A DNA stretch of 64,000 bases from Clostridiales bacterium (GTDB lineage: Bacteria; Bacillota; Clostridia; Christensenellales; Aristaeellaceae), in NCBI GenBank assembly GCA_012521895.1, contig JAAYLK010000072.1, forward strand, positions 1-64,000, in the 5' to 3' direction. The position numbers and the translations under genes are program-made. Shown here piece after piece: positions 1 through 64,000 of this stretch (positions within the stretch are counted from its first letter, which is position 1; each line of letters begins with the position of its first letter). Under the pieces are notes generated by a model. It made no database searches and was not told the origin of the DNA. It saw only the letters and a program-made list of their open reading frames with translations.

Positions 1-165
1 GGTGCCGCCGGACAGGATGACCCCCAGCGCTTCCTCGGCCATGATGCTCTCAGCGGAGGTATTGCCAGGCAGTATGCGCGCGCTGATGCGTTCCGCGCGC
101 AGCTTCGCGGCAATGGCCGCCGAGAAGCGGTGGTCAAAATCCAGGATCAGAATCTGGTCTTTCAT
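1..165 (-). CDS. Class I glutamine amidotransferase domain protein, GuaA-like (5' part only)
   Basis: Only the first 55 codons lie in the window; the gene runs off the left edge. The start ATG has GGAG a few bases upstream and lies 14 nt after the CHAP gene stop, so the two are probably co-transcribed. The fragment begins with ILILDF and ends with GVILSGGT, the first beta strand and the 'xIILSGGP' strand-turn of class I glutamine amidotransferases such as the N-terminal half of GMP synthase. The segment after LDF (DHRFSAAIAAKL) differs from the usual GxQYTQLIAR of GuaA. It could therefore be a divergent GMP synthase or a stand-alone amidotransferase. The catalytic Cys-His-Glu residues lie outside the window. 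Confidence 0.6.
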   Translation of the reverse strand, partial: MKDQILILDFDHRFSAAIAAKLRAERISARILPGNTSAESIMAEEALGVILSGGT

Positions 166-179
166 CTTTGCTCCAATGC

Positions 180-1088
180 TCAATAGGTTCCGTCAACCGT
201 CCAGAACTCGGTATGGTTCATCATCCAGTCCCGGGCAAATGTTTCCAGCGCCAACTGGGTTTGCTGGTTGGCGATGCCGGTTTGTGACAGGTTGTTCATG
301 GACTGGAAGCTACGCACAGCCTCCTGGGTTTGGTAATTGTACTTGCCGTTGACCTCGGTGTGGCCCAGCAGCCCGATGATGACCAGCTTTTCCTGCAGCT
401 TGCTCACCTTGGTGCTTTCATTGCCGCCGCGCAAAACGATGTCGGCCAGCTCATGCACGGTGCCATAGCCCTGGATGCGCCAGTCCTCATGCGGGTAGAT
501 GGTGCGCTGCACCCGGTTTGGCAGGTTGCCTTCCAGTACCTGGACATACTTTTTCCCGGTGGCGTCTTCCAGGCTTTGCTCCACAAGCGCCACATGGGTG
601 GTGTCCCCGGAGGGGGTGTAGGAGAAGAAGACCCAGTCCCCGGGCTGGGGGATGTAGCTGTTGCGCTCCATCTGCGTGCTCTGGCCCGTGTACCACTGGC
701 TGCCCCAGCCGGTGATGAAGCCGGTGCGGGCGATGTAGCGGCCTTGCTTGATAAACCAGTCCCGCCCGATGTTGGTGGCCCCGTACAGGGGATATTTCAC
801 CTGCAGCAGTTTTTTACCCAGGGCTTCCTCCGCCTGGGCGACAGACCAGCACAGGTATTCTGCGCACCACTCCGCGGTGGCATCGCCATACCATTGGCCG
901 TATTTGGTGGTGCCGTCCCTTTGCTCGGTGTAGCCCAGCTCGTTCCGGGCCACTTTCAGGATGGCGGTGACGTCCTCCGGCACCGGGTATGCAGGCGCGA
1001 TGGGCGTGCGCACCACTTCTTCCGCCGTAATGGCCAAAACGCCAAACAGGAAGACTGAAAGAAGCACAGCAAACAAAAGTCTCTTCAA
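180..1088 (-). CDS. Secreted CHAP-domain peptidoglycan hydrolase with peptidoglycan-binding domain
   Basis: 302 residues. A signal peptide (about residues 1-22, cleavage near AITA) is followed by a CHAP (NlpC/P60-like) domain: Cys75 in WCAEYLC, His165 in THVALVE and the polar third residue in LEGN (186-189). CHAP domains act as amidases or endopeptidases on wall peptides. Residues about 228-285 resemble a PG_binding_1 repeat (LQEKLVIIGLL, TQEAVRSFQ), which would anchor the enzyme to peptidoglycan. The start is TTG, supported by AAGGAGG six bases upstream; there is no usable ATG. It lies downstream of a TetR gene and a VanW gene on the same strand but has its own promoter in the gap. A role in wall turnover is inferred. 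Confidence 0.88.
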   Translation of the reverse strand: MKRLLFAVLLSVFLFGVLAITAEEVVRTPIAPAYPVPEDVTAILKVARNELGYTEQRDGTTKYGQWYGDATAEWCAEYLCWSVAQAEEALGKKLLQVKYPLYGATNIGRDWFIKQGRYIARTGFITGWGSQWYTGQSTQMERNSYIPQPGDWVFFSYTPSGDTTHVALVEQSLEDATGKKYVQVLEGNLPNRVQRTIYPHEDWRIQGYGTVHELADIVLRGGNESTKVSKLQEKLVIIGLLGHTEVNGKYNYQTQEAVRSFQSMNNLSQTGIANQQTQLALETFARDWMMNHTEFWTVDGTY

Positions 1089-1117
1089 ACCCTTCCTCCT
1101 TCAGGCGTGATTGCCTG

Positions 1118-1146
1118 ATTATACCTTGTCAGTATGCGCCATGCAA
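1118..1146 (-). promoter_or_regulatory. Sigma-A type promoter of the CHAP hydrolase gene
   Basis: On the minus strand: TTGCAT, a 17 nt spacer, then a perfect TATAAT, about 30 nt before the TTG start. It lies in the 85 nt gap after the TetR gene, so the hydrolase can be transcribed independently. Confidence 0.7.
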
Positions 1147-1173
1147 GCAAAGCGCGTGGGGCAGGCTCACTGC

Positions 1174-1833
1174 CTAAGCGTTCGGCTTGTCAAAAAAGGC
1201 GGTCAGTTCATCCATCTCAAGGATGACAATCGCCCCCGGGGACAAGCCCAGCGCCTGCTCCAGGTGCCGCCGCAAGGCGCGCAGCAGGCTTTGCCGTGTG
1301 CCCCTTTGTTCGTCCGTTATCAGCATCAGGATTTTGCAGCCGGACAGGAAACTGTGAAAGGCCAGGTTCAGGCTTTCCTGGTTGAGGTAGACGGCTAGAT
1401 CCGCCTTGCGCAGGTTGTCCAAAAGGGACACAAACTGGGGATAAAAGGCGTTGACCACCGCGGTTTGCATGGTGTTAAGAAGGGCCGCGCCCTCAAAGTC
1501 CTGCTGCAGGCTGCGCAGGCTCATCACCAGGTCACGGCTTTGCGGGTTTAAAAAGCTGGCCCGGTACAGCAGGAGGTTCAGCGCTGCCAGCGGATTGCCC
1601 GCGGGCAGGCTTTTTATATATGTGGCATAGGCCTGGCTGGCGCGCTGGCGGGCCAGCTCCGCCAACACCGCGAACTTGGTGTCAAAATGATGGTAGAAGC
1701 TGCCCTTGCTGCAGGCTAAGCGGTCCAGGATGTCCGCGATGGTGGTCTCGGTATAGCCTTTTTGAGCGAAAAGGTCCGCGGCAGCCAACAAGATGTCCTG
1801 CTTTTTCCGTTCGCCCTTGCGCATGTTCTGCAT
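1174..1833 (-). CDS. TetR/AcrR family transcriptional regulator
   Basis: 219 residues. The N-terminal helix-turn-helix is typical: a helix with ILLAAADLFAQKGY, then TTIADIL and the recognition part CSKGSFYHHF (about residues 12-50). The C-terminal ligand-binding half is helical with no recognised subfamily signature. The open frame extends further upstream, but that part lies inside the VanW gene. The ATG chosen has GGGAG seven bases upstream and sits 13 nt after the VanW stop; an ATG three codons later is the alternative. Co-transcription with the VanW gene suggests it regulates a cell-envelope function, possibly its own operon. The ligand is unknown. Confidence 0.88.
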   Translation of the reverse strand: MQNMRKGERKKQDILLAAADLFAQKGYTETTIADILDRLACSKGSFYHHFDTKFAVLAELARQRASQAYATYIKSLPAGNPLAALNLLLYRASFLNPQSRDLVMSLRSLQQDFEGAALLNTMQTAVVNAFYPQFVSLLDNLRKADLAVYLNQESLNLAFHSFLSGCKILMLITDEQRGTRQSLLRALRRHLEQALGLSPGAIVILEMDELTAFFDKPNA

Positions 1834-1846
1834 CCTTATTCTCCCA

Positions 1847-3607
1847 TCAGTTGTATTCAATGACCTGCTGAATCTCCTTGTACCTGGAGGAGAACAGCTT
1901 CTCGCGCCGCAGCTCGCTGCCATTGCGCAGGTAGACCCGGTAGGTGTCCACCACATAGCCGGTGCGCGCCTGCTTTAACTCTTTCTGCGTGCCAAAGGGC
2001 AGGCTGAGGTTTTGCTGCATCATGGGCTCGCGGGGCGGCTGCATGGTGGCGATCAGCTCGGTTTCCAGGCGGATGCTCTCACCGGGTTCGTTTTGCATCC
2101 CATATACTTCTATGGTCAGCTTGCGGTTTTCGTAGGAGGCGATGATGAATACAGGCGTGTCCTTGTCGTTCTTGAATTTGAAGTCAAGGTTGGGCCAGTT
2201 CACCGTGGCGTCCAGGCCCTTGTCCATGTAGCTGACCGGCCAGGCGTGGGGGGAACGCTCCACGATGTTCATGCCCGAGGCGGCCGCAGCGTAAAAAAGT
2301 GTGGAAGACACCTGGCACACGCCCCCGCCCACGTCATCAATCAGCACGCCGCCCTGGATGGCCGGCGCGCCGCGGTAGCCCTTGTCAAGGGTGCGCTGCC
2401 CGGTTGTCTCATTAAAGGAGAAGGTCTCCCCGGGCATCAGCGTCCTGTTGTTGATGGCCTGGGCGGCCAGGGCGATGTTGTTGTTGCGGTCCTGGTCAGA
2501 GGTCGTTTTGGTTTGAAAATGTGACAGTATGGTGAAGCGGTTGTTGAGGTCGACGCTGGACACCCTGGGCAGCAAGGTGGTGGTGGCCAAGGTTAAAGAC
2601 GCGTTGTAATCGCGCTGGTCCAGCGACTGGATCAGGGTCTGGGCGATGGTTTCCGGGGCGATCAGCCGCCCCTTCACATCCTGGGTGACGCTGAACTTTT
2701 TGGTGGAAAAATCAAAAGAGGACACCACCGCGTTGATGGGCTCCCGGTTGATTTGCGCCGCGATGCTTTGCGCCATGGACAGGATCTCGCCGCGGTCATA
2801 CGAGACTTCGGTATGGAAATAGGCGCCGTTTTGCTGGGTGTGCCGCACGTGCTGCCAACGCGTTTCAAAGGGGGTGTAGAAGGAGTTCACCAGCGCCAGG
2901 GAGCCCTGCCGCCCGATGGACCAGGCTTCTTCCATCACATCCTCCAGGTTTTTGCTGTAGGGGATGTTCTGGTTGTTGAACTGGTACTCCACCTCATCAA
3001 TACGAAGGCGGATGTTCAGCGCCGGGTCATTGCCAGCGCCTGCTTGAGCGCTGGTGGCGCGGATGGCCTGGGGCTGCTGGCCGCCAACGGCGATGCCATC
3101 GATATAAATCCCTGGGAAATAAGCATTGCCCTGCATCATGCGCAGCTTGCGGGCAAAGCCTTCCTGCGGCTGGTAGGCTTTGTAGACGCTCAGCGCGCAA
3201 GCCAACAGGATGGAAAGCGAGGCCAGCATCACCAGCAGGGGCAGGGCCACCCCCGGCTTTCTTTGAGGCTGGCTTAGTGCCTGCAGGGATGGTTCGTTTT
3301 GGTCTAAGTATACGGGCTGTTGGTACTGCGGCACAGGGGCGGCCTGCTGCGGCGCATACTGCTCGTCCTGCTGCGGTGTTATGAAGAACATTTCCTGCGC
3401 GGGCTGCTCATCCACCAGCCAGGGATCATCCTGAAGCAGATAGTCCTGGGTGGCGTTTTGCCATTGGATGTTAGCGTGTTCAGTTTCCAATTTCCAGGGG
3501 GAGGAAGGCTGCAATACCCCCAGTTCCAGATCTTGTTGGAAGGTGGCGTGGCGTACGGCCGCATTGCCCCTTGGTGCCCGCTGGCCGCGGGCGCTTGCCC
3601 TGCGCAC
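1847..3607 (-). CDS. Membrane-anchored VanW family protein
   Basis: 586 residues. A long Gln/Pro-rich cytoplasmic N-terminus (to about 118) is followed by one transmembrane helix (119-141) and an extracellular part. Residues about 190-345 look like the PG_binding_4 type domain often found before VanW. The VanW domain spans about 358-505 with the hallmark GGGVCQVSST (428-437) and a following SPHAWPVSY. The C-terminal 75 residues resemble a G5-like module. VanW proteins are widespread in Gram-positive bacteria and tied to the cell wall, but their reaction is not established. The start is GTG with GGAGG eight bases upstream. A strong promoter precedes it, divergent from the superoxide reductase promoter, and the TetR gene follows. 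Confidence 0.9.
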   Translation of the reverse strand: MRRASARGQRAPRGNAAVRHATFQQDLELGVLQPSSPWKLETEHANIQWQNATQDYLLQDDPWLVDEQPAQEMFFITPQQDEQYAPQQAAPVPQYQQPVYLDQNEPSLQALSQPQRKPGVALPLLVMLASLSILLACALSVYKAYQPQEGFARKLRMMQGNAYFPGIYIDGIAVGGQQPQAIRATSAQAGAGNDPALNIRLRIDEVEYQFNNQNIPYSKNLEDVMEEAWSIGRQGSLALVNSFYTPFETRWQHVRHTQQNGAYFHTEVSYDRGEILSMAQSIAAQINREPINAVVSSFDFSTKKFSVTQDVKGRLIAPETIAQTLIQSLDQRDYNASLTLATTTLLPRVSSVDLNNRFTILSHFQTKTTSDQDRNNNIALAAQAINNRTLMPGETFSFNETTGQRTLDKGYRGAPAIQGGVLIDDVGGGVCQVSSTLFYAAAASGMNIVERSPHAWPVSYMDKGLDATVNWPNLDFKFKNDKDTPVFIIASYENRKLTIEVYGMQNEPGESIRLETELIATMQPPREPMMQQNLSLPFGTQKELKQARTGYVVDTYRVYLRNGSELRREKLFSSRYKEIQQVIEYN

Positions 3608-3640
3608 AGACCTGCCCTCCTTCCCTTGATTTCACCCATC

Positions 3641-3670
3641 ATTGTAATGATTTTGTTACACATCTGTCAA
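3641..3670 (-). promoter_or_regulatory. Promoter of the VanW-TetR operon
   Basis: Minus strand: TTGACA, 18 nt spacer, TACAAT, about 34 nt before the GTG start. The -35 hexamer is perfect and the -10 matches five of six. It is back-to-back with the promoter of the superoxide reductase gene, about 46 nt apart. Confidence 0.75.
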
Positions 3671-3716
3671 GAATTGGAAAATATTGTCCGGGATGGAACA
3701 AATCTGCCCAGAATGC

Positions 3717-3746
3717 TTGACAGTCAGCCGGCTTTTTTACTATGAT
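3717..3746 (+). promoter_or_regulatory. Strong sigma-A promoter of the superoxide reductase-rubredoxin operon
   Basis: TTGACA, 18 nt spacer containing a T-run, then TATGAT. The -35 is perfect and the -10 matches five of six. The start codon is only about 29 nt after the -10 box, so the leader is very short. No obvious operator (such as a PerR box) was seen, which fits high constitutive expression. Confidence 0.82.
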
Positions 3747-3774
3747 GAACGCGAAAGAAAAGGAGGGTATGATT

Positions 3775-4149
3775 ATGAAATTCTATGTGTGCAAGCACTG
3801 TGGAAACATTGTCACTTACGCTTTTGACTCTGGTGTTGCCGTTGTGTGCTGCGGCGAGGAAATGCAGGAAATGGCTGCCGGCACGGTTGACGCATCCAGG
3901 GAAAAGCATGTTCCGGAAATCCATGTGGAAGGCAGCAAAGTCACTGTCAAGGTTGGCTCCGTCGCCCACCCCATGGAAGAGAAGCACTACATCACCTTTG
4001 TTGCCCTGGAAAGCAAGCTGGGGCATCAGATCAAGCACCTCAAGGCAGGGGATGAGCCGGTGGCTACCTTTGCCCTGGTGGAGGGAGACCAGTTGGTCGC
4101 CGTCTACGAACACTGCAACCTGCACGGCCTTTGGAAGGCTGAAGCATAA
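3775..4149 (+). CDS. dfx: Class I superoxide reductase (desulfoferrodoxin)
   Basis: 124 residues. It reduces superoxide to hydrogen peroxide in the cytoplasm of anaerobes without producing oxygen. The N-terminal desulforedoxin-like centre I is complete: Cys6, Cys9, Cys25 and Cys26. Centre II ligands are all present: His45 in REKH, His65 in HPMEEK, His71, and Cys114/His117 in CNLHGLW. The gating Glu-Lys pair (43-44) precedes His45. The start with MKFYVC is chosen over an upstream in-frame ATG because GGAGG lies eight bases before it. The rubredoxin gene that follows after 17 nt would supply electrons. Length and motifs match the two-iron class exactly. Confidence 0.97.
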   Translation: MKFYVCKHCGNIVTYAFDSGVAVVCCGEEMQEMAAGTVDASREKHVPEIHVEGSKVTVKVGSVAHPMEEKHYITFVALESKLGHQIKHLKAGDEPVATFALVEGDQLVAVYEHCNLHGLWKAEA

Positions 4150-4166
4150 AAAAGGAGAGTTGGTTC

Positions 4167-4328
4167 ATGAAGAAGTACGTTTGCAATATCTGTGGCTGGG
4201 TCTATGACGAGGCGGAAGGCTATGCCGATGGCGGCATCGCGGCCGGCACCAAGTGGGAAGACCTGCCCGAAGATTTTGAGTGCCCGCTGTGCGGCGCCAG
4301 CAAGGAAGATTTCTCTATCGAGGAGTAA
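4167..4328 (+). CDS. rub: Rubredoxin
   Basis: 53 residues, the usual rubredoxin size. The single Fe(SCys)4 site is formed by two CxxC knuckles, CNIC (Cys6, Cys9) and CPLC (Cys39, Cys42), with the conserved GWVYD and aromatic residues between them. It is a small cytoplasmic electron carrier. AAGGAGAG lies upstream of the ATG at normal distance. Its place directly after superoxide reductase, in one transcription unit closed by a terminator, indicates it is the electron donor of that enzyme, as known in sulfate reducers and clostridia. Confidence 0.97.
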   Translation: MKKYVCNICGWVYDEAEGYADGGIAAGTKWEDLPEDFECPLCGASKEDFSIEE

Positions 4329-4347
4329 TCCCTAAGCGTCACAACCT

Positions 4348-4376
4348 ACACACGGTTCCGTGCCGTGTGTTTTTTA
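4348..4376 (+). terminator. Rho-independent terminator after rubredoxin
   Basis: An 8 bp perfect stem (ACACACGG / CCGTGTGT) with a 7 nt loop is followed at once by a T-tract. It ends the superoxide reductase-rubredoxin unit. Confidence 0.88.
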
Positions 4377-4412
4377 TTGACCATTTTCACTGTTAACTGA
4401 TCAACGAAAGAA

Positions 4413-4434
4413 CCCATGCCGTGTTTGGCATGGG
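4413..4434 (-). terminator. Terminator of the UMF1 transporter gene
   Basis: An 8 bp perfect stem (CCCATGCC / GGCATGGG) with a 6 nt loop lies 22 nt beyond the stop of the minus-strand transporter gene. In that direction it is followed by TTCTTTC, a moderately T-rich tail. Confidence 0.7.
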
Positions 4435-4456
4435 CTCTATGCTTTAGATGAAGTAA

Positions 4457-6040
4457 TCAGCCTTCCAAGGCAGCCTGGGCCGCGCGGTTTCTTTCCAATT
4501 CTTCCAGCGGTTTCTTGGCCATGATCAGCACAATGAAGCCCACCAGGAAGAGCAGCATCAGGCATAGCGCGCCATAGGAAGAGCGTCCGGTCCAGGTGCC
4601 CACCACGGCGTACAACAAGGGGCCGATGACGGTGGCAAATTTGCCGAAGATGTCAAAGAAGCCAAAAAACTCATTGGAGCGTTTTTTGGGTATCAGCTTG
4701 CCAAAGTAGCTGCGGCTGACGGCCTGGATGCCGCCTTGCATGGTGCCCACCAGGATGGCCATGCCCCAGAACAGCATGGTGGAAAACCTGATGGCGTCCT
4801 GGTAGCGCGAAATGACCTCGGCCTGGCCGGCTTTGAAGGCTGTCAGGCTGGCCTTGGCGTCTGTTTGCAGGCTTTGCAGCTGGGCGGCATCCTTGTCGCT
4901 GAAGCCTTCGGTGTTGATGGCCAGTTCTTCAAACACGGCGGTATCTTTATCCCGCAGCGCGGTTTCCGCGCGGCTTAGGAAGCTGAGTACTTGGATTTTG
5001 GCCTTGTCCTGGTCCTCAAAGGTTAAATCGTTGGCCTGCGTTTGAATGGCGTCATACTGCCCTTTGTATGCGCTGCGGTAGGCATCCTGATGGGGCTCCA
5101 GGCTAAAGCCCATGTAAAAGCCCACCAGGCAGATGAACATGTAGACAGCGATGGCAATCAGGATGGCTTTGCGGGTGGAGATTTTCTTGGCCAGCTTGGC
5201 AAACAGGATGGAGCTGGGCATGGCCACAATCTGGGTGACCAGCAGCGCCAGGATCATGCCCGTCGCGCCCAGGCCCAGGGCGGTGCCGTAGGCCGTGGAG
5301 ATGCTGATGACCGTGCCCACGCCGTCAATGTAGAAGAAGTAGGCGATGATGAACATCAGCATGCCCCGGCTCTTGGCGATGTCGCGCATGGTGTTGAGCA
5401 CATTGGCAAAGGTGGACTTCAGCGAAATCTTTTCGGGTTTTTCGATATAGTGCACTTGCTCAACATTTTTGAAGAAGGGGATGGAGAAGACCAGCCACCA
5501 CACTGAGGTGATGAGGATGGCGAACTTTTGCGCGAAGGGGCTGGAATAGCCCATGATCATCAGCACCGCGATGGAAATCACAAAGGGGATGGTGCTGCCG
5601 CCGATGTAGCCCATGGCATAGCCCCAGGAGGACACTTTGTCCATGCGCTCATCGGTGGTGACGTCTGTTAAAAAGCTGTCATAAAAGAGGTTGGAGCCGG
5701 AGAAGCCAATCTTGCTGATGACATAGGCCACCAGCATGAAGCGCCAGTCGCTGGTCAGCGCGATGAGGGCGGTGGCAATCACGCCCAGCAGCATGAAAAC
5801 GGTGAACAGTTTCTTTTTCATTCCCTGGTAGTCCGCGATGGAGCCCAGGATGGGGGCCAGGATGGCGATGATCAGAGTAGCCAGGCTGGTACCATAGCCC
5901 CACCACAGGTCGCCCTGGTCGCCGGCGAAGGCTACAAAAATCGTGGGGAAGATGGCGGCCATGATGTTGGTGGCATAAACTGAATTGGCCCAGTCATACA
6001 GGATCCAGCTTCTTTCCTTGGTGGTGAACCGCTTCTCCAT
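4457..6040 (-). CDS. MFS transporter, UMF1 (Atg22-like) family
   Basis: 527 residues and about 12 predicted membrane helices. The N-terminal SWILYDWANSVYAT is the signature of the UMF1/Atg22-like branch of the major facilitator superfamily. Members are inner-membrane permeases whose substrates in bacteria are mostly unknown. The start is the ATG of MEKRF, with GAGGAGG five bases upstream; the longer frame has no ribosome site. Residues about 313-417 form a long hydrophilic, helix-prone insertion between membrane segments (see findings). It is monocistronic, flanked by a terminator and by the dnaA leader. Substrate not predictable. Confidence 0.9.
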   Translation of the reverse strand: MEKRFTTKERSWILYDWANSVYATNIMAAIFPTIFVAFAGDQGDLWWGYGTSLATLIIAILAPILGSIADYQGMKKKLFTVFMLLGVIATALIALTSDWRFMLVAYVISKIGFSGSNLFYDSFLTDVTTDERMDKVSSWGYAMGYIGGSTIPFVISIAVLMIMGYSSPFAQKFAILITSVWWLVFSIPFFKNVEQVHYIEKPEKISLKSTFANVLNTMRDIAKSRGMLMFIIAYFFYIDGVGTVISISTAYGTALGLGATGMILALLVTQIVAMPSSILFAKLAKKISTRKAILIAIAVYMFICLVGFYMGFSLEPHQDAYRSAYKGQYDAIQTQANDLTFEDQDKAKIQVLSFLSRAETALRDKDTAVFEELAINTEGFSDKDAAQLQSLQTDAKASLTAFKAGQAEVISRYQDAIRFSTMLFWGMAILVGTMQGGIQAVSRSYFGKLIPKKRSNEFFGFFDIFGKFATVIGPLLYAVVGTWTGRSSYGALCLMLLFLVGFIVLIMAKKPLEELERNRAAQAALEG

Positions 6041-6281
6041 ATTTACCTCCTCGGTATCTTGGTATGAATAGAGCCAGTATAGACTGTTCTTGCCAAAAAT
6101 GGAAGAAATCCGCCTTCTCGCTTTTGTAAAGAACCTGTGTGTTTTCGACATCAGAACTTAATATTGTTCATAAGGCAACAAAGAAATGCAATAATATACG
6201 AAAACCAGGAAAAATATGCACATCAAAATCCAAATCTTGGGCTGCCCGGGGATCCTGACCACAAGGGATAGGGGTTTGGAT

Positions 6282-6290
6282 TTATCAACA
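6282..6290 (+). promoter_or_regulatory. Possible weak DnaA box
   Basis: TTATCAACA has one mismatch to the TTATCCACA consensus and lies about 96 nt upstream of the two perfect boxes. Confidence 0.4.
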
Positions 6291-6328
6291 GCCTGGCGCG
6301 CCTGCACATTCAAACACGCGCCGTTCAT

Positions 6329-6357
6329 TTGATTCCAGGCGGTTTTCATGGTAGAAT
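6329..6357 (+). promoter_or_regulatory. Putative dnaA promoter
   Basis: TTGATT, 17 nt spacer, TAGAAT. Transcription would begin near 6364, just before the two DnaA boxes, an arrangement that allows autorepression by DnaA. The leader would be about 138 nt and would carry the hairpin at 6423-6447. Confidence 0.55.
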
Positions 6358-6385
6358 ACGGCTGTGGTTGACCCGGAAGGCAAGT

Positions 6386-6394
6386 TTATCCACA
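6386..6394 (+). promoter_or_regulatory. DnaA box 1 (perfect consensus)
   Basis: TTATCCACA matches the consensus exactly. It is in the same orientation as the box at 6400 and 14 nt from it start to start. Confidence 0.85.
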
Positions 6395-6399
6395 GGGAC

Positions 6400-6408
6400 T
6401 TATCCACA
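6400..6408 (+). promoter_or_regulatory. DnaA box 2 (perfect consensus)
   Basis: TTATCCACA again, a direct repeat of the box at 6386. The tandem pair lies just upstream of dnaA, as is typical for autoregulation or origin binding. Confidence 0.85.
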
Positions 6409-6422
6409 TCTCTTGTAAGAGA

Positions 6423-6447
6423 AGACAGCAACTGTCTGCTTTTTTTT
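6423..6447 (+). terminator. Attenuator-like hairpin in the dnaA leader
   Basis: AGACAG and CTGTCT form a 6 bp perfect stem with a 3 nt loop, followed after two bases by eight T residues. It looks like an intrinsic terminator, yet it lies between the putative promoter and the dnaA start. It could attenuate dnaA transcription or block read-through from upstream. Confidence 0.6.
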
Positions 6448-6501
6448 ACCCCTGGGGCTTGCATAGCCGCTGTATAAATACATTATCAGGAGACGATCAG
6501 T

Positions 6502-7818
6502 TTGGATTACCGGATGATCTGGCAGAAGGCTTGTCAAGTAATGCACGCATCAATGTCTGATGTGACCTATTCCACATGGATTGAGCGGGCTTTGAAGCCG
6601 CTGGATTTGAGCGGCAACCAATACTTCGTCAAAGCGGAAACTGATTTTTATCACCAGTTTGTGGTGCCGCGCTATTCCAGCCTCATCAGTAACGCGCTCA
6701 AGGAAGTCAGTGGGCGGGAATTGCAATTGAGCATCCTGACGCCCAAGCAGGCCACCGACTACCAAAACGGCGCGGTCGCCATCAAAAAGCCCGCCCCTCA
6801 GCTCAACAACCGCTACACCTTTGAGTCCTTTGTGGTGGGCTCAGGCAACCGCTTCGCCCACGCGGCCTCCCTGGCGGTGGCCGAGGCGCCCGCGGACGCC
6901 TACAACCCCTTGTTCATCTATGGCGGCGTGGGGCTGGGCAAGACCCACCTGATGCACGCCATCGGCCATTACATTTTAACCCAGCGCCCGGAGGCCAGGC
7001 TGGAGTATGTCACCAGCGAAACCTTCACCATCGAGCTGGTCACCGCCATCCAGACCAACCGCAACGTCCAGTTCCGCGAAAAATACCGCAATGTGGACGT
7101 GCTGCTGATTGACGACATCCAGTTCATCGCCGGGCGTGACTCCACCCAGGAGGAGTTTTTTCACACCTTCAACGCCCTGTTCAACGCCGGCAAGCAGATT
7201 GTGCTGTCCTCAGACCGCCCACCCAAGGAAATCGCCCACCTGGAGGAAAGGCTGCGCAGCCGCTTCCTCTCCGGCCTCATCGCCGACATCCAGCGCCCTG
7301 ACATGGACGCCCGCTGTGCCATCCTGCGCACCAAGGCACGGGAGGAGAACATCGCAGTAGGGGAAGACGTCATCCAGATGATCGCCAGCAATGTGGACAG
7401 CAACATCCGCGAGCTGGAGGGCAGCCTGACGCGCTTGTCGGCTTACTCCAACCTCTCCGGAAGGGACATCAGCCTGGAGCTGGCACAGGAAGCCCTGAAG
7501 GAAATCATTTCCGAGCACCAGCCCCGCTCCGTGTCCACCCAGGACGTCCTGCAGGCGGTATCCAATTACTACGCCGTCAGCGTGGAGGACCTCATCGGCC
7601 CGCGCCGCAGCCGCAACATCACCGTGCCACGGCAGATGATCATGTACCTGTCGCGCTTGCTGACTGACACCAGCCTGCCGCGCATTGGCGAGATGCTGGG
7701 CGGGCGCGACCACACCACCATTTTGCACGGCTGCGCCAAAATTGAAAGCCTCATCCAGACAGCGCCGCCCATCAAGGCCGCCGTGGCGGACCTGAGCAAG
7801 CAGCTGTTGAGAAACTAA
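6502..7818 (+). CDS. dnaA: Chromosomal replication initiator DnaA
   Basis: 438 residues, a normal length. DnaA binds origin boxes, melts DNA and loads the helicase. Domain I is residues 1-80. The AAA+ domain has Walker A GGVGLGKT (141-148), Walker B LLIDDIQFI (201-209) and the sensor/arginine-finger segment RLRSRF. Domain IV carries the box-binding helix with GGRDHTT (400-406). The start is TTG with AGGAG nine bases upstream; the first ATG, four codons later, is too far from that site. It stands alone between terminators. The usual partner dnaN does not follow. The region upstream holds DnaA boxes. Confidence 0.97.
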   Translation: MDYRMIWQKACQVMHASMSDVTYSTWIERALKPLDLSGNQYFVKAETDFYHQFVVPRYSSLISNALKEVSGRELQLSILTPKQATDYQNGAVAIKKPAPQLNNRYTFESFVVGSGNRFAHAASLAVAEAPADAYNPLFIYGGVGLGKTHLMHAIGHYILTQRPEARLEYVTSETFTIELVTAIQTNRNVQFREKYRNVDVLLIDDIQFIAGRDSTQEEFFHTFNALFNAGKQIVLSSDRPPKEIAHLEERLRSRFLSGLIADIQRPDMDARCAILRTKAREENIAVGEDVIQMIASNVDSNIRELEGSLTRLSAYSNLSGRDISLELAQEALKEIISEHQPRSVSTQDVLQAVSNYYAVSVEDLIGPRRSRNITVPRQMIMYLSRLLTDTSLPRIGEMLGGRDHTTILHGCAKIESLIQTAPPIKAAVADLSKQLLRN

Positions 7819-7842
7819 GTACAATAAAACACTTAATATTGA

Positions 7843-7871
7843 AGCGGGGGAGCAGCAGCCTCCGCTTTTTT
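7843..7871 (+). terminator. Terminator of dnaA
   Basis: AGCGGGGG pairs with CCTCCGCT (8 bp with one G-T pair) around an 8 nt loop and is followed by a run of six T. It lies 25 nt after the dnaA stop. Confidence 0.82.
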
Positions 7872-7875
7872 GGCA

Positions 7876-7902
7876 TCAAAAAACCAGCCCGAAAGCTGGT
7901 TT
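7876..7902 (-). terminator. Terminator of the rpsF-ssb-rpsR operon
   Basis: AAACCAGC / GCTGGTTT form an 8 bp perfect stem with a 6 nt loop. Read on the minus strand it is followed by a T-run, about 20 nt after the rpsR stop. It sits back-to-back with the dnaA terminator. Confidence 0.82.
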
Positions 7903-7921
7903 TAGAAAGCAAGTTTGTTTC

Positions 7922-8179
7922 TCAGTCCGCCGAGTAGGGCATCAGCGCGATGGCACGTGCGCGTTTAATGGCCTCAGACAGCTGGCGTTGATGCTTGGCA
8001 CAGGTGCCCATCATGCGCCGGGGAGAAATCTTGCCGCGTTCGTTGATGTAGCGGCGCAGGCGGTTCACATCTTTGTAATCGATGTAGACAACCTTGTTCG
8101 CGCAAAAATCACAGACCTTGCGGCGCGGGCGTCTGCCACGCGGGCGCTGCCTGCGTTCGGCTCCTCTATTCTCTGACAT
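7922..8179 (-). CDS. rpsR: 30S ribosomal protein S18
   Basis: 85 residues. The core with [16 protein letters not shown] and the basic N-terminus is characteristic of bS18, which binds S6 and 16S rRNA on the small-subunit platform. It is the zinc-binding (C+) form: CDFC (Cys23, Cys26) and Cys60 with nearby His63 could hold a metal ion. The ATG has GAGGAG eight bases upstream. It is the last gene of the conserved rpsF-ssb-rpsR operon. Confidence 0.96.
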
Positions 8180-8204
8180 GTTTCTGTCTCCTCACTAATA
8201 TTGC

Positions 8205-8624
8205 TTAGAATGGCAAGTCGTCGTCATCAACCCGGACAAAGCCGTTGTTTTCCTGGGGGGAGGACGTCTGGCCCGCGGGCCTGCTGTTCATTCCGCCTTC
8301 ACCTCGGGGGGTGAGGAATTCGACTTCGTCGGCATTGACTTCCAGGCTGCTGCGCTGTTGTCCGTCGTTGCCCGTGTAATGCTGCAGTGTCAGCGTGCCG
8401 GTCACCCCAACCTTTCGGCCTTTGGCCAGGTAGCGACTGCAGTGTTCGGCCTGCTGGCGCCAGGTGGTCACCCTGAAGAAATCCGCTTCAGGCTGGCCTG
8501 CTTCGGCACCCTGGCGGCCACGGCGGTTGACCGCTACCGTGAAGGTGCATACAGGCACGCCACTCTGGGTGCTGCGCAGTTCTGGGTCCCTTGTCAGGTT
8601 CCCAATCAGAAAGATCTTGTTCAT
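8205..8624 (-). CDS. ssb: Single-stranded DNA-binding protein
   Basis: 139 residues. The N-terminal OB fold (MNKIFLIGNLTRDPELR to about residue 103) binds single-stranded DNA as a tetramer. A flexible linker leads to the acidic tip DDDDLPF, which docks replication and repair partners. The chosen ATG follows AAGGAG by six bases; the longer frame overlaps rpsF. Its place between rpsF and rpsR is the standard arrangement. Confidence 0.96.
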   Translation of the reverse strand: MNKIFLIGNLTRDPELRSTQSGVPVCTFTVAVNRRGRQGAEAGQPEADFFRVTTWRQQAEHCSRYLAKGRKVGVTGTLTLQHYTGNDGQQRSSLEVNADEVEFLTPRGEGGMNSRPAGQTSSPQENNGFVRVDDDDLPF

Positions 8625-8634
8625 CAGGCTCTCC

Positions 8635-9021
8635 TTATTCCTCGGTCTGACTGGCAAGCGCTTCCAAGCCGGGTTCGGGAACTTCCGCGCTCTGGGCCTG
8701 CGGCGCGATGCGCTGCGGCGGCTTGACGTTGGAGCGTTTGTGTTCGACGCGCGTAATGAGATAACGCATTACATTCTCGTCGATCTCCATCACGCGTTCC
8801 ATCTCTTTGGGGAAGACAGACGGGGCGGAAAAATTGACCAGGACATAGTAGCCTTCGGGCTTGTCATCAACCAGATAAGCCAGCCGGCGCTTGCCCCATT
8901 CTTCAACCTTTTCCACTTTGCCTTCGTGTTGCTCAACCAGCGCGCTGTAGCGTGCGATGAGTTCCTTGCGGGCTTCTTCCTCCAGGCTCGTGTCAATGAT
9001 GTAGAGCAGTTCGTAATCCAT
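8635..9021 (-). CDS. rpsF: 30S ribosomal protein S6
   Basis: 128 residues, somewhat longer than the ~95-residue core because of a Gln/Glu/Pro-rich C-terminal tail. The core starts MDYELLYIID and contains EWGKRRLAYL and EGYYVLVNF, typical of bS6. It pairs with S18 in the 30S platform. The ATG has GGAGGTGAAAGG just before it. First gene of the operon with ssb and rpsR, with its own promoter upstream. Confidence 0.96.
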   Translation of the reverse strand: MDYELLYIIDTSLEEEARKELIARYSALVEQHEGKVEKVEEWGKRRLAYLVDDKPEGYYVLVNFSAPSVFPKEMERVMEIDENVMRYLITRVEHKRSNVKPPQRIAPQAQSAEVPEPGLEALASQTEE

Positions 9022-9087
9022 ACCTTTCACCTCCTCATGGACATATGGCGCCACGACTTGCATGGCGCAAGGATGTGCCAATTACAT

Positions 9088-9116
9088 AGTATATACGCCT
9101 TCCGCGTTCAAGGCAA
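9088..9116 (-). promoter_or_regulatory. Promoter of rpsF-ssb-rpsR
   Basis: Minus strand: TTGCCT, 17 nt spacer, TATACT, about 67 nt before the rpsF start. No terminator is seen between the L,D-transpeptidase gene and this promoter, so some read-through is possible. Confidence 0.65.
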
Positions 9117-9134
9117 GCAAAACTTTTCCAAGTA

Positions 9135-10226
9135 TCAGGGCAGTTTATGCGCCAGGTTGATGGCGTCAATCTCAGCCACGGTGCGCGGCGGCACGCAGTA
9201 GGGGCAGGCGGTCAGGCTGCTGTAATCGCCGGTGCCCAGCTCGCTGTAAGCAAACTGCGCCATGGGCTGGAATTCTTTTTTGACACCATAGCACTCGGCC
9301 GCGGAATGGTAGTTCTGCCCGCCTTTGGGGTTGTAAAACAAGGGGGTGCCTGGGTCCACATAGGCCAACTGGCGGCCGGGCAGGTCTTCCCAGATGACCA
9401 GCTTGGTGTCCATGCGCTTTCTTAAGGTGTTCCATACCCAGGTCATGTTGGTGCCCTTGGGCGTGCGCTTGCGCTGCACGCGGATGCAGCCGTGGCTGGC
9501 GCGCTCGCCCAGCACTTCCTCATACTTTTGGTAGTTTTTGTTTCCGTTACGAATGGAATGGGGCACTTCGTGCAGGATGTCCCCCCAATTGAAGCGAAGG
9601 CCCATCGCGGCGTTCAGCCCTTCCACTTCAAAGCCGCCCACCGGGCTTACCAACAGAAATTCGCCCGAGCGCGTTTCGTTGTAGGGCTGGCGCTCATTGG
9701 GAAGCCCTGTGGAAATTGCCAGTACATCATACAGTTCCCCATCTTCAAAGATGTACAGGCGCTGGTCCAGCTTGTCCACCAACAGGGCGTACTTGCCTTT
9801 GGGGGTGATGGTTTCCAGCATGTCCGTGCGGATCCAGCCCTGAACCAACTGGTTCCAGGCCTTCACCTTGCTGTCGTGGAAGGAACTGGAGTAGGTCTCC
9901 ACCAGGCTCCAGCCGTCGTCCCTTGTTTCCAGCACATGCAGGCCCTGGGAATCGCGGGTGACATCTCCCACGGGCTCGGACTTGCTGTCGGGTTCCTTGT
10001 ACAGCACCTGCTGGGACTTCTGGTTGCCCTTCACCACTGTCACGGGGGACATCAGCATCTCCCACACGGCCTTGGTGTCCGTGATGTCCATGGGGGTCTG
10101 CCAATAGCCCTTGCCATCGGTGATGTGCTTTGACGGCGCAGGAATTTCGGGGGCTGCCTGCTGCGCCATCACAGGGACATCCAACAAAAGCAGAATGGTA
10201 AGCAACAGAACCAAGGTTTTTTTCAT
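9135..10226 (-). CDS. Secreted L,D-transpeptidase (YkuD) with SH3-like domain
   Basis: 363 residues. A signal peptide (1-21, ending VMA) is followed by an SH3-like segment (about 60-135) and a YkuD catalytic domain (about 145-275). The active-site motif is SHGCIRV (Cys247, His245) with an upstream HEVPHS. Such enzymes make 3-3 cross-links in peptidoglycan. The last 70 residues hold an extra module with YHSAAEC and a terminal CPYC, which may bind metal. The ATG follows AGGAG by six bases. It lies 12 nt after uppP in one operon, joining lipid-carrier recycling with wall cross-linking. Confidence 0.93.
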   Translation of the reverse strand: MKKTLVLLLTILLLLDVPVMAQQAAPEIPAPSKHITDGKGYWQTPMDITDTKAVWEMLMSPVTVVKGNQKSQQVLYKEPDSKSEPVGDVTRDSQGLHVLETRDDGWSLVETYSSSFHDSKVKAWNQLVQGWIRTDMLETITPKGKYALLVDKLDQRLYIFEDGELYDVLAISTGLPNERQPYNETRSGEFLLVSPVGGFEVEGLNAAMGLRFNWGDILHEVPHSIRNGNKNYQKYEEVLGERASHGCIRVQRKRTPKGTNMTWVWNTLRKRMDTKLVIWEDLPGRQLAYVDPGTPLFYNPKGGQNYHSAAECYGVKKEFQPMAQFAYSELGTGDYSSLTACPYCVPPRTVAEIDAINLAHKLP

Positions 10227-10238
10227 TCAATTCTCCTG

Positions 10239-11087
10239 TTATACCGTGGGCATGCTGCCCGGGAAGGAAAGCGGGGGGAAGTCGGCAAAGCCGGTCAATT
10301 GGGCGATAATGACCAGCACGCCCACCACGGCCACATACAGCGCAAACTTGTAAAAGCTGATGCGCTCGATGAGCTTGAGCATGTAGCGGATGGCCAGGTA
10401 TCCAAAGATGGCGGCGAACACCAGCCCGATGATGGATTCAACGGAGAACAGGGAGGACAGGCCGTATTGCTCCACCGCGTCCTTGCCTTCCACGATGAAG
10501 CTGCCCAGGATGGCGGGCGCTGACATCATGAAGGAAAACTTGGCGGCGGTCTTCCGGTTCAGCCCGGACAGGATGCCGCCCAGCAGGGTGGAGCCGCTGC
10601 GGCTGACGCCCGGCAGCAGGGCGATGCCCTGGAACACGCCCATGGTGACGGCGGTGGGGATGTCCACCTCATCCTTCCGGCGCTCGTGCTTGGCGTTTTT
10701 GCCCAGCACCTCAATCAGCACCAGGAAGACAGCGGTAATCAGGAAGGAAATGCCCAGGAACCAGCCGGTGAACAGCCCGTCCACAATGTCCCCCAGCACT
10801 ACTTTTACAAGCAGGGCCGGCAGGGAGGCGATGAACAACAGCAGCAGGGTGCGGTTTTTAATGGGGTGCAGCAGCATGTCCACCCAGTCCCGCCAGAAAA
10901 TGGCCATCACAGCAATCAGGGTGCCCATGTGCAGCATGACATAAAACGCGATGCTGGACCCGTCCTGCGTGTACCCCAGCAAACCCAGCAGCTTCTCCGC
11001 CACAATCAGGTGCCCGGAGGAGGAGATGGGCAAAAACTCTGCCAAGCCCTGGACAATGCCCATCAGGGCTGAAAACAACACATCCAT
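10239..11087 (-). CDS. uppP: Undecaprenyl-diphosphatase (BacA/UppP)
   Basis: 282 residues with about eight membrane helices. It dephosphorylates undecaprenyl diphosphate so that the lipid carrier can be reused for peptidoglycan synthesis; loss often raises bacitracin sensitivity. Both family motifs are intact: GLAEFLPISSSGHL near the N-terminus and LPGVSRSGSTLL in the second half. The ATG is preceded by AAAGGGA. It is first in a two-gene unit with the L,D-transpeptidase. Confidence 0.96.
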   Translation of the reverse strand: MDVLFSALMGIVQGLAEFLPISSSGHLIVAEKLLGLLGYTQDGSSIAFYVMLHMGTLIAVMAIFWRDWVDMLLHPIKNRTLLLLFIASLPALLVKVVLGDIVDGLFTGWFLGISFLITAVFLVLIEVLGKNAKHERRKDEVDIPTAVTMGVFQGIALLPGVSRSGSTLLGGILSGLNRKTAAKFSFMMSAPAILGSFIVEGKDAVEQYGLSSLFSVESIIGLVFAAIFGYLAIRYMLKLIERISFYKFALYVAVVGVLVIIAQLTGFADFPPLSFPGSMPTV

Positions 11088-11133
11088 TGTTCGTCCCTTT
11101 CTTGCCGCGCGCTCTCTTTAGCCGGGCGCACCC

Positions 11134-11163
11134 ATTTTACCCCTGAAGGCTTGACGCCGTCAA
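11134..11163 (-). promoter_or_regulatory. Promoter of uppP
   Basis: Minus strand: TTGACG, 18 nt spacer, TAAAAT. The -35 hexamer lies in a 13 bp palindrome (TTGACGCCGTCAA), itself inside a longer inverted repeat (AAGGCTTG / CAAGCCTT) that spans the end of the small upstream gene. This may be an operator or the 3' hairpin of that gene. Confidence 0.6.
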
Positions 11164-11175
11164 ACCGGGCAAGCC

Positions 11176-11340
11176 TTATGTCTCAAGGTCCTGGCGTGTG
11201 TCCTTGCGGCGCTTGTACTCCTTTTTGTCCGGCTTTACCCGGCTGACAGGCGAAAAGCCCCAGGTCACCCGGCGTTCAAGGTTCATCCGGCGTTTTGCCT
11301 TCTTGCTCAATTTGCTTGTACTGATCATCTTCTTTGCCAT
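11176..11340 (-). CDS. Small basic protein (54 residues), conserved type
   Basis: This open frame encodes a very basic 54-residue protein. It begins MAKKMISTSKLSKKAKR, has VTWGFSPVSRVKPDKKEY in the middle and ends with charged residues. GGAGG lies 12 nt before the ATG. The central W-G-F-x-P-V-x-R-V pattern recalls small conserved proteins of clostridia without known function (from memory, not searched). The charge suggests nucleic acid or ribosome binding. It is followed by uppP on the same strand, which has its own promoter. Confidence 0.6.
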   Translation of the reverse strand: MAKKMISTSKLSKKAKRRMNLERRVTWGFSPVSRVKPDKKEYKRRKDTRQDLET

Positions 11341-11368
11341 AAAAAGAGTATACCCTCCGGGATTTTCC

Positions 11369-11397
11369 TTGAATGACGCGGCTCAAACCAGTATACT
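11369..11397 (+). promoter_or_regulatory. Promoter of the MATE-YhhN operon
   Basis: TTGAAT, 17 nt spacer, TATACT, about 31 nt before the MATE start codon. Confidence 0.68.
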
Positions 11398-11427
11398 TTC
11401 TATCTATTAAGGTAAAGAAGGTTGTTC

Positions 11428-12894
11428 ATGCAAAGACTTAAGCAGTTGTTCGCACCAAGAAACATGACCTCCGGCGCGCCCTGGCGGCGCATCCTGGAGT
11501 TTGCCATCCCCATGCTCATTGGCAACATCGCCCAGCAGCTCTACGCCGCGACGGACTCGGTGGTGGTGGGCCGCTTCATGGAGCAAGGCGGCGGGGAGGG
11601 CGTGCGCGCCCTGGCCTCCGTGGGCAGTTCCGGCCCGGTGCTGATGTTTATGCTGGCCTTGTTTGTGGGCATTTCCACAGGCGCCGGCATCCTTGTGTCC
11701 CAGTATTTTGGGGCCAAGGACAGGAGGATGCTCAGCATCACCATCGGCAACTGCCTGACCTTGACCGCCATCGTGTCTGTCATCATTGGCGTTCTGGGCG
11801 TGCTGCTGTCCCCGGCCATCCTGCGTGCCTTGCAAACCCCGGTGGCAATTTTTGAGGATGCCGTCGCCTACCTGGTCATCTACTTTATCGGCATCGCGGG
11901 TTTTACCTATTACAATGTGCTTTCCGGCATCCTGCGCGGCATGGGGGACAGTTTTTCCGCCCTCGGTTTTCTCTTGCTGACAAGCGCTTTGAACATCGCG
12001 CTGGACCTGCTGTTTGTCATCGTCTTCAAGATGGGCGTTCCCGGCGTCGCCTGGGCCACCATCATCTCCCAGGCCATCTCCGCTGTCCTGTGCTATGTCA
12101 AGCTGTCCCGGATGCGGGAGACCTTTGACATCAACCGCGACAGCGTCAGGCTGCACAAGCCCATCGTCAAGGACATCGTCCGCCTTGGCATGCCCTCAGG
12201 CATCACCCAGGCCATCTTCTCCATGGCGATGATCCTGGTGCAGCGCCTGCAGAACTCCTTTGGCCCTGACATCATTGCCGCCGCGGTCATCTCCATGCGC
12301 GTGGACGGCTTTGCCATGATGCCCAATTTCTCCTTTGGCATGGCGATGACCACCTACACAGGGCAAAACATCGGTGCTAAAAAACTGGACCGCGTGCAGC
12401 GTGGCGCCAAGCAGGGCGTGTTCATGGCGCTGGGTGTTGCCACCTTGATGACCATCTCCATCCTGATCTTTGGCCATGACATCATGAGTCTGTTCACCCA
12501 TCAGGAGCATGTGCTGCAGTTGAGCATGCGCTTCATGCGCATCCTGGCGCCGGGTTTCATCGCCATGGCGGTGCTGCAGAGCCTGTCCGGCGTGATGCGC
12601 GGGGCGGGGGACGCGATGACGCCCATGTGGATTTCATTGATTACCTCCGTCGGCATCCGCGTGCCCCTGGCCTACCTGTTGGTCAACCTGTCCAAGTCAC
12701 CGGAAAACGGCATGCTGGGCAACCCGGAGATGTTATACTATGCGATGCTTGCCACCTGGATGACAGGCGCTTTGATCAATGTGCTGGCCTACCGCTTTGG
12801 CCGCTGGCGCAAGAAGGCGCAACTGCGCATGGCGGAGATGGCCAGCCAGTCGGAGGAGGCCGCCAGCGAGGTCGCTGCCGCCGACATCCTGTGA
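11428..12894 (+). CDS. MATE family efflux transporter
   Basis: 488 residues with 12 predicted helices in two repeats. Typical MATE features are the N-terminal ILEFAIPMLIGNIAQQLY, the VVVGRF segment, GILRGMGDS at the end of the first half and the matching SLSGVMRGAGDAMTP in the second. MATE proteins export cationic drugs or metabolites by sodium or proton antiport. The start ATG (MQRLKQ) follows AGAAGG by six bases; an in-frame TTG two codons earlier is less likely. The stop overlaps the GTG of the YhhN gene, so the two are translationally coupled. Substrate unknown. Confidence 0.93.
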   Translation: MQRLKQLFAPRNMTSGAPWRRILEFAIPMLIGNIAQQLYAATDSVVVGRFMEQGGGEGVRALASVGSSGPVLMFMLALFVGISTGAGILVSQYFGAKDRRMLSITIGNCLTLTAIVSVIIGVLGVLLSPAILRALQTPVAIFEDAVAYLVIYFIGIAGFTYYNVLSGILRGMGDSFSALGFLLLTSALNIALDLLFVIVFKMGVPGVAWATIISQAISAVLCYVKLSRMRETFDINRDSVRLHKPIVKDIVRLGMPSGITQAIFSMAMILVQRLQNSFGPDIIAAAVISMRVDGFAMMPNFSFGMAMTTYTGQNIGAKKLDRVQRGAKQGVFMALGVATLMTISILIFGHDIMSLFTHQEHVLQLSMRFMRILAPGFIAMAVLQSLSGVMRGAGDAMTPMWISLITSVGIRVPLAYLLVNLSKSPENGMLGNPEMLYYAMLATWMTGALINVLAYRFGRWRKKAQLRMAEMASQSEEAASEVAAADIL

Positions 12895-13520
12895 CCGGCC
12901 AACTGGGCTTTACCCTGTCCATCCTGGCGCTGATGCTGCTGTGCGGTTTCACCTACCAGGTGGCATGTGAGAAACAATGGTACTCAAAGGCGGCGCGCCT
13001 TTTCTTCAAGGGCGTTACCACGCTGTTTGCCAGCCTGCTGGCCTTCTACGCCTACTGGCAGACAGGGGAGCAGGCTGCCCTTCTCATGGCGGTTGGCATC
13101 CTGCTGTGCGCCATGGCGGATGTGCTGCTGGAACTCAATTTCCTGATGGGCACGGCCTGTTTCGCGGCCGGGCACCTGATGTACCTGGTGTCCTTCTTTC
13201 AAAAGCAGACGCCGGGCCTGCCCTCCCTCCTGCTGTTTTTGCTGCTGGCAAGCATCAGCACCTATGTAGTCCATCATTACAAAAAGCAGGCGGCGTTCAA
13301 CCTCCTGCCTTTTTATGCCTATTCCCTGGTGATTGCCGCCATGGTCGCGGCGGCGCTGGCCCAGCATCCCCTGGTCTTTCTGGGGGCTGCGCTGTTTGCC
13401 GCTTCTGATGGCATCATCGCCCGCAGACTGCTCAACCCGGGCAAAGACCCCTGGGACCGCGCCTGCATCGCTTTGTATTATGCCGCGCAGTTTATCCTGG
13501 CGGCCACTTTGCTGCTGTAA
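12891..13520 (+). CDS. YhhN/TMEM86 family membrane protein (lysoplasmalogenase-like)
   Basis: 209 residues, about eight hydrophobic helices. The sequence carries family features such as KGVTTLFASLLAF, MADVLLEL and GAALFAASDGIIA, where conserved Asp residues sit in membrane helices. Characterised relatives (TMEM86B and some bacterial YhhN proteins) cleave the vinyl-ether bond of lysoplasmalogens. Plasmalogens occur in many anaerobes, so that role is plausible but not shown. The start is the GTG overlapping the MATE stop (GTGA). The open frame reads 88 codons further upstream only because it shadows the MATE gene. Confidence 0.8.
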   Translation: MTGQLGFTLSILALMLLCGFTYQVACEKQWYSKAARLFFKGVTTLFASLLAFYAYWQTGEQAALLMAVGILLCAMADVLLELNFLMGTACFAAGHLMYLVSFFQKQTPGLPSLLLFLLLASISTYVVHHYKKQAAFNLLPFYAYSLVIAAMVAAALAQHPLVFLGAALFAASDGIIARRLLNPGKDPWDRACIALYYAAQFILAATLLL

Positions 13521-13524
13521 TCCC

Positions 13525-13553
13525 TTATCAGCCCAAGTAAAAACGTGTATACT
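13525..13553 (+). promoter_or_regulatory. Promoter of the membrane alpha/beta hydrolase gene
   Basis: TTATCA, 17 nt spacer, TATACT, 40 nt before the start codon and directly after the YhhN stop. Confidence 0.6.
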
Positions 13554-13592
13554 CTCATGGAAGCATCCAAGTTCATTTCGAAGGAGTTCTCC

Positions 13593-14684
13593 ATGAGCAT
13601 GTCAAAAAAACGCCCCACCTTCCTGCGCCTGGTGATCAGCCTGCTGCTGGGTGCCTTAATCAGCGGCGGCATCCTGTTCTGGGCCCAGCCGCATTACCAG
13701 GCCTTTGCGGACGCAAGCATTTTTTCGCAGCCCTTTCTTATCATCGCCGGCATCGCGGCGCTGGTCATCGCGCTGTTTTTGTTCATCCCGGCGCAAAAGC
13801 CGCTGCGCCTGTTCAAGTGGCTGTTCCGCATCGTCATCCTGGCGGTCGTGGTGGCTTTGATTTTCGGCCTGGGCGGCTTCTATGTAGCCCAGGATGATTT
13901 CATCTACATGGAAGGCCGCCGTGAAATCAACGCGGAGGCCGCGCTGGCACAGAATCCCCAGGTGGAAGAAGTGCTTGTCAAAGGCGAAAAGGGCGAGCAA
14001 TACCAGGGCTATGTATTGAAAAGCGCCGAACAAAGCGCAGGCCTGATCCTCTACTTTGGCGGCAATGGGGAGCTGGCCGCCGGCAGGATTCATACCCTGG
14101 TGCGCGACAATGCCGCCGCCATCCTAAGCGGGCTTGACTTCATGATGATTGACTACCCGGGCTATGGCCAAAGCCAGGGCAAGCCCAGCGAGGACAGCGT
14201 CATGGACATGGCGCGCGCAGCCTATGCGGCTGCCAAGCTCCGCGCGGGGGACAAGCCCCTGGTGCTGGCCGGGTGGAGCCTGGGCACGGGTGCCGCCACC
14301 GCGCTGGCGGAGGAAAACCTGGCGGCAGGGCTGGTGCTGATGGCGCCGTTTTACAACGGTACGGAGCTGGTCAACAGCTATATTCAGAACCAATTTGATG
14401 TGGAGGAAGGCTTGTTCTCCCGCGTGCCCACCTGGTTGGTGCGCAACAAGTACGAAAACGACGAGCGCGCCCGCGAGACCACCATCCCGGTCCTGGTGCT
14501 GGGCGGCAAGCAGGACAGCCTGATTCCAGTAATACAGGCGGAAAACCTCAGCCGCCAATATGCCAACGCCCAGCTGGAGCTGCTGGAGGGCGGCCACACC
14601 GCGCCCTGGAGCGAGATGCAGTCCTTCCAGTCCATGGCGGCCTTCCTGCGGCAGGTTGTGAGCGCGCAGGTGCTTGCGCCCTAA
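13593..14684 (+). CDS. Membrane-anchored alpha/beta hydrolase
   Basis: 363 residues. Three hydrophobic helices (about 11-30, 46-65, 76-97) precede an alpha/beta hydrolase domain of the BEM46/ABHD type. The nucleophile elbow is GWSLGTG (Ser229), with probable acid Asp308 (GGKQDS) and base His335 (GGHTAP). The oxyanion region is YFGGNGE. The natural substrate, perhaps a lipid or acyl ester, cannot be told. The ATG follows AAGGAG by six bases, and the gene has its own promoter and a terminator after it. Confidence 0.87.
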   Translation: MSMSKKRPTFLRLVISLLLGALISGGILFWAQPHYQAFADASIFSQPFLIIAGIAALVIALFLFIPAQKPLRLFKWLFRIVILAVVVALIFGLGGFYVAQDDFIYMEGRREINAEAALAQNPQVEEVLVKGEKGEQYQGYVLKSAEQSAGLILYFGGNGELAAGRIHTLVRDNAAAILSGLDFMMIDYPGYGQSQGKPSEDSVMDMARAAYAAAKLRAGDKPLVLAGWSLGTGAATALAEENLAAGLVLMAPFYNGTELVNSYIQNQFDVEEGLFSRVPTWLVRNKYENDERARETTIPVLVLGGKQDSLIPVIQAENLSRQYANAQLELLEGGHTAPWSEMQSFQSMAAFLRQVVSAQVLAP

Positions 14685-14704
14685 ACGCCATCTGATGTAA
14701 ACAA

Positions 14705-14732
14705 AGAGGCCGCCATCGCTGGCGGCTTCCTT
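14705..14732. terminator. Shared terminator between convergent genes
   Basis: GCCGCCA / TGGCGGC form a 7 bp stem with a tetraloop, extended by partial pairing of purines and pyrimidines on each side. It lies between the convergent hydrolase and solute-binding-protein genes and may work in both directions, although the T-tracts are imperfect. Confidence 0.6.
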
Positions 14733-14770
14733 GTTTGCCCGGGTTGATGCCGGGTCAGTTTTTAGAAGAA

Positions 14771-16201
14771 TTACTTCGCGAAGAAGGCATCGACCTGCTT
14801 CTGGAACTCTTCCATCACGGTGTCAAAACCAACCGCGCGTATTTCATCCATCATCGCGGGGACGATTTCAGTGGGCTCGGCGGTGCCGGTGATGAGCTCG
14901 GACAGGTACTTCTCATAGGTGGCTTTGATCAGGGCCAGCTCGTCTTCGATGTTGGAGCGATCCAGGTTGAAGCCCATCAGGACGCTGGGAACGGCGTTGT
15001 CGTTCACCCAGGAAATCCCGGTGAAGAGGTCGGGGTTGGCGGTGGTGGGGGTCAGGATGGCGTGGTTGGCCTGGGTGTAGCGCGCCCAGGGCCAGGGCTT
15101 GTCGTTGTTCTGCTCGACCAGGCCATCTTTGTACTCAAAGTTGACGCCCTCTTCACCGTAGCAGATCATGTCGCGCAGTTTCGTGTCGGTGTTGACCAAC
15201 TCCAGGAATTTCATGACCAGTTCGGGGTTTTTGGCACCCGCATAGACGCCGTTCATTGAACCCATGATGGAGCCAGCGCTGGCGATGGGGCCGATGAAGG
15301 GCTGGGTCAGCCCGGTGTAGGTACGGGATTCCTTGGTGGCTTCATCTTCCTTGGTATAGGTCCAGGCACCAGCCCAGCCCTGGGCTACATAGAAGGGCAG
15401 ATTGCTGCCGGCTTCTGCCAGGGTGGCGGCATCGGCGTTGATGATGCCGTCGTTGTACCAGGTGTGCAACTGTTCCAGGTTCTTCATGATTTCTTCGGTT
15501 TCAAACACAGAGACAACCTTGCGCCCTTCGTCGTCATAACGCACGCCCATGACTGGCACGCCGACACCGGCGCCATCATACACGTCCAGCATGTGATAGG
15601 CGCCGCCCTTGTTAAGTTTAAAGGGGGATTCAATGGGGGCAACCTTATCGTTGCCTTCCTTCATTTTACGGAAGATGGGGTCAAGGTCTGCCAGAGTTTT
15701 TACCCCGGAGATATCCAGCTCCAGGCCTTCAATGACTTCAGGGTCAAACACAAAGAAGTGGGCCAGGGCGGAGTCCTTCAGGGTGGGCACGGCATAGATT
15801 TTGCCGTCGATGGTGATGGCATCCCAGAAGCTGGCGGGAACGACGTCACGCAGCGCGGGCACGTTGTCAAGCAGGGGCTTGATGTCCAGCAGCACGCCCT
15901 TGGCGATGTCGGCCGCGTAGCTGCCGCCGTCGGTGAAGATGATGTCAAAATACTCACCGCCGTTGATGATGGCGTTGCGGCGGTCGCCGTAGGCGCCCCA
16001 GGACAGGATGTCGGCAGTCAGCGTGGCGCCGATTTTCTCGGTCAGGTACGCGTCAACCTTGGCTTTCCAGCTCTCATAGTTCTCGGGCATGCCGCCGCCC
16101 AGGGAGACCCAGGTGACATTCTCGGCAGACTCGGCCAAGGCCAGAGGCGCCAGGGACAGCAGCATCAGCGCCGCCAGGAGCAGGGACAGGGTCTTTCTCA
16201 T
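14771..16201 (-). CDS. Extracellular solute-binding protein of a carbohydrate ABC importer
   Basis: 476 residues. A clear signal peptide (about 1-24, ending APLALA) is followed by a family 1 solute-binding fold, like the LplA/YtcQ proteins that serve oligosaccharide importers. The signal peptide has no lipobox cysteine. The ATG is preceded by AAGGAGG at 12 nt, slightly long. The gene is third after two permease genes; an imperfect hairpin lies in the 70 nt gap before it. The carbohydrate is not predictable from sequence, although the size suits oligosaccharides or glycan fragments. Confidence 0.88.
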   Translation of the reverse strand: MRKTLSLLLAALMLLSLAPLALAESAENVTWVSLGGGMPENYESWKAKVDAYLTEKIGATLTADILSWGAYGDRRNAIINGGEYFDIIFTDGGSYAADIAKGVLLDIKPLLDNVPALRDVVPASFWDAITIDGKIYAVPTLKDSALAHFFVFDPEVIEGLELDISGVKTLADLDPIFRKMKEGNDKVAPIESPFKLNKGGAYHMLDVYDGAGVGVPVMGVRYDDEGRKVVSVFETEEIMKNLEQLHTWYNDGIINADAATLAEAGSNLPFYVAQGWAGAWTYTKEDEATKESRTYTGLTQPFIGPIASAGSIMGSMNGVYAGAKNPELVMKFLELVNTDTKLRDMICYGEEGVNFEYKDGLVEQNNDKPWPWARYTQANHAILTPTTANPDLFTGISWVNDNAVPSVLMGFNLDRSNIEDELALIKATYEKYLSELITGTAEPTEIVPAMMDEIRAVGFDTVMEEFQKQVDAFFAK

Positions 16202-16241
16202 AAGACAGGGGTTCCTCCTTGAAAAATAATGGGAATCTATG

Positions 16242-16262
16242 TCCACCCCTTGGGGGTTGGAT
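16242..16262 (-). other. Imperfect hairpin before the solute-binding-protein gene
   Basis: TCCA-CCCC and GGGG-TGGA arms (8 bp with one bulge) lie in the gap between the second permease gene and the binding-protein gene. It may protect or process the mRNA. Confidence 0.4.
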
Positions 16263-16271
16263 CCGAAGGTT

Positions 16272-17198
16272 TCAGCCCTTCACCGCGCCGATGGTCAGTC
16301 CGGAAATGAAGTATTTCTGGAAGAAGGGATAGGCCAGGGCGATGGGCAGCACGATGATGACAGCGATGGCCATGCGGACGGACTCGCGCGGCATGGAGTC
16401 GATGTAGCCTTGCAGGCTTGAACCGATGCCGGGGTTTTTGGCCAGGCACTCCACGTTGAGCACAATCTGCTGCAAGAGGTACTGCAGGGTGTACAGCTTG
16501 TTGTCGGTGATGTACAAAAGCGACAGGAACCAGTCATTCCAGTAACCAAAGCTTAAAAACAACGCCATGGTAGCCAACACAGGCTTTGAAATGGGCAGCA
16601 CGATGTTGAAGTAGATGCGCAGCTGGCCCGCGCCGTCAATCTTGGCGGATTCAACGATGGAATCGGGGATGGTGGTGCGGAAAAAGGTCTTGCAGATGAC
16701 CACGTTGAAGCTGCCCACCATCAGGGGCAGAATCAGGGCGTGCAGGCCATTGCGGAACTGCAGTAGCTGGACGTTGATGACATAGCTGGCCACCATGCCG
16801 CCGTTGAAAATCATGGGGATGAAGACCATCCAGGTCAAAAAGCCCTTGAGCCTGTAGCCTGGCCGGCTCATGACATAGCCCAGCACCGAGGTCAGCAGCA
16901 CGCCCAGCACCGTGCCGATGCTGGTGGTAATCAGCGACATCAGCAGGGCGTTGAGGATCTGCGCGCGCTCCTTCCACAAAAAGAGGTAGGCCTGGCCGGA
17001 AAAGGCCTGGGGGATGAGCTGGTAGCCATAGCGCGAGATACTGGCTTCCTCCGTGATGGAGACCAGGAGCACCACGATGAAGGGCAGGAAGCAGGCCAGC
17101 GCGAAGAACAGCAGGATGCTGTTGAACAGCAGGTTGGTGGGATGCTTGATCTGGTTTAGGCGGTTGACTGTTTTTTCGTTTTGATATTGCTTGTCCAT
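16272..17198 (-). CDS. Carbohydrate ABC importer permease (LplC/YtcP-like)
   Basis: 308 residues, six predicted membrane helices. The EAA loop that contacts the ATPase reads ESAKIDGAGQLRIYF...LPISKP, typical of MalG-type permeases. Family resemblance is to LplC/YtcP of Bacillota. It lies 9 nt after the partner permease and upstream of the binding protein. No ATPase gene is in this unit, so a shared MsmX/UgpC-type ATPase encoded elsewhere would be needed. Confidence 0.92.
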   Translation of the reverse strand: MDKQYQNEKTVNRLNQIKHPTNLLFNSILLFFALACFLPFIVVLLVSITEEASISRYGYQLIPQAFSGQAYLFLWKERAQILNALLMSLITTSIGTVLGVLLTSVLGYVMSRPGYRLKGFLTWMVFIPMIFNGGMVASYVINVQLLQFRNGLHALILPLMVGSFNVVICKTFFRTTIPDSIVESAKIDGAGQLRIYFNIVLPISKPVLATMALFLSFGYWNDWFLSLLYITDNKLYTLQYLLQQIVLNVECLAKNPGIGSSLQGYIDSMPRESVRMAIAVIIVLPIALAYPFFQKYFISGLTIGAVKG

Positions 17199-17207
17199 CT
17201 GCCCCTC

Positions 17208-18182
17208 CTAAATCAACGCGTTGTCCGGGTCGATGCGCCGGATCAGGGCATTGGCCAGCAGGATGGTCACGCAGCAGGCCACCGACTGGATGAAGGTGGG
17301 TGCGGCGATCATGCCATAGGGCATGGAGGAGCGCAGGCTCTGGTAGACAAAGGTGTCAATGGTGGCGGACACGTTGTAGATGGAGCGCGGGATGCCCTGG
17401 GTGACCTGGTAGAACAGACCAAAGTCGGAATAGAAGATGCGGCCGACGCTTAAGATGAACATCATGATCATCATGGGTTTCAGGCTAGGCAGGGTGATGT
17501 AGCGCACCTGCTGGGGCTTGGTCGCGCCGTCGATGACCGCGGCTTCGTACAGGCTGCCGTCAATGCCGGTGATGGCGGCCAGGTAGACCACCATGCCGTT
17601 GCCCACACCCTTCCACAGGTTGAGCAGGGGGAAGGCGAAAATCCAGAAATTGGGCTCGCGGTAGAAGTTGGACGTGGCCACACCGGCGGCCTTCTGCATG
17701 CTGACGACGATGCCATTTTGGGCGTTGAGGAAGGCGTACACAAAGTAGCTGACCACGACCCAGCTTAGAAAGTGCGGGAAGAACATCATGGTCTGGTAGG
17801 CCTTGGCCCCGCGCTGGTTGCGCAGCATGGAGATGATGATGGCCAGGGTCACCGGCACCACAATGCCCAGGATGATGAAGACGATGTTGTAACCGATGGT
17901 GTTGCGCAGCAGGATCCAGATCTGGCCGCCCCTGAACAGGTAGGCGAAGTTTTTGAGGCCCACAAACTCACTGCGCAGGATGCTGCCAAAGAACCCCGCT
18001 CCCGGCACAATCTTGAAGCTGAGGAAGGGCAGCACCACGCCAAACATGGGCAGGTAGCAGAAGATTAGGTACCACAAACTGGTAGGCGCTGCCAATAGAG
18101 TCAGTTCCGTGTCGTCCCTGGTCCACTTTTTTTTGCGCACATGCATATTGTTTGTTGGACCAATTTCTTGTTTGAACGACAT
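17208..18182 (-). CDS. Carbohydrate ABC importer permease (LplB/YtcO-like)
   Basis: 324 residues, six membrane helices after a charged N-terminus. MalF-type features include the EAA loop EAAVIDGATKPQQVRYITLPSL (given here only as recognised; key residues are the E, G and LP). It pairs with the following permease. AAAGGGG stands seven bases before the ATG. It is the first gene of a three-gene importer unit; a probable promoter lies about 100 nt upstream. Confidence 0.92.
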   Translation of the reverse strand: MSFKQEIGPTNNMHVRKKKWTRDDTELTLLAAPTSLWYLIFCYLPMFGVVLPFLSFKIVPGAGFFGSILRSEFVGLKNFAYLFRGGQIWILLRNTIGYNIVFIILGIVVPVTLAIIISMLRNQRGAKAYQTMMFFPHFLSWVVVSYFVYAFLNAQNGIVVSMQKAAGVATSNFYREPNFWIFAFPLLNLWKGVGNGMVVYLAAITGIDGSLYEAAVIDGATKPQQVRYITLPSLKPMMIMMFILSVGRIFYSDFGLFYQVTQGIPRSIYNVSATIDTFVYQSLRSSMPYGMIAAPTFIQSVACCVTILLANALIRRIDPDNALI

Positions 18183-18280
18183 TAAGCAACCCCTTTCATC
18201 ATGAGTGTTTACCTTGGATGTATTGAATATGTTTAGAATTTATCATAAGCGGGGGCGCGTCAAGTTCTTTGCTCGCTCAA

Positions 18281-18309
18281 ACTGTACACAATTCAGAAAA
18301 ATTGTTCAA
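18281..18309 (-). promoter_or_regulatory. Possible promoter of the LplBC-like importer unit
   Basis: Minus strand: TTGAAC, 17 nt spacer, TACAGT. A second TTGACG motif lies closer to the gene but has no good -10 at proper spacing. Confidence 0.42.
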
Positions 18310-18355
18310 CAAATGGCTGAAAACGATACCGCGAATTGTAAAAATTCATAAAAAC

Positions 18356-18382
18356 GAAAAACCGTTCGCGTTTAAGGCGAAC
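18356..18382 (-). terminator. Terminator of the nucleoside importer operon
   Basis: GTTCGC / GCGAAC form a 6 bp stem with a 7 nt loop, followed on the minus strand by GGTTTTT. It lies about 37 nt after the kinase stop. Confidence 0.68.
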
Positions 18383-18418
18383 AGAGACGGCAGAAGGGCT
18401 GGTATGCGCTGTGCTGAC

Positions 18419-18976
18419 TTATGTTTTGAGGACCAGGTCGCTCGACGCCTTGATTTGGTATTCCGTAAAATAATTTTGTTCAAGCAGAATCCAGGTGTCG
18501 ATGAACTTTTGCAGCATGTCCGGGCTGACGCGCTGTTTCAAGCGCTCCACTTGTTTTTCCGGGTCGATGTCCAGGTAGACCCGCAGGTCATAATGTTGGA
18601 CAATATCCGGGTGGTGGGAATAGGATCCTTCAATAATACACAGTTTTCTCGCCGGTAAATCCTGCGTAGACATCATTTCGGTCTGGCAGTCATAGCGCTC
18701 ATACTGCATATTCTTCTGTTCCCGCAGTTTGCTAAGCACCTGGTCCGCCAAACGCTCACGGTCCACGTTTCCTCCGGGCGCTGACAAGCGCTGCGCGCTG
18801 CGCTGGTGTGGCCGCAAAAAGAAGTCATCCACGTGCACGACGGCGCTGTCTTCATATATTTCTGACAGGGTCTTCGCCAGCGTGGTCTTGCCGGAACCAC
18901 AGGGTCCGTCAATCGCGATGACCACCGGGGTCTTCGTCTTCAAAAGGTCGTTGATTTTCTCAATCAGCCGCTGCAT
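18419..18976 (-). CDS. Uridine-kinase-like P-loop kinase
   Basis: 185 residues. Walker A is GPCGSGKTT (about 25-33). VDDFFL with a following PGGNVDRERL and LCIIEGSYS match the nucleoside/phosphoribulokinase-like kinases, in which the D-D pair and the EGxY strand shape the active site. It probably phosphorylates a nucleoside at the 5' position. It starts immediately after the permease stop (TGA then ATG) with GAGGAG six bases upstream. As the last gene of a nucleoside-import operon it would trap the imported nucleoside. The exact substrate is not certain; it is shorter than Udk of Escherichia coli. Confidence 0.8.
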   Translation of the reverse strand: MQRLIEKINDLLKTKTPVVIAIDGPCGSGKTTLAKTLSEIYEDSAVVHVDDFFLRPHQRSAQRLSAPGGNVDRERLADQVLSKLREQKNMQYERYDCQTEMMSTQDLPARKLCIIEGSYSHHPDIVQHYDLRVYLDIDPEKQVERLKQRVSPDMLQKFIDTWILLEQNYFTEYQIKASSDLVLKT

Positions 18977-19945
18977 TCATCGCTCCTCGCGGAAGTAGTT
19001 GATGCCGCAGGAGGCGGGCTGCTGGTTTTCACGCTTCATGCGGATGGAGGAGATCACCAGCACCAGGCTGGTCACCACAAAGGGCAGCATGGAGAAGAAG
19101 GCGGAGGGGATGTCGATGAGGTCCTTGGGGATGTACAGCCGCAGCACGGAGAGTGCGCCAAACACCAGGCTGCCCAGGATGGCGCGCAGCGGTTTCCAGG
19201 AGGCGAAAATTACCAGCGCGATGGCAATCCAGCCCTGGCCGGAGATGATGTTGGGCTGCCAGTTGCCTGAAGCCGTCACCATGCTGATGTACACGCCGCC
19301 CAGGCCCGACAGCGCGCCGGACACCAGAATGTGGACGTACTTGTACAGGTTCACCGGGATGCCCATGGCGTCCGCCGCCGCGGGGTTTTCGCCCACCGCG
19401 CGCAGGTTCATGCCCAGGTGGCTGCGCTTTAAGTACAAGGACATCCCAATGCCGCACAGGATGGCCAGGTAGGTCAGGATGCTGTGGTGAAACAGCAGGG
19501 GGCCGATGAAGGGCAGGTCGCTTAAACCCGCTACGCGGATGGGGGACAGCAGGGCCTTTAACTCATTGCTTAAAAACACCGTGCCCATCGGCGCGTTCAG
19601 TTTGGCCTGCTCACCCAGAAAATTAGCGATGCCCGTGCCAAAGATGGTCAGCGTCAGGCCGGTGACGTTCTGGTTGGCTTTCAGGGCGACCGTGAGCAGG
19701 GCGTATATGGCCGCGCCAAAGGCGCCTGCCGCCATGCCCAGAAGCAAAGTCAGCACCAGTGAATTTGTGTGGTAGCCTGCCAGGAAGCCTGCAACCGCGC
19801 CCAAGTACATCATGCCTTCCACGCCCAGGTTGAGGTTGCCCGCCTTTTGGGAGAGGATTTCGCCCAGGGTGCCGTACAGCAGGGGCACGCTGGCCAGGAT
19901 GGCGGCATAAAGGAAGGCGGTCAGCTGATCCATGAACCCGTTCAC
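18977..19945 (-). CDS. BMP-family nucleoside ABC importer permease 2 (NupQ/YufQ-like)
   Basis: 322 residues, hydrophobic, with GEILSQKAGNLNLGVEGMMYLGA at the N-terminus (key part NLGVEGMM), the hallmark of the RbsC-like permeases of BmpA-type nucleoside importers. The start is GTG, which overlaps the stop of the first permease (GTGA). AAGGAGGT lies six bases before it, whereas the next ATG is 12 nt further. The two permeases are expected to form a heterodimer with the dual ATPase. Confidence 0.92.
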   Translation of the reverse strand: MNGFMDQLTAFLYAAILASVPLLYGTLGEILSQKAGNLNLGVEGMMYLGAVAGFLAGYHTNSLVLTLLLGMAAGAFGAAIYALLTVALKANQNVTGLTLTIFGTGIANFLGEQAKLNAPMGTVFLSNELKALLSPIRVAGLSDLPFIGPLLFHHSILTYLAILCGIGMSLYLKRSHLGMNLRAVGENPAAADAMGIPVNLYKYVHILVSGALSGLGGVYISMVTASGNWQPNIISGQGWIAIALVIFASWKPLRAILGSLVFGALSVLRLYIPKDLIDIPSAFFSMLPFVVTSLVLVISSIRMKRENQQPASCGINYFREER

Positions 19946-21030
19946 GCGGCCACCTCCTTGCGCTTTAAGATCCTGTATTGCAGGAAGAACTCCGCCCCCA
20001 GCACGCAAAACAGGATGATGCCCTGCAGGATGTCAGACATCGAGGCCGGGATGCGGTACTCCGTCTGCATCATGGAACTGCCCTTTTGCAGGATGGCAAA
20101 CAGGAAGGCTACCGCCACCGAGCCAAAGGGGGACAGCCTGGCCAGCCACACTATGCTGATGGCGGTAAAGCCGCGCCCGCCGCCCACAGAGTCGGTCAGT
20201 TGCCGGTCCGGGCCGGAGACTTGCAGCATGCCCACCAGGCCCGCGATGCCGGCGGACAAAAACATCGTGCGCAGGATGATGCGCTTCACCGGCATGCCTG
20301 CATAGCGCGCCGTGCGCTCGTTCTCGCCCACCACGGTGATTTCATAGCCCTGTTTGGTGTAGCGCAGGTAGATGAACACCAGCACCATCATCACCAACAG
20401 CACCACCCAGCCCAGGTGGAGGTTGCCCACAAAGGGGAAAGGGATTTCCGGCAGCCGGGCCTGCTTGGGAAAGCGCGGCATGGCCGCGAAGCCGCCGACG
20501 GACTCCCGCCAGGGGCCTTCGCGCAGGTAGGTGATGAAGTAGTAGATGATGTAGTTGAGCATCAGGGTGAACAGCGTCTCGTTGGTGCCAAAGCGGGTTT
20601 TGAACCAAGCGGGGATCAGGCCCCAAAAGCCGCCGGCCACAAAGCCCGCCGCCGCCATCGTCAGCAGCAGCACCGTTTTGGGCAGGTCGGCGTGAAAATA
20701 GGCAAAATAACTTGCGGCGATGGCGCCGGCAGCGATCTGCCCCTCCGCGCCGATGTTCCAGAACTTCATCTTGAACGCCAGCAGGATGCCAAGGGCGGTC
20801 AGGGCCAGGGGGATGGTCAGCTTCAGGGTCTCCTTTTGCATCCCAGCGCTGCCCAGGGCGCCGCGCAGCATGGTGGCGTACACATCAAAGGGGTTGTAAC
20901 CCAGGATCAACAGAAACAGGCCGCCCATGGACAGGGCAAACAGCACGGCCAGCAGGCGGTAGCCCCAGGCATTGAGGGGCTTGATGTCGCTGCGCTGCAC
21001 AATGTGCATTTGGGGCAGTGTTCTACGCAT
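19942..21030 (-). CDS. BMP-family nucleoside ABC importer permease 1 (NupP/YufP-like)
   Basis: 362 residues with about ten hydrophobic segments. FWNIGAEGQIAAGA and TNETLFTLMLNYI are characteristic of this permease type. Its ATG overlaps the ATPase gene by 8 nt and its stop overlaps the next permease GTG, so translation of the three genes is tightly coupled. It belongs to the importer for nucleosides or related purines and pyrimidines. Confidence 0.92.
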   Translation of the reverse strand: MRRTLPQMHIVQRSDIKPLNAWGYRLLAVLFALSMGGLFLLILGYNPFDVYATMLRGALGSAGMQKETLKLTIPLALTALGILLAFKMKFWNIGAEGQIAAGAIAASYFAYFHADLPKTVLLLTMAAAGFVAGGFWGLIPAWFKTRFGTNETLFTLMLNYIIYYFITYLREGPWRESVGGFAAMPRFPKQARLPEIPFPFVGNLHLGWVVLLVMMVLVFIYLRYTKQGYEITVVGENERTARYAGMPVKRIILRTMFLSAGIAGLVGMLQVSGPDRQLTDSVGGGRGFTAISIVWLARLSPFGSVAVAFLFAILQKGSSMMQTEYRIPASMSDILQGIILFCVLGAEFFLQYRILKRKEVAA

Positions 21031-22528
21031 ACTCGTCCTCTTTGTCTGTCTTAAGGCCTGTCATCTTCATGCCCAGCAGCGCCTTGGTGGCAAACTGGCT
21101 TTCGACAATGGCGCTGACCTTGCCCGCGCACAGCACCAGAATGCGGTCGCACAGGCTGATGAGGACATCCAGGTCCTCGCCTACAAACAGGATGCCTACG
21201 CCCTTGCGCTTTTGCTCGTTGAGCATGTCATAAATCGTCATGGACGCGCCGATGTCAAGGCCGCGCACCGGGTAGGCGGTGATCAGCACCTTGGGGCTTA
21301 GGTTGATTTCGCGCCCCAACAGCACCTTTTGCACATTGCCGCCGGACAGCTTGCGGATTTTAACGTTCAGCCCGGGGGTGACGATTTTCAGCTTCCTGAT
21401 CATCTCCTCGCCCTCCAGGCGCGCCGGCTTACGCTTTAAAAAGAAGCCCTTCTGGTCGCGGTAGGTTTTCAACAGCAAATTGTCCGGGATGTTCAGGCCA
21501 CCCACCAGGCCCATGCCCAGGCGGTCCTCCGGGATGAAGGCCATGGAGATGCCGCGCTTGATGATTTCCCTGGGGCTTAAGCCATTGATGGGCTGTTTGT
21601 CCAGGGTGATGGTGCCGCCGGACGGATTTTCAAGGCCCGCGATGATTTCGCACAGGGCTTTCTGCCCGGAGCCCGCCACCCCGGCGACGCCCAGGATTTC
21701 GCCCTGGTTCAAGGTAAAACTGATGTCCTTCAGCAGCGTCCTGCCGCTGTCGTCCTCGGCGCTCACCTTGTCAAGCCTCAGCAACGGCTGGCCGGGCGGG
21801 GTTTCAACCCTTTTAACGTCCAGGTCAATCGCCTGGCCCACCATCATCTCCGTCAGGCTGAAGCGGTCGGTCTGCCCGGTGCCCACCGTGCCCACGTTGA
21901 CGCCCTTGCGCAGCACCGTCACCCGGTCGGACACCGCCATCACCTCTTCCAGTTTGTGGGTGATGATGATGATGGCCTTGCCTTCCTTCCGCATGGCGTG
22001 GAGGGTATCAAACAGGCTCTGAATTTCCTGGGGGGTGAGCACCGCGGTGGGCTCATCCAGAATCAGCTTGTCAGCCCCCCGGCACAATACTTTGAGGATT
22101 TCCACCGTCTGCTTTTCGCTGACGGACATGTCATACACTTTTTTGTTCAGGCCCACCTTTAAGCCAAAGGCTTTCACCGCGTCCTCCGGGTTGGTTTTGA
22201 TGAGGCTTTGCTGGCCCAATAAGATGTTTTCCCTGGCCGTCATCACCTCCACCAGCTTGAAATGCTGGTGAATCATACCGATGCCCTGGCGGATGGCATC
22301 CCTGGGGGAGCGGATGATGACCGGTTTCCCGTCCAGCAGGATCTGCCCGGCGTCCGGCTGATAAATGCCCGAGAGCATGTTGGTCAGCGTCGTCTTCCCC
22401 GAGCCGTTCTCGCCCAGCAACGCCAGGATCTCGCCCCGGCGCACGTCCAGGTCAATGCAGTCACAGGCTGTGACGCTGTCAAAGCACTTGGTCAGGCGGA
22501 TGAGCTGGATGGCTGGCGTGAACTGCAT
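21023..22528 (-). CDS. Nucleoside ABC importer ATP-binding protein, two ATPase domains
   Basis: 501 residues, two fused nucleotide-binding domains as in RbsA/NupO proteins. The N-terminal domain has Walker A GENGSGKTT and LILDEPTAVLTPQE. Its signature motif is replaced by SVSEKQTVEIL, usual for this family. The C-terminal domain has a degenerate Walker A (GVAGSGQKA) but a good LSGGNVQK signature. This asymmetry is normal for the family. It lies 116 nt downstream of the binding-protein gene, separated by a stable hairpin. Confidence 0.94.
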   Translation of the reverse strand: MQFTPAIQLIRLTKCFDSVTACDCIDLDVRRGEILALLGENGSGKTTLTNMLSGIYQPDAGQILLDGKPVIIRSPRDAIRQGIGMIHQHFKLVEVMTARENILLGQQSLIKTNPEDAVKAFGLKVGLNKKVYDMSVSEKQTVEILKVLCRGADKLILDEPTAVLTPQEIQSLFDTLHAMRKEGKAIIIITHKLEEVMAVSDRVTVLRKGVNVGTVGTGQTDRFSLTEMMVGQAIDLDVKRVETPPGQPLLRLDKVSAEDDSGRTLLKDISFTLNQGEILGVAGVAGSGQKALCEIIAGLENPSGGTITLDKQPINGLSPREIIKRGISMAFIPEDRLGMGLVGGLNIPDNLLLKTYRDQKGFFLKRKPARLEGEEMIRKLKIVTPGLNVKIRKLSGGNVQKVLLGREINLSPKVLITAYPVRGLDIGASMTIYDMLNEQKRKGVGILFVGEDLDVLISLCDRILVLCAGKVSAIVESQFATKALLGMKMTGLKTDKEDEYA

Positions 22529-22587
22529 GCGGTCTCCTTGATGGTGAAGTTACAGTATTTATAGCATAAATAATGCTGCAAGAACAG

Positions 22588-22627
22588 GCAAGCGGGGCTG
22601 TCAATCTCAATCGGCAGCCCCGCTTGC
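22588..22627 (-). other. Stable hairpin between binding-protein and ATPase genes
   Basis: A 13 bp perfect stem (GCAAGCGGGGCTG with its complement) and a 14 nt loop lie 17 nt after the binding-protein stop. There is no T-tract, so it is probably an mRNA 3'-end protector or partial terminator that raises binding-protein yield over the membrane genes. Confidence 0.75.
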
Positions 22628-22644
22628 ATACAACAATCCGGGGT

Positions 22645-23781
22645 TTACTTGACGCTGACGCCCTTCACGAGCAGGTTGGTCATCAGGCCTGAGGTGATGT
22701 CCGCGTCAGACAGCACTTCGCCTTCCTTGACGACCAGTTCATCGGTGTTGCTGTAGATGGGGCCGCTGAAGACATCCCATTCGCCCGACAGCATTTTGGC
22801 GCGCGCTTCCTCAATTTTCTCAGCGGTGCCTTCAGCCACGTTGGCGCTCAAGGGGGAGATGTCCACCAGGCCTTCCTTGATGCCCCAGAAGTAGTTCTCC
22901 GCCGTCCAGGTGCCATCGATCACCTTCTGCACCTGGTCGATGTAGATGCTGCCCCAGTTCCAGATGGGGGCGGTCAGGTGAGCCTTGGGGGCGTTGACGG
23001 TCATGTCGGCATTGTAGCCCACGCCGAACTTGCCGGCTTCCTCAGCGGCGATCTGGGGCATGGCGGTGTCAACGTGCTGGGCGATGACATCGCAGTCCAG
23101 CGCCAGCAGGGCCACAGCGGCCTGCTTTTCCAGGGTGGGGTCATACCAGGAGGAAATGAACTTCACATAGACTTCAGCCTCGGGCTTCACAGACTGCACG
23201 CCCAGGGCAAAGGCGTTGATGCCGCCGTTGACTTCGGCGTTGTCCGCCCAGGCGGCCACGTAGCCGATTTTATTCGTGGTGGTTTTCAGCCCCGCCGCGA
23301 TACCGGACAGGTAGCGGCCCTGGTAGATGCGGCCGAAATAGTTGTTGAAGTTGGCGCCGTTGTTCTTGTATCCGGAGCAGTGTGAGAAGATGACCTCGGG
23401 GTATTCCTCGGCCAGATCTTCCATGGAGTTCATGTAGCCCCAGGAGTTGCCAAACACGATCTGGCAGCCCACATCCACCAGCTCGCGCATGGCGGATTCG
23501 GTGGCGGCGGGGTCGCTGTCGTTGACTTCGAACTTGTACAGCACCTGGTCATCGTTCAGACCCAGCTGCTGCTTCATTTCTTCCATGCCGCGGTAGTGCG
23601 CGCCGGAGAAGCCGTCATCACGGGAGCCGATGAGCACCAGGCCCACCTTCAGGTCTTCCTTGCTGACCGGGGGAAAGGCAGACTCGGCATAGGCCGGGAT
23701 CAAACTGGCGGACAGAAGCGTGAGGAACATGGCCAGGATGAGAATCCTGGTCGCCAGGGTGGACTGTTTGCTGTAAATCAT
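22645..23781 (-). CDS. BMP family nucleoside-binding protein
   Basis: 378 residues. After a signal peptide (about 1-32, ending IPAYA) the protein has the PnrA/Med/BmpA fold: LKVGLVLIGSRDDGFSGAHYRGM in part, GCQIVFGNSWGY, and GRYLSGIAAGL. These proteins deliver purine nucleosides or related ligands to ABC importers. As in the other two binding proteins of the window, no lipobox cysteine follows the signal sequence. The ATG (MIYSK) has GGAGG five bases upstream. It follows xpt after 25 nt. Confidence 0.92.
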   Translation of the reverse strand: MIYSKQSTLATRILILAMFLTLLSASLIPAYAESAFPPVSKEDLKVGLVLIGSRDDGFSGAHYRGMEEMKQQLGLNDDQVLYKFEVNDSDPAATESAMRELVDVGCQIVFGNSWGYMNSMEDLAEEYPEVIFSHCSGYKNNGANFNNYFGRIYQGRYLSGIAAGLKTTTNKIGYVAAWADNAEVNGGINAFALGVQSVKPEAEVYVKFISSWYDPTLEKQAAVALLALDCDVIAQHVDTAMPQIAAEEAGKFGVGYNADMTVNAPKAHLTAPIWNWGSIYIDQVQKVIDGTWTAENYFWGIKEGLVDISPLSANVAEGTAEKIEEARAKMLSGEWDVFSGPIYSNTDELVVKEGEVLSDADITSGLMTNLLVKGVSVK

Positions 23782-23806
23782 GGTGCCCTCCTTCAATCTC
23801 TATTGC

Positions 23807-24385
23807 TCAATCGTCCAGCAGCTGGATGTGGCCATCCTTGATTGCCGTGACGATGGACAAACTGGCAAGTTTGACGCCTTGTTCGCGCAGGTTCCTGCCG
23901 CCGGGCTGAAAGCCTTTTTCAATCGCGATGGCGACGCCTGCGAGCGTGGCCCCGGCCTGCTTCACCAGGTCCATCATGCCGCGCACCGCTTCGCCGTCAG
24001 CCAGGAAGTCATCCACAATCAACACGTGGTCGTTGGGCTTCATCAGGGCCTTGGCGCAGCGCATCGTGTAGGCGGTGCCGTGGGTGTAGGACTTGACCTG
24101 AGTGGTGAGCATGGCTTCGTTCAAGGTCTTGGCCGGTGTTTTCTTGGCGAACAGCACAGGGATGTCCTTCATGCAGTGCGCCGTGGCCAGGGCCAGGGCG
24201 ATGCCGGAGGCTTCCACCGTCAGGATGAGGCTGGGCTGATCCTCAGCGAAAGCCTTCGCGATGTGCTCGCCCATTTGAAACATCAGCCCGGTGTCCAGGC
24301 GATGGTTCAAAAAAGACCCAACCTCCACGATGTCCGTGCCGATTCCCTTGCCCTGTTCTTGAATCGCCTTGCGCAGTGCCTGCAT
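23807..24385 (-). CDS. xpt: Xanthine phosphoribosyltransferase
   Basis: 192 residues, the usual length. It converts xanthine and PRPP to XMP in purine salvage. The PRPP loop is VLIVDDFLADGEA, and VEASGIALAL and KKTPAKTLNE match Xpt. The ATG follows GGAGGAAGG directly. It heads the operon with the BMP importer and the kinase. In Bacillus xpt is preceded by a purine riboswitch; no such element is visible in the short leader here. Confidence 0.95.
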   Translation of the reverse strand: MQALRKAIQEQGKGIGTDIVEVGSFLNHRLDTGLMFQMGEHIAKAFAEDQPSLILTVEASGIALALATAHCMKDIPVLFAKKTPAKTLNEAMLTTQVKSYTHGTAYTMRCAKALMKPNDHVLIVDDFLADGEAVRGMMDLVKQAGATLAGVAIAIEKGFQPGGRNLREQGVKLASLSIVTAIKDGHIQLLDD

Positions 24386-24407
24386 CCTTCCTCCAAAAAC
24401 ACGAACG

Positions 24408-24446
24408 AAAAAATAAAATATGCCAGAATCGTACACCTTTTCTGGC
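24408..24446 (-). terminator. Hairpin with T-rich tail after the zinc-ribbon gene
   Basis: GCCAGAA / TTCTGGC (7 bp, 11 nt loop) followed on the minus strand by a long T-rich tail, 48 nt after the zinc-ribbon gene stop. It fits an intrinsic terminator but overlaps the putative xpt promoter. Confidence 0.6.
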
Positions 24447-24456
24447 GGTTTGGCAA
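24428..24456 (-). promoter_or_regulatory. Putative xpt operon promoter
   Basis: Minus strand: TTGCCA, 17 nt spacer, TACGAT; each hexamer has one mismatch. It overlaps the upstream terminator stem. Confidence 0.6.
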
Positions 24457-24494
24457 GGGGCGGATGCGGTTATTTTTTGGTCAGATTGTGTGAG

Positions 24495-24908
24495 TCAAAA
24501 GCGGATGTTCACGTCAAACTGGTTTTTGCACACCGGGCAGGTGACGTGGTTGATTCCTGTTTTTTTCTTCAGGCGCAGCGTTTGCTTGCAGGAGGGGCAG
24601 GCGCGGTAGCGGTGGGTGTTGCGGTCCCGGACGCGGTTTTTGATCTGCATCAGCTTCTTTTCAAGTTTGTTCCTGAACGCCAGGTATTTCTGGTTTTCAG
24701 CGCCGCGCTTGGCGTGCTGCTTGGAAAAAGCGCGGTAGAAGGATACCACGGCAAACGCCAGGGAGAGGAAGTAAAAAATGGGTGAGGGCAGGATGATGTT
24801 CAGCACCAGAAACACGAAGGTCAGCACCATGGTGGCGCGGTAGAGCGCGTCCATGCCATAGCGGCCGCGCATGAAATTGATGAGCCTGTACTTGAGGTTG
24901 TTGATCAT
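24495..24908 (-). CDS. Membrane protein with C-terminal zinc ribbon
   Basis: 137 residues. Two adjacent hydrophobic helices (about 25-42 and 44-58) are followed by a charged helix and a C-terminal zinc ribbon with CPSC and CPVC knuckles about 20 residues apart. No function is known to me. AAGGAG precedes the ATG by nine bases. It is the last of three genes with the J-domain and DUF5685 genes, spaced 15 nt from the former, and probably works with them at the membrane. Confidence 0.8.
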   Translation of the reverse strand: MINNLKYRLINFMRGRYGMDALYRATMVLTFVFLVLNIILPSPIFYFLSLAFAVVSFYRAFSKQHAKRGAENQKYLAFRNKLEKKLMQIKNRVRDRNTHRYRACPSCKQTLRLKKKTGINHVTCPVCKNQFDVNIRF

Positions 24909-24923
24909 TTCTTCAGCTCCTTG

Positions 24924-25589
24924 TTAAATGCAGCGGCAGCACAGCCTGGCCAGGCACAAGCCCATGCACAGGGTGTTGAGGGAGGAGATGTTGGGCATGC
25001 CAAACATCTGGCTGCGCTGGGAATATTGCTGGGTATTGCCCTGGATCTGCGCCCTGGTCCTGGCGTACTCAAAGTTGTTGGGGTCCAGCCGCACCGCTTC
25101 ATCAATGTGGTGCATAGCGGTGACGCGGTTGCCGGAGTTAAAGTTGGCGACGGCGCTTAGGAAGTACCATTCCGCCGTGCGGTTGTGGATCTGGCTCAGG
25201 GCGTACAGCGCCTCCTGGTAGCGCATGGCCTGGATGTACTGCCGCACCGGGTCAAAGCCATCCATCTGGCTGCTTCTTTGCTGGGTTCGCTGGGCAGAGC
25301 GCGCGAATTCCTCAAAGGGGTTGAAGCCGCCAAAGCCGCCACCGCCAAAGGGGTTATAGCCGCCCGGGCGCTGACCGCCGCTTTGCGGCCTGGAATAATC
25401 CTGGTAGCGCGCCCTGCCGGACTTGATTTCCTCATAGGCCACGTTGACTTCAGCCATTTTTTTCTGAGCGTTGGGGTCACCTGGGTTTAGGTCCGGGTGG
25501 TACTGCTTGGCCAGCTTCCGGTAGGCTGTGGTGACCTCCTGCTCGCTGGCTGTCCGGGGCAGCCCCAGCACTTCATACGGGTCTCTCAT
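24924..25589 (-). CDS. J-domain protein with Gly-rich linker and TPR-like repeats
   Basis: 221 residues. The J domain (1-66) starts [10 protein letters not shown] and has the essential HPD motif (YHPDLNPGD), so it should stimulate an Hsp70 (DnaK). A Gly/Phe-rich linker (about 70-105) is followed by tetratricopeptide-like helices (about 115-185). The C-terminus is unusually Cys-rich ([14 protein letters not shown]). It lacks the zinc-finger and client domains of DnaJ, so it is a specialised co-chaperone. Its ATG overlaps the DUF5685 stop (ATGA). Confidence 0.88.
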
Positions 25590-26401
25590 GAACTTTGCTC
25601 TCCTTCACGGCGAACGGGGTATCGCGACCACACGCCGGAGTACAGGATGTTTTCCATCAGCGCTTTGTCCTGGTGGATGGGCAGGGTTTCAAAGGTCTGC
25701 GCGCAGTCGGCCATCAGCAGCTGTAGGATATCATAATGCCGCTGGGTGGGGATGCTCACCAGGGGGTTGTACTTCTCCTGCTGGATGTCCTTCTTCAAAT
25801 CCACCGCCGCGTCCATCAGGTAGATGAAGCGGCCCAGTTTCTCCCCAAAATCATACAGCTGGTCGGAAAGCGCGTGGCCATCCGGCGTAAAAATGGCGCC
25901 CAGCAAACGGCCAAAGGCCGCGGCCGGCAAGTCAGGCATGGGTTCGCCCGCTTGCTCCATCTCATGCAGCAAGGCCAATTCGTCGGTGATGGCCTGCGCC
26001 TGGCGGGGGTAGCGCTCCTTCAATTGTTCGATGTGTTTGCCCAGGCTGTGCGCCTGCAGCAGCGCGCTGCGCTTGCCCTCGTCCTCCCAGTCGTCCATGC
26101 GCTGGTAATAGGCCAGCATCACGTTCATGTCCGCGGCGTACTGCGTGTGCCGGTTGGTGAAGGCCTCGCGCTTTTGCAGCGGGTGCATCGGGCAGCGGAA
26201 GGATTTCAAGGTGGAAATCTCCGTCTTGTCCAGTGCGCTCAACAGCAAAATCAGAAAGGTCATGTCATAGGTCAGCGTCAGGCGGCCCAGCTGCCCATGC
26301 TGGCGCCTGAGCGCGTGGCACAGCCCGCAATACACGCTGCGGTAACGCTCTTTGGCTTGTTCATCCAGTTTATCAACATTGGCCACGACATACCCAAACA
26401 T
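25586..26401 (-). CDS. DUF5685 family protein
   Basis: 271 residues, mostly helical. The N-terminal [17 protein letters not shown] and [12 protein letters not shown] fit the DUF5685 proteins of clostridia, which have no assigned function. CGLC near residue 27 and a further Cys at FRCPMH could bind metal. Acidic and His-rich helices in the C-terminal half ([11 protein letters not shown]) recall a helical-bundle enzyme, but this is only an impression. The start ATG of MFGYVV has AAAGGGG upstream. It is the first of the three-gene set with the J-domain and zinc-ribbon genes. Confidence 0.75.
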
Positions 26402-26554
26402 GACGAAACCCCTTTCTGTACGCTTTCCCTGCCATTGTGCCAACATTGTGTGAAGGAATCATGAAGGACACATTAAAAACGCCTCAATGCTAACACAGAT
26501 GAAAAGAGGGGACAAGAATCTTTTGTTTACAAGGCTTTTCCCGCGCCCAATCGG

Positions 26555-26584
26555 GTGACAAAAACCGCTCCGCTATGCTATAAT
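26555..26584 (+). promoter_or_regulatory. Promoter of the CBS-domain protein operon
   Basis: GTGACA, 18 nt spacer, perfect TATAAT, 26 nt before the start codon. Confidence 0.75.
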
Positions 26585-26610
26585 CGCTGCGAAAGGGGAG
26601 TAAATGCCTT

Positions 26611-27933
26611 ATGGATCCTGAGCCTTCCGGCTTGTTGATTGTTCTGCAATTGGTTTTTATTCTGATATATGCCCTGCTGTCAGCGGCTGAATCCGCCGCC
26701 CAGCAAATCAACCTGTCCCACCGCCGTGTGGGAGACAATGATGACGGGGAACAAAACAAGGTGGAGGATCAGGCAGCCGGCTTGCTGGCCCTGCCCTCCG
26801 GCCTTCGCATTTGCATGCTGCTACTGGCCATGCTCATCGCGGGCATCACCATGTGGAATGTGATTCTGCCGCTGTCCCTCCATGCCCGCGCGCAATGGGG
26901 CTGGGCTTTCCTAAGCCAGTCCGGGACGCACCTGCTGTTCACTGCAATCTGCCTGGTGGTGCTGACGTTTTTGATGCAGCTGTTCGCCGTGGTGCTGCCG
27001 CGGCGCCTGGCCACCTACAAGCCACGGAAGGTCGCCAAACTGCTCTTTGGTTTCGCGGGCGCTGTCAACCGCTTGTTTTTTCCCATGTCCAAGGCGCTTG
27101 ATAAGTTATCCTGCTGGATTTTAAAGCTGTTCCGGGTGGATTTCATGCAGCCCACCCAATCCATCACCGAGGATGAAATCCGCATGCTGGTGGATGTGGG
27201 CGAGGAAAAAGGCACCATCGAGGAAGCCGAGCGCGAGATGATCAAGAACGTGTTCGAGTTTAACAACATGACGGCCGCTGAATGCATGACCCACCGCACC
27301 GATGTCTACGCCATCTGGGTGGATGACACGGTAGAGGAAATCGTGGAGCTGATTGACCAGACCGGTCTTTCCCGCTTCCCGGTGTATGAAGAGGACCTGG
27401 ACCACATCCTGGGCACGGTCAGCACCAGGGAATTCCTGCTCAACCTGCAGCGCGCGGAGCCTTTGCCCCTGCGCAGCATCCTGCGCGACGCCCACTTTGT
27501 GCCCGAAACTGTGCGCACCGACCTGCTCTTCCGGGACATGCAGCACAACAAATTCCACATGGCCATCGTGGTGGATGAGTACGGCGGCACCAGCGGCCTG
27601 ATCACCATGGAAGACTTGCTGGAGGAAATCGTCGGCAACATCTATGATGAGTACGACCCCCAGGACCAGCAGGATTTTGAGCAGCTGGGAGAGAAACGCT
27701 GGCGGGTATCCGGCACCCTGGATGTGGAGAGCTTCAACGAGCAAAGCGGGCTGGAACTACCCGTCAATGACGAGTATGACACCATCGGCGGTTTGATTCT
27801 AAGCCAGATGAGCAGCATTCCCGATGATGGCAGCCAGCCGGAGATTGAGTATGACGGCGTGCTGTTCAAGGTGGAAAGCGTGCAGGGCCGCCGGATTGAA
27901 TGGGTGGAGGTAAGCATCCCTGATGGAATATGA
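26611..27933 (+). CDS. Hemolysin-type CNNM/CorC membrane protein with CBS domains
   Basis: 440 residues. The N-terminal DUF21 membrane domain (about 1-150, four helices) is followed by EDEIRMLVDVGEEKGTI, two CBS domains (about 205-330, including CMTHRTDV and DEYGGTSGLITMEDL) and a CorC_HlyC domain at the C-terminus. Relatives are implicated in magnesium or cobalt efflux, although 'hemolysin' is the historical name. GGGGAG lies ten bases before the ATG. The stop overlaps the next gene by 11 nt. Confidence 0.93.
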   Translation: MDPEPSGLLIVLQLVFILIYALLSAAESAAQQINLSHRRVGDNDDGEQNKVEDQAAGLLALPSGLRICMLLLAMLIAGITMWNVILPLSLHARAQWGWAFLSQSGTHLLFTAICLVVLTFLMQLFAVVLPRRLATYKPRKVAKLLFGFAGAVNRLFFPMSKALDKLSCWILKLFRVDFMQPTQSITEDEIRMLVDVGEEKGTIEEAEREMIKNVFEFNNMTAAECMTHRTDVYAIWVDDTVEEIVELIDQTGLSRFPVYEEDLDHILGTVSTREFLLNLQRAEPLPLRSILRDAHFVPETVRTDLLFRDMQHNKFHMAIVVDEYGGTSGLITMEDLLEEIVGNIYDEYDPQDQQDFEQLGEKRWRVSGTLDVESFNEQSGLELPVNDEYDTIGGLILSQMSSIPDDGSQPEIEYDGVLFKVESVQGRRIEWVEVSIPDGI

Positions 27934-28795
27934 TGTAGCGATCATCGGTGCGGGCGCCGCGGGCTGTTCGGCTGCCATCACGGCGCGCCAGCGCAACATG
28001 AGCACCCTGGTGCTGTATGCGGGTGACGGTGCTTTGGGAAAAACCAAGGTGATTGACAATTACCCGGGCTTCCCGGACATCACAGGACCCGACCTTCTTT
28101 ACAAACTGCGGGACCATGCCCAGTACATGGGTGCGGAGCTGGTGCGCGGCCTGGTGCGCCGCGTGATGCCCTTGGGCGACGCCTTTTCCATCCTGGCAGG
28201 CAACGACCTGTACACCGCCAAGACCATCATCCTGGCCATGGGCACGGCGCGGGTGCGCTTGCTGGACGGCGAAGAAGCGCTGGTCGGCCAGGGCGTCAGC
28301 TACTGCGCCACCTGTGACGGTATGTTTTACAAGGGCGGCACGGTGCTGGTGGTGGCGTCAGACCACGAAGCGGTGGAGGAAGCCATCTACCTGTCCACTT
28401 TAGCCAAAGTGTTGTACGTCAAGGAAAAACCGCATGACACGGGGGACCTGCCCGCGGAAATCACCGTCCTGCCTGGCAAGCCGTTGTCATTCTCATTAAA
28501 GGGTGAGCAGATTGTCCTCATGACCGACCAGGGCGAGGTGGTGGCGGACGGGGCCTTCGTGCTGCGCCCGGCGGTGGCCATGACCCAGCTGATCCCCGAG
28601 GTCGCCACTGAAAACGGAAAAATCGTGCTGGATAAAGATTTGCAGACCAGCATCCCGGGCGTCTTCGCCGCGGGGGACATCGCTAGCGCGCCGCTGCAGG
28701 CTGCCAAAGCGGTGGGTGATGGCAACGTGGCCATCCTGTCCGCGGCCAAGCACCTGATTCTGAACAAAGCCAAGAGCAAAGGAGAAGTACAATGA
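27923..28795 (+). CDS. Thioredoxin-reductase-like flavoprotein lacking the NADPH motif
   Basis: 290 residues. The FAD motif GAGAAG (9-14), the redox pair CATC (Cys128, Cys131) and the C-terminal GVFAAGDI match low-molecular-weight thioredoxin reductases. However, the second Rossmann motif, normally GGGxSA, reads VVASDHEAV here (143-151), and the NADPH-phosphate motif HRR is absent (LYVKEKPHD instead). This pattern resembles ferredoxin-dependent flavin thioredoxin reductases of clostridia and cyanobacteria. It would reduce thioredoxin with electrons from ferredoxin. It overlaps the CBS gene by 11 nt and the next gene by ATGA. No thioredoxin gene is nearby. Confidence 0.82.
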   Translation: MEYDVAIIGAGAAGCSAAITARQRNMSTLVLYAGDGALGKTKVIDNYPGFPDITGPDLLYKLRDHAQYMGAELVRGLVRRVMPLGDAFSILAGNDLYTAKTIILAMGTARVRLLDGEEALVGQGVSYCATCDGMFYKGGTVLVVASDHEAVEEAIYLSTLAKVLYVKEKPHDTGDLPAEITVLPGKPLSFSLKGEQIVLMTDQGEVVADGAFVLRPAVAMTQLIPEVATENGKIVLDKDLQTSIPGVFAAGDIASAPLQAAKAVGDGNVAILSAAKHLILNKAKSKGEVQ

Positions 28796-29832
28796 AATGC
28801 AAGCTTGCCATTCTAATGGCGCTTTTCTTGATGGTGGCTATTTCCGCGTCCGCCGCGCCCACCCGCGACCTGACCGAGCAAGCCTTGCTGCATCAGGACA
28901 TCGCGGCGCGCGTCCAGCCTCTGGTGGATGCCGTGGCGGCCGTGGCGATTGATTTGAATCTCACTGTGTTTCGCAATGAAACCCAGCCCGAACCGGCCCT
29001 TGTCCAGGGGCTTTTATATCAGTCCCTGTACAACCGCCTGCAGGTGGTGGAAACCATCGACGGTAAGGCCTTCCTGCGCTTTGAGGATGCCAATGCCTTG
29101 GCAGGCCAACTCTTCTTGGCGGAAACCCCGGCTCTTGATCCCCAGACAGTAACCCCGGGTGTCCTTGCGATGGCGGATGGCCTGCAGTTTGACCTGGAGC
29201 TGTCCCGCGACTTCATCGGTGCGGCCATCTACGATGTACAGCTCTCCGAGGACGAGTTGGTAGTCAAGGCGGACATCTACACTTTGGAAGGCATCGTGGC
29301 CAGCGCCGAGGAAGCCCCGGAGGACGCGCTTACCTGGCTGGGCCACCTGGGCGTGCGCCTGGTGCCGGACACCATCTCCCCGGTTGGCTTTTCCCTGGCC
29401 AGTTTTTCTGTGCCGGAGCGGTACCAGCCTGCCGCCATGGTGCAATTTGTGCAGGAGAACCTGTTTGAACTGCAGTACCCGGACATCTTCAGCGTTCAGA
29501 CCGACCTGGAGAACACCTATTTGAGCCTCAGCACCCAGGATGGCAGCGCCACCCTGACTGTGCGAAGCGTGCCCGGTACACTGGAAAGCCTCAAAGCGGT
29601 CTGGCTGAAGGACCACGAGGGCAAGGAGCCCGTGACCGCCCTGGAGGAAGACATGCGCCTGCTTTTGACAAAGGACGGCGTGGTGCGACTGGCTTACTAC
29701 AACCCGCTTGAGGGGGAGGACAGCTGCCTGGTGCTGGAAATGACCTATCCCACCCTCAAAGTGCATGAATATGAACTGTACCAGACCTTTTTGGACAATT
29801 CCTTTGTCGTGTACAGCCACTCGGTTGGCTGA
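28792..29832 (+). CDS. Secreted protein of unknown function
   Basis: 346 residues. A signal peptide (about 1-21, ending SASA) is followed by an acidic, mixed alpha/beta protein without a recognisable domain, repeats, or further membrane segments. Only one Cys (in EDSCLVLE) remains in the mature form. It is tied by an ATGA overlap to the thioredoxin-reductase-like gene. After it, 38 nt separate it from tdh. It is not recognised; structure prediction would be the best lead. Confidence 0.8.
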   Translation: MKCKLAILMALFLMVAISASAAPTRDLTEQALLHQDIAARVQPLVDAVAAVAIDLNLTVFRNETQPEPALVQGLLYQSLYNRLQVVETIDGKAFLRFEDANALAGQLFLAETPALDPQTVTPGVLAMADGLQFDLELSRDFIGAAIYDVQLSEDELVVKADIYTLEGIVASAEEAPEDALTWLGHLGVRLVPDTISPVGFSLASFSVPERYQPAAMVQFVQENLFELQYPDIFSVQTDLENTYLSLSTQDGSATLTVRSVPGTLESLKAVWLKDHEGKEPVTALEEDMRLLLTKDGVVRLAYYNPLEGEDSCLVLEMTYPTLKVHEYELYQTFLDNSFVVYSHSVG

Positions 29833-29870
29833 ACAAATAATGCCTTAGCGAATGATTGGAGGACAGTCTG

Positions 29871-30902
29871 ATGATGATGGATGCTCTGGTCAGGCAAACC
29901 GCGGCCCCCGGATTGACCATGACGCAGGTGCCCCGCCCCCAGCCCCAGCCGGATGAGGTGCTCATCAAAATCCACAAGACAGCCATCTGTGGCACCGACC
30001 TGCACATCTACAACTGGGACGCCTGGAGCCAGGAACACATCAAGCCCCCGCAGGTGATCGGCCATGAATACGTGGGCGAAATCGCCGCGATGGGCAGCCA
30101 GGTCAAGCATTTTGAGATCGGGCAGCGGGTTTCCGGCGAAGGCCACCTGGTGTGCGGCCAGTGCCGCAATTGCCGGGCGGGGCGCGCGCAGTGGTGCAAG
30201 TACACCCAGGGCGTGGGCGTCAACCGGGACGGCGCCTTTGCCGAATACCTGGTCATCCCCGCCAGCAACTGCATCCCCATCAGCGACGACCTGGACGAGG
30301 AAGTCGTCTCCTTCTTTGACGCCTTTGGCAACGCCACCCACACCGCCTTGATGTTTGACGTGGTGGGGGAGGACGTGCTGATTACCGGTGCCGGCCCCAT
30401 CGGTGTGATGGCGGCCGCCATCTGCGCCCACAATGGCGCGCGTAACGTGGTCATCACAGATGTCAAGGATTACCGCCTGGACCTGGCCCGCAAGCTGGGC
30501 GCCACCCACGCCATCAACGTGGCCAAGGAGGACCTGGCTGCCATGCTGCCAAAGCTGAACATGGTGGAAGGCTTTGACGTGGGCTTGGAAATGTCCGGCG
30601 CCGAGCCGGCGTTTAAGCAGATGCTGTCCCTGATGCGCAACGGCGGCCAGATCGCCCTGCTGGGCCTGTTTGGCAAGAAACCGCAGTTTGACATTGACAG
30701 CTTCATCTTCAAAGGCCTGACCCTGCAAGGGATCTATGGCCGCAAGATGTATGAGACCTGGTACAAGATGGCCGCCATGGTGCAGTCCGGGCTGGACCTG
30801 CGCCCCCTGATCACCCACCGCTTCCCCTACACGCGCTTTGATGAGGCCTTCCAGATCATGAACACCGGGGAAAGCGGCAAAATCATCCTGGAATGGGCCT
30901 GA
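29871..30902 (+). CDS. tdh: L-threonine 3-dehydrogenase
   Basis: 343 residues, the usual size. This zinc-dependent medium-chain dehydrogenase oxidises L-threonine to 2-amino-3-oxobutyrate with NAD. Catalytic zinc ligands are in [13 protein letters not shown] and GHEY. Structural zinc cysteines are [15 protein letters not shown]. The NAD motif is [10 protein letters not shown]. The first of three consecutive ATG codons is chosen, since GGAGG lies eight bases before it. The kbl gene follows after 22 nt, completing the pathway to glycine and acetyl-CoA. Confidence 0.96.
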
Positions 30903-30924
30903 GGACTATGGAGGAGAAGAGAAA

Positions 30925-32115
30925 ATGAGCACGAGCAAAAAAGCCCTGGCTTTTTATGAGCAGCAGCTGGATGAAATCCGACAGGCCGGTACCTGGCGTG
31001 AGGAGCGCGTCATCACCACACCGCAAAAGAACGTGATTGACACCACCAAGACCCGCCAGGTTCTGAACCTCTGCGCCAACAACTACCTGGGACTGTCCAA
31101 TGACGCCCGCATCATCAAGGCCGCGCGCAGCGCCTACGACTCCTGGGGCTTCGGCCTGTCCAGCGTGCGCTTCATCTGCGGCACCCAGCTGATTCATAAG
31201 CAATTGGAACAGCGCCTGGCCACCTTCCTGCAGATGGATGATGTCGTGCTGTACTCCTCCTGCTTTGACGCTAACGGCGGTCTGTTTGAAACCCTGCTCA
31301 AGGAAGAGGACGCGGTGATTTCCGATGAACTCAACCACGCCTCCATCATCGACGGCGTTAGGCTTTGCAAGGCCCGCCGCCTGCGCTACAAGAACAGCGA
31401 CATGGCGGAATTGGAGCAGCACCTGAAAGACACCCAGGATTGCCGCATCCGCCTGATTGCCACCGACGGCGTCTTCAGCATGGACGGCTACCTGGCCAAG
31501 CTTGAACAGATTTGTGACCTGGCGGAAAAATATGATGCCCTGGTCATGGTGGATGACAGCCACGCCACCGGCTTCATGGGCCAGACCGGCCGCGGCACCC
31601 ACGAGGCCTGCGGCGTGATGGGCCGGGTGGACATCATCACCTCCACCTTTGGCAAGGCCCTGGGCGGGGCCTCCGGCGGCTTCACCGCCGCCCGCCAGCC
31701 CATTGCGGACCTGCTGCGCCAGCGTTCCCGCCCCTACCTGTTCTCCAACTCCGTCGCCCCCTCCATCTGTGCGGCGACCTTGAAGACGCTGGACCTGCTG
31801 GAGGCCTCCACCGGCCTGCGCGACCGCGTCCATGAAAACGCCAACTATTTCCGTGAGAAGATGACCGAAGCCGGCTTTGAACTTCTGCCGGGCAACCATC
31901 CCATCGTGCCGGTGATGCTGTATGACGCGCACAAAGCGCAGGAGATGGCCACCAGGATGCTACAGCACGACGTGTACGTCATCGCCTTCAGCTATCCCGT
32001 GGTGCCCATGGGCAAGGCCCGCATCCGCACACAGATTTCCGCCGTCCACAGCCATGAGGACTTGGACAAGGCGGTGGCCGCCTTCAAAGCTGTCCGGGAC
32101 GAGATGGCAACCTGA
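30925..32115 (+). CDS. kbl: Glycine C-acetyltransferase (2-amino-3-ketobutyrate CoA ligase)
   Basis: 396 residues. A PLP enzyme of the alpha-oxoamine synthase family that cleaves 2-amino-3-oxobutyrate with CoA to glycine and acetyl-CoA. The PLP lysine is in [13 protein letters not shown], and [19 protein letters not shown] and [11 protein letters not shown] are family motifs. GGAGGAG stands eight bases before the ATG. It is the partner of tdh in the same operon. Confidence 0.96.
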
Positions 32116-32140
32116 TTAAACGAACCCCAAAGAGGACAAT

Positions 32141-33145
32141 ATGAGCGAAACAATCAAAAAGCCGGTTCTGTTTTCCGGCATCCAGCCTACAGGCAACATC
32201 ACCATCGGCAATTACATCGGTGCGATGAGCAATTTCGTCAAGCTGGAAAACGATTATGACTGCCTGTTTTCCATCGTGGACCTGCACGCACTGACCGTGC
32301 GGCAGGACCCGGCAAGCCTGCGCCGCAAGAGCCTGGAGCTGGCGGCGCTGTATATCGCGGCCGGGCTCAACCCTGAAGAAAGCATCATTTATTGCCAAAG
32401 CCACGTGCCCCAGCACGCGGAGCTGGCATGGATCTTGAACTGTTTTACCTACATGGGGGAGCTGTCCCGCATGACGCAGTTCAAGGACAAGTCCCAAAAG
32501 CACGCGGACAACATCAACGCGGGCCTGTTTACTTATCCCGTGCTGATGGCGGCGGACATCCTGCTCTACCAGACCGATTTGGTGCCCGTGGGCGCTGACC
32601 AGAAGCAGCACCTGGAGATCACCCGGGACATCGCCGAGCGCATGAACGGCATCCATCCGGGTTTGTTCAAGGTGCCTAAGCCCCACATCCCCAAGGAAAC
32701 CGCCAAGATCATGAGCCTGACAGAGCCTGAAAAAAAGATGTCCAAGTCTGACCCCGATGACAGCATCATCACCCTGGTGGACAAGCCCGATGCCATCCTT
32801 CGCAAATTCAAGCGCGCGGTGACCGACTCGGAAACCGAAATCCGCTTCGATCCGGAGAACAAGCCCGGGGTGTCAAACCTGCTGTCCATCATGTCCAACA
32901 TGTCCGGGGAGAGCATCGAGTCCATCGTTTCCCGCCTGAATGGGCAGGGTTATGGCGCGCTCAAGCAGCAGACGGCGGAGGCCACCATCGAGCGCTTGAA
33001 GCCCATTCAATTGAAGCAGGAAGAGCTGCTCAAGGACAAGGAATACATGGCCAAGGTTCTCAAAACCAATGCCGAGCGCGCCCAAACGCTGGCGCTGCGC
33101 ACCCTGCGCAAGGTCTACAAAAAGCTGGGCCTGTACCAGCCCTGA
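32141..33145 (+). CDS. trpS: Tryptophanyl-tRNA synthetase
   Basis: 334 residues, standard for the bacterial enzyme. The class I HIGH-type motif is GNITIGNY near residue 20 and the KMSKS motif is KKMSKSDPDD near 205. It charges tRNA-Trp in the cytoplasm. AAAGAGGA precedes the ATG. It lies 25 nt after kbl with no terminator, so it is probably read through from the tdh-kbl promoter. No T-box is present here. Confidence 0.96.
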   Translation: MSETIKKPVLFSGIQPTGNITIGNYIGAMSNFVKLENDYDCLFSIVDLHALTVRQDPASLRRKSLELAALYIAAGLNPEESIIYCQSHVPQHAELAWILNCFTYMGELSRMTQFKDKSQKHADNINAGLFTYPVLMAADILLYQTDLVPVGADQKQHLEITRDIAERMNGIHPGLFKVPKPHIPKETAKIMSLTEPEKKMSKSDPDDSIITLVDKPDAILRKFKRAVTDSETEIRFDPENKPGVSNLLSIMSNMSGESIESIVSRLNGQGYGALKQQTAEATIERLKPIQLKQEELLKDKEYMAKVLKTNAERAQTLALRTLRKVYKKLGLYQP

Positions 33146-33152
33146 CTTGCTG

Positions 33153-34073
33153 ATGATGAAATTAATCGACTTCCCCGCCCACAGCCCCTACCCGCGCCAG
33201 CTGCGCCTGTGGCAGCCGGAGGGGGAGGTGCGCGCGATTGTCCTGCTGTCCCATGGCATGGCAGAGCACATTGACCGCTATGACCGCCTGGCGCAGCGCT
33301 TAAACAAGGAAGGCTACCTGGTCGCCGGCTACAACCACCTGGGCCACGGCGATGAAGCGCCGCTGAAGGGCTACTTTGGCGAGAAAGACGGTTGGGGCCT
33401 GGTGGTGGGGAACCTGCACGCAGTCATGGCATGGCTGCTTCAACAGAATCCAGGCAAGAAACGGGTGCTGCTGGGCCACAGCATGGGCAGCTTTCTGGCC
33501 CGTGAATATGCCCTGCGCTACCCCAAGGACCTAGACATCCTGGTGCTGTCGGGCACCGGCTGGCACCCAGCATCCCTGTGTCGTTTTGGGCAAGGCCTGG
33601 CAGGCTTGATTTGCGCCATGGGCGGCGCCAGGAAGCGCTCACCGCTGCTGGACCGCATCTCCTTTTCCAAAAACAACAAACCCTTCCGCGCCAAGGATGG
33701 CACGCCCTATGACTGGCTCAGCCGGGACAGGAAGGAAGTGCAATCCTACCTTGATGACCCCAACTGCGGTTTTGTGTTTTGCGGCCTGGGCTTCAAGGAC
33801 CTGTTTGGCGGCTTGCTGGCCTTGTCAAACCTTGACCGGCTGAAAGCATTAAACCCACTGATGCCCGTGTATATCCTGTCCGGCAAGGCCGACCCAGTCG
33901 GCGCGATGGGTGCGGGGGTAACGACCATCAAACAACAATACGATTCTGCCGGGCTTACGGACGTCACCATGGCGCTGTATGAGGATGCCCGGCATGAAGT
34001 GTTCAACGAAATCAACAGGGACGAGATCACATTAGCGTTGATTGCCTGGCTGAACGCCCGGACAGCGCTTTGA
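33153..34073 (+). CDS. Alpha/beta hydrolase, monoacylglycerol-lipase-like
   Basis: 306 residues. A serine hydrolase of the Hydrolase_4 (lysophospholipase/monoacylglycerol lipase) type: LLSHGMAEHIDRYD near the N-terminus, nucleophile elbow GHSMGSF, acid in SGKADPVG and base His in ARHEVFNE. It may act on lysolipids or acylglycerols. The start is the first of two ATG codons 7 nt after trpS; no strong ribosome site is visible, so coupling to trpS is likely. The longer frame overlaps trpS and is a shadow. Confidence 0.87.
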   Translation: MMKLIDFPAHSPYPRQLRLWQPEGEVRAIVLLSHGMAEHIDRYDRLAQRLNKEGYLVAGYNHLGHGDEAPLKGYFGEKDGWGLVVGNLHAVMAWLLQQNPGKKRVLLGHSMGSFLAREYALRYPKDLDILVLSGTGWHPASLCRFGQGLAGLICAMGGARKRSPLLDRISFSKNNKPFRAKDGTPYDWLSRDRKEVQSYLDDPNCGFVFCGLGFKDLFGGLLALSNLDRLKALNPLMPVYILSGKADPVGAMGAGVTTIKQQYDSAGLTDVTMALYEDARHEVFNEINRDEITLALIAWLNARTAL

Positions 34074-34084
34074 AAGGAGCACAC

Positions 34085-35038
34085 ATGCAGCCTTATTCCG
34101 GTGATATTTGCAAAGTACATGGCATCCGCGTCGGTCAGATGCAAAATGAGACCGCCCGCACAGGGGTGACCGTGGTCCTGGGGCCCCGTGAAGGGGCCAT
34201 GGCCGGGGTTTCCGTGCGCGGCGCCGCGCCCGGCACCCGGGAAACCGATGTATTAAAGCCCGGCAACCTGGTGGAGGTCGCCCACGCCATCGTGCTCTCC
34301 GGCGGCAGCGCTTTTGGCCTGGCCGCGGCGGACGGCGTGATGCGCACGCTGGCGCAAACGGGCATTGGCATAGACATGGGCATCGCCCGGGTGCCCATAG
34401 TGCCCGCGGCTGTCCTCTTTGACCTGGGCGTTGGCGACCCCAATGCCGCGCCGGACGCCGCCATGGGCCGCGCCGCGGTGACCACGGCGGGCAAAGAGCT
34501 GCTGCAGGGCTCCTACGGCGCGGGCTGCGGCTGCACCATCGGCAAGCTGGTCCAAAACGCCGTGCCCAGCAAGGGCGGCATCGGCTCCGCCTCCATGACC
34601 CTGCCGGAAGGGGTTACAGTGGGGGCGATTGTGGCGGTCAACGCGGTGGGGGATGTGTATCACCCGCAAACTGGCCAGTGCATCGCCAGCGCCCGGATGC
34701 CCGATGGCAAGCCCATGATGTCAGACGGCCTGCTCTTTGGTTCCTCGCCCATGCCGATGCAAATGCGCATCCCGGCACCGGGCACCAACACCACCATCGG
34801 CGTCATCGCGGTGGACTGCAAGCTGACCAAGGACGAGGTCACCCGCTTGGCGGACGTCGCCCATGGCGGCCTGGCGCGCACCATCCGCCCCAGCCACACG
34901 CAAATGGACGGGGACACCCTGTTTGCCATGGCGACGGAGCGCGTCATGCGTGAAATCAACTTTGTCAAGCTCTGTGCCGCGGCCCAGGAAGTCACCGCCC
35001 GCGCCGTGGCCAACGCCGTGTACTACGCCCAGGCATGA
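34085..35038 (+). CDS. P1 family (DmpA-like) aminopeptidase
   Basis: 317 residues. Ntn-hydrolase-fold peptidases of family S58 (P1/DmpA) cleave themselves before a Ser or Thr that becomes the N-terminal nucleophile. The expected site is NTTIGV (Asn235-Thr236). LSGGSAFGLAAADGV, YGAGCGCTIGK and GGIGSAS match the family. They release N-terminal D- or L-residues or beta-amino acids from small peptides. AAAGGAG lies five bases before the ATG. Its stop overlaps acpS (ATGA). Confidence 0.92.
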   Translation: MQPYSGDICKVHGIRVGQMQNETARTGVTVVLGPREGAMAGVSVRGAAPGTRETDVLKPGNLVEVAHAIVLSGGSAFGLAAADGVMRTLAQTGIGIDMGIARVPIVPAAVLFDLGVGDPNAAPDAAMGRAAVTTAGKELLQGSYGAGCGCTIGKLVQNAVPSKGGIGSASMTLPEGVTVGAIVAVNAVGDVYHPQTGQCIASARMPDGKPMMSDGLLFGSSPMPMQMRIPAPGTNTTIGVIAVDCKLTKDEVTRLADVAHGGLARTIRPSHTQMDGDTLFAMATERVMREINFVKLCAAAQEVTARAVANAVYYAQA

Positions 35039-35412
35039 TCATCGGCGTCGGCACAGACCTGTGTGAAATCAGCCGCATGGCGGGCCTGCTCCAGGACACC
35101 GCCTTCTTAAAGCGGTACTTTGACCCGCGGGAACAGGCCTACATCCTCTCAAAAGGAGTCTTCGCCGCCTCTGCCATGGCGGGCATCTTCGCCGCCAAGG
35201 AAGCCTTTGTCAAGGCCCTGCGCAAGGGCTTTGACGGCATCCGCCCGGAGGACATCCTTGTGCTGCACCGCGAAGGCGGCGCGCCGTATTATGAGCTGCA
35301 AGGCAGCGCGCAGAGCGAGGCGAAGAAGCAGTTGGTCACAAAAAGCCACTTGAGCATCTCCCATGAGGGCGGGCTGGCGGTGGCTTTTTGTGTGCTGGAA
35401 GGAGGCCTTTGA
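35035..35412 (+). CDS. acpS: Holo-[acyl-carrier-protein] synthase
   Basis: 125 residues. It transfers 4'-phosphopantetheine from CoA to the acyl carrier protein. The two signature motifs are IIGVGTDLCEI with the magnesium-binding Asp, and FAAKEAFVKAL. SHLSISHEGG lies near the C-terminus. It overlaps the peptidase gene by four and nnr by one base. The acpS-nnr pairing is common in bacteria. Confidence 0.95.
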   Translation: MIIGVGTDLCEISRMAGLLQDTAFLKRYFDPREQAYILSKGVFAASAMAGIFAAKEAFVKALRKGFDGIRPEDILVLHREGGAPYYELQGSAQSEAKKQLVTKSHLSISHEGGLAVAFCVLEGGL

Positions 35413-36911
35413 TGCAAACCATCCTGATGCCAGCACAGATGCGCCTGCTGGAAGAGCAGGCCTTTTCACTGGGTGTGCCTTCCCTGCTGCTGATGGAGAA
35501 CGCCGCCCGCGGGGCCTATGCTGAAATCATCCGGACATACGGGGATGTACGAGGAAAACAAATCCTGTTTCTGATCGGCACCGGCAACAACGGCGGGGAT
35601 GGCCTGGCGCTGGCGCGGCTGTGCAAGCTGGCCGGCGCCCATCCCTTCCTGGTGCTGACCGGGGAAGTCAAAACCCCGGACGCCCAGGCCAACCTGCGCT
35701 ATGTGAAGGCCTTGGGGATTCCCATGCTGAATTGGACCTCCGCGGTGGCGGAAACCGCCCTGCCCCATGGTGTGGATTTGATTGTGGACGCGGTGTATGG
35801 CACCGGTTTTCATGGTGAACTGCCTGCCCAGGCAGGCCGCCTGTTCCGCTGTGTGGCCCAGTTTCAAGCCCCCTGTGTGGCCATCGACGTGCCCAGCGGT
35901 ATGGACAGCCTGACCGGGCACTTCCATTTGCAGGCCTTGCCCGCAAGCCTGACACTGGCTTTGGGACATTATAAAATCGGCCACCTGCTCACCCGCAGCC
36001 CCGAATTACTTGGCACACTTCACTTGATGCCCATCGGCATCCCGGACAAGGCCTATGAGATTCCAGCATTAGACAACCTGATCACCTCCCTTGATGCGGA
36101 GGACCTGCAAACACGCCTGCCAAAGCGCCTGCCCAATGCCCACAAGGGGGACAATGGCCGGGTGCTGCTGTACATGGGCTCCATGGGCATGGCGGGCGCC
36201 GCCGCGATGGCGGCCCAGGCAGCGGAAGCCTGCCTGCGCTCCGGCGCCGGACTGCTCACCTTCGTGTGCGAGCCGGACTTGATTCCCATTTTCCAGACCC
36301 TGGTGCCAAACGCCACCTGTGTGACCCTGGATCAGGCCAGGAAAAACAGACCAAAGTATGATGTCTTTGCGTCGGGCTGCGGCCTTGGCCAGTCGGAAGC
36401 CATCTGGGAAAACATTTTGTCCCTTTGGGACAGGGAGAAACCCAGCGTCTGGGACGCGGACGCCTTGAACCTGCTGGCGCGGCACCCGATGAACCTGGGG
36501 GGCAAGGCGGTGCTGACGCCCCATCCGGGTGAGGCCGCGCGTTTGCTTGATGCCTCGCCTTCTGACATCGTCTTTGATCCCCTGGCCGCGGCCTTTGAGC
36601 TGCAGCGGCGCTATGGCGGCACGGTGGTTTTGAAAGGCGCCAACACCTTCATCCGCGACGCGCGCAGCACCGCCATCAACCGCGTTGGTTCCCCGGCCCT
36701 GGCCAAGGGCGGCAGCGGGGATGCGCTGGCGGGCATCATCGCCGCCCTCCTGGCGCAGCAAGGAAAGGAAGCGCCCATTGAGTCCGCCAAAACCGCCTGC
36801 CTCTGGCATGGCATGGCCGGCAAAGCGGCGCAAGCGCGTCTGGGCGTTCTCTCGCCCTTGACCGGTGACGTCATCAGCAGCCTGGGGCTGGTCGCGAAAG
36901 CAAACGAATAA
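35412..36911 (+). CDS. nnr: Bifunctional NAD(P)H-hydrate epimerase / ADP-dependent dehydratase
   Basis: 499 residues. The N-terminal YjeF domain (about 1-215; GTGNNGGDGLALARL, DAVYGTGF) epimerises damaged hydrated NAD(P)H. The C-terminal ribokinase-like domain (about 230-499; NAHKGDNGRVLLYMGS in part, LTPHPGEAARL, GGSGDALAGI) dehydrates it with ADP. Together they repair hydrated nicotinamide cofactors. The ATG overlaps the acpS stop (TGATG) and has GGAAGGAGG six bases before it. Last gene of the operon. Confidence 0.95.
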   Translation: MQTILMPAQMRLLEEQAFSLGVPSLLLMENAARGAYAEIIRTYGDVRGKQILFLIGTGNNGGDGLALARLCKLAGAHPFLVLTGEVKTPDAQANLRYVKALGIPMLNWTSAVAETALPHGVDLIVDAVYGTGFHGELPAQAGRLFRCVAQFQAPCVAIDVPSGMDSLTGHFHLQALPASLTLALGHYKIGHLLTRSPELLGTLHLMPIGIPDKAYEIPALDNLITSLDAEDLQTRLPKRLPNAHKGDNGRVLLYMGSMGMAGAAAMAAQAAEACLRSGAGLLTFVCEPDLIPIFQTLVPNATCVTLDQARKNRPKYDVFASGCGLGQSEAIWENILSLWDREKPSVWDADALNLLARHPMNLGGKAVLTPHPGEAARLLDASPSDIVFDPLAAAFELQRRYGGTVVLKGANTFIRDARSTAINRVGSPALAKGGSGDALAGIIAALLAQQGKEAPIESAKTACLWHGMAGKAAQARLGVLSPLTGDVISSLGLVAKANE

Positions 36912-36969
36912 GGAATCACGCTGGTTGCTTTCATCAATAGAAGCCATAAAAACATAGGAAAATGAATAA

Positions 36970-36990
36970 GACCGCAACAACGGCCTTTTT
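36970..36990 (+). terminator. Weak terminator after nnr
   Basis: GACCG / CGGCC arms with one mismatch, 6 nt loop and five T residues, about 58 nt after the stop. Confidence 0.42.
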
Positions 36991-37024
36991 GTTGTCACCC
37001 GGTTACGATCTAATTCCGGATGGA

Positions 37025-38512
<1,488 letters not shown>

Positions 38513-38519
38513 TCAGCGT

Positions 38520-39086
38520 TCAGGCCTGAAGATCTGTTTCTTCAAACAGCTTCATGCCGTTGTGTTTAAAATAATACAGCAGGCTCAAAATGGCCAGCCC
38601 AACGCCCACCCACAGCAGCCACAGGTGTACCGGGTAGCCCCAGGTGTCAAACTCCGCGTGGAAAAAGCAGAGGACAAGGGCGGCCACCGTGACAAACTGA
38701 GCCACCTTGCCAAGCGGCAGGGAATACACAACGATGTGTTTCCTCAGCAACAGAAAACCGCCGATAAACATCAGCAATTCTTTCACCAGCAGGATGAGGA
38801 TGGCCGCCAGGGGTGCGATGCCCTTGATGGCCAGCATCGCCATCACCGACAGCACCATCAGCTTGTCCGCCAGGGGGTCAAACAGCTTGCCAAAGTCGGT
38901 GATCAGGTTGTATTTGCGGGCGATCCAGCCATCCAGCAGGTCCGTCAGGCTGGCAAACACAAACACATACAGGGCTTCGCGCATGAGGCCAATGTGCATC
39001 AGATAAATAAAGACGGGGATGAGCAACAGACGAAGCATCGTCAGGGCGTTGGGGACATTGAAGTTGCTTGGCTTTTCTTTGCGCAT
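38520..39086 (-). CDS. pgsA: CDP-diacylglycerol--glycerol-3-phosphate 3-phosphatidyltransferase
   Basis: 188 residues with several membrane helices. It makes phosphatidylglycerol phosphate. The CDP-alcohol phosphotransferase motif (D-x2-D-G-x2-A-R-x8-G-x3-D-x3-D) is intact: DLLDGWIAR followed by GKLFDPLAD. The ATG follows AGGAGG by five bases. First gene of a pgsA-guaB unit. Confidence 0.95.
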   Translation of the reverse strand: MRKEKPSNFNVPNALTMLRLLLIPVFIYLMHIGLMREALYVFVFASLTDLLDGWIARKYNLITDFGKLFDPLADKLMVLSVMAMLAIKGIAPLAAILILLVKELLMFIGGFLLLRKHIVVYSLPLGKVAQFVTVAALVLCFFHAEFDTWGYPVHLWLLWVGVGLAILSLLYYFKHNGMKLFEETDLQA

Positions 39087-39108
39087 TGCGTCCTCCTGAA
39101 TATGCCGC

Positions 39109-39137
39109 ATTATACCACGCGAAGTGCCCGCTCACAA
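39109..39137 (-). promoter_or_regulatory. Promoter of pgsA-guaB
   Basis: Minus strand: TTGTGA, 17 nt spacer, perfect TATAAT, 23 nt before the pgsA start. Confidence 0.65.
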
Positions 39138-39222
39138 TTGACCCTCAGGACAAAATCGTCACAAACCGGGCAAGATATGCCATGGCGCTTTCTGGTCTTT
39201 GTTTGTTTCCAGCCTTGGTTCA

Positions 39223-39251
39223 TTGACTGCCTGAAAAAGCGATGCTATCGT
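39223..39251 (+). promoter_or_regulatory. Promoter of the ATP-grasp/esterase genes
   Basis: TTGACT, 17 nt spacer, TATCGT, 60 nt before the ATP-grasp start. Divergent from the pgsA promoter. Confidence 0.6.
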
Positions 39252-39311
39252 ATGCGGCAAGATTGTGCTTTGTACACATTCTTTGACATTTTATCAACAG
39301 GAAGTGAATTA

Positions 39312-40505
39312 ATGAATTTTGTATTTATTTCACCGCATTTTCCGTCCCACTTCTGGCGTTTTTGCGCGGCCCTGAATGAAAAGGGCATCAAGGTGCTGGG
39401 CATCGCCGACGTGCCCCATGACCAGCTGCTGCCCGAACTGCAAGCCGCGCTGTCGGATTACTACCAGGTGCATTCGCTTGAGGACGGGGACGCGGTGCTG
39501 AAGGCCATCGGCTGGTTCATTCACCGCCATGGCAGGATCGACTGGATTGAGTCCAACAACGAATACTGGCTGACCCAGGACGCCTGGCTGCGCACCATGT
39601 TCAATGTCACCACCGGCCCCCAACTGGTTGTGATGGACAGCTACAAGCGCAAATCCGCGATGAAGGCGGTGTATAAGAAGGCGGGCATCATGTCCGCGCC
39701 CGCCATCATCGCGACCACCCTGGATGATGCCCTCGGCTTTATAAAAAAAGTAGGCTATCCCCTGGTCGCCAAGCCTGACACCGGCGTTGGCGCCAATGAC
39801 ACCTACCAAATCAATGATGAAGCCCAGCTGCGCGCCTTCTTTCACAAGCAGCCCCTGCGGCCCTACCTTCTGGAACAGTTCGTCAACGGAGAAATCTGTT
39901 CCTATGACGCCCTGATTGGTTCGCAGGGCCAGCCCCTGTATGAGACCGGCAACATCACCCGTGTATCCGTCATGGACGTGGTGAACGAAAAAATCGAATC
40001 CATCTACATGATCGTCCCGCAATTGGCAAAGGATTTGGAGGCGCTGGGCCGCAGGACGGTGGATGCCTTCCAGGTGAAATCCAGGCTGGTGCACTTTGAG
40101 TTTTTCCGCTTGAAGGAAGACCAGGAAGGCCTGGGCAAGAAGGGGGACCTGCTGGGGCTGGAAGTCAACATGCGCCCCTCCGGCGGTTTTACGCCTGACA
40201 TGATTAACTACGCCGGCAGCGTGGACATCCACCGCCTGTTTGCCGAGATGGTAAGCCAGGACCGGGTTCACTTGGTCGAGAACCGCAAGAAGTATTTCTG
40301 CGTCTTTGTTGGCCTCCAGGATGTGCGCGCCTATGCCCATTCCCATCAGGACTTGATTGCTGACTGGGGCCACCGCATCGTCCACCACGACCGCATGCCC
40401 GAGGCCCTCTCCGGTGCCATGGGCAACCAGATTTACCTGGCCCAGTGCCTGTCGCGTGATGAGGTGGACGCCTTTGTGGCCTACGCCTGTGAGCGCCAGC
40501 CATGA
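39312..40505 (+). CDS. ATP-grasp domain protein, uncharacterised ligase
   Basis: 397 residues. A pre-ATP-grasp segment (MNFVFISPHFP to about 110) is followed by an ATP-grasp fold: GYPLVAKPDTGVGA, the hinge YLLEQFVNGEICSYD and the metal-binding EVNMRPSGGFTPD. ATP-grasp enzymes join a carboxylate to an amine or thiol through an acyl phosphate. The substrate is unknown. The ATG follows GGAAG by seven bases; upstream frame is unsupported. The next gene, an esterase, overlaps it by four bases, so the two should act together. Confidence 0.85.
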   Translation: MNFVFISPHFPSHFWRFCAALNEKGIKVLGIADVPHDQLLPELQAALSDYYQVHSLEDGDAVLKAIGWFIHRHGRIDWIESNNEYWLTQDAWLRTMFNVTTGPQLVVMDSYKRKSAMKAVYKKAGIMSAPAIIATTLDDALGFIKKVGYPLVAKPDTGVGANDTYQINDEAQLRAFFHKQPLRPYLLEQFVNGEICSYDALIGSQGQPLYETGNITRVSVMDVVNEKIESIYMIVPQLAKDLEALGRRTVDAFQVKSRLVHFEFFRLKEDQEGLGKKGDLLGLEVNMRPSGGFTPDMINYAGSVDIHRLFAEMVSQDRVHLVENRKKYFCVFVGLQDVRAYAHSHQDLIADWGHRIVHHDRMPEALSGAMGNQIYLAQCLSRDEVDAFVAYACERQP

Positions 40506-41242
40506 TGCGGCGGGAGAGCGGCTTTTACAGCCACATTCTCAACCAGGAATTAAGCACGGTGATGTATGGCCACACCGGCCAGCCCTGCCTGGTGTTCCCC
40601 TCTCAAAACGGTAACAGCCGGGATTTTGAGGGCTTTGGCATGGTGGAGGTGTGCAGGCCCTGGATTGAGCAGGGCAAGTTGCGCCTGTATTGTGTGGACA
40701 GCGTGGACGAGCAGACCTGGTCGGCCTACCACCTGCCCCCGGACGGCAGGATGCGCCGTCACGAAGCCTGGTTTCACCACCTGATGGACGAATACGTGCC
40801 CTTCATTTACCGTGACAGCGGCTTTGAGGAGCGGCTGATGACCCTGGGCTGCAGCCTGGGCGCCTTCCACGCGGCCAACGCCCTCTTCCGCCGCCCGGAC
40901 CTCTTTGGCAGCGTCATCGCCCTGTCCGGCGCTTATGACGCGCGCTGGCTGCTGATGGACTACATGGATGAGCTGGTCTACCTGAATTCACCCTTGGACA
41001 GCATCCGCGGCATGGACGCCAACCATCCCTATGTGCAGCTGTACAATGACAGCCGCATTATCCTCTGCTGCGGCCAGGGCGCCTGGGAGGATGAGATGCT
41101 GCGCTCCGTCCGCTTGTTGGAGCAGGCCATGCGGGAAAAGGGCATCCATCCCTGGGTGGACATCTGGGGCCAGGATGTCAACCACGACTGGGACTGGTGG
41201 AAAAAGCAGCTGGCCTATTTTCTTGGGAAATTGTTTGACTGA
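40502..41242 (+). CDS. Esterase-fold protein coupled to the ATP-grasp gene
   Basis: 246 residues. An alpha/beta hydrolase of the putative esterase (esterase D-like) type without signal peptide. The nucleophile elbow is GCSLGAFHA. The base is the His in DVNHDWDWWKKQ, and Asp residues nearby could complete the triad. YGHTGQPCLVFPSQNG near the N-terminus forms the oxyanion strand. Its ATG overlaps the ATP-grasp stop. It may release or transfer the ligase product, but no substrate is known. Confidence 0.82.
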   Translation: MMRRESGFYSHILNQELSTVMYGHTGQPCLVFPSQNGNSRDFEGFGMVEVCRPWIEQGKLRLYCVDSVDEQTWSAYHLPPDGRMRRHEAWFHHLMDEYVPFIYRDSGFEERLMTLGCSLGAFHAANALFRRPDLFGSVIALSGAYDARWLLMDYMDELVYLNSPLDSIRGMDANHPYVQLYNDSRIILCCGQGAWEDEMLRSVRLLEQAMREKGIHPWVDIWGQDVNHDWDWWKKQLAYFLGKLFD

Positions 41243-41262
41243 TTAAAGCTTTGGAGGGTCGT

Positions 41263-41637
41263 ATGGCGCGATTAAAAGGGTTTTTGATCATCCTCTTGTG
41301 CAACCTGGCGGGCAACCTGGTCATCACCCTGATCGGCCTGCCCTTTCCGGGCTCGGTGCTGGGCATGCTGCTCCTGCTGGGCTTGCTCCTTGGCCGCGCG
41401 GTGAAGCTGGAAACGGTCGAATCCACCGCCAACCTGCTCATCAGCCTGATGATGCTGTTCATTTTGCCGGGTGCGGTCAACATGATGAACGTGTTTGACA
41501 AGTTCACCGGCATCATCGTTCAGCTGCTGGTCATCGCCACCGCAGCCTCGGTGCTGACTTTGATTTCCTCCGCCCTGGTGGCGGACAAGCTGGCGCTGCT
41601 TGTAAACCGCGACAAGAAAACGGAGGATGCAGTATGA
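41263..41637 (+). CDS. lrgA: LrgA/CidA family holin-like protein
   Basis: 124 residues, four hydrophobic helices, with LIGLPFPGSVLGMLLLLGLL typical of the CidA/LrgA family. Family members were described as holin-like or antiholin-like and later linked to export of pyruvate or other overflow metabolites. GGAGG lies five bases before the ATG. The stop overlaps lrgB (ATGA). Confidence 0.9.
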   Translation: MARLKGFLIILLCNLAGNLVITLIGLPFPGSVLGMLLLLGLLLGRAVKLETVESTANLLISLMMLFILPGAVNMMNVFDKFTGIIVQLLVIATAASVLTLISSALVADKLALLVNRDKKTEDAV

Positions 41638-42335
41638 GCTGGGCAGATGTCACCAACAACCCCTTGTTTGGCTTCACCCTCACGGTGTTGACCATGTTCT
41701 TGTTTTCTACCTTGCTGCACCGCGCCAAGACGCCACTGCTCAACCCTTTTCTGTTCTCCGCCGCGGCCATCATCATCTTTCTGCTGGTGACCAAGACGCC
41801 CTACGCCCACTATGAAAAAGGCGCGTCCATCCTGGCCTTCTTCATGGGGCCCACCATCGTGGCCCTGGCGGTCCCCCTGTACAAACAAATTGATAAATTG
41901 AAGGCCAATGCCTTGCCGGTGCTGGCGGGTATCGCCGTCGGCGTTCTGGTGTCCCTGGTCAGTGGGATTGGCTTGTCGCTGCTGTTTGGTTTGAGCCGTG
42001 AGATGGCGGTGTCCATGGCGCCCAAGGGGGCGACCAGCGCCATCTCCATGAACCTGGCCCAGACCTTTGGCGGGGACCCGGCTTTGACCGTGGCCTTTGT
42101 CAACCTCACCGGCATCACCGGCTACATGCTGGGCACCAAGGTGTTTTCCCTGCTGCGTGTCAAAAGCCCGGTGGCCAAGGGCATTGCCCTGGGTACCACG
42201 GCGCATGCCATGGGCACCAAGCTGGCCTTTGACCTGGGGGAGGAGGAAGGCGCAATGAGCTCCCTGGCCATTGGCCTGGCCGGGGTATTCACGTCCCTGC
42301 TGATGCCGCTGGCCATGGGCTTGTTCGGTTTGTGA
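41634..42335 (+). CDS. lrgB: LrgB/CidB family membrane protein
   Basis: 233 residues, hydrophobic throughout. FMGPTIVALAVPLYKQ, APKGATSAISM and GTTAHAMGTKLAF are family signatures. It works with LrgA in murein-hydrolase control or metabolite export. No LytSR regulator pair is visible in the window. The gene ends at a strong bidirectional terminator. Confidence 0.94.
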   Translation: MSWADVTNNPLFGFTLTVLTMFLFSTLLHRAKTPLLNPFLFSAAAIIIFLLVTKTPYAHYEKGASILAFFMGPTIVALAVPLYKQIDKLKANALPVLAGIAVGVLVSLVSGIGLSLLFGLSREMAVSMAPKGATSAISMNLAQTFGGDPALTVAFVNLTGITGYMLGTKVFSLLRVKSPVAKGIALGTTAHAMGTKLAFDLGEEEGAMSSLAIGLAGVFTSLLMPLAMGLFGL

Positions 42336-42348
42336 TTTCTTAGAAGGA

Positions 42349-42394
42349 CAAAAATGCCGGGCGGTGATTGCTTTCACTGCCCGGCATTGTGTTT
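42349..42394. terminator. Bidirectional terminator between lrgB and clpB
   Basis: A 14 bp stem (AATGCCGGGCGGTG with CACTGCCCGGCATT, one G-T pair) and an 8 nt loop. T-rich tracts follow on both strands, TTTT to the right and TTTTT on the minus strand. Confidence 0.9.
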
Positions 42395-42401
42395 TGTCGT
42401 T

Positions 42402-45035
42402 TTAGTTGACCGTGCCGCTGAACTCCTGCGCCGCGGACACCGTGATTTTGAAGCTGTCATTGTCATCCGCTTCCACCACCAGGGTGTCACCGGGCTTGGC
42501 CAGGCCTTCAATCAAGGCGCGGGCGATGCGGGTCTCAATCTGGCTTTGAATCAGCCGCTTCATGGGCCTTGCGCCATAGACCGGGTCATAGCCCTGGGCC
42601 ATCAGGCGTTCGCCGGCGTCGGTGCTAAGCACCAATCCAAGCTGCTTGTCTGCCAGGCGCTCGCGCAGGCGGTTGATTTGCAGAGCGATAATCTGCTCAA
42701 TCTGATCCCGGGTGAGCGGGGTAAAGAAGACCGTCTCGTCGATGCGGTTTAGGAACTCCGGCCGGAAGTGCCCGCGCAGCAAGGTTCTGACCTGCTCACG
42801 CGTGTGCTCGTCCAGCGCGCCTTCCTCGGAGATGCCTTCCAGAATCAGGGAGGAGCCCAGGTTGCTGGTCATGATGAGGATGGTGTTCTTGAAGTCCACC
42901 GTGCGACCCTGGCTGTCGGTCACCCGGCCGTCATCCAGAATCTGCAGCAGTACATTGAAGACATCCGGGTGTGCTTTTTCCAACTCGTCAAACAGGATGA
43001 CGGAGTAGGGCTTCCTGCGCACGGCCTCAGTCAGCTGGCCGCCTTCTTCATAGCCCACGTAGCCAGGAGGGGCGCCGATTAAGCGGGAGACGGAGAACTT
43101 CTCCATGTACTCGCTCATGTCAATACGCACCAGCATTTTTTCATCATCAAACAGGTTCTGCGCCAGGGCTTTGGCCAGCTCCGTTTTGCCCACGCCCGTG
43201 GGGCCTAAGAAGAGGAAAGAGCCAATCGGGCGCGCTTCATCGGAGATGCCCGCGCGGGAGCGCAGGATGGCGTCCGAAATCAGCTGGATGGCCTCATCCT
43301 GGCCGATGACCCGCTCATGCAGGGTATTAGGCAGGCTCAGCAGCTTCTCACGGTCGCTCTCCAGCAGTTTGCTCACCGGGATGCCGGTCCAGCGGCCCAC
43401 GATGCGGGCGATTTCGTCTTCAGTGACCTTGTCGCGCAGGTAGATGGCCTTGCTGTGCTCGCTGTCGCGCTCCTCCTGCTTTGCCAGTTCCTGCTGCAAG
43501 CGGGGTAGGTCGCCGTATTTCAGTTGGGCGGCGGTGTTCAGGTCATAGCCGCGCTCGGCCTGGGCGATTTTGGCATTGACCTGTTCAATCTCCTCGCGCA
43601 GTTTCCGGGTTTTGCCGATGTCGGTTTTCTCGTTTTCCCATTTGGCGGTCATCTGGGCATACTGCTCGCGCAGCTGCGCCAACTCCTCTGATAAGGCCTG
43701 CAGCCTGCCTTGGGACAGGCGGTCGCTCTCTTTCTTAAGGGCCGCTTCCTCAATCTCCAACTGCATGATCTTGCGCCGCACCTCGTCCAGTTCCTGGGGC
43801 ATGGAGTCCATCTCCGTGCGGATCATGGCGCAGGCCTCGTCCACCAGGTCAATGGCCTTGTCCGGCAGAAAGCGGTCGGAGATGTAACGGTGGGAGAGGG
43901 TGGCGGCGGCAATCAGCGCGCCGTCCTGGATTTTGACGCCGTGGAAGACCTCATACCGCTCCTGCAAGCCGCGCAGGATGGAGATGGTGTCCTCCACCGT
44001 TGGCTCTTCCACCAGCACTGGCTGGAAGCGGCGCTCCAGGGCGGCGTCTTTTTCAATGTGCAGCCGATATTCATTGAGCGTGGTGGCGCCGATGCAGTGC
44101 AGTTCACCCCGGGCCAGCATGGGTTTTAACAGGTTGCCAGCGTCCATGGCACCCTCGGCCTTGCCGGCGCCCACGATGGTGTGCAGCTCGTCAATGAACA
44201 GCAAAATCTGCCCGTCGCTCTGCTTAACCTCGGCCAGCACGGCTTTCAAGCGCTCCTCAAATTCACCGCGGAACTTGGCGCCCGCGATGAGGGCGCCCAT
44301 GTCCAGGGAAAAGATGCTGCGTTTTTTCAGGTTGTCCGGCACGTCGCCGCGCACGATGCGCTGGGCCAGGCCTTCGGCGATGGCGGTTTTGCCCACGCCG
44401 GGCTCGCCAATCAGCACCGGGTTGTTCTTGGTCTTGCGGCTCAAGATGCGGATGACATCACGGATTTCGCTGTCACGCCCGATGACCGGGTCCAGCTTCT
44501 GGTTGCGCGCCAGCAGGGTCAGGTCGCTGCCGTACTTGGCCAACGCGTCATAGCTGTCCTCGGGCGTGTCGCTGGTGACCCGGGCCGCGCCGCGCACCTG
44601 GGACAGGGCTTTTAAGAAGTCATCTTCCTTGATGGCAAAGCGCGTAAACAGGGCGGCCATGCCGCGGTCCGCCGCGCGCAGCAGCCCTAAAAAGAGGTGC
44701 TCAACAGAGATGTACTCATCCTTCATCTGCTCCGCGGCGTCGTTGGCTTCGCGCAGGGCCTTGTCCATCTCCTGGGAGACATAGGTCTTGCCTTCCTCGC
44801 GCGCGCTGGAACGCACCCTGGGCAAGCGTTCCACCTCGTCCACGGCGTTTTGCTTCAGCCCCTGCGCGTTCTTGCCCATGCGGGAAAGCAGCTGGGGGAT
44901 GAGGCTGTTGTCGTCTTCCAGCAGCGCTGAGAGCAAGTGGGCCTGCTCCAGGGTCTGGTTGGTGTACTCACCCGCCAGGCGCTGGGCGTCCTGGATGGCT
45001 TCCATGCTCTTTTGTGTATATCTGTTTTGGTTCAT
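42402..45035 (-). CDS. clpB: ATP-dependent disaggregase ClpB
   Basis: 877 residues. ClpB resolves protein aggregates with the DnaK system. The N domain (1-150) with two Clp_N repeats, first AAA+ module with GEPGVGKT (210-217), a coiled-coil middle domain (about 410-530) and a second AAA+ module with GPTGVGKT are all present. The C-terminus lacks the ClpP-docking loop expected of ClpA/ClpX. GAGG precedes the ATG. It is monocistronic, with a CtsR-like box next to its promoter. Confidence 0.96.
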
Positions 45036-45069
45036 GCCGTTCTACCTCGTTCCTTCGTCGCAGCCAAAG

Positions 45070-45086
45070 ACTGACCATCTTTGACC
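45070..45086 (-). promoter_or_regulatory. CtsR-type operator of clpB
   Basis: Minus strand GGTCAAA-GAT-GGTCAGT. The CtsR consensus is two GGTCAAA heptads three bases apart; the second heptad has two mismatches. It directly follows the -10 box, where bound CtsR would block transcription. Confidence 0.68.
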
Positions 45087-45094
45087 ATAACCTA

Positions 45095-45122
45095 ATTATA
45101 ATCCTTTTTATACTGCCGTCAA
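45095..45122 (-). promoter_or_regulatory. Promoter of clpB
   Basis: Minus strand: TTGACG, 16 nt spacer, perfect TATAAT, 60 nt before the clpB start and immediately upstream of the CtsR-like box. Confidence 0.78.
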
Positions 45123-45211
45123 GTGTTTTGAACAAGTTTTCTGTCCAATGTACATGGAAATGAACAATGTCTCAATAACCCGAAAAGATACAGATTTTCC
45201 CCATGATTTTC

Positions 45212-45239
45212 TTGACAAGGCGGAAGGAGTGGGTACAAT
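45212..45239 (+). promoter_or_regulatory. Promoter of the carbohydrate operon
   Basis: TTGACA, 16 nt spacer, TACAAT. The transcript would carry a leader of about 67 nt with the palindrome at 45277. Confidence 0.68.
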
Positions 45240-45276
45240 TGAAAGCAGTTAGGAATCCGCCCAAATCATAAGAAAC

Positions 45277-45292
45277 GCGTATGACCATACGC
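45277..45292. promoter_or_regulatory. Palindrome in the leader of the carbohydrate operon
   Basis: GCGTATG-AC-CATACGC: perfect 7 bp arms separated by two bases, 38 nt after the -10 box. The size and symmetry suit a dimeric repressor such as a LacI or GntR protein; no regulator gene lies beside it. Confidence 0.5.
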
Positions 45293-45312
45293 CTTGACAA
45301 GGAGGATGCAAT

Positions 45313-46305
45313 ATGAACAAACGACCTGTCACCCTGTTCACCGGCCAGTGGGCTGATTTGCGCTTTGAGGAGCTGTGCAAACTGGCAAAAGAGATGGGCT
45401 ATGACGGCCTGGAGCTGGCCTGCTGGGGCAACAGCCTGAACATCGACCGCGCGCTGTCTGACCCTGCCTACATTCCATGGGTAAAAGACACGTTAAAAAA
45501 GCATGGCCTGGTCTGCAAGGCCATCGGCACCCACATCATTGGCCAGTGCGTGGGTGACGCGCCGGACCCGCGGCTGAACAATTTCGCTCCCAAGCAGCTG
45601 GTGGACAAGCCGCAGGAGATCCGCGACTGGGCCATTGACCAGATGAAGAAATCCGCCAAGGTCGCGGAAATGATGGGCGTCAAGGTGGTCACCGGCTTCA
45701 CCGGCAGCCCCATCTGGAAATACCTGTATTCCTTCCCGCAGACCACGGAGGAGATGGTGGAGGCAGGCTTCCAGGAAATCCATGACCTCTGGGCGCCCAT
45801 CCTGGCGGAATACCGCAAGCATGGCATCAAGTTTGCCCTGGAAGTGCACCCGGGCGAAATCGCCTTTGACTACTACTCCACCAAGCGCCTGCTGGAAAAA
45901 ATGAAAGACTGGCCGGAGTTCGGCCTCAACTTTGACCCCAGCCACCTAATCTGGCAGGGCGTCACCCCGCACATCTTCCTCAATGACTTCATCGACCGCG
46001 TCTACCATGTGCACATGAAGGACGCCGCCGTCACCCTGGACGGGCGCAGCGGCATCCTGGGCTCCCACATCGATTTTGGCGACCTGCGCCGCGGGTGGAA
46101 CTTCCGCTCCCTGGGCCATGGCGATGTCAACTTTGAGGAAATCATCCGCGTGCTCAACGCCCATTCATACGACGGCCCGCTGTCAGTGGAATGGGAAGAC
46201 AGCGGCATGGACCGCGTCCACGGCGCCACGGAGGCGGCCGCCTTTGTCAAAAAGACCGACTTTATGCCCTCCCTTGTCAAGTTTGATGAGGCGATTGCCA
46301 ACTAA
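45313..46305 (+). CDS. Sugar phosphate isomerase/epimerase (xylose-isomerase-like TIM barrel)
   Basis: 330 residues. A TIM barrel of the AP-endonuclease-2 superfamily: LCKLAKEMGYDGLELA near the start, FALEVHPGEIAFD with a metal-binding Glu, NFDPSHLIWQG, VYHVHMKDA and a C-terminal LSVEWEDS. These residues form the divalent-metal site of isomerases and epimerases acting on sugars or inositols. AAGGAGG precedes the ATG. It starts an operon with a Gfo/Idh/MocA oxidoreductase and a sugar importer, pointing to an unusual sugar or cyclitol. Confidence 0.9.
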   Translation: MNKRPVTLFTGQWADLRFEELCKLAKEMGYDGLELACWGNSLNIDRALSDPAYIPWVKDTLKKHGLVCKAIGTHIIGQCVGDAPDPRLNNFAPKQLVDKPQEIRDWAIDQMKKSAKVAEMMGVKVVTGFTGSPIWKYLYSFPQTTEEMVEAGFQEIHDLWAPILAEYRKHGIKFALEVHPGEIAFDYYSTKRLLEKMKDWPEFGLNFDPSHLIWQGVTPHIFLNDFIDRVYHVHMKDAAVTLDGRSGILGSHIDFGDLRRGWNFRSLGHGDVNFEEIIRVLNAHSYDGPLSVEWEDSGMDRVHGATEAAAFVKKTDFMPSLVKFDEAIAN

Positions 46306-46314
46306 GGAGGCAGC

Positions 46315-47460
46315 ATGTCACAGACTGTAAATTACGGCATGGTGGGCGGCGATGTGCATGCCTTCATCGGCGAAGTGCACCGCCGGGCCATCCGCTTTGA
46401 TGAGCGCAGCCGCCTGGTGGCGGGCTGCTTCTCCGCTTCTTCTGAAAAGAAGAACAGGGAGAGCGGGGAGAAACTGGGCCTGGACCCCAAGAGGGTGTAC
46501 GCCACCTACCAGGAGATGGCGGAGGCTGAGGGCAAGCGTGAAGACGGTATCAAGTTTGTGTCCATCGTTACGCCCAATGTCACCCATTACGACATCGCCA
46601 AAACCTTTCTCAACAACGGCATCCATGTGATGTGCGAAAAACCCCTGTGCTTCACGGTGGAACAGGCGGAGGACCTAAAGCGCCTGTCGGAAGAAAAGGG
46701 CCTGCTGTTTGGCGTCAACTATTCCTACACCGGCTATGTCCTGGCCAAGGTCATGCGCGAGATGGTCCAGGAGGGCAAAATCGGCAAGGTCATCAATGTC
46801 AACGCCGAGTACCCCCAGGAATGGCTGCTGGACGACCTTCACCCGGTGGAGGGGCAGGAATTGAAGCTGTCCGTCTGGCGCAAGGACCCCAAGGTGGCCG
46901 GCATTTCCAACTGTGTGGGGGATATCGGCACCCACATTGAAAACTTCGTCCACTACATCACCGGGCTTTCCATCAAGCGTCTGATGGCGGTCACCAACCA
47001 CTTTGGCCAGCCGCTGGACCTCAACGCCAACATCATCGTGGAGTACGACAACGGCGCCAACGGCGCCTACTGGTGCTCCCAGGTGGCCGCGGGCACCCTC
47101 AACGGCCTGGCGGTGCGCATCTATGGCGATGAGGGCTCCCTGGAATGGCAGCAGGAGCACCCGGACTTCTTCAAGTACACCCCGCGCGGTGAAGCGCCGC
47201 GCCTCATGACCCGCGGCAACGGCTACTACAAGGAGAAGGCCGCCGCCTACAGCCAGCTGCCCACCGGCCATCCGGAAGGCCTGCACGTCGCCTTTGCCAA
47301 CCTGTACAAGAACTTCATCACCGCGGTGCTCATGCGGGAAAAGGGCGAAAACGCCGATGAGATTGACTTCCCGCGCGTCACCGACGGCCTCAACGGCGTC
47401 AAGTTCGTCCATGCCGTGGTGAAAAGCGCCAAGAACGACTCCAACTGGGTCACCCTGTAA
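46315..47460 (+). CDS. Gfo/Idh/MocA family oxidoreductase
   Basis: 381 residues. The N-terminal Rossmann domain and the C-terminal domain are typical. The EKP motif (CEKPLCF) and the GDIGTHIEN segment with catalytic Asp and His are intact. The glycine motif is unusual: GGDVHAFIG (11-19), where related proteins have GGGxGAFIG. Such enzymes oxidise or reduce sugars and inositols with NAD(P). It lies 9 nt after the isomerase with GGAGG upstream. Substrate unknown. Confidence 0.9.
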   Translation: MSQTVNYGMVGGDVHAFIGEVHRRAIRFDERSRLVAGCFSASSEKKNRESGEKLGLDPKRVYATYQEMAEAEGKREDGIKFVSIVTPNVTHYDIAKTFLNNGIHVMCEKPLCFTVEQAEDLKRLSEEKGLLFGVNYSYTGYVLAKVMREMVQEGKIGKVINVNAEYPQEWLLDDLHPVEGQELKLSVWRKDPKVAGISNCVGDIGTHIENFVHYITGLSIKRLMAVTNHFGQPLDLNANIIVEYDNGANGAYWCSQVAAGTLNGLAVRIYGDEGSLEWQQEHPDFFKYTPRGEAPRLMTRGNGYYKEKAAAYSQLPTGHPEGLHVAFANLYKNFITAVLMREKGENADEIDFPRVTDGLNGVKFVHAVVKSAKNDSNWVTL

Positions 47461-47513
47461 GCAATTTATTGGCATCTGCCAGTAAAAATAAACAAACTAA
47501 CTGGAGGCAAACC

Positions 47514-48551
47514 ATGAGGAAAATCCTGTCTCTTGTCCTGGCCGCCCTGATGCTGCTGTCTGTGACCAGCGTCCTGGCCGCCAATGAGGACATCGTCATC
47601 CTGGTTCCCAACGCCGACCATGGCTGGACCGGCGCCGTGCTGAGCTACGCTGAGGAAAAAGCCAAGGAAATCAACGAAGCCGGCACCTACACCGCGGCCG
47701 TTGTCGCCAGCTCCGACCCCGCCAACCAGATCACCCAGATTGAGGACATCATTGACAACAAGTCCGCCAAGACCATTGTCATCCTGCCCTATGACAACAC
47801 CCTGGAAGCCACCATGAAGAAGCTGGTGGACAGCAACATCCCCTTTGTGATGTTTGACCGCGTCATTGACTCCGTGGCGGAAAACGCCGTGTCAGTGGTC
47901 AAGGGCGACAACGAGGGCATCGGCTATGCCACCGCCCAACGCTTTGTGAAGGATGGCCTGCTGCCCGGCGAGCCCGTCCTCATCATCCCCGGCGACAACT
48001 CCTCCGTGCCCGAGATGCGCAACAACGGCTTCTTCAAGGGCCTGCTGGAGGCCGGTTGGACCCAGGAGCAGGTGGATGGCATCAAGTCCACCGCCTTCAC
48101 CGGCTGGAGCCGCGCGGAAGGCCGCCGCCTCTTCACAGAGTGGCTGGACATCAGCACCATTGAGGAAATCCAGGCCAACCGCTACATCTTCACCCACGAC
48201 GACGAAATCGCCATGGGCATGCTGGAAGCGCTGAAGAGCTCGGACATCGACCCCGGCAAGCAGGCTGCCTTCCTGGGCGCCAAAATCAACCTGGGCACCT
48301 CTTCCGGCCTCAACGAAATCTACTCCGTGCTCCGCGGCATCCATCAGAAGGATTACATCGCTGAAGTCGCGCAGTTGGGCGACCTCTTCTCCGTCACCTA
48401 TGACCCCGGCATGATCAAGATTGCCGTGCAGGACATGGTGGACCACCTGGATGGCAAGGAAGTGCCCAAGGACCACGTGGTTCCCGTGAGCGTGGTTGAC
48501 GCCGCCAACGTGGACCAGTTCCAGGGTTTCGGCGACGCCTTTGCTAAATAA
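47514..48551 (+). CDS. Sugar-binding protein of an RbsB/MglB-like ABC importer
   Basis: 345 residues. The signal peptide (about 1-22, ending VLA) leads to a periplasmic-binding-protein type 1 fold (IVILVPNADHGWTGAVL in part, NKSAKTIVILPYDN, DRVIDSVAENAV, THDDEIAMGMLEAL). Family members bind monosaccharides. No lipobox cysteine is present. The ATG has GGAGG six bases upstream; longer frames are unsupported. The ATPase and permease genes follow after a strong hairpin. Confidence 0.93.
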   Translation: MRKILSLVLAALMLLSVTSVLAANEDIVILVPNADHGWTGAVLSYAEEKAKEINEAGTYTAAVVASSDPANQITQIEDIIDNKSAKTIVILPYDNTLEATMKKLVDSNIPFVMFDRVIDSVAENAVSVVKGDNEGIGYATAQRFVKDGLLPGEPVLIIPGDNSSVPEMRNNGFFKGLLEAGWTQEQVDGIKSTAFTGWSRAEGRRLFTEWLDISTIEEIQANRYIFTHDDEIAMGMLEALKSSDIDPGKQAAFLGAKINLGTSSGLNEIYSVLRGIHQKDYIAEVAQLGDLFSVTYDPGMIKIAVQDMVDHLDGKEVPKDHVVPVSVVDAANVDQFQGFGDAFAK

Positions 48552-48568
48552 AAAGAACAATCGCATCC

Positions 48569-48597
48569 GCCCGCCGCGGCCAACCCCCGCGGCGGGC
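48569..48597 (+). other. Stable hairpin between sugar-binding-protein and ATPase genes
   Basis: An 11 bp perfect GC-rich stem (GCCCGCCGCGG with its complement) and a 7 nt loop, 18 nt after the binding-protein stop, without a T-tract. It resembles the hairpin at 22588 in position and strength and probably protects the upstream mRNA. Confidence 0.78.
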
Positions 48598-48620
48598 CCA
48601 AAGAGGGGGACAAGCTACGC

Positions 48621-50120
48621 ATGCTGCACATGACCGGGATTACCAAGGCCTTTTATGGTGTCAAGGTACTGGACAAAGTGGACCTGCATGTCGCGCCTGG
48701 TGAAGTGCACGCCCTGCTGGGCGAAAACGGCGCCGGGAAGTCCACCCTGATGAACATCCTGGCCGGTGTCTATACCCGCGACGCCGGCCAGGTCATTTTT
48801 ATGGGAAACCCGCTGGAACACACCACGGTACGTTCCGCGGAAAGCGCGGGCATCGCCTTTGTGCACCAGGAATTGAACCTCTTCAATGACCTGCGCGTTT
48901 ATGAGAATATCTTCCTGCGCAAGGAAGTCACCAAGGCGCTGGGCATCCTGTCCAAGCGGGAGATGATTGAAAAAACCCGCGCGCTGTTGACCGGCCTGGA
49001 AGTGGACATCAACCCCACCGCCATGGTGTCGGAACTGGACACCGGTAAGAAGCAGCTGCTGGAAATCGCCAAGGCCCTGCACGCCAAGGCGGAGCTCTTC
49101 ATCCTGGATGAGCCCACCACGTCCCTTAATTCCGCGGAGATTGAAAAGCTGTTCGCCACCATCCGCACCCTGAAGGCCCAGGGGAAATCCTTTATCTTCA
49201 TCTCCCACAAGATGCAGGAAATCTTCGAAATCGCGGACCGGTACACCGTGCTGCGCAACGGGATGCTGGTGGCCTCCGGGGACATCAGCGAGGTGACCGC
49301 GCCGGAGGTGGCGCGCATGATGGTGGGCAACCAGTACACTGACGCGGGCGTTTATGTCCAGCGCCAACTGGGGGAAGTGGTGCTGGAAACAAAGGGGCTT
49401 TCCGGCAGGGGCTTTCATGACATAGATTTTGCGGCCAGGAAGGGCGAAATTGTGGGCTTCACCGGCTTGAAGGGCGCCGGCATTTCGGAGTTCTTCTCCA
49501 CACTCTTTGGCGCTTTGCCGATCACCGGCGGCAGCCTGAAGGTGTTTGGCAGTACGCAAAGCAAGCACTCAGTACAAAAAGCCATGCGCGGCCACCTGTC
49601 CATGATTGCCGCCAACCGCAAGGAAAACTCCATCATCCCGGATTTTTCCCTGCTGGAAAATTTCTATGTGTCCGAGCATCGCCTCAGCAAGAAAAAGCCG
49701 CTGCTGAAAAAATCGCGTGAGCTGGGGCGCTTCCGCGGCCACCGGGAGTCCCTGTCCATCAAGGCCAACACCGCCTTTGACATGATTACCTCGCTCTCAG
49801 GCGGCAACCAGCAAAAGGTTATCCTGGCGCGCTGGCTGAACACGGGGGCGGACATCCTGCTGATGGACAATCCCACCCAGGGAATCGACGTGGGCTCCAA
49901 GGCAGAGATTTACAGTCTCATCCAGCAGCTGTCCCTCTCCGGCAAGACCATTTTGTTCAACACCCTGGAAATCCCGGAAATCATGAAGGTGGCTGACCGC
50001 TGCGTGGTGTTCTACCACGGCGCCATCCACTCTGTTTTGAACCGGGCTGACATCAGCGAAGAACGGGTCATGCTGGCCGCGACCAACGCCATCCCGAAAG
50101 AGGAGTACCAAACACCATGA
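48621..50120 (+). CDS. Sugar ABC importer ATP-binding protein (RbsA/MglA-like)
   Basis: 499 residues with two fused ATPase domains. The first has Walker A GENGAGKST and Walker B LFILDEPTTSL, with TGKKQLLEIAK in place of LSGGQ. The second has a degenerate Walker A (GLKGAGISE) and signature LSGGNQQKV, as usual in this family. GAGGGGG stands 11 bases before the ATG. It energises the importer with the neighbouring binding protein and permease, whose ATG overlaps its stop. Confidence 0.95.
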   Translation: MLHMTGITKAFYGVKVLDKVDLHVAPGEVHALLGENGAGKSTLMNILAGVYTRDAGQVIFMGNPLEHTTVRSAESAGIAFVHQELNLFNDLRVYENIFLRKEVTKALGILSKREMIEKTRALLTGLEVDINPTAMVSELDTGKKQLLEIAKALHAKAELFILDEPTTSLNSAEIEKLFATIRTLKAQGKSFIFISHKMQEIFEIADRYTVLRNGMLVASGDISEVTAPEVARMMVGNQYTDAGVYVQRQLGEVVLETKGLSGRGFHDIDFAARKGEIVGFTGLKGAGISEFFSTLFGALPITGGSLKVFGSTQSKHSVQKAMRGHLSMIAANRKENSIIPDFSLLENFYVSEHRLSKKKPLLKKSRELGRFRGHRESLSIKANTAFDMITSLSGGNQQKVILARWLNTGADILLMDNPTQGIDVGSKAEIYSLIQQLSLSGKTILFNTLEIPEIMKVADRCVVFYHGAIHSVLNRADISEERVMLAATNAIPKEEYQTP

Positions 50121-51142
50121 CACAGCAGACGCACAGCTTTGACAGGCAAAAGCAGCCCCTCACCAAGGTGCTGGGCAATTACAGCTTTATCCTGATTTTC
50201 CTGGCCATCCTGGCGGTCTACCTCATCATTAACGCCGGGGCCACCACCTGGTCGGGTGTGATGAACATCCTGCGCCACTCCACGGTGGTGGGCATCATGG
50301 CCTTTGGCATGGGGCTGGCCATCATCACCGGCGGCATTGATCTGTCCGTTGGCAGCATGTTAAGCCTCACCGGCGGTATGTCGGTCGTGGTGTTCAACCA
50401 GACCAACAGCCCGCTGCTCACCCTGCTGTTCGCCCTGGTGTTCGGTCTGTTCCTGGGCAGCGTCAACGGCATCCTGATTGGCAAGGTCAAGATGCCGCCC
50501 TTCATCGTCACCCTTGCCACCATGATGATTTACCGTTCCCTGGCGCAGTACTACCTGCGCGCGGTGGAACGCAAGTCCATCTACAACATGGACGGCACCC
50601 TCAGCCAGTACCAGGGCTTCTACGATTTTGGCCAAAGCAAGCTGTTTGACCTCATCCCCATGGTGGGCATCATCCTCATCCTGGTCACTGTCATCATGGT
50701 GTTCATCGCCACTTCCACCAAGTACGGACGCACCATCTACGCGGTGGGCAGCAACGAGCGCGCGGCGCTGCTGGCCGGCATTTCGGTGGACTGGGTGCGC
50801 GTGTCGGTCTATGCCATCACCGGCGTGCTCTGCGGCCTGGCGGCCTTTATCTGGCTGGCTATGAATGGCGCTGTGGACCCGGCCACCCTGGGGCGCAGCA
50901 ACGAGATGTACGCCATCGCCGCGGTCGTCATCGGCGGGGTCAGCATGTCCGGCGGCAAGGGCAAGCTGCTGGGCATCCTCTTTGGCGCGATGTCCTACAA
51001 CATCATCGACAAAATCATCGCCGCCATGCGCTTTGACGCCCTCATCAACGACACCATCAAGGGCTTGATTTTGCTGCTGGCGGTGCTCATCCAGATTCTG
51101 ATTCCCGCCTTGCGCAGCAGGTTCAAAAAGGCCGGCGCGTAA
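50117..51142 (+). CDS. Sugar ABC importer permease (RbsC/MglC-like)
   Basis: 341 residues, about ten hydrophobic helices. The segment AIITGGIDLSVGSMLSL and the later GRTIYAVGSNERAALLAGI are signatures of RbsC-type permeases. It completes the importer. Its ATG overlaps the ATPase stop (ATGA). A terminator follows, so the operon from the isomerase ends here. Confidence 0.95.
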   Translation: MTQQTHSFDRQKQPLTKVLGNYSFILIFLAILAVYLIINAGATTWSGVMNILRHSTVVGIMAFGMGLAIITGGIDLSVGSMLSLTGGMSVVVFNQTNSPLLTLLFALVFGLFLGSVNGILIGKVKMPPFIVTLATMMIYRSLAQYYLRAVERKSIYNMDGTLSQYQGFYDFGQSKLFDLIPMVGIILILVTVIMVFIATSTKYGRTIYAVGSNERAALLAGISVDWVRVSVYAITGVLCGLAAFIWLAMNGAVDPATLGRSNEMYAIAAVVIGGVSMSGGKGKLLGILFGAMSYNIIDKIIAAMRFDALINDTIKGLILLLAVLIQILIPALRSRFKKAGA

Positions 51143-51161
51143 AGCCATTGCTTCAGGCATC

Positions 51162-51187
51162 AGCCGTCCGCCCGGACGGCTTTTGTC
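51162..51187 (+). terminator. Terminator of the sugar importer operon
   Basis: AGCCGTCC / GGACGGCT, an 8 bp perfect stem with a tetraloop, then TTTTGTCTT. It lies 20 nt after the permease stop. Confidence 0.85.
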
Positions 51188-51217
51188 TTGTCAAGGGCTG
51201 GTTCTTGTTGGTATACT
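51188..51217 (+). promoter_or_regulatory. Promoter of the AI-2E/ABC-2/GH65 operon
   Basis: TTGTCA, 18 nt spacer, TATACT, starting in the tail of the preceding terminator and 33 nt before the next ATG. Confidence 0.6.
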
Positions 51218-51249
51218 GCCAATAGTTCAACGGCAAAGGGGGTGGCGTC

Positions 51250-52386
51250 ATGTGGCGGGAGAAGAAGCGCTGGCTTCCCCTTGTGATTGGCTTAATGCTG
51301 TTCGCCTTCGCGCTGTACCGTTTTGACGCCATCATCGCACTGGTGCGCACCTTCCTGGCCATCGTGTCGCCCTTCATCATCGGCACCTTCCTGGCCCTGC
51401 TCATCAACCTGCCCATGCGCCAGATTGACAGGCTGCTGCTGCTCATCAACAGCAAACCGGTGTTCAAGCCCGTACGCCGCGCCATCAGCCTCACCCTGTC
51501 GCTGGTAATTGTGGTGGTGGTCATCACCCTGCTGCTGGTGGTCATCATCCCGGAGATTGTCACCGCGGTGGAGCGCCTGATTTCCGTCATTCCCCAGCTG
51601 CTCAAGGACTTTGAAGCCTGGCTCAACGAGCGCAACACCAACCTGCGCGCGGCCTTTGGCCTGGTGGAAACCAACGAGGGCGAGGTGCGCGACCTCTTCC
51701 AGCAGATTTACCAGTTCTTTATCGGCGGCTTGAGCTATTCCAGTGGCATGGTGCTGTCCGCCGCCCAGTACCTGATCAACCTGATAGTAGGCCTGGTGTT
51801 TGCCATCTACCTGCTGTTTTCCAAGGAGCGCATCAAGGACCACACCGCCCGCTTCCTGCACGCTGTGATGCCGGGCAAGGCAGGCCACACCAGCACCAAA
51901 ATCCTGGGCATGCTCACCCAGTCCTACACCAACTTCATTGCCGGCCAGCTGCTGCAGGCTTTGATTTCCAGCGTGCTCACCGCCCTGGTGCTGCTGATTT
52001 TCGGCTTTCCCTACCCGGTGCTGATTGGCCTGATCACCTTTGTGGCCGCCTTTATCCCGGTGTTTGGCCCTTTCATTTCGGGGCTGTTGGGCATGCTGCT
52101 GGTGCTGACGGTGGACCCGGCGCAGACGCCCTGGTTCCTGCTGGCCTTCTTCATCGTCCAGCAGGTGGCGGGCTCGGTCATCTACCCGCGCATCATGTCC
52201 GACGCCATCCACATTCCCTCCATCTGGGTGCTGGTGGCGGTCACCGTGGGCGGCGGCATCATGGGCATCCCCGGCATGCTGCTGTTCATTCCGCTGACCG
52301 CGGTGGTCTACCGCTTGCTGGCTGACTACATCCTGCAAAAAGAAAGCAAGGATAAACTGAAGGAGAACACGATTGATTCTGTGTAA
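51250..52386 (+). CDS. AI-2E family transporter (PerM-like)
   Basis: 378 residues, about eight helices. The C-terminal half has the family core FGFPYPVLIGLITFVAAFIPVFG (key residues Y-P, L-I, P-x-F-G) and VYPR-like IYPRIM, plus the final GGGIMGIPGMLLFIPL. Members were named for autoinducer-2 export, but several act as sodium/proton antiporters. AAAGGGGG precedes the ATG by seven bases. Its end overlaps the next ABC gene by 14 nt. Confidence 0.92.
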   Translation: MWREKKRWLPLVIGLMLFAFALYRFDAIIALVRTFLAIVSPFIIGTFLALLINLPMRQIDRLLLLINSKPVFKPVRRAISLTLSLVIVVVVITLLLVVIIPEIVTAVERLISVIPQLLKDFEAWLNERNTNLRAAFGLVETNEGEVRDLFQQIYQFFIGGLSYSSGMVLSAAQYLINLIVGLVFAIYLLFSKERIKDHTARFLHAVMPGKAGHTSTKILGMLTQSYTNFIAGQLLQALISSVLTALVLLIFGFPYPVLIGLITFVAAFIPVFGPFISGLLGMLLVLTVDPAQTPWFLLAFFIVQQVAGSVIYPRIMSDAIHIPSIWVLVAVTVGGGIMGIPGMLLFIPLTAVVYRLLADYILQKESKDKLKENTIDSV

Positions 52387-53251
52387 AAACCTGTCCCGCA
52401 CCTTTGATGAGGACGGGGTTTTTGATATTGACCTGCGGGTTGAGAAGGGCCAGGCCCTCGGACTTTTGGGGCCTGCCGGCGCCGGAAAATCCCTGCTGCT
52501 GCGCGTCCTGTCCGGGCAATTGCGCGCGGACATGGGCGAGGCGACGGTGTTTGGGCTGGACTGCTGGCTCAAGCGCCATGAAACCTTTAAAAAGATGGTG
52601 TACATCCCGGTGGCGCCGGCGCTGGAACCCGGCCAGACGGGGGAACAGACCTTGAATTTCTACGCAAGCTACCATGGCGGCTTCAACCCGGAGAAAGCGC
52701 GCAGGCTGACAGAAAAGCTGGACATCACGCTGACCGGCGCCAACAAACGCTCCTCCACAGAAGCGCGCAAGAAGCTGGGCTTGCTGTGCGGCCTCTCGCT
52801 GGACGCCAACGTCTACCTGCTGGATGAGCCCTTCAACGGCTTGTCCGCCAACGCCAAGAACGCGGTATTGGACTTCCTGCTGGAACTGCGCAAGGCGGGG
52901 GCCGCCATCCTGCTGACCTCCCATGTGCTGGAGGAAGTGCGCCGTTCCTGCAGCCATGTGGCCATCATCAGAAAAGGACGCTTGGTCGTGACCCAGCCGG
53001 TGGAGGCGCTGAGCCTGACCCGGCAAAAGGTTTACCACATCACTTTCAAATCGCCGGATGAGGCAGCGGCCTTCGCGGCGGAATGGGAGGCGGCCACCGA
53101 GCTGATTGGCTCCCGGGCCCTGGTCGCCATCCCGGCCAGCCCGCAAACCCTGCTGCGCACGCTGGCGCGGTATGAGGTGGTGGACCTGATTGGCGGCAGA
53201 GAAGAGGCGGAGGAAGGCTTCCTGCGCTTTTATGGGGATGACATCGTATGA
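52373..53251 (+). CDS. ABC transporter ATP-binding protein with altered signature motif
   Basis: 292 residues. Walker A is GPAGAGKS and Walker B VYLLDEPFNGL. The signature normally LSGGQ is replaced by SSTEARKKLGL. The switch His is in LLTSHVLEE. It resembles the ATPases of ABC-2 type exporters such as YtrB. The start is TTG inside the previous gene, with AAGGAG seven bases upstream; no ATG is usable. It overlaps the permease gene by ATGA, so both form one complex. Confidence 0.85.
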   Translation: MILCKNLSRTFDEDGVFDIDLRVEKGQALGLLGPAGAGKSLLLRVLSGQLRADMGEATVFGLDCWLKRHETFKKMVYIPVAPALEPGQTGEQTLNFYASYHGGFNPEKARRLTEKLDITLTGANKRSSTEARKKLGLLCGLSLDANVYLLDEPFNGLSANAKNAVLDFLLELRKAGAAILLTSHVLEEVRRSCSHVAIIRKGRLVVTQPVEALSLTRQKVYHITFKSPDEAAAFAAEWEAATELIGSRALVAIPASPQTLLRTLARYEVVDLIGGREEAEEGFLRFYGDDIV

Positions 53252-54024
53252 TACCAGCCTTGTTTGTATCGCGCTTCCAGTTCAAACGCCAGCTGCCCTG
53301 GCTGGTCTTCGCCACGCTGCTGGGCGCATTGTCGGTCCTGGCCTATTTGCCGCCCGCCCTGGAAACCCAGCGCTATGTGCGCGGGGAGATGCCGGAGCTG
53401 TTCACCGTGCTGGGCTTTTTTGGCGACTCCAGCCTGAACATGCTGGTGGTCAGCCTGCTATTTGGCTTCCTGCTGCCGCTCACGCACAGCGTGTATGCCA
53501 TCCGCCAGGCAAGCCGCCTGGTGTCAAAACCGCTGGAGGATGGCCGCATGGCCATGCTGCTCAGCGCGCCGCACCGCAAGATGGCCATCCTGCACACCCT
53601 GTGGCTGGTGATGCTGGCGGGCAGCGTGCTGCTGGTGCTGTTCTCCTTTTTGGGGCAGGCCGTGACAGCGCTCATCCTGTTTGACAATATTAACATGGTG
53701 AGCCTGCTGCCGCTCAACCTGGGCTTTTTGCCCGTCAGCCTGCTCTGCTGCGCCATCGCCTTGTTTCTGGCCGTCACTTCGGAGGATGCCCGCGCCTTGA
53801 AACGCAGGTCCCGCCTGGTGTTCATTGTGATGCTGGTGCTGCTGATGGCTTCGCGATTGCCCGGTTGGACGCGGCAGCTGCGCTACCTGACCTTCTGGTC
53901 CTTCTTTGATGGCAGCGCCCTGGCGCTGGGCAGTATCGCCTGGCTGCCGCTCACCTTGGCTTTGGCCCTTGCACTTATGCTGGTAATGCTTTCCATGGTG
54001 TTTTTCTCAAAACGGGAACTGTAA
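53248..54024 (+). CDS. ABC-2 type membrane protein
   Basis: 258 residues with six hydrophobic segments and a charged loop (SRLVSKPLEDGRMAMLLSAP) typical of ABC-2 permeases. It is the membrane partner of the ATPase that overlaps it. The exported substrate is unknown. GH65 follows after 12 nt, which may reflect co-expression only. Confidence 0.83.
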   Translation: MIPALFVSRFQFKRQLPWLVFATLLGALSVLAYLPPALETQRYVRGEMPELFTVLGFFGDSSLNMLVVSLLFGFLLPLTHSVYAIRQASRLVSKPLEDGRMAMLLSAPHRKMAILHTLWLVMLAGSVLLVLFSFLGQAVTALILFDNINMVSLLPLNLGFLPVSLLCCAIALFLAVTSEDARALKRRSRLVFIVMLVLLMASRLPGWTRQLRYLTFWSFFDGSALALGSIAWLPLTLALALALMLVMLSMVFFSKREL

Positions 54025-54036
54025 AGGAGATTTTCT

Positions 54037-56316
54037 GTGAACGGCAATTTTGTGGTTCATCCCTGGAAGGTGATCCAGACCGCTTTTGACCCCAAGGACC
54101 AGCGCTTCGCGGAGAGCCTGATGTCCCTTGGCAACGGCGCCATGGGGCTGCGCGGCAACTTTGAGGAGCACTATTCCGGTGACAGCCTGCAGGGCACCTA
54201 CATCGGCGGGGTCTGGTTCCCGGACAAAACGCGCGTGGGCTGGTGGAAGAACGGCTATCCCAAATATTTTGGCAAGGTCATCAACGCTATGAACCTGACG
54301 GGCCTTGATGTGTCTGTCAACGGCGAGCGCCTGGACATCGCCAGGCAGGAAATCATACATTTCTACCGGGAGCTGGACCTTTACACCGGCATCTTGCGCA
54401 GGGAAATGACCATCAAGACGCAGGCTGGGGTCATCAAGGTGTTCAGTGAGCGCTTTGTGTCCATGGCGGATTCCTCCCTGATGGCGCTGCGCTATGAGGT
54501 CATTCCGGATTTTGACGCGGACATCGTCATCAAGGCCTATCTGGACGGCCGCGTCCACAACGAGGACAGCAACTATGATGAGCTGTTCTGGGACCAGCTG
54601 GACGCCGGCGTTGTTGAGCACGCCGCCGGCGCTTACCTGGTCAGCCAAACCCGTGAGAATCCCTTTGGCACTCCGCGCTTCACGGTGGCCGGCGCCTTCC
54701 GGGTGCAAACCGCGATGGACTTTGTGGATTACGCGGTGGAAGACGGCTTTGTCACCCTGGAGTTTGCTTCAAAGCTGTATGCCGGTGAAAAAGCCAGCCT
54801 GGACAAGATCATCAACGTGGCCACCGACCGGGATTACGACCAGGAGGGCCTGGCCGACTATGCCAAGCGCTTTGTCCGCGCGGACGCCAAGCTGGGCTAT
54901 GAAGTCTTGAAAACCCTACACACCGCCGCCTGGGCTTCTAAATGGGAGCGCGCGGACGTGGTGATTGAGGGCGACGAGGCCGCCCAGCAGGGCATCCGCT
55001 TCAACCTCTTCCACCTGCTTAGCACCTATACCGGGGAGGACGCCCGGCTTAACATCGGCCCCAAAGGCGTTACGGGGGAGAAGTACGGCGGCGCCACCTA
55101 TTGGGACACGGAGGCCTACTGCTTCCCGGTCTACCTGGCCACCGCCGGGGAGGCGGTTGCCAAACAGCTGCTGCACTACCGCCACAACCAGCTGAAAGGC
55201 GCTTACCACAACGCAGCCCAGCAGGGCCTGCCGGGGGCGCTGTACCCCATGGTTACCTTCAATGGCATTGAGTGCCACAACGAATGGGAAATCACCTTCA
55301 TGGAGATTCACCGCAACGGCGCCATCGCACACGCCATCTATGATTATACGGTGTACACAGGGGATGAGACCTACCTGCTCAACGAGGGCCTGGACGTGCT
55401 GCTGGGCATCGCGCGCTTCTGGGCTGGCCGTGTCCACCGCAATGAGCGCACCGGACAGTACATGATGCATGGCGTGACCGGGCCCAATGAGTATGAGAAC
55501 AACGTCAACAACAATTGGTACACCAACCGCATCGCTGCCTGGTGCCTGGACTTCTTCATGGACAGCTTCGACCGCGCCGCGGCTGCGAAAAAGCAGCAGC
55601 TTGGCGTAAAAGAAGAAGAGCTGGCGCAAATGCGCAGCATTGTCACCAACATGTACTACCCGGTGGATGAGGAGCTGGGCATCTTCGTCCAGCACGACAC
55701 CTTCCTGGACAAGCACCTGATGAACGCCAGCGACTTGAAGCCTGAGGACAGGCCGCTCAACCAGAAGTGGAGCTGGGACAGGATTCTGCGCTCCTGCTTC
55801 ATCAAGCAGGCGGATGTGCTGCAGGGCCTGTACTTCCTGGGCCACCTGTATGACAGGGACGCGAAGAAGCGCAACTTTGACTTCTATGAGCCCATGACCG
55901 TGCATGAGTCCTCGCTCTCGCCCTGCGTGCACGCCATCCTGGCGGCGGAAATCGGCTATGAGCAAAAGGCGGTGGAGCTCTACCACCGCACCGCGCGGCT
56001 GGACCTGGACAACATCAACCACGACACTGACGACGGCCTGCACATCACCAGCATGTCCGGTTCCTGGCTGGTCATCGCCCAAGGCTTTGCCGGGATGCGG
56101 ACCACCAAGGCGGGCCTTTCCTTCTGGCCCTTCCTGCCCCAGGGATGGACCTCCTACTCCTTCCGCCTGGACTACCGCGGCAGCATCATCAACTTTGAAA
56201 TGAACGAGGAAGGCGTCAAACTCAGCCTGATAGCGGGCGACGCCCCTCAAATGAACGTCTGGGATGAGGACATTGTGCTGGAGACTGAATGGAGCAAGCG
56301 GAGGGTGGAAGGATGA
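54037..56316 (+). CDS. Glycoside hydrolase family 65 phosphorylase (maltose-phosphorylase-like)
   Basis: 759 residues, the usual length. GH65 phosphorylases split alpha-glucosides (maltose, kojibiose, trehalose, nigerose) with phosphate to beta-glucose 1-phosphate and a sugar. The general acid should be Glu485 in GVTGPNEYENNVNNN. YWDTEAYCFPVYLATA is another family block, and SMSGSWL lies near the phosphate site. There is no signal peptide, so it is cytoplasmic. The start is GTG with AAAGGAG seven bases upstream. Disaccharide specificity is not certain, though the motif pattern suggests maltose or kojibiose. Confidence 0.9.
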   Translation: MNGNFVVHPWKVIQTAFDPKDQRFAESLMSLGNGAMGLRGNFEEHYSGDSLQGTYIGGVWFPDKTRVGWWKNGYPKYFGKVINAMNLTGLDVSVNGERLDIARQEIIHFYRELDLYTGILRREMTIKTQAGVIKVFSERFVSMADSSLMALRYEVIPDFDADIVIKAYLDGRVHNEDSNYDELFWDQLDAGVVEHAAGAYLVSQTRENPFGTPRFTVAGAFRVQTAMDFVDYAVEDGFVTLEFASKLYAGEKASLDKIINVATDRDYDQEGLADYAKRFVRADAKLGYEVLKTLHTAAWASKWERADVVIEGDEAAQQGIRFNLFHLLSTYTGEDARLNIGPKGVTGEKYGGATYWDTEAYCFPVYLATAGEAVAKQLLHYRHNQLKGAYHNAAQQGLPGALYPMVTFNGIECHNEWEITFMEIHRNGAIAHAIYDYTVYTGDETYLLNEGLDVLLGIARFWAGRVHRNERTGQYMMHGVTGPNEYENNVNNNWYTNRIAAWCLDFFMDSFDRAAAAKKQQLGVKEEELAQMRSIVTNMYYPVDEELGIFVQHDTFLDKHLMNASDLKPEDRPLNQKWSWDRILRSCFIKQADVLQGLYFLGHLYDRDAKKRNFDFYEPMTVHESSLSPCVHAILAAEIGYEQKAVELYHRTARLDLDNINHDTDDGLHITSMSGSWLVIAQGFAGMRTTKAGLSFWPFLPQGWTSYSFRLDYRGSIINFEMNEEGVKLSLIAGDAPQMNVWDEDIVLETEWSKRRVEG

Positions 56317-57122
56317 AAAAGCTGTTTATTTCAGCGGACATTGAAGGAACCTGCGGCATCGCCCATTGGGACGAGACGCTCAAGAACCACCCGGATTACC
56401 CCAAGTTCGCCAACCGCATGAGCATGGAAGTGGCCGCCGCCTGTGAAGGCGCCCTGGAAGGTGGGATGGACTATGTCCTGGTGCGAGACGCCCATGATTC
56501 CGCCCGCAACATCGACTGGTCCGTGCTGCCCAAACAGGCGCAGATGATCCGCGGCTGGGGGCAGGACCCCTTGTGCATGATGTCGGGCCTGGATGAAAGC
56601 TATACCGCGGCCGTCTTCACCGGCTACCATGACGCGGCCGGCAGCGGGGGCAGCCCGCTGTCCCACACCATGAACACAGGCTTGATCTGGCTGTCCCTCA
56701 ACGGCGAGCCCCTCAGCGAGGGCATGATCAACGCCTATACCGCCGCGCGCTTCCAGGTGCCGGTCATCGCGGTCACCGGGGACCTGGGCATCTGCACCAA
56801 GATGAAAACCCTGATCCCCGGCATCAGGACCGTGTCGGTCAACCGCGGCAATGGCAACATGGTGCTGAGCATCCACCCGGAAGCGGCGCAGAAGCAAATC
56901 CGTGAGACGGTGAAGCAGGCCTGTTTGGAAAACGCTGCCCAGGCCGCCCTGGAGCTGCCCCAGCGCTTCCGCCTGGATGTGCGCTACAAGGATCACCCCA
57001 CCGCCTACCGCGCGGGCTTCTACCCGGGCGTTCAGCGCCTGGACAGCCACACCTTGCGCTTTGAAGCGGAGGACTGGCATGACGTACTGCGCATGATGCA
57101 TTTTTGCTTATATGACGCTTAA
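56313..57122 (+). CDS. M55 family D-aminopeptidase (DppA-like)
   Basis: 269 residues. DppA is a zinc D-aminopeptidase. The expected metal ligands are visible: Asp and Glu in ISADIEG, His in VRDAHDS, His in FTGYHDAAG and Glu in LNGEPLSEG. Enzymes of this type may recycle D-amino acid peptides from peptidoglycan. GGAGG lies eight bases before the ATG, which overlaps the GH65 stop. The SLC13 gene follows with an 11 nt overlap. Confidence 0.92.
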   Translation: MKKLFISADIEGTCGIAHWDETLKNHPDYPKFANRMSMEVAAACEGALEGGMDYVLVRDAHDSARNIDWSVLPKQAQMIRGWGQDPLCMMSGLDESYTAAVFTGYHDAAGSGGSPLSHTMNTGLIWLSLNGEPLSEGMINAYTAARFQVPVIAVTGDLGICTKMKTLIPGIRTVSVNRGNGNMVLSIHPEAAQKQIRETVKQACLENAAQAALELPQRFRLDVRYKDHPTAYRAGFYPGVQRLDSHTLRFEAEDWHDVLRMMHFCLYDA

Positions 57123-58530
57123 AAAACTGCCTTATCTCATTCTGGGCCTCCTCCTGTTTTTCCTGCCGCGCGTAGCGCCCGGCTTGTTTGGCCTGTCCAA
57201 TGACGCGGTGCGGGTGCTGGGCATCTTCCTGGGCTCGGTGGTGCTGTGGCTGTTTGTGGACATCACCTGGCCCAGCGTCCTGACCCTGCTGGCCTTGTCA
57301 CTGCTGCCGGGGGTGGGCACCAACGCGGTGATCGCGGCCTCCTTTGGCAACGCCACCATCTGGTTTCTGGTCTTCTCCTTCCTGATGACCTTCACCTTGA
57401 GCGAAACCGGCTTCCTGCGCCGACTGGCCTTGGTGTTCATCAACAGCGGCTTCGCCAGGCGCGGCGCCTGGGCTTTTGCGTTCATGTTCCTGCTGGCGGT
57501 GCTGACGCTGGGCAGCTTCATCGCGCCCACGGTTACCTTCCTCTTGTACTTTGCGCTGCACAAGGAAGTCGGCCAGGCGCTGGGGCTCAAGCCGGGCAGC
57601 ACCTTGGCCAGGGTGTTGATGATTGGCACCGCCTGTGTCACTTCCATCTCCTGCGCCATGACGCCCATCGCGCACACCTTCCCCTTGATGGCGCTGGGCT
57701 TTCATGAGAAGGCGACGGGCGAAGTCATCAACTACCTGTCCTATTTGAAGATTGGCTTGCCTGTCGGTATCCTGCTGTTCTTAATGTGCTTTGGCATCCT
57801 CTACCTGGGTTTTTCCCGAAAGATGGCGCGGGAACAGGTGGACATCAAAACCATCAGCCTGCCGCCGGCGAGCCGTTTTACGGCGGGTGAGGTGTTCTCC
57901 GCCCTGGTGTTCTTTGTGGTCATCCTGATTTGGCTGTTGTCTGGCTTGCTGCCGGACCAGATGAAGGCCATTGCAGGCCTGGGCACCGTGTGGCCCGCCA
58001 TGGCGGGCGTCGTGCTGCTGGCGGCCATTCCCATCAAGGGTAAGCCGGTTTTGGACATCAAGGCAGGTTTCGCGCGCGGTGTGTCCTGGGCCAGCATCCT
58101 GCTGTGCGCGGCGGCGCTCGCCATGGGTAAGTATGTATCAGACGCCCAGTATGGCATCACCGCCCTGATTGGGGAGACGTTGCAGCCCATGATGAGCGCG
58201 CTTGGCGTGACCGGCGCCTTGCTGGTGCTGATCATCGCCACGGTGCTGATGACCAACTTCATGTCCAACATCGTCACCACCACGGTGATGTACAATGTGT
58301 CCGCCGCCGTGCTGCCCGTGATGGCCCTTTCGGGCGTCATCCTGCCGCCGCAGACCGCCGCCATCCTGGTGGGGATGTGCGCCTCCCTGGCTTTTGCCAC
58401 CCCGCCTGCCATCGCGCACATCGCCCTGGCCGCGGGCTCTGACTGGGCCAGCCCCAGGGACATGCTGCTGTACGGCGGCCTGCTGGCCCTCATCTGTATC
58501 CCGGTTGTGCTGTTGTTCACCATATTATAG
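57112..58530 (+). CDS. SLC13 (DASS) family sodium/anion symporter
   Basis: 472 residues, about 11 helices. The repeated SNT-type motif of the family is seen as TSISCAMTPIAH in the first half and LMTNFMSNIVTTT in the second, followed by FATPPAIAH. The family carries dicarboxylates, sulfate or citrate with sodium. The transported anion cannot be told. It overlaps the M55 gene by 11 nt and is followed 11 nt later by a TIM-barrel isomerase. Confidence 0.9.
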   Translation: MTLKKLPYLILGLLLFFLPRVAPGLFGLSNDAVRVLGIFLGSVVLWLFVDITWPSVLTLLALSLLPGVGTNAVIAASFGNATIWFLVFSFLMTFTLSETGFLRRLALVFINSGFARRGAWAFAFMFLLAVLTLGSFIAPTVTFLLYFALHKEVGQALGLKPGSTLARVLMIGTACVTSISCAMTPIAHTFPLMALGFHEKATGEVINYLSYLKIGLPVGILLFLMCFGILYLGFSRKMAREQVDIKTISLPPASRFTAGEVFSALVFFVVILIWLLSGLLPDQMKAIAGLGTVWPAMAGVVLLAAIPIKGKPVLDIKAGFARGVSWASILLCAAALAMGKYVSDAQYGITALIGETLQPMMSALGVTGALLVLIIATVLMTNFMSNIVTTTVMYNVSAAVLPVMALSGVILPPQTAAILVGMCASLAFATPPAIAHIALAAGSDWASPRDMLLYGGLLALICIPVVLLFTIL

Positions 58531-58541
58531 GAGGTATCAAA

Positions 58542-59384
58542 TTGAACAAGTTTCCCATCGGCGTCATGCTGGAGTCCTTTCGCCTGCCCTGGCAGCAGGC
58601 TTTGAAAAAGGCGGCGTCCCTGGGCGTGCAGGGCATTCAGGTGTATGCCACCACGGGCGAACTGTCCCCGGACAAGCTGACGGCGCAAGAGAAGAAAGAG
58701 TTCTTAAAGCAGGTCAAGGACCAGGGCCTGGTGGTGTCTGCTGTCTGCGGTGACCTGGGCCATGGCTTTGGCGACAAGGACAAGAACGCGGACCTGGTGG
58801 AGCGCTCCAAGCGCATCCTGGACCTGTCCGTGCTCTGGGAAAGCAGCATCGTCACCACCCACATCGGCGTTGTGCCGCCAGAGATTGACCACCCGCGCTA
58901 CAAGATCATGCAGGACGCCTGCGGCGCTTTGGCCCAGTACGCGGACAGCGTGAACGCCAAGTTTGCCGTTGAAACCGGGCCTGAGACCGCCAAGGTGCTC
59001 AAGGGCTTCCTGGATTCCCTTAATTCCCGCGGCGTTTCCGTCAACCTGGACCCCGCCAACCTGGTGATGGTGACAGGCGATGACCCGGTGGCCGCCGTGA
59101 ACACCCTCAAGGACTACATCGTCCACACCCACGCCAAGGACGGCAAGCGCATCTATTACCGCGAACCGGAGCTGGTCTATGGCATCGTCTTCTCCGAATC
59201 CCTGGAAAGCCCCTCCTTTGAGGAGCTGCCCCTGGGCGAGGGCGGGGTGGATTTTGACCGCTACCTGCAGGCATTGACTGACATCGGCTACAAAGGCTTC
59301 CTGACCATTGAGCGTGAAGTGGGGGATGACCCGGAAAAGGACATCCGCAACGCGGTGGACTTCCTGCGCGCGAAGTTTGTCTGA
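58542..59384 (+). CDS. Sugar phosphate isomerase/epimerase (TIM barrel)
   Basis: 280 residues. Another xylose-isomerase-like TIM barrel: KAASLGVQGIQVYATTGE, FAVETGPETA with a metal-binding Glu, VNLDPANL, VHTHAKDG and a C-terminal LTIEREVG. It is distinct from the one at 45313. The start is TTG with GGAGG seven bases upstream. It is the last gene of the run that includes GH65, M55 and SLC13. The substrate is unknown. Confidence 0.88.
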   Translation: MNKFPIGVMLESFRLPWQQALKKAASLGVQGIQVYATTGELSPDKLTAQEKKEFLKQVKDQGLVVSAVCGDLGHGFGDKDKNADLVERSKRILDLSVLWESSIVTTHIGVVPPEIDHPRYKIMQDACGALAQYADSVNAKFAVETGPETAKVLKGFLDSLNSRGVSVNLDPANLVMVTGDDPVAAVNTLKDYIVHTHAKDGKRIYYREPELVYGIVFSESLESPSFEELPLGEGGVDFDRYLQALTDIGYKGFLTIEREVGDDPEKDIRNAVDFLRAKFV

Positions 59385-59438
59385 TTAAAACCGTTCATTG
59401 CCTGAAACGATGTAAAAACAGGCATAAACATCCTTGGC

Positions 59439-59467
59439 TTGACAGGGCTTGTGGTTCAACCTAAGAT
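59439..59467 (+). promoter_or_regulatory. Promoter of the heterodimeric ABC exporter operon
   Basis: TTGACA, 17 nt spacer, TAAGAT, 27 nt before the start of the first exporter gene. Confidence 0.72.
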
Positions 59468-59494
59468 AAGCGTACCTTAAGAGTGGAGGATTCA

Positions 59495-61237
59495 ATGAGT
59501 TCCTGGCGACGGATTCTTGGATTGCTCAAGCCATACAAGTCTTTGGTGTTTTTTGGCTTTCTCACCCAAACCATCGTGATCACCACACGCCTCATCCAGC
59601 CGCTGATCACAAGGCTGCTGGTCAATGATGTGATTGTGGGCGGTCAGCACGAACTGCTGTTGAAATTATGCTTATCGCTGCTGGGCCTGGTCGCCATCCG
59701 GGCCAGCAGCGGTTTTTTGCGTGTCAGCATGATGGAGAAGGCCTCCCAGTCGGTGGCCTACGACCTGCGCACGGGCTTGTTCAAGCACCTGCAAAAGATG
59801 TCCTTTTCCTTCTATGACCGCAACCGCGTAGGCGAAATCATGTCCCGCATGACCGGTGACCTGGAGGGCGTGCGCAACTATTTGTCAGAAGGTGTGACCA
59901 CCCTGTACGAACAGACCCTCACCTTCTTTGGCGCCTTGATTTTCATGTTCACCCTGTCCTGGCAGGTGGCGCTCACGATTCTTACAACCCTGCCCCTGAT
60001 CGCCTTCATCGCCTTCCGTTTCCGCAAGCGCATCCAGCCGGTCTTCCGCGGCGTGCGCGAGCAAAGCGCGGATCTGAACACCCGCGTCCAGGAGAACCTG
60101 GCAGGCATCCATGTGGTCAAAGCCTTTGTGCGGGAAGATTACGAGCTGGAGCGCTTCACCACAGAAAACCGCAAGCTGCTGGACCTCAACCTGCAGGTGA
60201 CGGACATCTGGCGCGACTATGTGCCGTTGATTCAGTTTCTGTCAGAAATCTGCACACCGCTGGTGCTGGCGGTCGGTTCCGCGCTGATCGCGGCAGGGCA
60301 CATGGACATCGGCACCCTGGTGGGCGTCACCGGCTACATCTGGATGCTGACCCAGCCTATGCGGATGCTGTCGCAGATGATCAACAGCATCACCCGCGCG
60401 GTTACCAGCGGGGAGAAGGTGTTCTACTACCTGGACCTGGGCCCGCAAATCAAGGACGTTGAAAAGCCGCACAACCCGGCAAAGCGCCATGGCAGGGTGG
60501 AGTTTGACAATGTCTCCTTCCAGTATGACGACCAGGTTGTGCTGGGCAACATCAGCTTTGTGGCAGAACCCGGGCAGACCATCGGCATCATGGGCGCGAC
60601 CGGTGCCGGCAAGACCACGCTAATCAAGCTGCTCTCACGCAGCTACGACGTCACCTCCGGGCGCATTCTGGTGGATGGGATTGACATTCGCCAGCAAGGC
60701 AAGCACGATTTGCGTTCCAGCATCGCCTATGTGCCGCAGGAGACCTTCCTGTTTTCCGAATCGGTCTTTGAAAACATTCGCTTTGGCCGCCCGGACGCCC
60801 CGCTGGACCAGGCGGTGCTGGCCGCGCGCGCGGCCCAGGCGGAAAACTTCATCGAGGAAATGCCCCTCAAGTATGAAACCATCGTGGGCGAGCGCGGGGT
60901 GGGCCTGTCCGGCGGGCAGAAGCAGCGCACCGCCATCGCGAGGGCCTTGCTGATTGACCCGGCCATCCTGGTGCTGGACGATTCCACCAGCGCCGTGGAC
61001 ATGCAGACGGAATATCTGATTCAGCAGCACCTGGAGCAGTCCATGGTGGGGCGCACCACCTTTGTCATCGCGCATCGGATGTCCTCCGTCAAAAACGCGG
61101 ACCTCATCCTGATTCTAGACAAGGGCAGCATCATTGAACGCGGTACCCACCAGGAATTGATGGCGAAGAAGGGCAGCTATTGGCAGATGTGGCAGGACCA
61201 GCTTGCCTCCATCGCCGGGGAAGGGGGGGAAGGCTGA
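59495..61237 (+). CDS. ABC exporter half-transporter, subunit with degenerate ATPase site
   Basis: 580 residues: six membrane helices (to about 320) then an ATPase domain with Walker A GATGAGKTT and signature LSGGQKQR. Walker B ends LDDSTSAVD, so the catalytic Glu is replaced by Asp. This is the mark of the non-catalytic half in heterodimeric exporters such as TM287/288 or BmrCD. GGAGG precedes the ATG by five bases; an in-frame GTG four codons earlier overlaps that site. The partner gene begins at its stop (TGATG). It probably exports drugs or lipids. Confidence 0.95.
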   Translation: MSSWRRILGLLKPYKSLVFFGFLTQTIVITTRLIQPLITRLLVNDVIVGGQHELLLKLCLSLLGLVAIRASSGFLRVSMMEKASQSVAYDLRTGLFKHLQKMSFSFYDRNRVGEIMSRMTGDLEGVRNYLSEGVTTLYEQTLTFFGALIFMFTLSWQVALTILTTLPLIAFIAFRFRKRIQPVFRGVREQSADLNTRVQENLAGIHVVKAFVREDYELERFTTENRKLLDLNLQVTDIWRDYVPLIQFLSEICTPLVLAVGSALIAAGHMDIGTLVGVTGYIWMLTQPMRMLSQMINSITRAVTSGEKVFYYLDLGPQIKDVEKPHNPAKRHGRVEFDNVSFQYDDQVVLGNISFVAEPGQTIGIMGATGAGKTTLIKLLSRSYDVTSGRILVDGIDIRQQGKHDLRSSIAYVPQETFLFSESVFENIRFGRPDAPLDQAVLAARAAQAENFIEEMPLKYETIVGERGVGLSGGQKQRTAIARALLIDPAILVLDDSTSAVDMQTEYLIQQHLEQSMVGRTTFVIAHRMSSVKNADLILILDKGSIIERGTHQELMAKKGSYWQMWQDQLASIAGEGGEG

Positions 61238-63018
61238 TGGCACGCGTTTTGCGGCAGTTGGATGACGAAGTCATCGAGCGCCCCTTTAACAAGAACCAGT
61301 TTATCCGCCTGCTGGGCTACCTGAAGCCCTACAAAAACTCGGTGCTGCTGGCCCTTGTTGTGATGGTCGCGGTCACCTTCGCCGGCTTGGGGGCTCCCTA
61401 TTTGATGAGCCGGGCAGTCACCCTGATTACAGAGGGGCAGTTTGATGGCATCTGGCTGATCTTCCTGGGCATGGCGGTGCTGGCGGCGGTCGGCGCCTTG
61501 CTCACCCGCGCACGGGTCAAATTGATGGATTATGCCGGGCGCAAGGCGCTGGCGCAGCTGCGGGAGGACTTGTTCAAGCACGTCCAGTCCCTCTCTTTCA
61601 GCTTTTTTGACACCCACTCCGCCGGCAAGATCCTGGTACGTGTCATGAACGACGTGGACGCCCTCAATGACCTGTTCACCAACGGCATCATCGACGTCTT
61701 GATCAATGCCTTCACGGTGATAGTGCTGTTGGTCATCATGCTGGTGGTCAACTGGAAACTGACCCTGATCGGCTTGTGCATCCTGCCCATTTTGCTGCTG
61801 CTGATGTTTGGCTTCAAGCGCCGGATGAGCAAGAACTGGCAGTATGTGCGCAGCAAGCGTAGCAACATGAACGGCTACCTGCATGAGGCCTTGTCGGGCA
61901 TGCGGGTCACCCAGGCCTTTGTGCGTGAGGACGTGAACGCGCAAATCTTTGAAGGCGCCAACAACGACATCCGCTGGGGCTGGATGCGGGCCATCCGCTA
62001 CAACGCCGCCTTCTGGTCCTTGCTGGACGTTACCGGCACCATCGGTACGGTGCTGGTGTACTACTTTGGCGTGCGTTCCATGAGCCAGGGCCTGCAGCTG
62101 GGGGACTTGCTGCTGGTCATCTGGTACTTGAACCGTTTGTGGATGCCTTTGAACACGCTGAGCAATTTCTACAACAGCCTGCTGACGGCTTCCGCGTCCA
62201 TGGAACGCATCTTTGAAATCATGGACGAGGTGCCTAAAATCAAGGACACGGAAGGCGCTGGCACCCTGCCCGCCATTTCGGGCCGGGTCACCTTTGATGA
62301 TGTCACCTTCGCATACAACCGCGACAAGGTGGTGTTAAACCACGTCAGCATGGACATCAAGCCCGGGCAGACCGTCGCCCTGGTAGGGGAGACCGGCGCC
62401 GGAAAGACCACCATCGTCAACCTCATCAGCCGATTTTATGATGTGACGGAAGGCGCGGTGCTCATTGACGGGCATGACATCCGTTCGGTCACCCTCAATT
62501 CCCTGCGCGGCCAGATGAGCGTGATGCAGCAGGACAGCTTCACCTTCTCCGGCACCATCATGGAAAACATCCGCTATGGCAAGCTGGACGCCAGCGACGA
62601 CCAGGTAATGGAGGCCGCCAAAGCGGTGGGCGCTGATGACTTCATCTCACAGATGCCCAAGGGCTACCAAACCGAGGTCAGCGAGCGGGGCAGCTCCCTG
62701 TCCACCGGCCAAAAACAGCTGGTTTCCTTCGCCCGCGCCATGCTCAATGACCCCAAAATTCTAATTTTGGACGAAGCCACCTCCTCCATCGACACCAAGA
62801 CCGAGATGCAGATTCAAAAGGCGCTGCAGGTGCTGCTGCGCGGACGGACCAGCTTTGTCATCGCCCACCGCCTGTCCACCATTCGCAACGCCGATGTCAT
62901 CATGGTGATTGAGGATGGCCGCATCGCTGAACAAGGCACCCATCAGGAACTGGTGCGCTTGCCCGGCGGGCACTACCGGGCCCTGGTGGAGGCCCAGGCG
63001 CGCTTCATGCAGTCCTGA
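61237..63018 (+). CDS. ABC exporter half-transporter, catalytic subunit
   Basis: 593 residues, with a short cytoplasmic N-terminal extension, six membrane helices and an ATPase domain. Walker A is GETGAGKTT and Walker B LILDEATSSID with the catalytic Glu present. Its own signature is LSTGQKQ rather than LSGGQ. In the heterodimer this weakened signature faces the degenerate Walker B of the partner, leaving one fully active site. The ATG is preceded by GGGGGAAGG. Overlap with the first subunit gene by one base indicates fixed stoichiometry. Confidence 0.95.
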   Translation: MARVLRQLDDEVIERPFNKNQFIRLLGYLKPYKNSVLLALVVMVAVTFAGLGAPYLMSRAVTLITEGQFDGIWLIFLGMAVLAAVGALLTRARVKLMDYAGRKALAQLREDLFKHVQSLSFSFFDTHSAGKILVRVMNDVDALNDLFTNGIIDVLINAFTVIVLLVIMLVVNWKLTLIGLCILPILLLLMFGFKRRMSKNWQYVRSKRSNMNGYLHEALSGMRVTQAFVREDVNAQIFEGANNDIRWGWMRAIRYNAAFWSLLDVTGTIGTVLVYYFGVRSMSQGLQLGDLLLVIWYLNRLWMPLNTLSNFYNSLLTASASMERIFEIMDEVPKIKDTEGAGTLPAISGRVTFDDVTFAYNRDKVVLNHVSMDIKPGQTVALVGETGAGKTTIVNLISRFYDVTEGAVLIDGHDIRSVTLNSLRGQMSVMQQDSFTFSGTIMENIRYGKLDASDDQVMEAAKAVGADDFISQMPKGYQTEVSERGSSLSTGQKQLVSFARAMLNDPKILILDEATSSIDTKTEMQIQKALQVLLRGRTSFVIAHRLSTIRNADVIMVIEDGRIAEQGTHQELVRLPGGHYRALVEAQARFMQS

Positions 63019-63024
63019 TTGGGC

Positions 63025-63052
63025 TTTACAAGGGCGCATTAATTGGTATAAT
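63025..63052 (+). promoter_or_regulatory. Promoter of the ileS T-box transcript
   Basis: TTTACA, 16 nt spacer, perfect TATAAT. Transcription would start near 63060, giving a leader of about 214 nt. Confidence 0.78.
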
Positions 63053-63058
63053 AAAGGG

Positions 63059-63265
63059 GCAATGAAGGGGACGGGCGCAGCCAGCCTTTCCGCAAAGCGA
63101 GCCGGGGACGGTGAAAGCCCGGACGGAAGCGCAGCGCCAGATCACCCCGGAGCTTGGTTTAATCCCCACGGCAGCCTGCCGTTACCAGGCATCAAGAGGG
63201 CGCTTTGCGCCAATCTGGGTGGTACCGCGGTTTGTCCGTCCCAAGAGGGGCGGTTTTTTATTTGG
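63059..63265 (+). ncRNA. T-box riboswitch of ileS (isoleucine)
   Basis: The T-box sequence GGGTGGTACCGCG (63217-63229) is exact and would pair with the uncharged tRNA acceptor end. AAGCGAGCCGGGGACGGTG upstream resembles the conserved Stem I segment. A codon ATC at 63141-63143, followed by ACCCCGGAGC, fits an isoleucine specifier. The T-box is followed by a terminator, so low charging of tRNA-Ile would allow read-through into ileS. Confidence 0.92.
63236..63259 (+). terminator. T-box terminator before ileS
   Basis: CCGTCCC / GGGGCGG (7 bp with one G-T pair), loop AAGA, then six T residues. It competes with the antiterminator formed by the T-box sequence. Confidence 0.88.
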
Positions 63266-63273
63266 AGGGAAGC

Positions 63274-64000
63274 ATGTACAAAAAAGTAGTCAGCGACATG
63301 GATTTTGTCACCAGGGAACGTGAAGTCTCCCGCTTTTGGGCGGAGAACGACATCATGAAAAAGTCCTTTGCCCAAAACAAGGGCAAGGATCGCTTTGTGT
63401 TTTACGAGGGGCCGCCCACGGCCAACGGCAAGCCGCACGTCGGCCACATCATCACCCGTGCCATGAAGGACCTCTTCCCGCGCTATCATTCCATGAAGGG
63501 CAAGGATGTCTTCCGCATCGGCGGCTGGGACACCCACGGCTTGCCGGTGGAGTTGGAAGTGGAGAAGAAGCTGGGCATCGACGGCAAGGACCAGATTGAG
63601 GCCTACGGCATCGAGCCCTTCATCCAGGAGTGCAAGAAGTCGGTCTGGAAGTATCTGAAGGAATGGGAGGACATGTCCGACCGCGTGGCCTATTGGGTGG
63701 ACATGGAAAAGGCCTATGTTACTTACTATGACTCCTACATTGAGTCCATCTGGTGGAGCTTAAAGCAGATCGCGGACAAGGGGCTTCTGTACAAGGGCCA
63801 CAAGGTGGTGCCCTACTGCCCGCGCTGCGGCACGGCGCTGTCCAGCCACGAAGTGGCGCAGGGCTATGAGGAAGTATCGGAGTTTTCCGCCTACGTTCGC
63901 TTCCCGGTGAAGGGCGAGGAAAACACCTACCTGCTGGCCTGGACCACCACGCCCTGGACCCTGCCTTCCAACGTCGCCCTGTGCGTCAATGAGAAGGAGG
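63274..64000 (+). CDS. ileS: Isoleucyl-tRNA synthetase (5' part only)
   Basis: The first 242 codons are present; the gene leaves the window at the right edge. The HIGH motif appears as PHVGHI after [21 protein letters not shown] and [17 protein letters not shown] are characteristic of IleRS, and the last part ([12 protein letters not shown]) begins the editing domain. GGAGG lies five bases before the ATG. It is controlled by the T-box upstream. Confidence 0.97.

Follow-up and report, generated by a model that had tools for sequence, protein, structure and literature searches.

A recurrent bacterial gene pair encoding an L-amino-acid-ligase-like ATP-grasp enzyme and a PF00756 esterase

Introduction

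ATP-grasp enzymes usually form amides, and enzymes of the PF00756 family usually cut esters; the antigen 85 enzymes, which are structurally related to the esterase described here, move an acyl group to a new acceptor. Two kinds of described system come closest to the locus that we analyse below. The first is the L-amino acid ligases (RizA, BL00235 and BacD/YwfE), ATP-grasp enzymes that, as set out in PMC6920838, link unprotected amino acids into dipeptides by way of acyl phosphates. The second is the amidoligase clusters with GCS2, circularly permuted (CP) ATP-grasp and RimK-like ligases, which were the subject of a survey by Iyer et al. 2009, as cited in PMC3597751 and PMC8939145.

The locus lies in a stretch of 64,000 nucleotides from a Clostridiales bacterium (hereafter the window, meaning the whole stretch that was analysed), and consists of an ATP-grasp ligase gene followed by a PF00756 esterase gene. 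The ligase matches RizA, BL00235 and BacD along the whole chain, at an identity of just 13-19%; unlike them it is coupled to an esterase, and dipeptide synthesis by it is, by analogy, predicted at most. The esterase has its fold, Ser and His in common with the PF00756/CE1 esterases (5vol, S-formylglutathione hydrolase, antigen 85) and differs from these examples in being paired with an ATP-grasp enzyme. Sister-clade esterases of its family are located inside amidoligase clusters of the kind described above, whereas in the window module the only ligase is of a different type, and the relation to those clusters runs through the esterase clade only. The parts of the module are members of known superfamilies; together they would form an amide-making ligase module served by its own esterase. 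We found no description of such a ligase-esterase module in the open-licence literature searched, which leaves out most subscription papers, a result that is not proof of its being unpublished.

Results

Organisation of the locus

The locus comprises the following features (window positions).

39111-39311: intergenic stretch of 201 bases between a divergent pgsA-like gene and the ATP-grasp gene, where any promoter is expected
39312-40505, + strand: ATP-grasp ligase gene P0001 (397 aa), L-amino-acid-ligase-like, intact ORF
40502-41242, + strand: PF00756 serine esterase gene P0002 (246 aa), intact ORF, no signal peptide by hydropathy check
41263-41637, + strand: lrgA/cidA-like membrane protein gene (PF03788, E 2.1e-19)
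41634-42335, + strand: lrgB/cidB-like membrane protein gene (PF04172, E 2.6e-71)
42353-42388, + strand: terminator-like stem of 15 pairs, 3' of lrgB and facing a convergent clpB-like gene

As an earlier note on this DNA had stated, the ligase and esterase ORFs, both on the + strand of the window, overlap by four bases (ATGA, at 40502). The note had also given the pair a promoter of its own, a claim that did not rise above chance in our scan of positions 38900-42700. The sole + strand promoter-like match upstream of the ligase lies at 39223-39251 (9/12), and promoter-like sites in the scanned region numbered 2, against 1.4 expected in shuffles, so that such matches are no better than chance. 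The 201 bases that separate the ligase gene from the pgsA-like gene leave room for a promoter but do not establish one. The further claim, that no recognisable biosynthetic partner lies next to the pair, was right in that no biosynthetic gene adjoins it, but had missed lrgA and lrgB, the first of which starts 20 bases after the end of the esterase gene on the same strand. No + strand terminator-like site was found in the scan before 42353. Terminator-like sites overall were no more frequent than in shuffles (3 observed, 4.3 in shuffles), though the stem at 42353-42388 is long. We consider that lrgAB is probably carried on the same transcript as the ligase-esterase pair.

Seven of the eight same-genus genomes that carry the pair (that of the window included) have lrgAB 3' of it; among 80 wider loci, lrgAB is beside the pair in just four, all from close relatives. 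According to parts of PMC5626966, PMC6790026 and PMC12632267, LrgAB-type proteins function in pyruvate transport in Bacillus subtilis, Streptococcus mutans and Staphylococcus aureus. Since these proteins carry pyruvate elsewhere, a small acid may be involved in the window's genus, where LrgAB may move a small acid that is used or made by the module.

The ligase and the esterase

In profile searches the ligase had no family match above a curated cut-off; its best Pfam match was PF13535 (E 6.7e-5, under the Pfam cut-off). Structure comparison of its AlphaFold2 model (pLDDT 93.0), however, clearly gave an ATP-grasp fold. The closest structures in VIA-align were BL00235 (3vot_B; Z 31.1, rmsd 3.5, 356 residues) and RizA (4wd3_A; Z 31.0, rmsd 4.3, 363 residues), and RizA was also ranked first by Foldseek and by profile search (profile E 4.9e-19). 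PurK was the next best, about 3 Z units behind (Z 27.7), and YwfE (BacD; 3vmm, 3wnz) scored Z 26.9. The modelled ligase is closest by fold to the L-amino-acid ligases, in a search that is blind to the difference between an amino acid and another carboxylate.

Eight residues of the ligase (K114, K154, E188, H261, E263, E284, N286 and R288) are invariant in 36 of 36 aligned sequences, an alignment from which L107, with an internal stop, was left out. All of them except H261 we take, by analogy, to be nucleotide/metal-site residues. In the alignment RizA has Ala at the position of the family's invariant Asn286. None of the 36 ATP-grasp proteins has a signal-like N-terminus in a hydropathy check.

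The esterase passes the PF00756 cut-off (29.4 bits, cut-off 22); both enzyme identities proposed in the earlier note stand, that of the ligase by fold and that of the esterase by family profile. Its AlphaFold2 model (pLDDT 96.8) aligned with feruloyl esterase 5vol at a VIA-align Z of 24.2 and with CE1-type enzymes generally at Z of about 21-24, with no clear favourite and at 9-19% identity; feruloyl esterases and S-formylglutathione hydrolases are among the nearest folds. The GCSLGAF motif and the C-terminal catalytic His, which had been pointed out before, hold up: the motif contains Ser118, the His is His228, and both are invariant, as is Glu196, in 40 of 40 aligned sequences. Ser118 and His228 are also kept in all 27 rows of the sister or L143 type; the sister rows mostly carry Asp at the Glu196 position; the assignment of Glu196 as the catalytic acid, made from the alignment, is for this reason only probable. 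A signal-like N-terminus was seen in none of the 40 esterase homologues by hydropathy check, and the esterase, like the ligase-esterase module as a whole, is probably cytosolic.

Linkage of the two genes

A scan of genome contigs with the esterase returned 116 confirmed relatives, the best 80 of which were kept. At 76 of these best 80 loci an ATP-grasp gene lay in the same fetched stretch as the esterase, in 75 cases on the same strand; the ligase came first in 67 and the esterase in 8, one locus had the genes on opposite strands, and four were without an ATP-grasp gene in the stretch. The four are L025, where the contig is cut, L030 and L070, whose genomes carry an ATP-grasp gene on another contig, and L062. 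Over both locus sets, the median gap was 12 bases in 75 ligase-first loci, 17 of which overlap, and 27 bases in 21 esterase-first loci, counts that include duplicates, as some loci with G handles are probably from the same genomes as scan loci (for example, L083/L003). Gene calling by script was crude, with antisense frames sometimes picked in GC-rich loci.

Carriers of the pair belong to at least five phyla and include bacteria of gut, soil and sediment. In the esterase tree, the labels of pair-bearing loci are Bacillota, Chloroflexota, Thermodesulfobacteriota and Myxococcota. Annotated copies of the pair exist on plasmids of Peptoclostridium and Pararhizobium, and tblastn found the pair in Sinorhizobium as well.

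Clustering of neighbours of at least 70 aa around the pair loci revealed no recurrent third gene beyond close relatives. The neighbour clusters were lineage-specific only, for example hrcA-grpE-dnaK-dnaJ in Anaerovoracaceae-type loci, and the sole recurrent addition to the pair was a second PF00756 esterase, present in about 20 loci. Both types of esterase adjoin the ATP-grasp gene in about 15 of the loci. Two ATP-grasp paralogues flank a single esterase in L034, L046, L057, L069 and others (Thomasclavelia and kin). In Romboutsia timonensis (L037:7128-7808) a peptidase S51 gene lies 3' of the ATP-grasp gene and PotABCD-like transporter genes lie upstream; peptidase S51 is the family to which cyanophycinase and dipeptidase E belong.

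Co-occurrence, exceptions and swapped esterases

Among 100 relatives (own genome included), searched at E < 1e-34 for the ATP-grasp and E < 1e-60 for the esterase, the ATP-grasp gene was present in 28 and the esterase gene in 26, all within those 28. The same ten of 299 Bacillota genomes (own included) hold both genes, which are adjacent in 10/10 and come from five families. In 198 genomes from the phylum to which G108 belongs (Desulfovibrionaceae type), nine carry the ATP-grasp and seven the esterase, all seven within the nine and with the genes adjacent. The genomes behind these counts are related and not independent, so no p-value is attached to them.

The exceptions concern both linkage and the identity of the esterase. 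G034, G057 and G107 keep both genes, yet unlinked, and far apart in G034 and G057. In G072, a relative without a P0002-type esterase, another PF00756 esterase adjoins the ATP-grasp gene; in G023, a relative with the ATP-grasp, no PF00756 esterase was found. The set from G108's phylum offers the same two cases: in G739 another PF00756 esterase overlaps the ATP-grasp gene, and in G722, where the ATP-grasp is present, no PF00756 esterase was found. Extending the count to the class of G739, the ATP-grasp gene occurs in 7 of 277 genomes, with a different PF00756 esterase adjacent in 7/7. Of the three ATP-grasp copies in G016, one lacks any esterase nearby, and a copy on a Massilia plasmid has aminotransferase and methyltransferase genes in place of the esterase. 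In the ATP-grasp tree the esterase label switches several times. Since other PF00756 esterases usually replace the missing one (in every genome of one class that has the ligase), the window-type ATP-grasp is almost always accompanied by a PF00756 hydrolase, and the identity of that hydrolase can change.

The coupling of the two genes that the earlier note had proposed is thus strongly supported by the recurrence of the pair (76 of the best 80 of 116 relatives), reversals of gene order, unlinked co-occurrence and esterase swapping. Because the pair recurs across at least five phyla, it is very likely that the two enzymes work together. Homologues living apart with known and unrelated functions, which the note had raised as an argument against coupling, did not appear: separate occurrence of ligase or esterase was rare in the genomes compared, and among the homologues we found none with a known function.

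Sister esterases in Chloroflexota

Among 151 Chloroflexota genomes, 34 carry an esterase of the wider family, and just two of these (G100 and G217) have a close ATP-grasp partner. Setting aside these two and two genomes of the L143 type leaves 30 sister-clade genomes, from which 23 loci were fetched. RimK-like and CP ATP-grasp genes were both present in 11 of the 23, with GCS2 too in nine; the fetched stretch of the remaining 12 held none of the three. All 12 genomes with such a lone sister esterase, several of which are near-copies, nevertheless carry a RimK-like ligase elsewhere. A RimK-like ligase was present in 15 of 15 sister-esterase genomes tested, versus 2 of 10 without the esterase. 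The operon of sister esterase, RimK-like, CP_ATPgrasp_2 and GCS2 genes is a recurrent multi-ligase amide-making cluster. Operons that combine the sister esterase with RimK-like ATP-grasp, CP_ATPgrasp_2 and GCS2 (YbdK-like) genes are seen in Chloroflexota at L146:6754-11836, L153, L154, L157, L162, L168 and L170-L172. Among the neighbouring ORFs of the window, read by eye, no GCS2 or CP-ATP-grasp gene was seen adjoining the pair.

G240 (L143:3201-13409) and G167 (L144:1-6462) have three diverged ATP-grasp genes together with an enterochelin-esterase-like gene and a P0002-like esterase. The L143 stretch of G240 additionally holds GCS2 and RimK-like genes, and neither Pfam nor NCBIfam gave a match for L143:10453-11463. 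In a quick tree the paired esterases group as a single clade (SH-aLRT 96), whose closest neighbour is the G167/G240 type, followed by one GCS2-operon group; this tree and the equally quick one of the ATP-grasp proteins, where some branches are long, carry SH-aLRT support only. The tree rows were thinned by identity, some outgroup N-termini are cut, and stops are written X.

Discussion

We propose, with a probability of roughly 0.5, that the two genes encode a dedicated ligase-hydrolase module in which a small amide, made by the ligase via an acyl phosphate, is afterwards trimmed or transferred by the esterase, the product and the order of the steps being what we infer. The earlier note had suggested that the two enzymes could make and release a small conjugate, which likewise stands as a hypothesis. 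The substrate of the ATP-grasp enzyme would be a small carboxylate, probably an amino acid or something like it; once activated as an acyl phosphate, it would be joined to an amine to give a small amide or dipeptide-like conjugate. The esterase would act second on this conjugate, either deprotecting one building block by ester cleavage or, by analogy with antigen 85, moving an acyl group to a new acceptor. We place the esterase downstream because it is hardly ever found without the ligase, whereas the ligase is sometimes found without the esterase, an argument from small and phylogenetically related numbers. Tentatively, a broader picture may be drawn, of a two-enzyme pathway in at least five phyla: an L-amino-acid-ligase-like ATP-grasp would make the conjugate, and a near-obligatory, interchangeable PF00756 hydrolase/transacylase would complete it, the esterase lineage possibly having come from multi-ligase amide operons and later served a single ligase.

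The near-strict co-occurrence of the two genes points to a small metabolite without a name in the literature searched. The module is short enough to be expressed whole, so that its activity can be tested directly, and comparisons are at hand in the swapped esterases and in the sister operons with several ligases.

The opposite order of action would mean salvage or detoxification: the esterase would come first and release a carboxylic acid from an ester that is imported or foreign, after which the ATP-grasp enzyme would couple the acid with an amine or amino acid so that it can be either used or disposed of. We regard this as unlikely. The presence of feruloyl esterases and S-formylglutathione hydrolases among the esterase's nearest folds agrees with such a role, but CE1-like folds are common to enzymes of very different roles. 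Both proteins look cytosolic and the pair is accessory and patchy among genomes, as this explanation would have it; the ligase without the esterase is, however, commoner than the reverse, which fits better with the ligase acting first.

It is quite unlikely, in our judgement, that the enzymes are antagonists in reversible storage or modification, the ATP-grasp joining and the hydrolase undoing the same bond (ester or depsipeptide). Near-strict co-occurrence with interchangeable hydrolases would be consistent with such a pair, as would the second ATP-grasp or second esterase that often flanks it and the peptidase S51 gene that adjoins it in Romboutsia. The usual chemistry of the two families, amide formation by ATP-grasp enzymes and ester cleavage by PF00756 enzymes, argues against a shared bond, and without regulation it would be futile to co-transcribe synthesis and cleavage.

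Polyamine conjugation, with putrescine, agmatine or a relative as the amine partner, has a small chance of being correct. It is suggested by four of seven genomes of one class (L183:4901-8811, L195, L196 and L197), in which genes resembling those for agmatine deiminase and N-carbamoylputrescine amidase immediately precede the ATP-grasp gene and a different PF00756 esterase gene, and by Pot-type transporter genes near the pair in Romboutsia and Anaerovoracaceae-type loci. The deiminase-like and amidase-like proteins both fall under the NCBIfam equivalog cut-offs, however, and the four genomes are of one lineage; tblastn of the other collected loci gave just one weak amidase-like match, and no polyamine-type gene adjoins the pair in the window. 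Graspetide-like modification of a ribosomal precursor peptide is highly improbable: ATP-grasp and alpha/beta hydrolase genes can be part of graspetide loci, according to PMC8939145, but no neighbour of at least 70 aa recurs with the pair beyond close relatives, and the ligase fold is of the L-amino-acid-ligase type.

Two minor observations concern other genes. In three genomes of a single lineage (L187:4129-6675, L188 and L190) the pair has an aminopeptidase N gene beside it; as a common housekeeping gene, this was set aside as a partner. Elsewhere in the window, at 29856-32115, two genes in tandem resemble, by eye, those for threonine dehydrogenase and glycine C-acetyltransferase.
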